Of a stretch of DNA of 24,215 nucleotides, positions 1-24,215 are shown one piece after another. Each line of letters begins with the position of its first letter. Within the stretch, counting starts at the first letter, position 1. Under the pieces are notes generated by a model. It was not told the origin of the DNA. It ran no database searches and saw only the letters and a list, made by a program, of their open reading frames with translations. A program made the position numbers and the translations under genes. Source of the DNA: a virus. The DNA lies in the IMG/VR virus record IMGVR_UViG_3300009496_000073, positions 1-24,215 of that record, one strand, 5' to 3'.

Positions 1-276
1 ATTGCTCCATTGATTGTTTTCAAATTCAAATGACTCTCCATCAATATCTGGAAACTCTGGTGCCCAGTCAACATCAACTTCTGCGTTCCAGTTTAACTGT
101 TTTCCTAATTCGTAAAGTTTTTTAATGCGATTATCTTGAACTGTGTAATCCCAATTGTAAGAACCCGTTAAGGGAGTTTGAAATATTTCCACAACATCTG
201 TGGGATTAAGATTTACAGGATATTCCCCATCATGCAAAACGATCTCTCGTGGAGTTTGGCCTTTTATAATTTTCAT
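1..276 (-). CDS. Partial CDS, possible ferritin-like/diiron protein (N-terminal 92 residues)
   Basis: An open frame runs leftward from an ATG at 276-274 to the window edge without a stop, giving 92 residues. It is too close to the edge to be complete. The segment at about residues 52-80 reads SYNWDYTVQDNRIKKLYELG and then QLNWNAEVDVDW. This WDY...R(I)xKLYExGK...WNAxxDxDW pattern resembles, from memory, the N-terminus of ferritin-like/R2-like diiron proteins. The iron-binding residues would lie outside the window, so the function is only a suggestion. The gene follows the tail fibre after 9 bp, and no Shine-Dalgarno sequence is visible before its ATG. A T4-type late promoter octamer sits immediately upstream, inside the fibre stop codon region. 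Alternative: a hypothetical virion or metabolic protein of unknown fold. Confidence 0.6.
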   Translation of the reverse strand, partial: MKIIKGQTPREIVLHDGEYPVNLNPTDVVEIFQTPLTGSYNWDYTVQDNRIKKLYELGKQLNWNAEVDVDWAPEFPDIDGESFEFENNQWSN

Positions 277-282
277 ATTAAT

Positions 283-290
283 TATTTATA
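283..290 (-). promoter_or_regulatory. T4-type late promoter motif TATAAATA
   Basis: The minus strand reads TATAAATA here, an exact match to the T4 late promoter consensus. It overlaps the last codon and stop of the tail fibre gene. By the usual T4 spacing transcription would begin about 6 bases downstream, essentially at the ATG of the next gene (276), so the message would have almost no leader. It may be a real late promoter or a chance match in AT-rich sequence. Confidence 0.4.
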
Positions 291-3200
291 CTAAGATTTC
301 TACTACGCCTTCAGTAATTTGTAAATGCTCTGAAATTGCTTTACCTATTACGCACACCGCAGGAGTCTGATATCCTTTGAATGGTGCTACCTCGGCATGT
401 CCTGGTGTATCACTTGCAATTAATACATCACCTTTTCTTACAGGTCCTTTTACTTTACAAGGAATACGTCCACGTAATGCTACTGCTACTACATGGTCAC
501 CTTCTAATCCTTCATTCATTAAATGAGCTGGATTAGTTGTTACAACACCTGCTATTGCTGGTGTGTTTTTGCTGGTTGATTGCGTTACTTCTGCAGAACC
601 ACCTAATATTAAAACTGTTCCTGGTTCGTAATCAGCATCACCTAAATAGTTCTCAGCCAAGTCAGCATATTGAGCCTGTGTTGCTGTTGCTGTTATAGTT
701 CCTGCGGCAAAATTACCTGAGGCATCTCTTGCTACAACTTTGTTTGCAGTATTTGTCGTTGTGGCATCTACAGCCACATCGTCTGCATTTACAGTAATAT
801 AACTACCAGCACCTACGGCAAATGTTCTACTTGCGGCTATTGTTCCACCACCTGTTAAACCACCACCTGCTGTAAGGGTAACACCTGTGTGATCAATATG
901 TTCATTAGCAACATAACCACTTAAACTGTGAATGTCGATAGCACTATCGTCTGTGCTAATTTCACCTGAACTAATGTTAATGCCTGTTCCTGCACTAAAG
1001 TGAGCTCTTACTTCTGTAGCACTTGGACCTGTATATGTGAATACACCAGTTCCTGAATTATATGCTAATGATCCATCGCCACCTGAGTCTGTTACTGAAA
1101 CTGCCGCTCTGGCTCTTGCTGTTGTATGATATAAATTAGTTGAACCTTCTGACAAGTTGTCAGTTGTGTTATTGCCAATTGCTGTATTTGCCTGAGTTTG
1201 TATGTCTGCTGGTATTATTTCTATGTTATTAGCATTAACACTTATACCTGTGCCTCCAATTACATTAAGTGTTACATCGCCTGATGTGCCACCGCCTGTT
1301 AAACCCGAACCTGCAACAACTTCACTGATGTCACCTGCGTCGTTAGTAAAACTAATTACACCAGTTGAACTGTTGTAACTTAAATCTCCACCTGCACTAA
1401 TTGCCGCTCTGGCTCTTGCTGTTGTATGATATAAATTAGTTGAACCTTCTGTTAAATTATCTGTTGTATTTGTGCCAATTACTGTATTGGCTCTTGCATC
1501 TGTAAAATATAAATTAGTTGAACCTTCTGCTAGGTCGTCTGTATCAAAAGCACCCATGTTTACAGCGATATCGTTTGTATTTACTGTAATACCTGTTCCT
1601 GCACCAACAGCCAATGTAACATCTCCGTTAGTTCCACCGCCTGTTAAACCGTTACCAGCACTAACACCGGTAATGTCTGCTGTATTTGTATTAGTAATTG
1701 TAATTGCACTTCCGCTGTGCGAAACACTAATACCTGATCCACCACTAAATGTTAAAAGTTCATTACTGCTAATATCTACATTGCCTGCTGAACCTGTTGT
1801 AAATTTCCAACTAGCATAATTATCTGCTGTAGTTGTAAATGCACCTGTGCTACTGTTGTAACTTAATAGTCCACTAGCACTAAAGGCGCCTCTGATTGCA
1901 TTTATGTCTCCGTCTATTGTGATTACATTTCCGGATTCTGTAGCATTAGTATATGTTCCACCGTCAATACTTCTAATGTAATATCTTATTGTGCCGTTAC
2001 CAAGTGTTTTACTGCCTTGTAATATATCAACACCTGTAGCACCTACGTCTACAGATTGAATATCACCTGAGAATCCTGTTGTTGTTAAAACACCATTTGT
2101 TGCATTAAGACCTGAACCGGCTATTGCTGAAACTAGGTCTGCTATACTTTCTTTCTTAGAACTGTTGTCTGTTGCATCTATAATTGCAACACTATCATTT
2201 GCAACATCTACTGTTGCCGCTGTTAATTCGTTTAGGTCTAGTGCAAATGTTCTTGAAGCAGATATATCACCGCCGCCACTTAACCCGTTTCCTGCTGTTA
2301 ATGTAACACTACTGTGATCAATATGTTCGTTTGCTACAAAACCACTTAAATTATCATGAACAATAGCACTATCATTTGTTTGTATACTATCTGCATTTAC
2401 AGTTATACCTGTTCCTGCACCAATGTTAAATGTTCTACTTGTGGTAATATCGCCTCCGCCAGTCATACCATCACCTGCTGTTAATGTAACACCTGAGTGA
2501 TCAATATGTTCGTTTGCTACAAAGCCACTTAAATTATCATGAACAATTTCCGAATCATTTGTTGTTAATGTTCTATCTGCTGTAAGGTTACCGCCACCAC
2601 TTAAACCAGTGCCAGTATTAATATTTCTATTTTTTAATGTTGTAATATCACTAGTGTTTGTTGTTACAACTCCACCAATGTTAGCATCGTCATTTAAGGC
2701 TGTTGCTATTTCGCCTAGTGTATCAAGTGCCGCCGGAGCCGCTCCTAATACCATGTTAATTCTGTTGTTTACATAATCTGTTGAAGCAACACTATTGTCG
2801 CTATCTGAATTTGCTTCTGTATTGACTGTTACTGTGGCACCTGTTAAATTCACAATACCTGTGAATGTTTTGTTGCCGTTAATAGTTTGAGTATCTGCTT
2901 TAGTAACAACTGTGCTGTCTATAGCAATTGTGCCACTACTAATATCTATTCCAGTTCCACCTGTAAAATGTGCTCTTACTTCACTTGCATTAGGACCTGT
3001 ATATGTAAATACACCAGTTGAACTGTTATATGCTAAACTTCCATCACCACCTGCGTCTGTGGCACTAATTAATGTTCTTACTTCAGAGTCAAAGTTTGTT
3101 AGTTGCGACTTAGGTATTGCTATGTTTACATTTGCCGCCGCTGTTAATTGTCCTTGTGCGTTTACAGTATAAGTTGGTATTGCTGTTGCACTACCGTAAT

Positions 3201-3960
3201 TTGCGGCTCCAACACCTGTTGCTGAAATACTTACTGCTCCAGATGAGATGCTAATACCTGTGCTACCACTAAAGTGTGCTCTTACTTCACTTGCACTTGG
3301 ACCTGTATATGTAATAACACCTGATGTGCTATTATAAGAAAGGCTTCCATCTCCGCCACTGTCAGTTACTGAAACCTTGCTTCTGATAGTTGCATCGGAT
3401 ATATTAAACTGTCCTGCACTATATGTTGTATTTGTTCCTGCTGAAAAATGTGCTCTTACGTTTGAAGCAGAGTTATCTATCCTTGCTTGTATCTCTGCTA
3501 GACTTGGGCCTGTGTAAGTAATTACACCTGTCGATGAATTATATGCTAAACTTCCATCACCACCTGCATCAGTTACACTAATACTTGCTCGGGCCCTTGC
3601 ATCTGTATAATAAAGATTTGAACCTTCTGTTAAGTCGGCTGTGGTTAGACCTGCTAGGCTACTTGGAGCACCTGTAACATTACCTGTTAAGTTACCAATA
3701 AATCCTGCAGATGCTGTAATGGATTTACTAAAATCGAAAGTATTAGAACTATCTGAAAAACTTAGGGTAGCATTACTGTTATTACTGTTTAAAACTATAC
3801 TGGATGTAACATTATCGCCATCACTGTTTACAGTAAAAACATTTCCTGCTAAATTAGTTACACTGACCGTTGTGTTCTCTTGAATAAGATCGCCAGTAAC
3901 CCGAAGTTTACCTTTTACTATTAGTTCCTCATCAGGTCCTATAACTGTTCTTTTTGCCAT
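286..3960 (-). CDS. Long repetitive tail fibre protein
   Basis: A 1224-residue protein built of short beta-rich, Gly/Ser/Thr/Asn-rich modules, typical of marine myovirus tail fibres. Recurring modules include DAGGDGSLAYNSSTGV followed by TYTGPS and EVRAHF (about five copies), LTAGxGLTGGGxxxxxRTF, LSGFVANEHIDH, GAGTGITVN and EGSTNLYxTxARA. There are no membrane segments. The last ~129 residues (from 1096, QYADLAENYLGDADYEPGTV) are non-repetitive and may form a compact C-terminal domain of the kind that ends marine phage fibres. The ATG has an AGGA upstream and a GATAAATA late promoter about 27 bases before it. The gene lies behind the capsid gene and its terminator, so it is an independent late unit. 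The fibre assignment rests on composition, repeats and context; the exact receptor role is unknown. Confidence 0.85.
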   Translation of the reverse strand: MAKRTVIGPDEELIVKGKLRVTGDLIQENTTVSVTNLAGNVFTVNSDGDNVTSSIVLNSNNSNATLSFSDSSNTFDFSKSITASAGFIGNLTGNVTGAPSSLAGLTTADLTEGSNLYYTDARARASISVTDAGGDGSLAYNSSTGVITYTGPSLAEIQARIDNSASNVRAHFSAGTNTTYSAGQFNISDATIRSKVSVTDSGGDGSLSYNSTSGVITYTGPSASEVRAHFSGSTGISISSGAVSISATGVGAANYGSATAIPTYTVNAQGQLTAAANVNIAIPKSQLTNFDSEVRTLISATDAGGDGSLAYNSSTGVFTYTGPNASEVRAHFTGGTGIDISSGTIAIDSTVVTKADTQTINGNKTFTGIVNLTGATVTVNTEANSDSDNSVASTDYVNNRINMVLGAAPAALDTLGEIATALNDDANIGGVVTTNTSDITTLKNRNINTGTGLSGGGNLTADRTLTTNDSEIVHDNLSGFVANEHIDHSGVTLTAGDGMTGGGDITTSRTFNIGAGTGITVNADSIQTNDSAIVHDNLSGFVANEHIDHSSVTLTAGNGLSGGGDISASRTFALDLNELTAATVDVANDSVAIIDATDNSSKKESIADLVSAIAGSGLNATNGVLTTTGFSGDIQSVDVGATGVDILQGSKTLGNGTIRYYIRSIDGGTYTNATESGNVITIDGDINAIRGAFSASGLLSYNSSTGAFTTTADNYASWKFTTGSAGNVDISSNELLTFSGGSGISVSHSGSAITITNTNTADITGVSAGNGLTGGGTNGDVTLAVGAGTGITVNTNDIAVNMGAFDTDDLAEGSTNLYFTDARANTVIGTNTTDNLTEGSTNLYHTTARARAAISAGGDLSYNSSTGVISFTNDAGDISEVVAGSGLTGGGTSGDVTLNVIGGTGISVNANNIEIIPADIQTQANTAIGNNTTDNLSEGSTNLYHTTARARAAVSVTDSGGDGSLAYNSGTGVFTYTGPSATEVRAHFSAGTGINISSGEISTDDSAIDIHSLSGYVANEHIDHTGVTLTAGGGLTGGGTIAASRTFAVGAGSYITVNADDVAVDATTTNTANKVVARDASGNFAAGTITATATQAQYADLAENYLGDADYEPGTVLILGGSAEVTQSTSKNTPAIAGVVTTNPAHLMNEGLEGDHVVAVALRGRIPCKVKGPVRKGDVLIASDTPGHAEVAPFKGYQTPAVCVIGKAISEHLQITEGVVEILV
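1102..1150 (-). repeat. 49-bp exact direct repeat, copy 1 (within fibre gene)
   Basis: This 49-bp stretch is identical to 1402-1450. The two copies lie exactly 300 bp (100 codons) apart and in the same frame, encoding the EGSTNLYHTTARARAA module. Flanking sequence is similar but diverged, so this looks like a recent module duplication or a gene-conversion tract. Confidence 0.9.
1402..1450 (-). repeat. 49-bp exact direct repeat, copy 2 (within fibre gene)
   Basis: Identical to 1102-1150 and encoding the same fibre module. A more diverged relative follows at about 1495-1530 (EGSTNLYFTDARA). Confidence 0.9.
2314..2364 (-). repeat. 51-bp direct repeat, copy 1 (50/51 identical)
   Basis: Matches 2497-2547 with one mismatch, 183 bp (61 codons) apart and in frame. 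It encodes the IVHDNLSGFVANEHIDH module of the fibre. A third, more diverged copy lies near 890-945. Confidence 0.9.
2497..2547 (-). repeat. 51-bp direct repeat, copy 2
   Basis: Second copy of the 2314-2364 repeat with one silent third-position difference, within the fibre gene. Confidence 0.9.
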
Positions 3961-3986
3961 TCTTAAATCCTATGAATTAGTAATAC

Positions 3987-3994
3987 TATTTATC
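3987..3994 (-). promoter_or_regulatory. Late promoter GATAAATA for the tail fibre
   Basis: The minus strand reads TTTGATAAATAGTA. The GATAAATA core differs from the T4 late consensus only at the first base and is shared with five other intergenic sites in this window. It lies between the capsid terminator and the fibre ATG, so it would start an independent late fibre transcript. Confidence 0.7.
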
Positions 3995-4011
3995 AAAGTA
4001 TGTCATCAGTC

Positions 4012-4041
4012 AAAAAAAAGCACACCCTAAGGTGTGCTTTT
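4012..4041 (-). terminator. Intrinsic terminator after the major capsid gene
   Basis: On the minus strand an 11-bp perfect stem (AAAAGCACACC / GGTGTGCTTTT) with a 4-base loop (TTAG) is followed by a run of eight T in total. It sits 23 bp past the gp23 stop codon. It is the clearest intrinsic terminator in the window and separates the capsid transcript from the fibre unit. Confidence 0.92.
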
Positions 4042-4064
4042 AATTGTTTCCTGTAAATTAATTC

Positions 4065-5210
4065 TTACTGGAATGCAACGTTTGACAATGTAATTGCGTC
4101 AACGTAATCTGCCGCGTTACCCAATGAACTTGCAGTATTAGTAAGTTCTTTATAACCATATCTGGTCATGAAACTTACAACTGGTTCAAATGTGCTTGGA
4201 TCCATAACTGGACCTGTGCTCATTAATGGGATATAAGGACAATAGAATGCCGGAGCATCAGTTTCGCTTGATCCTTTGTAACCAACAAGAACCTTAGTTC
4301 CGTCAGCCGCATAGTTATCAGCAAATACTCTGATTGTTCCATTTAAAGTTCCAACAAACTTAGTGTTTACTGGTGCTTCAAAAGAACCTTCTGTTGTTCT
4401 TGCAAATGTTGATGTAGATGCACTTTGTAAAATAGTAAGTGCTTCTGGAGATACAACGATATAGTTACCAGCACCACGTCTTGTTCTAGCCGCGATTCTG
4501 TTAGCCGCTCTGTTGATCTCAATTGCCAATAATGCATGTCTGTCACCTACGTATGAAGGTGTGTAAGCGGATGCTAAAGCATTGAAGTCTAAAGTAGTTC
4601 CAGATCCTGCTAGAGTTCTTAGTGAACCGATAATTTCTTGGTCGATTTCAACTACGATCTCTTGTGCTAGAGCCTGCATAATTTCTGCTTCTACGTCAAC
4701 ACCGTGCATTGCTTCTGCATCTTGTGCCGCTTCAAATGTCCATCTAGCACTTAAACGTCTTGTCTTTGCTTCGACAGTTTCTTTTAAGATTTGGATTGAC
4801 ATTTTTCTTCCTGCAACACCCTCAGCCGCCGCTGTAGCGTCTGGAGTTCCTGCATAAGAATTAGCAAGTTGGAACGGACTTAAAGCCTCGTCACCTGCAC
4901 TTGCTCCACCACCTGTTTCCGCATAACGGACTCTTAGTGTGTGGATTTGCCCTACTGGGCCAGTCATAGGTTGAACACCTACTAATTCGTTAGCGATAAC
5001 TGAAGGCATAACCCTTCTGATTAACGGTAACATTACTTTGTTTAATGTTGCTACTGAACCTGCACCAGTTGCCCCTGCTGTAGCCGCCTCATTCAAATAG
5101 CTCTTGCTATTTTCGAGAACGACGTCCAATGAAGTTTTTCTGTTTCCAGAAAGTCCTTCTAAAAGAGCCTCCTTGGTTGCGGACCAGTTGCTTTCAAATA
5201 AATCTGCCAT
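4065..5210 (-). CDS. 23: Major capsid protein (T4 gp23 family)
   Basis: The 381-residue protein forms the hexameric lattice of the head. The N-terminal third carries the most conserved gp23 segment, LPLIRRVMPSVIANELVGVQ followed by MTGPVGQIHTLRVRYA (about residues 60-97). The C-terminus has the usual ...GYKELTN... tail. A gp21-type cleavage motif (L/I-x-E) is present as L39-N40-E41|A42, so a propeptide of about 41 residues is expected to be removed during maturation; that is an inference from T4. It is short: T4 gp23 is 521 residues and marine relatives are usually longer than this, so the insertion domain is probably reduced or absent. The ATG has AGGAG upstream, gp22 ends 15 bp before it, and a strong terminator follows. 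Confidence 0.96.
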   Translation of the reverse strand: MADLFESNWSATKEALLEGLSGNRKTSLDVVLENSKSYLNEAATAGATGAGSVATLNKVMLPLIRRVMPSVIANELVGVQPMTGPVGQIHTLRVRYAETGGGASAGDEALSPFQLANSYAGTPDATAAAEGVAGRKMSIQILKETVEAKTRRLSARWTFEAAQDAEAMHGVDVEAEIMQALAQEIVVEIDQEIIGSLRTLAGSGTTLDFNALASAYTPSYVGDRHALLAIEINRAANRIAARTRRGAGNYIVVSPEALTILQSASTSTFARTTEGSFEAPVNTKFVGTLNGTIRVFADNYAADGTKVLVGYKGSSETDAPAFYCPYIPLMSTGPVMDPSTFEPVVSFMTRYGYKELTNTASSLGNAADYVDAITLSNVAFQ

Positions 5211-5225
5211 TTTAAATACTCCTAA

Positions 5226-6338
5226 TTATTTTGAAAGTCCGGCTAATTTTCTGAGGACGTCTATTTCGACGACTCCAGTTTCGTCATTGGCATTGGCTGT
5301 TTGCACAGTCGCCTTATCACCAGTGTGTTCTTTCTTTACCACTGATTCTGACAATGTCTTCTTCACTCTTGGTGTTTCGCCATCTAAAACAGATGGGAGA
5401 TACTTATTGAATTGCTTCTCTAAGTTCTCTGTCTTAACACTTTCAAGTAGGTCTGACATAATTTCTTTCTTCTCTTTGCCTAATGGGCTCATTAACTCAT
5501 TCAACTTCTCTTTTCTTTCGAATCGATCGTTTGCAACTTTAAGTTTAGATTCTACTAATTTAGCAGTCTCATGTTCTTTAGCAATTCTTTCGTTTGCTTC
5601 GTTAAGTTTTAAATCCATTTCAGCGATTTGTTTCTGTAAATTCTTAAGATCTTTGCTTTCGTTTAGGTAACTACTACCATATTCGTTAGCAAATGATTCA
5701 AAAATTCTTCGACCAAAGTCATTCTCACGAGCCTTAGTAATGTCATCACGGAATGATTTAACTTCTTTCGAGATAACGTTGTTTACAACGCCTTCTACTT
5801 TGTCAGCCGCTTTTCTAATAAAGTCTGCTTTTGACTCAGCAAGTTGTTTCTTACCTTCTTTTACCATTTTGACTTTTTGCTCAACTAAAGATTTTTTATC
5901 TTCGTGGAATTCAGTTAGTTCACCAGCAAGTTGTTCTGTTACGAACTCATCAAGTTTTTCAACGTGTTCACTTACTCTTGTTCTATCTGCACGAAGTTCT
6001 CTCACTTCACTTGCAACCGCTTGGGTTACAAACTTGTCAAGTAGTTTAGCATGTTCACTAATGGCTTTGTGATATTTGACTCTGTCTTGTGCTAGGGATT
6101 GTTTCTCTTCTGCAATCTGTGATATCTCTGCTGTAACTTTTTCTGAGATAAATTTGTCCATTGCTTCTACGATTTGACTTTTGTCATGTTCGTATCGCTG
6201 AGCAAATTCTTCTCTAAGTTCCGCAGTGAGTTCTTCTCTTGCTTCAGAGATTTTACTTTCCCATGCTTCTTGAAGACCTGTCTTAACTTCTTCAGTTAAT
6301 TCTGTTCCTTCAAGTAGGTCGTTAAATGTCACTGCCAT
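5226..6338 (-). CDS. 22: Prohead scaffold/core protein (T4 gp22-like)
   Basis: A 370-residue, highly charged protein rich in Lys, Glu and Ala, with long heptad-like helices over nearly the whole length. Repeated K-x-DKFV and LDEFVTE-type segments occupy roughly residues 60-150. The middle (about 180-330) is predicted coiled coil, and the C-terminal tail ends ...VLRKLAGLSK. It has no enzymatic motif or membrane segment. Its place between the prohead protease and the major capsid gene is the T4 position of gene 22, whose product forms the internal core that is digested by gp21. The start has GGAGA upstream. The assignment is from position and composition, because scaffold sequences diverge fast. 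Confidence 0.88.
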   Translation of the reverse strand: MAVTFNDLLEGTELTEEVKTGLQEAWESKISEAREELTAELREEFAQRYEHDKSQIVEAMDKFISEKVTAEISQIAEEKQSLAQDRVKYHKAISEHAKLLDKFVTQAVASEVRELRADRTRVSEHVEKLDEFVTEQLAGELTEFHEDKKSLVEQKVKMVKEGKKQLAESKADFIRKAADKVEGVVNNVISKEVKSFRDDITKARENDFGRRIFESFANEYGSSYLNESKDLKNLQKQIAEMDLKLNEANERIAKEHETAKLVESKLKVANDRFERKEKLNELMSPLGKEKKEIMSDLLESVKTENLEKQFNKYLPSVLDGETPRVKKTLSESVVKKEHTGDKATVQTANANDETGVVEIDVLRKLAGLSK

Positions 6339-6354
6339 TGTAGTTCTCCTACTT

Positions 6355-6984
6355 CTATAATTTTAGTTCATTGATAAAATCAGTTATTGATTTCATCAAA
6401 TATTTTTCTGCACTTTTATCGTGTGTTACAGACGATGCAAGTTCGTGTAGAACTGCTCCGCCTCTCATGTTAAATAAACTTTCATAGATAGTCTTTGGGT
6501 AGGCATCAGGGGCACTTGGTTGTGCCACAATGTCCACTGTTACTATGTCGAAGTCGGAAACTTTACCACTTTCGTTTACGTTTCCGCTTCCTCGACTGGA
6601 TACACCAAGTTTAGCACCTGCTTTTAACAATGCTTTCGCTATGTTACCCATCGGTGTTTCTATGATTTTTAATTTTCCTAGACCATTTGCATCATCTACA
6701 TGCATATCAGTTATAATATGACTGACACGGTCTAAATTAATCTGTAGTTCCTCTGGATGGTCTAATTCGCCCATCACAGTTTCACCTTTTTGCAACCTGG
6801 TTCTCACACTTTCTACGGCTTTTGCTATTTCAGTTCTAGGATATACTCTTCCATTTTGATTTTTAACATCTCCTTGGATGAATAATCCTTGCATGAATAG
6901 TTCTTTACCATCTGGTGATTCAACTAATTGAACTTTAGATTGTTCAGGACTTATATATTCATACAGTTGTCTTATAGCCGCCAT
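6355..6984 (-). CDS. 21: Prohead core protease (T4 gp21, peptidase S77 family)
   Basis: A 209-residue serine protease that digests the scaffold and trims capsid proteins before DNA packaging. The length is close to T4 gp21 (212). The herpesvirus-assemblin-like fold is marked by NGRVYPR (residues 44-50), GELDHPEE with the likely catalytic His76, and GVSSRGSG with the likely nucleophile at Ser129 or Ser130. The C-terminal region ends in a charged helix (SAEKYLMKSITDFINELKL). The ATG is preceded by AAGGAG. The gene sits between the acidic protein and gp22, as in T4. Expected cleavage sites (L/I-x-E) occur in gp23. Confidence 0.95.
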   Translation of the reverse strand: MAAIRQLYEYISPEQSKVQLVESPDGKELFMQGLFIQGDVKNQNGRVYPRTEIAKAVESVRTRLQKGETVMGELDHPEELQINLDRVSHIITDMHVDDANGLGKLKIIETPMGNIAKALLKAGAKLGVSSRGSGNVNESGKVSDFDIVTVDIVAQPSAPDAYPKTIYESLFNMRGGAVLHELASSVTHDKSAEKYLMKSITDFINELKL

Positions 6985-7012
6985 AGTTTACTCCTTCAGT
7001 AAATAAAAAGAC

Positions 7013-7804
7013 TTATGCCTTTTTAGGTTCAACGTTAATGTTGTCTGTTGGTGTGTGGTCTTTTGGTTTGTTGTCGCCTTTATTTCCTTCGCCACCGTCT
7101 TTATTGTCTATGCCGCCTTTGACGCCATCTACTTTAAAGTTTTTCTTTGGTGATTTAGAAAGTGGTGATTCGCTATTATCTGCTTCTCCACCTTTAGGCT
7201 CTGCTACGTTATCTGATAACTTAGTTGCTTCTTCAACAACTTCGTCTTCGTCTGTAGCCTCGTCTAGGTCATATTCAACTGATTCCATGTCCATTTCGTC
7301 GCCCATTTCCATTTCGTCTTCCATGTCCATTTCTAATTCTTCAGCATCATCACCTTCGCCGCCTTCTTCATCGGCTAAAAGTTTTTCAAATTCTGCTTTA
7401 AGATCTTCTAGTTCGTCTTCTAGTTCGTCGACTTTATCTTCTAAATCGCCTTCACCTTCTTCTTCACCCATCTCATCGCCGTCGATTTCTTCTTCGTTAT
7501 CTCTTAAGATATCGTCTTCGAAGTCATTTGATTGATCAATTACTTCATCAACTTCAAATTCTTCTTCAACAGCCTCTTCTTCTGATTCTTCAGCCTCTTC
7601 AACTGCTTCTTCTTCTGATTCTTCTGCTTCTTCTACAGTTTCTTCAACTTCTTCGCTGTCAGATGAGTCCTCATCAAGCACTTTTTCGTATTCTGCTCTT
7701 GCTTTTGCAACAACATATTCGTGAAGTGCCTCTTCGGCTTTCTCATTTTCTTCAGCAAGGAGAAGTTCAAGAATTTCTTCTAATTTTGTTCTTGATTCTG
7801 ACAT
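7013..7804 (-). CDS. Highly acidic prohead-core-type protein
   Basis: The protein is 263 residues when started at the ATG at 7804-7802, which has a perfect GGAGG 5 bases upstream. A longer reading from 7831 would begin inside a hairpin and lacks a ribosome binding site. Residues about 50-190 are almost pure Glu/Asp with Ser/Ala/Val, including two near-identical VEEAEESEEEA units. The last ~70 residues are Lys/Gly/Asn/Asp-rich and end EPKKA. There is no hydrophobic segment. It sits between the small gp67-position gene and the prohead protease, so a role as an internal core or scaffold component (like acidic T4 gp67/gp68) is likely. I do not recognise a named family; the assignment rests on context and composition. 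Confidence 0.75.
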   Translation of the reverse strand: MSESRTKLEEILELLLAEENEKAEEALHEYVVAKARAEYEKVLDEDSSDSEEVEETVEEAEESEEEAVEEAEESEEEAVEEEFEVDEVIDQSNDFEDDILRDNEEEIDGDEMGEEEGEGDLEDKVDELEDELEDLKAEFEKLLADEEGGEGDDAEELEMDMEDEMEMGDEMDMESVEYDLDEATDEDEVVEEATKLSDNVAEPKGGEADNSESPLSKSPKKNFKVDGVKGGIDNKDGGEGNKGDNKPKDHTPTDNINVEPKKA

Positions 7805-7830
7805 TGTGGCCTCCTTAATTAAGAATCGCA

Positions 7831-7852
7831 ATTATCACATACATGTGATAAT
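7831..7852 (-). repeat. 10-bp-arm inverted repeat in leader of acidic protein gene
   Basis: A perfect palindrome with arms ATTATCACAT / ATGTGATAAT and a 2-base centre (AC on the plus strand). It lies about 26 bp upstream of the acidic protein's ATG and ahead of its GGAGG. No T-run follows on either strand, so it is not an intrinsic terminator. It could be a protein-binding operator or a 5' mRNA hairpin. Confidence 0.75.
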
Positions 7853-7862
7853 CCGCATTTAA

Positions 7863-7870
7863 TACTTATA
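7863..7870 (-). promoter_or_regulatory. Late-promoter-like TATAAGTA
   Basis: The minus strand reads TATAAGTA, one mismatch from TATAAATA. It lies just upstream of the 7831-7852 palindrome and would produce a leader starting with that hairpin. It is a weaker match than the GATAAATA sites and may be fortuitous. Confidence 0.35.
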
Positions 7871-7903
7871 GTGGTATGGGTGTATTATAGGTTATATGGT
7901 GTG

Positions 7904-7928
7904 TTTTTGGCTCAAAATGATCCAAAAA
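7904..7928. repeat. 7-bp inverted repeat after the small head gene
   Basis: TTTTTGG and CCAAAAA flank an 11-base spacer just past the stop of the 67-residue gene (stop at 7932). Neither strand has a following T-run beyond the stem itself, so it is at best a weak terminator or an RNA-stabilising hairpin. Confidence 0.45.
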
Positions 7929-7931
7929 TGT

Positions 7932-8135
7932 TTATAGTGTAGGTCCTGCGTCTGTGGGTGCGGCATACATCATTTTTACAAATTTCTTATGCTCTAATTC
8001 TTCTGCTTTTTTAATTTCTCTTACTTTACGAAGTTTATTAATCTCAGATAAAGTAAATTTTACTTTTCTAGTGTCATCTTGTGACACTTTAATAAAGTTA
8101 TCTAATTCCGGATTGTAAAATTCGTTCAGTCTCAT
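7932..8135 (-). CDS. Small protein between portal and protease genes (gene 67 position)
   Basis: A 67-residue basic protein (MRLNEFYNPELDNFIKVSQD...). Its central helix LSEINKLRKVREIKKAEELE is rich in Lys/Arg/Glu. The ATG overlaps the portal stop codon in a TAATG junction, implying translational coupling. In T4 this position holds gene 67, a small prohead core protein, and small ORFs occur here in related marine phages. Sequence similarity to gp67 is not evident (gp67 is acidic), so only a head-assembly context is proposed. The junction and the gene's size argue for a real gene. Confidence 0.75.
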   Translation of the reverse strand: MRLNEFYNPELDNFIKVSQDDTRKVKFTLSEINKLRKVREIKKAEELEHKKFVKMMYAAPTDAGPTL

Positions 8136-9871
8136 TATATTGCACCTTGTCCGTCTGGCCCTAATCCTGTTCCAGGTAATGGAGCAGTTGAACCTGCATC
8201 TGGTATAGCAGTATTTATCTCTTCCGGTGCTCCTTCTAATCCCATAATGTCTTGATCTGGTATTTCAGCATCTAAATCTGTGCTAATATCGTCATTGGGT
8301 CTTACACCAATATTTTTAAGATCAATATCTTTAGATGTATCTTGGAATTTCTCATAGTTATTCTCTTGGCGCCAAAGTTCTTCGTTCTGTTTTATTTCTT
8401 CTGGAGTTAACCCTAAGTATTTAGAAAGTTTAAACTGATTAGCCATATATGGAATATTAGCAACTTGGTTATAAAGTTGTGCTCTTTCTGTTTCCAATGC
8501 TATTTCTCTATACGAACTAAAGTTCATAGGATGATTAAATTCTACTCTAAATCCTGAACTGTCTATATCTATTCCTCTGTGCTTGAGGAACATTTTAAAT
8601 TCTCTGTCGAAATCTTCTTGTATTTGTTTTTGCAGTCTTTCTACATATCTTGCAAATCTATATTCTTGGATATATGCAATGCCTACTTTACCGTCATTGT
8701 AAGTAGCACTTCCATCATCTGGTCCTGATGGCAAATAACTAGCAGGTATTCTTAAACCACGTAATAGTTTGTTATTAAAGTATCTAAGGTCGTCTATTTG
8801 TCCTAAGTTCTCACCGCCTGGTAATGTATCAACTTTAGAACCTCTACCTTCTGCCGTTTGTGCAAAGAAGTAGTCCTCTAACATACTCATTGGATTGTAG
8901 GCCGAATCTGCAACACTATTTCCTGCACCGTCTTTATTAGGCACACGTTTTTGTTGCACTTCATATTTAATCTGTTCTAAATACTGTCTTGCTTTGTGCG
9001 GTGGCATATTACCTACGTCGATCATAAACACACGTCTTTCAGGTGCTCTGTGAACTCTGTAAATAATAATCGAATCTTCTAGCAGTTCTTTCTGCTTAAA
9101 TGTTTTGTAAATTGGTTCTAGAATACTAACACCAAAAGGCCATGCATGGTCCATGCCTTCAGTTAAACTAATATGAACAATGTGCTTAGAATCTACAGGT
9201 GTTCCTTGGTCTACACCGCTTATGGCACCAGTCATATAATTACTTGCACTTGTGGCCACGCCTTGTCCACCTGATAACATTCCGCCACCTGCTCCATAAG
9301 GTCTTGAATGCAAAGGTGCTGATGCTGTTCCTAGTTGTTCAGCAAAGTTAGGCTCTAAGTTTTTAATAAAGTAAGTTTCAATTTTCTTACCTTCACTTTC
9401 GTTTACAATAACTTTTTCTATGTTTGCTGGGTCAACCCAAAACAGTTCAAATGTTTCTGGATCTCTAATAAAGAACTGGTCACCATATTTACATACACTT
9501 CTAAACATCTTAAATGCTCTTTTGTGTAACTTGTTAATAGCACACCAGTTTTTAATTTGTGATTGGATAATCTTGTTTTCAGTATCTGTTGGAGTGGATG
9601 TATACTCAATACTAAACGGAAGACCTGTCTGGTCATCTTCTTGCGTTCCGAATTCACCGATAGTGTCTAATGCCGCATTAATCTCTAGATCGTTATCCAT
9701 TTGATCATACTGCATATACCTCATAAGCCTGTTAGGACTTCCTGCATATACTTCTGGTAGCCAACTTGCATACCTGCTAGTTGCGGCTCCGGGGCCACCT
9801 TGTGTATTTGGTTCTACGTTAAGAGGTAAACCTGCATTATCGTATGGTGTAAAGTGTTTTCTCCAACTCAT
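8135..9871 (-). CDS. 20: Portal vertex protein (T4 gp20 family)
   Basis: A 578-residue protein (T4: 524) forming the dodecameric portal through which DNA enters the head and to which the tail neck attaches. Recognisable gp20 stretches include DNDLEINAALDTIGEF (about residues 58-73), FWVDPANIEK, HIVHISLTEG, SILEPIYKTFKQKELLEDS with YRVHRAPERRVF (about 250-285) and YFNNKLLRGLRIPASYLPSG (about 360-380). A Gly-rich loop (about 196-212) and a Pro/Asp/Gly-rich C-terminal tail look disordered. The gene is preceded by a late promoter and a host-like promoter and heads the head block; its stop overlaps the next start. Confidence 0.95.
   Translation of the reverse strand: MSWRKHFTPYDNAGLPLNVEPNTQGGPGAATSRYASWLPEVYAGSPNRLMRYMQYDQMDNDLEINAALDTIGEFGTQEDDQTGLPFSIEYTSTPTDTENKIIQSQIKNWCAINKLHKRAFKMFRSVCKYGDQFFIRDPETFELFWVDPANIEKVIVNESEGKKIETYFIKNLEPNFAEQLGTASAPLHSRPYGAGGGMLSGGQGVATSASNYMTGAISGVDQGTPVDSKHIVHISLTEGMDHAWPFGVSILEPIYKTFKQKELLEDSIIIYRVHRAPERRVFMIDVGNMPPHKARQYLEQIKYEVQQKRVPNKDGAGNSVADSAYNPMSMLEDYFFAQTAEGRGSKVDTLPGGENLGQIDDLRYFNNKLLRGLRIPASYLPSGPDDGSATYNDGKVGIAYIQEYRFARYVERLQKQIQEDFDREFKMFLKHRGIDIDSSGFRVEFNHPMNFSSYREIALETERAQLYNQVANIPYMANQFKLSKYLGLTPEEIKQNEELWRQENNYEKFQDTSKDIDLKNIGVRPNDDISTDLDAEIPDQDIMGLEGAPEEINTAIPDAGSTAPLPGTGLGPDGQGAI
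8212..8219 (-). promoter_or_regulatory. Possible internal late promoter GATAAATA inside portal gene
   Basis: The minus strand reads AGATAAATACTG about 77 bp upstream of the small gene at 8135. The octamer matches the intergenic late motif, but it is inside coding sequence and lacks the C/G-GATAAATA-GTA context seen at most other sites. It could give extra late transcription of the downstream head genes or be chance. Confidence 0.25.
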
Positions 9872-9890
9872 AATATTCCTATTAACTTAT

Positions 9891-9919
9891 ATAATACACT
9901 ATTTATCGGAAAGTGTCAA
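9891..9919 (-). promoter_or_regulatory. Host-type sigma-70-like promoter upstream of portal gene
   Basis: On the minus strand TTGACA (9919-9914) is separated by exactly 17 bp from TATTAT (9896-9891), one mismatch from the TATAAT consensus. The late octamer GATAAATA lies inside the spacer. The head operon could therefore be readable by both host-type and gp55-type polymerase. Confidence 0.5.
9900..9907 (-). promoter_or_regulatory. Late promoter GATAAATA for the head gene block
   Basis: The minus strand reads TTCCGATAAATAGTGTATT, sharing the C-GATAAATA-GT context of the other late sites. It lies about 29 bp upstream of the portal ATG and is expected to drive gp20 through gp23 up to the terminator at 4012-4041. 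Confidence 0.75.
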
Positions 9920-9939
9920 CCAAAAATATTATATATGGA

Positions 9940-12900
9940 TTAAATGTTGTCTGCGATTGTTTGATTTTGTCTTACAAGTTGTGCTAACAATGAATTTTGT
10001 TTGTTTAATGCAGATAAAATATCAGCGGAATTGTCACTAGTTGCTATTTGTTGACTGCTTCCACCTGCTGTAGGTTGTTGTATTACATTACCAGCATCGT
10101 CAAATTTAACTGGATTACCTTCTGCATCTTTAAATGAACCTGCTCCGGCTTTTTGTATTTGCGGTGCATATTTTTTAAGTGCTTCACGCTCTGCTACTAA
10201 TGTTGCTCTCTGTTTAGATGAACCTCCAGCAATAAGTTCTTCTTCTCTGGCTTTTCTTTCGCCTTGGAAATTTTTATATAGTTCTGGATCTTTTGCCAAC
10301 ATATCACGTTGACTGTAGTTTGCAGTAAAATTATCTCCTAGTTTGCCTGCTTTTTTAATTATTGGACTTGTGCCTGTTGCTGGCCCGGTAACTGGTGCTT
10401 GTTCTTCGCCGGCGCCGCCAGTAAGTTTTCCTCCGATTAACCCCAATGCGGCCATCTTAAATAAATCAGTAAAACTAATTTGATCTAGTGCTTCGCCAAA
10501 TGTTATGAATGCATCTCTGATAACATTCATTTGGCTTGCAACAAAGTTGCCGTCTATCTTAGCAACTGCGTCTGTAAACTTATCAACAGTATCTCCCATA
10601 TTATCCATAACGTCTGCCATTTCAGTTATGTTAGGTGCTACTTTGCCTAATCTTATAAACTGGTCTATTGGATCATCTGAGAACAAGTTTGCAAAGCCTT
10701 TTGCGATTTGACTTATAACACTACCTGCTGTCATGGCTACTAGAGCGGCACCTACTGCCGTTAAGCCTGCCGCGGCACCTAGTAACTGTGTTCCTGATAA
10801 TGAGCCTAGTTCTTTAATAAACCCTGTAAAACTATTTCCTAGGCTTGCCATACCTGAAAAAATCAAATTAATTCCTTTGCCTACAAACATAGCGGCTTTA
10901 CCAATTGCAAGGAATATACCTGCTATTGCATTTCCTATACCCATTATAATTGATCCAATGCCCTGGAATACTGCTTGAATTGACTTACCAACACTTACTA
11001 TTACTGCACCTATTCCTTCAAAGACCTTTAAAACAACTGAGCCTACTGCTGTTACAATCGCCGCTATGCCTTTACCTACTGATTCTAATATAGCACCCAC
11101 GCCTTGCATTACATTTAATATAACTTTACCAAATGCTTCAATGGCCGGTGTAGCAATTCTTAATGCAGTAGCCATTACTAATAATGCCGCTGTTAATAAT
11201 CCTAGTCCTGCCCACACCATTGGGTTCATTGCCGCTTTACCTAAAACTTTAAGTCCTGTTCCTATTGCTTTCATCATTGCAATAAATCCGCCACCAAATG
11301 ATTTCATGCCACCTGCGGCTTTACCTGAAGCACCGGCTCCATCTAAGATTTTTTTCTGGGTAGAAGCACCTGGTCCGCCTCCACGGCCTCCCATAAAGCC
11401 ACCTAGTTTGTCTTTAAAACCTTTCATTGAGAAGCCTGTAAACTTCTTAGCCATTTCACCAAAGCCTGACATCATTTTGGCTATGCCTTTTCCTTGTAAT
11501 GCAGTATATATTTTTAAGGCCCCAATTGCTAATACTACTACACCTGTAAGTTGTCCTAATGCTTCTGCACCTGAATCTGCAACTCCTAAAAATTTAAGGA
11601 GTCCGCCACCTGCACTTGCTATGAATCCAAATAGTTTAGTAACTGGCGTTAATATAAATGCTAATACATCAATTACTGCACCTAATAGTTTAAATGCAAG
11701 TATAACTGGTGCTAATACAATACCTAAAACCTTCATTACAGAAAAGAAACCTTTTGCAAAGTTACTTACATTTTTTATCATTGTAGGTATATAATCTATA
11801 AAACTAGCAAGACCTTGCGACATTTTTTGTATGTAGTATGGTAACTTTTCACCTAATGACTTACCTAGGTCTTTAATGTCGTCGCCTGTTTCACCAAATA
11901 AGCCTGAGAGTGAAGAAACTATTATTTTTTGTGCTTTTTCTAATGCAGGACCTAAGTCTCCTATTGACCCTAAGCCTGATAAAAACGAATACCTAAATGC
12001 TTCGAACGTTCCCATAATTTTACTGATTATGTTGTTTAATGCATTTGTTCCTTTTTGAATATTGTCTGGATTTAATTTTAATTCATCTATTCTGGCCGCA
12101 CTTGCTGTAAAGGCCCTGACAGCATTTGCCATCTCTGTTGCACCTTCCACACCTGCTCTTTCCATTGCAAATATTCTTTCTTTTTCGCCTTGACTTAGAT
12201 TACCTAACTCTTGTGAAAAGTTCATTGCCATTTTTTGTGCACCTTCTTGAGTAAGTGTGCCATTCTTCATTGCATTAGAAAGTTGAACCGTTGTTTGTTG
12301 CAGTCTAGGTAATACCGCGGTCATGGCCACTAAACTATTACTAAAGCCTAACGCCCCACCGGCACTTGCTTCTACCATTGCCTGTGCAATACCTTTACCT
12401 TCTTCTCCTCCCATGCCTGCCATAATAGTGCCGAACTCTTTAAGTCCTGCTACCATTTGCGACTGTGTTGATTTATTAAATCTTAGTAAAGAACCTGATA
12501 AAATATTAGTATCAGTAACAAGACTGTTTGTAAAGGCTCTAAGTTCGTCTGTGCTTACGCCTAATGCCTGTGCAAACTTTTGCTGTGTTTTCATAGTTTG
12601 CTGTGTTTCTTTTGCTATCTGAGTCGATGATATTCCGTTTAAAATACCTAGTCTTGCTCTTGTATCTAATTCTTCTCCGTATCTTTCAGCACTTTCTTCT
12701 AACGACATGCCTAGGTTCATTCCTGATTTGTTTAGTTCATCGAATGCTACACTCATATCAGCAATACTATTAACTCCTAAAACAGCCGCCGCTCTACTAA
12801 AGTTTGTTAAGAATTGCGATGCATCTATACCTGCTGTGCTTAATTTTGCTAATGCATCTATACTGGAACCTTGTGCATCTCCAAATCCTACGCCTGAGCG

Positions 12901-13359
12901 GGTAAGTTCATTTAATGTCTCACCAGCATTAGTTACTGCATTAAAAAGGCCGATTGCTACGGCACTTGTAACTGATACAAGTCCAACTCCAAATCCTCTT
13001 AAATACTGATAACTCTTATCCCATGTTTTTTCGCCTTTAGCAATGGCTCTATTATAATCCTCTAATGCTTTAGGATCTTGCTCTAAGCCGCCTTCTTCAA
13101 TTTGTTTTCTTGTTTTTTCTAATAATGATAGGAGTTCCTTTGATGCTCCTTCTGATGCTTTATTACCTTTTTCAATATTTTTATTAGTATCTTTGATTTC
13201 TTCATTTATTTTTTGATTATTTTTAGAATCTTCTTTTTCTATTCCGGCTAATTTTTTTAACAAATCAACCATTTGTTGAGCACTGGAATCTAAGGCAAAT
13301 TCAGGTAATTCAACGTCATATGGAATTCCTTCGTTATTGGATAATGTAATTTTAGCCAT
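9940..13359 (-). CDS. Tail tape measure protein
   Basis: A 1139-residue protein expected to set tail length and line the tail tube. The N-terminal ~110 residues are charged and coiled-coil-like. Residues ~115-500 are Ala/Gly/Ser-rich helices. From ~540 to ~900 there are many hydrophobic segments (for example ILAPVILAFKLLGAVIDVLA and LGLLTAALLVMATALRIA) interrupted by Gly/Phe-rich loops. The C-terminal tail is a short coiled coil (ILSALNKQNSLLAQLVRQN). Alternating coiled coil and hydrophobic blocks in a very long protein are the hallmark of tape measures. The neighbour across the divergent gap is a gp26-like assembly gene. It would be the functional counterpart of T4 gp29, though I see no clear sequence identity. 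Its own late promoter is at 13441-13448. Confidence 0.88.
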   Translation of the reverse strand: MAKITLSNNEGIPYDVELPEFALDSSAQQMVDLLKKLAGIEKEDSKNNQKINEEIKDTNKNIEKGNKASEGASKELLSLLEKTRKQIEEGGLEQDPKALEDYNRAIAKGEKTWDKSYQYLRGFGVGLVSVTSAVAIGLFNAVTNAGETLNELTRSGVGFGDAQGSSIDALAKLSTAGIDASQFLTNFSRAAAVLGVNSIADMSVAFDELNKSGMNLGMSLEESAERYGEELDTRARLGILNGISSTQIAKETQQTMKTQQKFAQALGVSTDELRAFTNSLVTDTNILSGSLLRFNKSTQSQMVAGLKEFGTIMAGMGGEEGKGIAQAMVEASAGGALGFSNSLVAMTAVLPRLQQTTVQLSNAMKNGTLTQEGAQKMAMNFSQELGNLSQGEKERIFAMERAGVEGATEMANAVRAFTASAARIDELKLNPDNIQKGTNALNNIISKIMGTFEAFRYSFLSGLGSIGDLGPALEKAQKIIVSSLSGLFGETGDDIKDLGKSLGEKLPYYIQKMSQGLASFIDYIPTMIKNVSNFAKGFFSVMKVLGIVLAPVILAFKLLGAVIDVLAFILTPVTKLFGFIASAGGGLLKFLGVADSGAEALGQLTGVVVLAIGALKIYTALQGKGIAKMMSGFGEMAKKFTGFSMKGFKDKLGGFMGGRGGGPGASTQKKILDGAGASGKAAGGMKSFGGGFIAMMKAIGTGLKVLGKAAMNPMVWAGLGLLTAALLVMATALRIATPAIEAFGKVILNVMQGVGAILESVGKGIAAIVTAVGSVVLKVFEGIGAVIVSVGKSIQAVFQGIGSIIMGIGNAIAGIFLAIGKAAMFVGKGINLIFSGMASLGNSFTGFIKELGSLSGTQLLGAAAGLTAVGAALVAMTAGSVISQIAKGFANLFSDDPIDQFIRLGKVAPNITEMADVMDNMGDTVDKFTDAVAKIDGNFVASQMNVIRDAFITFGEALDQISFTDLFKMAALGLIGGKLTGGAGEEQAPVTGPATGTSPIIKKAGKLGDNFTANYSQRDMLAKDPELYKNFQGERKAREEELIAGGSSKQRATLVAEREALKKYAPQIQKAGAGSFKDAEGNPVKFDDAGNVIQQPTAGGSSQQIATSDNSADILSALNKQNSLLAQLVRQNQTIADNI

Positions 13360-13395
13360 ACAGTTCTCTTTTTTATTAAAGCATCTTTTAACTAC

Positions 13396-13403
13396 GATAA
13401 ATA
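13396..13403 (+). promoter_or_regulatory. Late promoter GATAAATA for the gp26-like operon
   Basis: The plus strand reads CTACGATAAATAAGTA, about 70 bp before the gp26-like ATG. It faces the opposing minus-strand site at 13441, so the two predicted transcripts overlap at their 5' ends. Confidence 0.65.
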
Positions 13404-13440
13404 AGTAAGTATAAACATAGTTAAATAGTTCAGTTACTAC

Positions 13441-13448
13441 TATTTATC
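13441..13448 (-). promoter_or_regulatory. Late promoter GATAAATA for the tape measure gene
   Basis: The minus strand reads TTCGATAAATAGTAGT, the extended motif shared with other late sites. It lies about 81 bp upstream of the tape measure ATG and only 25 bp upstream of the gp26-like ATG on the opposite strand. Confidence 0.7.
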
Positions 13449-13472
13449 GAATTTATTATAAGGAGTTTTAAT

Positions 13473-14360
13473 ATGGCCCAACAACAAAACCCGTTGTCCT
13501 CTTTTTATAGAGCGCCAAAATTATATGCTAAACTACCAAGTTTAGGACAGTATTACTCAGCAGACGTTGTTGAAATGCCTGAAAATGGTGAACTTCCAGT
13601 GTTTGCTATGACATCCAAAGATGAACTTTTAATGAAAAACCCAGATGCATTACTTAATGGTGAAGCAGTTATACAGGTTATTAAGAGTTGCATCCCTAAC
13701 GTTAAAGATGCAAGTAAAATGCTAAGTGCAGACGTAGACACATTACTGGTAGCAATTCAAGGTGCTACATTTGGCGATGACTTAGAAGTTACAGGAACAT
13801 GTGATAAATGTTCTTCTGAAGCAAGAGGTATTGCAAGTGTTGAAATGGCACTAGAAACTATGCAGGTCCTAGAAGATGTTTACAATGTAGAGTTAATGGA
13901 TTTAAATATTTTAATTAAACCATTTAGTTATTCCAGCACAATTAAAGCGGGAATAACAAACTTTCAAAGCACTAGAAGTTTGCAAAATATCGGTGATATA
14001 GAAGATGACGAAGAAAGACTTAAATTGTTTAATGAAAACTTTTTAAAAGTTGCTGAACTAAACTTTGATCTTATCTTAGACAGCATAAACACTATTTCAG
14101 GTAAAAATGAAGACGGTGATTTTGTAGTATCTGATAAAAAACACATTGCAGAATTTTTAAACAATGTAGATAGTAGTGTCGGAAAAGCAATCGAAGAAAA
14201 GATTCAGGAAATTAATTCAATTGGTATTGCACAAGAAATGACGTTACAATGCCCTAATCCAGAATGTTTCGAAAATGAAGGTATAGATAACGAAGAAGAT
14301 TATTACACATTTACAACAAAGGTAAACTTTGATCCTGTAAATTTTTTCACGGCTTCCTAG
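13473..14360 (+). CDS. 26: gp26-like baseplate hub/tail assembly protein
   Basis: A 295-residue protein resembling the gp26 family of marine T4-like phages: FYRAPKLYAKLPSLGQYY (residues 11-28), LPVFAMTSKDELLMKNPDAL (41-60) and GEAVIQVIKSCIPNVKD (63-79). Cys110/Cys113 and Cys260/Cys265 form two Cys pairs that could make a zinc-ribbon-like site. In T4, gp26 helps assemble the baseplate hub. AGGAG lies 7 bases before the ATG. The last codons run through a T6C tract (14342-14348), just before the TAG; slippage to -1 there would replace the last three residues with 94 new ones. Its position next to the tape measure gene matches tail assembly chaperones of other phages. Confidence 0.88.
   Translation: MAQQQNPLSSFYRAPKLYAKLPSLGQYYSADVVEMPENGELPVFAMTSKDELLMKNPDALLNGEAVIQVIKSCIPNVKDASKMLSADVDTLLVAIQGATFGDDLEVTGTCDKCSSEARGIASVEMALETMQVLEDVYNVELMDLNILIKPFSYSSTIKAGITNFQSTRSLQNIGDIEDDEERLKLFNENFLKVAELNFDLILDSINTISGKNEDGDFVVSDKKHIAEFLNNVDSSVGKAIEEKIQEINSIGIAQEMTLQCPNPECFENEGIDNEEDYYTFTTKVNFDPVNFFTAS
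14342..14348 (+). promoter_or_regulatory. Candidate programmed -1 frameshift site T TTT TTC
   Basis: In the gp26-like frame the codons are AAT TTT TTC ACG GCT TCC TAG, giving the heptamer T-TTT-TTC of X-XXY-YYZ form. Both tRNAs can re-pair after a one-base backward slip. The -1 frame is then open for 94 codons to 14632. A 6-bp inverted repeat (AGCCTG / CAGGCT, 14370-14390) lies 22 bases downstream as a possible but rather distant stimulator. The downstream ORF has no convincing start of its own. Confidence 0.65.
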
Positions 14361-14632
14361 CACAGGCCGAGCCTGAGGAAATATCAGGCTACCTTAGGAG
14401 GCTAAAAGATGAATCCAAGGCCCTTGAAGAATCTATTGCAGAACTAGTAGTGTTTTCTGAAGGGTCAGTATCCTGGACTGAAGCATGGAACATGGGATTC
14501 TCTGATCGACGTCTAATAATAGAAACAATCAACAAGTATAATAAAATGAGATCAGGTGATAAAGGTGCCGGCGATTTTAGTGGTAACACAGTCGAGGGGG
14601 ATTACGGTTTTGATCCTGTGAACCTTGAATAA
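14348..14632 (+). CDS. -1 frame extension of the gp26-like gene (gp51-position ORF)
   Basis: Read in the -1 frame from the slippery run, 94 codons are open to the TAA at 14630-14632, giving a fusion of 292 + 94 = 386 residues. The segment looks like real protein: an acidic helix (EEISGYLRRLKDESKALEES) followed by SWTEAWNMGFSDRRLIIETI and a Gly/Asp-rich tail. The first standalone start would be GTG at 14450, with no Shine-Dalgarno sequence, and it would discard the upstream helix. An AGGAGG-ATG at 14395-14411 is in another frame and opens only 12 codons. Whether the part corresponds to T4 gp51 (baseplate hub assembly) or to the T part of lambda G/GT is inference. Confidence 0.65.
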   Translation, partial: HGFLAQAEPEEISGYLRRLKDESKALEESIAELVVFSEGSVSWTEAWNMGFSDRRLIIETINKYNKMRSGDKGAGDFSGNTVEGDYGFDPVNLE

Positions 14633-15578
14633 CATAACGTCAATCGATTGTTCTAATTTTTATAATGGTATCTTTATTAGTCCTAATGGAACGGTAAAAC
14701 CCTGTTGTCGTTATGCAGAACCAACAGATCTCAAATGGAATAGTGATCCAGATGCTATTTTAAACAGCGATTTATACAAAGATCTACGCAAAAAAGCCAA
14801 ACAAGGCACCAAAATTGCAGGTTGTGATAAGTGTTATGCTGAAGATAAGGCCGGTTTTTTGAGTCTAAGACGCCGATTTAATAAGAAGTTTGAAAGGCCA
14901 AAGCACAGTTTAGAGTATTTAGAATTAGCATTTAATAACATTTGTAACCTAACTTGCATAGGTTGTGAACCAAAATATTCTAATCTATGGGGTAAAAAAT
15001 TAGGTTATATAAGTCCCATAGTAAGTCACAGTTTTAACCTAGAACATAACTACAAAGACCTATCTTATGTGTCGTTTTTCGGCGGTGAACCATTTGCTAC
15101 ATCTAATCATCAGCAGTTTGTAAACTTTCTTATAAAAGAAGATATAGCAAAGAACATAACACTAGAATACACAACCAATTGCACACTAACACCTAACCCG
15201 GAATGGTTAGAAAGTATTAAGCAGTTTAAAGATGTTATTGTTATCTGTAGCATAGACGGTGTGGATGAGGTGAATAGTGAGATCCGACGCGGTTCGAAAT
15301 GGAGTAAAGTAACCCGAACGTTTGATTTTTTTAAATCCTCAGATGTTAAACTTTGGGTTAATACAGTAGTAATGAATAAGAATGTATTTCACCTAGAAGA
15401 ACTAAGCAAATGGATTGCCGACAATAATGTTGATAAATGGACATGTAATGTATTAACGTGGCCCAGTGATCTATCAATCACAACTCTACCTAACATAGAT
15501 AAGCAACAACTCTATACTATTATAGAACAATGCAATATAACTGATAAACAGTTTATACTAGATCAATTACAAAAGTAA
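14625..15578 (+). CDS. Radical SAM protein with N-terminal twitch/SPASM-like domain
   Basis: A 317-residue protein. The radical SAM iron-sulfur motif CxxxCxxC is present as C107-NLT-C111-IG-C114, followed by GGEP (153-156, SAM contact region). An N-terminal segment ISPNGTVKPCCR (19-29) and GCDKCYAED (66-74) supply five further Cys (9, 27, 28, 67, 70). This fits an auxiliary cluster of the N-terminal twitch type found in phage and polysaccharide-locus radical SAM proteins. The substrate is unknown; peptide, carbohydrate or nucleotide modification are all possible. The start is TTG, overlapping the previous ORF by 8 bases, with no strong ribosome binding site, so translation is probably coupled. 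It is co-directional with the tail assembly gene and is followed by a weak terminator. It appears short at the C-terminus compared with what I recall of this family. Confidence 0.85.
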   Translation: MNNITSIDCSNFYNGIFISPNGTVKPCCRYAEPTDLKWNSDPDAILNSDLYKDLRKKAKQGTKIAGCDKCYAEDKAGFLSLRRRFNKKFERPKHSLEYLELAFNNICNLTCIGCEPKYSNLWGKKLGYISPIVSHSFNLEHNYKDLSYVSFFGGEPFATSNHQQFVNFLIKEDIAKNITLEYTTNCTLTPNPEWLESIKQFKDVIVICSIDGVDEVNSEIRRGSKWSKVTRTFDFFKSSDVKLWVNTVVMNKNVFHLEELSKWIADNNVDKWTCNVLTWPSDLSITTLPNIDKQQLYTIIEQCNITDKQFILDQLQK

Positions 15579-15588
15579 TAACAGTTAT

Positions 15589-15606
15589 AGACACTTCGTG
15601 TCTTTT
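15589..15606 (+). terminator. Weak intrinsic terminator after radical SAM gene
   Basis: A 6-bp stem AGACAC / GTGTCT with a 3-base loop (TTC) is followed by TTT, starting 10 bp after the stop codon. The position is right for the end of the plus-strand operon. The short stem and short T-run make it inefficient, so read-through into the GC-rich region is plausible. Confidence 0.55.
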
Positions 15607-15696
15607 CAAACTACATTCAATCACTCGTTTAACTCGTTCTTTCTTTTGTTTGAAACTTTTTCTTTTGTTTAACTTATCAAGTATTAGGAGTCATTA

Positions 15697-15716
15697 TTCA
15701 CCCGTCTCCGGGTGAA
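15697..15716. repeat. 8-bp stem-loop with GNRA-type loop on the minus strand
   Basis: TTCACCCG / CGGGTGAA with loop TCTC (plus) or GAGA (minus, a GNRA tetraloop). On the plus strand it is followed by A, not T, and on the minus strand the T8 tract precedes it. It is therefore not a conventional terminator in either direction and may be an RNA structural element. Confidence 0.7.
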
Positions 15717-16081
15717 AAAAAACTACTCATCAAGTGATTTGTCGTCATCTCTAACTCAGGTGCTATAAAGAGGTGGTGAGCCTTATCCCCTCATACACTA
15801 CTGTCACGAATCTCACGGAAACCAATATAACCTGGTAGAGTTCAGTTATATTGATTCTCAGGTTGCTTATTCTCAGAGCCTGAATCATTTAATACTGTTT
15901 GTCGTTTGTCTGTATTTCATTTAACGCCATACATTCCAGAATCTCGCACCGGGTGTTGCCATTGCCGGATTGTCAGGGAAATCGATATTAATAGCCTCGA
16001 TGGGGTGGTGTATGGACCTATGTGTGCCTTGTGTGCCTTGCTGTGACTTTACGTCTGTGAATTGCCTTAATCAGTATATAG

Positions 16082-16510
16082 TTATATCTTCTTGAAGTGT
16101 TCTTTAAGAATTTTTGAACCACCTACTCTAACATTGATGATTCCATTATAATAATCGTCTGTTAGTAACACTTTTCTTTCGAATTGCTCTCTTGCTTCTA
16201 TATAACTTGCTATGCCTCTAGTAGGACAAAAATGTAAAATTTCTCTTGTAAAGTTGTCTTCGCCAAGTTCTTCTACATCTGCTTGTAAGTGGTCAGAACT
16301 GCCCCAATAAGTTTTCCAGTCGCTCTCTTTGTATCCACGACGTTTGTTCTTTTTGCCTTTTAAGGGAGGCTTGGTTGTTTTGAATTTTGCTAATTTCTTA
16401 CCGACATACTTCATGCCGTTAGTTTTATTTGTGATTAGATACACAAATGCTTCGCAGTCTTCCGGTAATGTGTCTACTGTTTTATTATTAAATTTCCATG
16501 GACTAGGCAT
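16082..16510 (-). CDS. Small GIY-YIG-type endonuclease
   Basis: A 142-residue protein with the GIY-YIG core. VYLI (Tyr24) is followed 11 residues later by KYVGK (Tyr35-Val-Gly37). KRRGY...YWGSS (57-72) can supply the catalytic Arg, a Glu lies in YIEAREQFER (Glu105/Glu108), and an Asn in YYNGIINV (Asn122). There is no separate DNA-binding module, so it is shorter than T4 Seg homing endonucleases. The ATG overlaps the gp46 stop by 8 bases, making it the last gene of the gp55-gp47-gp46 operon. It could be a homing endonuclease, or a recombination/DNA-degradation nuclease working with gp46/47. The close coupling to gp46 suggests stable integration into that operon. Confidence 0.8.
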   Translation of the reverse strand: MPSPWKFNNKTVDTLPEDCEAFVYLITNKTNGMKYVGKKLAKFKTTKPPLKGKKNKRRGYKESDWKTYWGSSDHLQADVEELGEDNFTREILHFCPTRGIASYIEAREQFERKVLLTDDYYNGIINVRVGGSKILKEHFKKI

Positions 16511-18272
16511 CTATATACTCTGTGTCGGTGTTATACAATGTAAAGCCGCCTTCTTTAACGACTGTCAATACATTATTTACACGACCGATCAGTTCTTCTT
16601 TGTGAGAAATGAGCATAATATTTTTACCTTGTTCTCTGTGCATTTTTTTAAGAACGCCTAATGCATTCTCTACACCCATTGAATCCATACCAGAATCAAT
16701 AAGTTCATCGATACACATCAAGTTCATAGGTCTATTTAGACTTTCATACATGTCTCGAAACGCCCATGAAAGTCCTAAGATAAGTCTATTACGTTCTCCT
16801 CTACTTAGATTATCAAAGTCTAAGTCTCTACCATACTCTGTTATTTCTACGCCTAAGTCATTTGCAAATTTAACATCATGTGGTAAGCCTAACTTTTCTA
16901 AATAGTATGCTAACCTATGATTTAGATATGCGATATTTTGATCAATAATTTTTCTTCTAATAAAACTGTCTTTACTTGTTAATAGTTTATATAAAAACTC
17001 TTGATGATCTTGCAAGTAAGTTAGTTCGTTCATAGTTTCAAAACTTATATCTTGAATTCCTGTTTCTCTCAATCCTTTTATTTGATCAGTGTAAGGATTT
17101 TCTTCTTCTGCTTTTTCTCCTAACTGCTCAGTCATTGTTTCTAAATTGTGTTTGTGTTGTAAAGCATCTTCTAATTTAGTATACTCTGTTGCTGGCATAT
17201 CTGGGATATCGCCCACTTTATCTATTTCACCGCTTGTGGTTAAAAGTTGCTCTTGCAGATCGTTGTAATATTCTTGTTCTGCTTCTATCTTGTGTTTTAA
17301 ATCTTTTGTGTATTCTTCGTGTGTATCTAAATGAGCAGTAGGTTGTTCACATGCTGGGCAAACACCTGCTTCAGCACTCTCTAGATTACTTTTTAATTCG
17401 GTCAGTTTTGTATTACTTCTTTTTATACTGCTTTGTAATCTTTTCTCATCTGCTTGTAGCAACGACATATCTGACTTTTTTCTATTTACGTCTTCAACAA
17501 TGCTATGGTTTTTAACTTCTTGATCAATATCAATAGTTTCTAATTTTATAATTGCATTGCCTAACTCTTGTAGTTTGATATTTTTATTTGCTTCCCAAGC
17601 CTTACTGCGACTTTCGATCTCTTTAATATTTTTTTCTATGTTTGCATTTGAATCTTTAACTGCATTTATTCTATACTCTTCTTCTTTTATAGCATCTCTA
17701 GTATCACGTTGTCTTGCTTTTAATACTTCTGCTTTTGAAGATAGTTCTGTAATACCTAACAACTGTTCAATCATATCTCGTTGATCGTTGTTCTTCATAG
17801 ATAAGAAAGGTTCTGTATATGTATTAAGTGCAATTAAATGCTTAAACATATTATGAGGGAAACCAATAATTTTTTCTATTTCTTTTTGTGTTTCTCTGCT
17901 ATCACCCTGTTGTTCTTGATCAAAAGCATCATTGCCATCTACAAACAGTCTTAATACATTAGGACGCCTACCTCTTTCTATTCGATACTTCTTACCTTCA
18001 ATTTCAAACTCGGCAGTAACAATCATGCCCTTGCCGTTAGTTTTATTAATTAAGTTATCACGTCTAATGTTTGTAAGTGCTTCGCCATACAATGCATAAC
18101 TGAGTGCATTAATGATTGTAGTTTTTCCTGTGCCATTCCTACTACCGTCTCCACCCATGTCTAAATTATGACCTAATACCAGTGTAAGTTGGCAGTTATC
18201 AAAATTTACTGCTTGTAAGTTATTACCTACACTCATAAAGTTCTTTGCTGATACGTTTTTAATTTTTAACAT
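16503..18272 (-). CDS. 46: Recombination endonuclease subunit (T4 gp46, Rad50/SbcC family)
   Basis: A 589-residue ATPase (T4 gp46: 560) that with gp47 processes DNA ends for recombination-dependent replication and repair. Walker A is NGTGKT at residues 46-51 and the zinc hook is CPAC at 305-308, flanked by long coiled coils (about 170-300 and 320-400). The ABC signature LSRGE starts at 489, Walker B is LMCIDE with Asp522/Glu523, and the H-loop is in LISHKEE near 555. All motifs are intact. Its ATG overlaps the gp47 stop (TAATG junction) and its stop overlaps the GIY-YIG gene start. Confidence 0.97.
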   Translation of the reverse strand: MLKIKNVSAKNFMSVGNNLQAVNFDNCQLTLVLGHNLDMGGDGSRNGTGKTTIINALSYALYGEALTNIRRDNLINKTNGKGMIVTAEFEIEGKKYRIERGRRPNVLRLFVDGNDAFDQEQQGDSRETQKEIEKIIGFPHNMFKHLIALNTYTEPFLSMKNNDQRDMIEQLLGITELSSKAEVLKARQRDTRDAIKEEEYRINAVKDSNANIEKNIKEIESRSKAWEANKNIKLQELGNAIIKLETIDIDQEVKNHSIVEDVNRKKSDMSLLQADEKRLQSSIKRSNTKLTELKSNLESAEAGVCPACEQPTAHLDTHEEYTKDLKHKIEAEQEYYNDLQEQLLTTSGEIDKVGDIPDMPATEYTKLEDALQHKHNLETMTEQLGEKAEEENPYTDQIKGLRETGIQDISFETMNELTYLQDHQEFLYKLLTSKDSFIRRKIIDQNIAYLNHRLAYYLEKLGLPHDVKFANDLGVEITEYGRDLDFDNLSRGERNRLILGLSWAFRDMYESLNRPMNLMCIDELIDSGMDSMGVENALGVLKKMHREQGKNIMLISHKEELIGRVNNVLTVVKEGGFTLYNTDTEYIDA

Positions 18273-19288
18273 TAATCTATTTCTATGCTGTGGTAAATGT
18301 CTATAAGTGTTTGTTTGTCAACGAGATTACTTTCTATAGTGTCTAATTGTGTAACAACAATTTGATCAACACTTTCAAATGTTATATCTCCGCCTTCGAA
18401 CTCTTCTTCTTCTTTTACAGGAATAAGTTGTAATTCTCTTACTCCATATTGTTCTGCAAATTTTTCTCTGACAAAGTTTGCTTCTTCGTAACTAATACTT
18501 ACATCAAGTATTACTCTTGCATAGGTGTATTCGTCTAATAAATTTTGATGATTATCTAGTAATTGTTTTAATGTAAACTTTCTATACTTAGGACCTTCTG
18601 TCCAGTTTACATATTGTGGCTCGCCTCCCCATTCTAAAAACATTGCACCACGTTCGTCATCGCCAACGTCTGCATAGTTATGTGGAAATGCATTACCTAG
18701 ATAATGTATGTTGTTTTTGTATTGACGTTTATGAAAGTGCCCACTAAACACATACTCTGGCCCACTTAACATATCTGCTTTTATACCGTCATGGTCAGGC
18801 ATCTCTACCATTGCATTCATTTTAAAGTATGGAAGTTCAAAGTGACCAAACATATATTTACATTGCATTTTTGCAACTTGTTTATATTCGTCACCTACTA
18901 GCCAAGGTATAATAGCAACATCATCTTGTAAGAAATGCTCATCTACCATAACAAAGTTAGATAGGTCACGAGCATATTCGATACTGTTCATTTCACGTTT
19001 GTCACGATAATATAAATCATGGTTACCTGTGATAAAGTAAACTTTTTCAAATGCTTCGTTGAGTAATTTCAAGTCTTTAATAGTTGCATTCATAGTTGCA
19101 ACATTAACACTTGCTCTGTGATGATGCCAATCACCTAAAAAGATACAGGTTTCTGCGTTTCTGGCTTTTGCTTCTGCAATAAACCATTCGATATACCTGT
19201 GGCAGTCATTTAAATGTAAACGGCTGTTTTGCTTTAATCCGTAATGTATATCCGTAAAGCAAGCCGCTGTCTTAAACAGTTGGGCCAT
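18272..19288 (-). CDS. 47: Recombination endonuclease subunit (T4 gp47, Mre11/SbcD family)
   Basis: A 338-residue metallophosphoesterase nuclease, matching T4 gp47 in length (339). Metal-binding motifs in order: Asp13/His15 (DIHYG), Asp53 (LGDWHHH), Asn89-His90-Asp91 (GNHD), His149 (FGHFE) and His184/His186 (GHFHKRQ). The C-terminal ~70 residues form the capping/partner-binding part. It acts with gp46 on double-strand ends. It lies 4 bp after gp55 and overlaps gp46, so all three should be translated from one message. Confidence 0.97.
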   Translation of the reverse strand: MAQLFKTAACFTDIHYGLKQNSRLHLNDCHRYIEWFIAEAKARNAETCIFLGDWHHHRASVNVATMNATIKDLKLLNEAFEKVYFITGNHDLYYRDKREMNSIEYARDLSNFVMVDEHFLQDDVAIIPWLVGDEYKQVAKMQCKYMFGHFELPYFKMNAMVEMPDHDGIKADMLSGPEYVFSGHFHKRQYKNNIHYLGNAFPHNYADVGDDERGAMFLEWGGEPQYVNWTEGPKYRKFTLKQLLDNHQNLLDEYTYARVILDVSISYEEANFVREKFAEQYGVRELQLIPVKEEEEFEGGDITFESVDQIVVTQLDTIESNLVDKQTLIDIYHSIEID

Positions 19289-19292
19289 AAAA

Positions 19293-20156
19293 TTATTCTG
19301 CTATTGGGTTGTTTGCCTCTGTTTCAGCCGCTTCTCGCATTTGACGAATTTGTTCTTCGTGTGCAATCTGTCTACCGTAACTTGGCAAATGTCCTTGTTC
19401 AATTAATATATCATCTCTGATAGTTTGGTTTCTTTTTTCTAAATTTAATACTCTTGTAAAACTATTATTCACAGCCGCAGTATAATATGCAAATGGGTTA
19501 TCTGATTTTGCTTCATTAAACTGTAATCCAATCTGTGATAGTTGCACTAATGCTTGACCTCTCATTTCGTCAACATAAGTGTAACCTCTCCAGTTTGCTC
19601 TGTGCGAATATCTTTCAACAAGTTTTAAATACATAGTTCCTAGTTCATTAGAAATCTGTCCATGATCTACACAAAAGTTGCCATTACTCATACTGCCTTG
19701 CCAATGACTTCTAGCAACTTCAGTTACTTCATCATTTACATAAGCATAATGCTTAAATGGTGGAAAGTTTACTTTTGCTTTAGTTTCTGATTCGTTTTTA
19801 GGATTTCTTTTTCTTCCTGGCTCGTCTGGAATATGTTCCATAGTCATTACTCTAAACACTATATCTTCTTTAGCAATGCTCTTAGGATCTACTGCAAACT
19901 CTTTTTGTTTTGGTTTGTTTTTATAATCCTTAGTGTCGTGCATCGCCATTGCCGCCTGATATGCCTCGGACTGCATCTTAGATGCCCTGTTCTCTCTTGC
20001 TTGTTTTAAACTGTTTCTGTTAATTTTCTTAACATCTTCTAAAATAATGTCGTGTTGACTGTATTTCTCGTCTTTTACATAACAATATGATAGTTTACTA
20101 ATATGTATCTGCTTTAAGATGTCTTTGTTATTTAAATAATTCACTTTCTTAGCCAT
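19293..20156 (-). CDS. 55: Late-transcription sigma factor (T4 gp55 family)
   Basis: The ATG at 20156-20154 is chosen (287 residues) because it has GGAGA five bases upstream and lies downstream of a perfect -35/-10 promoter. A GTG at 20189 would lie against the -10 box. Homology to sigma region 2 is confined to residues ~172-250: YLKLVERYSHRANWRGYTYV, EMRGQALVQLSQIGLQF and SDNPFAYYTAAVNNSFTRVL. This compares with T4 gp55 segments around [20 protein letters not shown]. The N-terminal ~165 residues (Lys/Gln/Asn-rich) have no counterpart in the 185-residue T4 protein. The C-terminus is Glu/Ala-rich and ends NNPIAE; I see no hydrophobic clamp-binding tail like T4's. It directs RNA polymerase to late promoters, here presumably GATAAATA. 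Confidence 0.92.
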   Translation of the reverse strand: MAKKVNYLNNKDILKQIHISKLSYCYVKDEKYSQHDIILEDVKKINRNSLKQARENRASKMQSEAYQAAMAMHDTKDYKNKPKQKEFAVDPKSIAKEDIVFRVMTMEHIPDEPGRKRNPKNESETKAKVNFPPFKHYAYVNDEVTEVARSHWQGSMSNGNFCVDHGQISNELGTMYLKLVERYSHRANWRGYTYVDEMRGQALVQLSQIGLQFNEAKSDNPFAYYTAAVNNSFTRVLNLEKRNQTIRDDILIEQGHLPSYGRQIAHEEQIRQMREAAETEANNPIAE

Positions 20157-20180
20157 ATAATCTCCAATGATATTAACAAC

Positions 20181-20208
20181 ATTATACACAGAATTATATA
20201 TATGTCAA
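20181..20208 (-). promoter_or_regulatory. Perfect sigma-70-type promoter for the gp55-gp47-gp46 operon
   Basis: On the minus strand TTGACA (20208-20203), a 16-bp spacer and TATAAT (20186-20181) match the bacterial housekeeping consensus at all 12 positions. The expected start is near 20174, leaving a short leader with GGAGA before the gp55 ATG at 20156. It would allow transcription by unmodified host polymerase before late sigma is made. Confidence 0.85.
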
Positions 20209-20212
20209 GTAA

Positions 20213-20220
20213 TATTTATC
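20213..20220 (-). promoter_or_regulatory. Late promoter GATAAATA upstream of gp55
   Basis: The minus strand reads CTGGATAAATATTACTTGACA, placing the late octamer 4 bp upstream of the -35 box of the host-type promoter. It would let gp55 activate its own operon late in infection. Confidence 0.6.
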
Positions 20221-20255
20221 CAGAATCTTTTATTATAACATGTTTTAATGAATAC

Positions 20256-20263
20256 GATAAATA
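20256..20263 (+). promoter_or_regulatory. Late promoter GATAAATA for the baseplate operon
   Basis: The plus strand reads ATACGATAAATAGTATTATA, the fullest form of the shared extended motif (CGATAAATAGTA), 18 bp upstream of the gp48-like ATG. With standard spacing the leader is only about 12 bases and contains AGGAG. Confidence 0.75.
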
Positions 20264-20281
20264 GTATTATAGGAGAAAATT

Positions 20282-21106
20282 ATGCCAGGCAAGATATCCG
20301 GACCATTAACATCCGCGGCTCAATCAAGTAAAGGATCAAAAGTTCTTAGACAGGAACAAACAACGAGCAACAATGCTCAAAATATGTTTGACGGTGTTGC
20401 TTCACAACGAGGAACAGGCGGAGAAGTAGATTGGCGAGCAAGGTTGAGACCCAAGTTTGGCGGTAGAGATTTGTTTTGGCAGGGTGCTTTAGAAATAGAA
20501 AGCACGAATGAGAACCGTAAAGGCGACATGGCAAATATTGATTACTTGCTTAGACCGTTATACCAAACAGGTGGCCTTGTATGGCAATACACTCCAAACA
20601 TATTTTATGGCGCCGCAGTAAACTATGCGTCACAAGAATTCCAAGGAAGTAACTATCCATTAAATGTTTATATTAATTCTCAGCCACCAGAGTATCCAAT
20701 CATTAGTCAATTTACTGCAAACACTATTGATGAAGCAAGATATTTACTAGGTGTAATGCATTTTGTTAAAGTAGCAACAAAAAGTTATTTTGGTGATGCC
20801 GCAGTTACTGACGGATTGTATGGAACACCTCCTCCAGTATTATTATTTGAATATATGGGCGAACATGGGTTTAATAAAGTTCCGGTTATAATTACTCAGT
20901 ATTCTATTAACTTACAATCAGATGTAGATTACATTCCTGTTGTTACATCAGTAAGTGGATCAGGAAAAGAAGAAGTTACTTATGTTCCAACAAAATCTGA
21001 GATATCAATAACAATCAAACCACAATACGCACCACACAAACTCAGAAAGAGGTTTGATTTACGAGAGTTTACTACAGGTAAAAATTATAGGCATGGATTT
21101 GTATAA
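20282..21106 (+). CDS. 48: Baseplate tail-tube initiator/cap protein (gp48/gp54-like)
   Basis: A 274-residue protein. The N-terminal ~45 residues are polar and disordered (Ser/Gln/Gly). The main part contains DWRARLRPKFGGRDLFWQGA (about 50-69), GGLVWQYTPNIFYGAAVNYA (about 97-116) and a beta-rich core ending PTKSEISITIKPQYAPHKLR (about 240-259). This tube-like fold with a late FTLEITM-type strand matches T4 gp48 and gp54, which are related to each other and sit between hub and tail tube. In marine T4-like phages the gene before gp53 is usually annotated gp48, so that is preferred; gp54 is the alternative. It has AGGAG before the ATG, and its stop overlaps the gp53 start (TAATG). Confidence 0.8.
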   Translation: MPGKISGPLTSAAQSSKGSKVLRQEQTTSNNAQNMFDGVASQRGTGGEVDWRARLRPKFGGRDLFWQGALEIESTNENRKGDMANIDYLLRPLYQTGGLVWQYTPNIFYGAAVNYASQEFQGSNYPLNVYINSQPPEYPIISQFTANTIDEARYLLGVMHFVKVATKSYFGDAAVTDGLYGTPPPVLLFEYMGEHGFNKVPVIITQYSINLQSDVDYIPVVTSVSGSGKEEVTYVPTKSEISITIKPQYAPHKLRKRFDLREFTTGKNYRHGFV

Positions 21107-21405
21107 TGGCTGATTTTCATAGAAGAGATAGTTTTTTAAGAAACACTGAAACGTTTGAAGGATTCCTTGACGTAAATACTTTACCTAAAATACCAAAGTC
21201 TGTAGATGACGAAATTTATGTTGTCCAGGCAAGGTATAATGAACGACCAGACTTATTGGCTTTTGACCGTTATGGTTCTAGTAGATTGTGGTGGGTGTTT
21301 GCTTTGAGAAATCCGGATCTAATTGAAGATCCAATTAAAGATTTTAAAAGCGGAATGCAAATCAGAATACCTCAAAAAGGTGTGCTAGATACTATACTAG
21401 GTTAA
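21106..21405 (+). CDS. 53: Baseplate wedge subunit (T4 gp53-like)
   Basis: A 99-residue protein with the diagnostic gp53 segment YNERPDLLAFDRYGSSRLWW (residues 44-63), followed by FALRNPDLIEDPIKDFKSGM and a C-terminal beta-strand QIRIPQKG. This LysM-like arrangement binds neighbouring baseplate proteins and helps link the wedges. It is half the length of T4 gp53 (196) and consists almost only of the conserved core, as in other marine relatives. The ATG overlaps the upstream stop and the next gene begins 2 bp after its own stop, so translation is coupled. Confidence 0.93.
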   Translation: MADFHRRDSFLRNTETFEGFLDVNTLPKIPKSVDDEIYVVQARYNERPDLLAFDRYGSSRLWWVFALRNPDLIEDPIKDFKSGMQIRIPQKGVLDTILG

Positions 21406-21407
21406 AC

Positions 21408-23912
21408 ATGGCAAAGCAAAAAAAGGCACCAACATTACCGGATCCTATTGTAGGAGAGGTAGCAGGAAACGTATTAGACGAATATGCTTCATACTCGTAT
21501 AGTGCTAAACTATACATGATTCCACCTGAAACAAATGCACCACCAGGTGCTAAAGGACCCGCCGGCGGCGGAAGAGGTCAAGTCTCAGCATCTAAAAAAG
21601 GTGGATACCTTAATAACTTCTATGTTGCTGATCCAACCGAAACAGTTGTCCTTGCACAGTCAGGCGTAACAGCAGGAAATAATATAGATAATATAACTAT
21701 AGAAAATATTTCTAAGTATGATACAGGTTTTGAAACTAGAGGAATTAATTTTACAATTACTCAACCCGGCGCCGCAAATTTTTTAGATCAAATACTTTTA
21801 GCAAGAAAACAATTAGGAATCCCAACATTTGCAACTGATACTCCATTATTTTTAGAGATAATATTTCAAGGATATGATGAAGACATAGATAGTAATGAAG
21901 ATGGTGGTATGCCATATGCACATGGTCCTTTTAGATGGAGAATGCATTTAACAACTATTAGTTTACAAGTTACAGGCGAAGGATCATCTTATGATGTAAG
22001 TTGTGTTCCAACTACACAGATTCCATATCAGGATAATTTTTTTAGAATGCCAAAAAACTTATCTACTACAGGCTCTACAGTAACAGAGCATTTAAAGGAT
22101 TTATTTAAAGGCATTAACGACTATCATAAAAACAATAATGACAAATATCAAATAGTAGATGAATTTAAAATAGACCTGAGCGGACTTGTTGGAAACGAGT
22201 CAGGACTTAAAGATGAAAAATTAGTTACATCAAAAAATTCACAAAATTCACAAATTATTAATAGACAGTTTAATCCTGCATTTGAGGATATGACGCCCAG
22301 GGAGATGAGGAAAGAAATAAGAAAGTTTCAAAAAGACGAAGATAGTTCTGTAGAGGTTGCAGTATATAAAGATACAATAAACGTGAAGAAAGGGATCTCA
22401 ATATACGATTATATGTGTGTGCTGTTAAGCATGAATGTAGAATTTTTTGAATCAGCAACTAGAACAATACAAGCACAAGATCCAGAAAAAGCAGACGCAA
22501 CTAAAAAGAAAGATGCTTACACAAAATGGATTAAAATAAATGCACAAACAGAATACATTGATTTTGATTCATTTAGAAATGTTCATGCTAAAAAAATTAC
22601 ATATAAACCATTCTTATATAAAAGTGTAGACGAACGAGTTCAAGCATCACCAGATGAGAATACACTTACTAAAGAAGAAACCCAAGCAAGAATGAATGAA
22701 TTAAGAACTTCTGTGTTTAAATCTTATCATTACTTGTTTAGCGGAAGGAATGATCAAATATATGAATGCAACATACAATATGATAATGGACTAGCATTTT
22801 TATTGCCACCTGCAGGCGGAACAGTTGGAGATGTTAGTGTTACATCAGCAGACTTAATGACAGATACATCTTCTTTAGATAAAGACATGACAGGCGGTGC
22901 CCTATCTCAAAAAGTATTAGAAGCAAAAAATAAAGACGCTGTTGAGAAATTATTTAATAAAGCATCCGATAAAGACATAAGGGGATTAGGCTCAGCATTA
23001 GGATTTAGTAATCAAGAATTAAAAGATGCTATAGATAATAAAGGTAGTGTGGCCGCACTTAAAATTAAGAGTGTGTTAGAAGACAGAGACCTACTTAGCC
23101 AAATACTCCAAGCAGAACAGGCCGCAAAGAAAAAAACATTTAGTGATAATCAAACACTTTCAGATGGGAGCCAGTATAATCCAAGGGCAAGTGGATATGT
23201 GTATTCAACAGACTTAGTAGGCAATATATCAGATACTATAAATGCAGATACATTATGGGGCAGGGCAAAAGCAAACGCAAATAAGGCCACTAGCATTTAC
23301 GAAAATAAAGAACGCAACTATTCGATTTTACCGGGCACTACTAAGACGGCTGAATTAAAAGAAGGAAAGGACCCAACAGATTCTGTTCAACCACCTTACC
23401 AACAGGTTCATATTGTAAATGAATTAGGAGAATCAACTTTTGATGGAACAACAAGACAAAACTTAATGGGTTACTATATGCAACAAAAAATGGAACCCTC
23501 ATTCTTAGTTAATTTAGAAATGCTTATTAAGGGTGATCCATGGTATTTAGGTGCACCTATGACAACACCAAATCTTGTAATAAAAGATATGGCGAGCGAT
23601 AAAGACGAGTCAAACGAAGAATATGTAGTGTTTGATAAACGTGATAATGTAATAATGTTTGATATGCAATCCCCTAGATTGTTTGACTTTAATGTAGATG
23701 ACGAAGATAAGAACGAAGGATACTGGTCTGCAGACGGCACAGCATATTTCATATCTGGTGTATATACTTTGATAAAAGCAATAAGTAAATTTGAAGGCGG
23801 TGAATTTAAACAGGATCTTTCAATGATAAAACTTACATCGTATCAAACAAGTAAACTTGACAAAGTATCACAAGCAGTTGATCAACATAATGAAAGTTTA
23901 GGTAGTAGTTAA
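21408..23912 (+). CDS. Large baseplate hub protein (gp27-position structural protein)
   Basis: An 834-residue protein with no enzyme motif. The N-terminal ~250 residues (YSYSAKLYMIPPE, FETRGINFTITQPGAANFLD and TTISLQVTGEGSSYDVSC) look like a beta-rich hub domain. A Lys/Glu/Asp-rich middle (about 330-640) is mostly helical. The C-terminal ~130 residues (LVNLEMLIKGDPWYLGAPMT ... GVYTLIKAISKFEGGEFKQD) resemble the last domain of phage hub proteins of the gp27/gpD type. It lies directly between gp53 and a gp5-like OB-fold protein, which T4 gp27 binds. It is about twice the length of T4 gp27 (391), so it may combine hub and extra domains. The assignment comes from context and pattern, not clear homology. 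Confidence 0.65.
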   Translation: MAKQKKAPTLPDPIVGEVAGNVLDEYASYSYSAKLYMIPPETNAPPGAKGPAGGGRGQVSASKKGGYLNNFYVADPTETVVLAQSGVTAGNNIDNITIENISKYDTGFETRGINFTITQPGAANFLDQILLARKQLGIPTFATDTPLFLEIIFQGYDEDIDSNEDGGMPYAHGPFRWRMHLTTISLQVTGEGSSYDVSCVPTTQIPYQDNFFRMPKNLSTTGSTVTEHLKDLFKGINDYHKNNNDKYQIVDEFKIDLSGLVGNESGLKDEKLVTSKNSQNSQIINRQFNPAFEDMTPREMRKEIRKFQKDEDSSVEVAVYKDTINVKKGISIYDYMCVLLSMNVEFFESATRTIQAQDPEKADATKKKDAYTKWIKINAQTEYIDFDSFRNVHAKKITYKPFLYKSVDERVQASPDENTLTKEETQARMNELRTSVFKSYHYLFSGRNDQIYECNIQYDNGLAFLLPPAGGTVGDVSVTSADLMTDTSSLDKDMTGGALSQKVLEAKNKDAVEKLFNKASDKDIRGLGSALGFSNQELKDAIDNKGSVAALKIKSVLEDRDLLSQILQAEQAAKKKTFSDNQTLSDGSQYNPRASGYVYSTDLVGNISDTINADTLWGRAKANANKATSIYENKERNYSILPGTTKTAELKEGKDPTDSVQPPYQQVHIVNELGESTFDGTTRQNLMGYYMQQKMEPSFLVNLEMLIKGDPWYLGAPMTTPNLVIKDMASDKDESNEEYVVFDKRDNVIMFDMQSPRLFDFNVDDEDKNEGYWSADGTAYFISGVYTLIKAISKFEGGEFKQDLSMIKLTSYQTSKLDKVSQAVDQHNESLGSS

Positions 23913-23913
23913 A

Positions 23914-24215
23914 ATGGGCAGATATAATATTAATAAGACTAGTAATAAAAATCCTAATATGAAGGAAAGGAATCAGAAAGCCTACCTGAATGGAGTTTAT
24001 GTAGCAGAAATTATTAATAACATTGATGTTAGTAGAACAGGTAGAGTTCAAGTGTTTATTTCAGCACTTACTATAGATGATTCAGGCAAGTCAGGATACT
24101 TTGATGCAATATGGACTAGTCCCTTTGCAGGTAGCACAAACCCTAGATCAGTAGGAAAAGAAATAGAAAACCCTGATCAATCAATGTCATCATATGGTTG
24201 GTGGGGACAAGTTCC
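23914..24215 (+). CDS. 5: gp5-like baseplate hub/spike protein, N-terminal 100 residues
   Basis: The frame opens with ATG at 23914, one base after the previous stop, and runs off the window end. After a polar N-terminus (~20 residues) an OB-fold pattern begins: NGVYVAEIINNIDVSRTGRV, QVFISAL, FDAIWTSPFAG and SSYGWWGQVP. The Y-G-x-W-x-x-x-P segment near the end is typical of the OB domain of T4 gp5 and its marine relatives, which sits on the gp27 ring and carries the spike. Whether a lysozyme domain follows cannot be seen. The preceding gene lacks a good intergenic ribosome binding site (GGTAGTAG lies inside its end), so it is likely translated by coupling. Confidence 0.85.
   Translation, partial: MGRYNINKTSNKNPNMKERNQKAYLNGVYVAEIINNIDVSRTGRVQVFISALTIDDSGKSGYFDAIWTSPFAGSTNPRSVGKEIENPDQSMSSYGWWGQV

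Follow-up and report, generated by a model that had tools for sequence, protein, structure and literature searches.

The window analysed here, a 24,215-nucleotide stretch of viral DNA (IMG/VR record IMGVR_UViG_3300009496_000073, positions 1 to 24,215), contains a gene for a gp26-like protein whose 3' end is overlapped by an open -1 reading frame. This raises the question of whether the gene yields one protein or two. We propose, on the strength of the sequence comparisons described below, that it very probably makes two tail assembly chaperones, TAC-N and TAC-NC, by -1 programmed frameshifting at a T_TTT_TTC heptamer. The proposal is based on the conserved in-phase T6 run, the open and homologous extension that follows it, covariation in a downstream RNA stem, the occurrence of one rather than two PF12322 genes per genome, and the match of the cyanophage extension to T4 gp51.

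The gene, its slip site and its neighbours

The features concerned are as follows.

13473..14360, + strand: gp26-like short form (TAC-N), 295 residues, ending at the TAG stop codon 14358-14360; assigned from PF12322 and phrog_150
14342..14348, + strand: candidate slippery heptamer T_TTT_TTC, with TTT in the P site and TTC in the A site, both read by tRNA-Phe; assigned from the in-frame codons and their conservation
14348..14632, + strand: -1 frame extension (TAC-C), 94 residues after the slip, giving a TAC-NC of about 387 residues; assigned from the open -1 frame, the alignment of relatives and a four-helix model
14351..14403, + strand: predicted RNA stem 3' of the slip site, with an outer 9-bp helix (14351-14359 with 14395-14403) and an inner hairpin (14370-14390); assigned from folding
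9940..13359, - strand: divergent tape-measure-like gene, presumed to encode the client of the chaperones; assigned from phrog_58 (tail length tape measure, E 5.3e-8)

The gp26-like protein matches PF12322 (E 1.1e-14, 55.1 bits against a curated cut-off of 24.5) and phrog_150, annotated as baseplate hub (E 4.9e-18). Its last codons, at 14340-14360, read AAT TTT TTC ACG GCT TCC TAG, which places the heptamer in the correct phase with its A-site codon four codons ahead of the stop, as an earlier note on this DNA had described. Already open ahead of the heptamer, the -1 frame runs without a stop to 14632 and encodes 94 residues after the two phenylalanines. Its earliest ATG, GTG or TTG is GTG 14450, again in agreement with that note, and the tape-measure-like ORF does face the gp26-like gene, adjoining and divergent from it. 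Neither PHROG nor Pfam has a family that the window's extension matches above threshold. On its other side, a radical SAM/SPASM protein gene (14625-15578; PF04055 E 2.5e-13, PF13186) starts at the end of the extension. Further downstream, a SegE-type GIY-YIG endonuclease (16085-16510; PF19835 E 3.6e-33) overlaps the end of a gp46-like SbcC gene by a few bases.

Conservation of the heptamer and the -1 phase

The earlier note had suggested aligning this locus from related phages. Using single proteins as queries, we gathered 209 homologous loci, representing 190 distinct genes, from isolate phages and IMG/VR; a second scan with the relative L007 as query matched nothing but L007 itself. An in-frame T6 run is present at the end of the gene in 208 of the 209 loci (T6C in 207, T7 in one), which come from cyanophages as well as several lineages of jumbo phages; with one exception, these 208 also have a -1 frame that continues without a stop through a homologous extension. 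The T7 site belongs to Stenotrophomonas phage RAS14 (L023 2280-2525). At the other Phe-Phe pairs of the same 190 genes, T_TTT_TTC was never used (0 of 102). The spacing between heptamer and stop differs among relatives (3, 5, 6, 8 or 13 codons), and despite this the extension begins at FF throughout, usually in the form FFRxxLL.

When the window is compared with its relatives L006 and L007, respectively 25 of 40 and 28 of 51 substitutions in the extension affect the third base of a -1 codon. Identity to these two is 87-100% in the 60 nt around the heptamer and 53-80% in the 60 nt immediately upstream. Taken together, these observations on the family indicate that the -1 frame is coding and that selection acts on the T-run at the nucleotide level. 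A variable phase and an unconserved T-run, the pattern that the earlier note held would count against frameshifting, is limited to two loci. In cyanophage S-SCSM1 (L025 3175-3374) T6C is kept, but a stop closes the -1 frame after six codons, and a gp51-like ORF lies in the other frame with its own ATG; this locus represents loss of the frameshift, slippage of a different kind or an error in the sequencing. Pseudomonas phage Cygsa01 (L027 2780-2982) has no slippery heptamer, and its gp51-like ORF begins at a TAATG overlapping the stop, possibly a third way to make the C-terminal domain.

RNA structure 3' of the heptamer

A stimulatory structure is best supported in the group of relatives that includes L008 and L009. 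The 100 nt following the heptamer have a mean folding z-score of -3.5 in this group, and 78% of sequences score below -2; the corresponding values for control segments taken upstream are 0.1 and 0%. What the sequences share is a stem of 10 bp starting 6 nt past the heptamer, for example GGCTTTTGAC with GTCAAAAGCC. It is paired in 85% of cells of the alignment and includes 67 double changes; its covariation score of 0.256, against 0.119 for shuffles, was reached by none of 500 shuffles and is far higher than that of every slid version. Comparable stems are predicted in phages Atu_ph07 (z -6.6) and Phosso (z -2.9), with a weaker one in PA5oct (z -1.9).

In the window itself, the 100-nt fold is moderately stable (-29.1 kcal/mol, z -1.8). 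The predicted stem starts 2 nt after the heptamer, nearer than usual, and shows one compensatory change, G-C to A-U, in L006. In the CBB-like and cyanophage groups, structure does not exceed that of the control segments, so the stem is not universal.

Alternative explanations

The downstream frame could instead be a small gene in its own right, its translation coupled to that of the gp26-like gene through an overlapping start (ATGA or TAATG), with no frameshift taking place. Several relatives are arranged in this way: in Phosso and Atu_ph07 an ATG in the -1 phase overlaps the stop as ATGA, while 121Q, XbC2, BF and Kaldavass have TAATG at the junction in the same phase, and most records among these six list a separate downstream gene. 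The TAATG of Cygsa01, which stands without a slippery site, is also in keeping with such coupling. The absence of a start codon that the earlier note expected of the downstream ORF thus holds for part of the family: the window, L006, L010, PA5oct and RaK2 lack ATG, GTG and TTG over the initial 25 codons of the -1 frame, but this absence is not general because many relatives carry one of these codons near the start of the frame, annotated as a separate gene. The five start-less loci nevertheless argue against a separate gene, and coupling explains neither the invariant T_TTT_TTC nor why homology begins exactly at FF, upstream of any start. We consider it improbable that coupling replaces frameshifting at this locus. 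A coupled gene may be an additional product in the ATGA and TAATG relatives, though it would leave their heptamer unexplained. The extensions of 121Q and CBB belong to phrog_18291, a family without a function label, and the small hypothetical genes in records of RaK2-like phages (phrog_18291; L004 4828-5037, L014 2373-2549 and equivalents) constitute the C-terminal domain of the proposed frameshifted chaperone, their annotation as separate genes being probably wrong.

Runs of six T are also possible sites of polymerase slippage, and a fusion mRNA could in principle arise by transcriptional rather than ribosomal slippage on the T6 run. However, the run never exceeds T6C or T7 in the 208 loci. 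The loci moreover keep the ribosomal X_XXY_YYZ phase and, in one group, a covarying stem, neither of which polymerase slippage needs, making this explanation very unlikely. Finally, the T6C run is by itself unremarkable because the AT-rich window has 8 copies on its + strand, but its position, phase and conservation are remarkable. Isolate genomes and about 190 loci from metagenomes share this phase and extension. Their agreement refutes an accidental overlap, whether from a frame open by chance or from an error in sequencing beside an unrelated gene, and we assign that explanation a negligible probability.

Protein models and the putative chaperone role

An AlphaFold model of the short form has a pLDDT of 84.6. 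The extension is modelled as four helices and is helical from its second residue, which would fit translation from the slip site rather than from GTG 14450. Foldseek searches of the PDB returned no match at E < 0.001 for the gp26-like model and none for the extension model, and the family sequence profile likewise found nothing in the PDB. Against a viral structure library, the gp26-like model matched baseplate hub and hub-assembly proteins of T4-like phages (E 1e-24). Alignment of the short-form model to HK97 gp13 (2ob9) with VIA-align gave a Z of 5.7 over 102 of 107 target residues at an rmsd of 5.2, a score tied with unrelated helical chains; the alignment is compatible with a chaperone fold but not diagnostic of one. 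Proteasome and other chains matched in the fold searches were treated as noise.

A divergent gene, structural or tape-measure-like, faces the chaperone gene in most relatives. By analogy, a short and long pair encoded beside a tape-measure gene is characteristic of G/GT-type tail assembly chaperones. The lambda G/GT system likewise involves an infrequent -1 slip close to the 3' end of the short gene, an extra domain on the long form and an adjoining tape-measure gene, a likeness of genetic arrangement. It differs in that lambda slips on GGGAAAG and has its chaperone upstream of the tape measure in one operon, whereas the window gene is divergent. In the published table of CBB virion mass spectrometry, the divergent neighbour CBB_251 has 29 peptides, and CBB_249 and CBB_250 are not listed (PMC5259590). 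Similarly, the PA5oct record flags the neighbours as detected by mass spectrometry and not the gp26-like gene.

Proposed mechanism

That slippage occurs, and in what proportion of ribosomes, is inferred here, as is the action of the products on the tape measure. Most ribosomes would stop at TAG 14358, producing the 295-residue TAC-N. A fraction would slip back one base on T_TTT_TTC, since TTT TTT offers a new pairing to the tRNA-Phe molecules that were decoding TTT and TTC; the downstream RNA structure probably aids this step. The slipped ribosomes would read the -1 frame to 14632, producing a TAC-NC of about 387 residues that carries an extra helical domain. If lambda G/GT is a guide, both forms would coat the tape-measure protein encoded by the divergent gene and hand it over. 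The frameshift postulated in the earlier note is thus well supported by the in-frame T6 run and the homologous -1 extension.

Relationship to T4 gp26 and gp51

T4 gp26 and gp51 both match PF12322, gp51 over residues 1-201 with a C-terminal extension beyond. A single PF12322 gene is present in 12 of 13 closed jumbo-phage genomes of the frameshift type; the exception, SCTP-2, has no PF12322 score, though a homologue was found by tblastn. Among the other T4-like phages examined, S-RIM8, Bakedbeans and Cygsa01 also have one such gene, and T4, phiP4-3 and KARL-1 each have two. The five T4-type gp26 genes that were read all lack a T6 run towards the end of the gene. The frameshift extension of the cyanophages aligns to the C-terminus of T4 gp51 (hhalign probability 96.8%, P 3e-10). 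The jumbo-phage extension aligns weakly to the same region (hhalign probability 25%), and that part of the gp51 homology is therefore suggestive.

The 2022 study by Vladimirov and colleagues is reported to have recognised T4 gp26 and gp51 as tail assembly chaperones, and its abstract reportedly names genes 26 and 51 and describes frameshifting as conserved in several T4-like groups. According to a passage of PMC10885494, which cites Vladimirov, Gautam and Davidson 2022 on the point, certain T4-like phages have one short and one longer fused gene in place of frameshifting, and a passage of PMC12846349 credits Vladimirov et al. 2022 with poly-T -1 signals in the TAC-N genes of T4-like phages. 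The suggestion of the earlier note that gp26/gp51-type proteins are made as short and frameshifted forms is therefore upheld as to mechanism but is not new, the principle being already credited to that study in these passages. The PF12322 family, the short and long products and the poly-T -1 signal are, so far as the passages describe them, common to the window gene and the frameshifted homologues of T4-like phages; T4 differs in having two separate genes, 26 and 51, where the window obtains both products from one. PMC12846349 also describes a locus of the Vandenendeviridae and Andersonviridae (phage Adele) in which a poly-T -1 signal ends TAC-N, the -1 frame is open in all alleles and the downstream piece is misannotated as hypothetical. 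That locus differs in its GTTTTT motif, its phage group and the position of the chaperone gene upstream of the tape measure. For RaK2-like jumbo phages, no earlier mention was found in the literature covered, which included Vladimirov et al. 2022 as quoted in those passages.

These comparisons lead us to a broader reading whose chances of being right or wrong we judge to be about equal. T_TTT_TTC would be near-invariant and its extensions phase-locked in RaK2-like jumbo phages, in uncultivated relatives and in cyanophages, one group having a covarying stimulatory stem. It would have been lost in the T4 lineage as the gene became the paralogues 26 (short) and 51 (long), so that frameshifting and duplication would substitute for one another. 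The stem and the reach into jumbo phages are perhaps undescribed.

Although the principle is not new, the device having been published for T4-like phages according to the passages cited above, the finding supplies a function for a gene that many records of jumbo phages annotate as baseplate hub or as hypothetical. The small hypothetical gene that follows it should be annotated together with the gp26-like gene as one frameshifted chaperone. The family also offers a natural comparison of two routes to the same protein pair, one frameshifted gene as against the two genes of T4.
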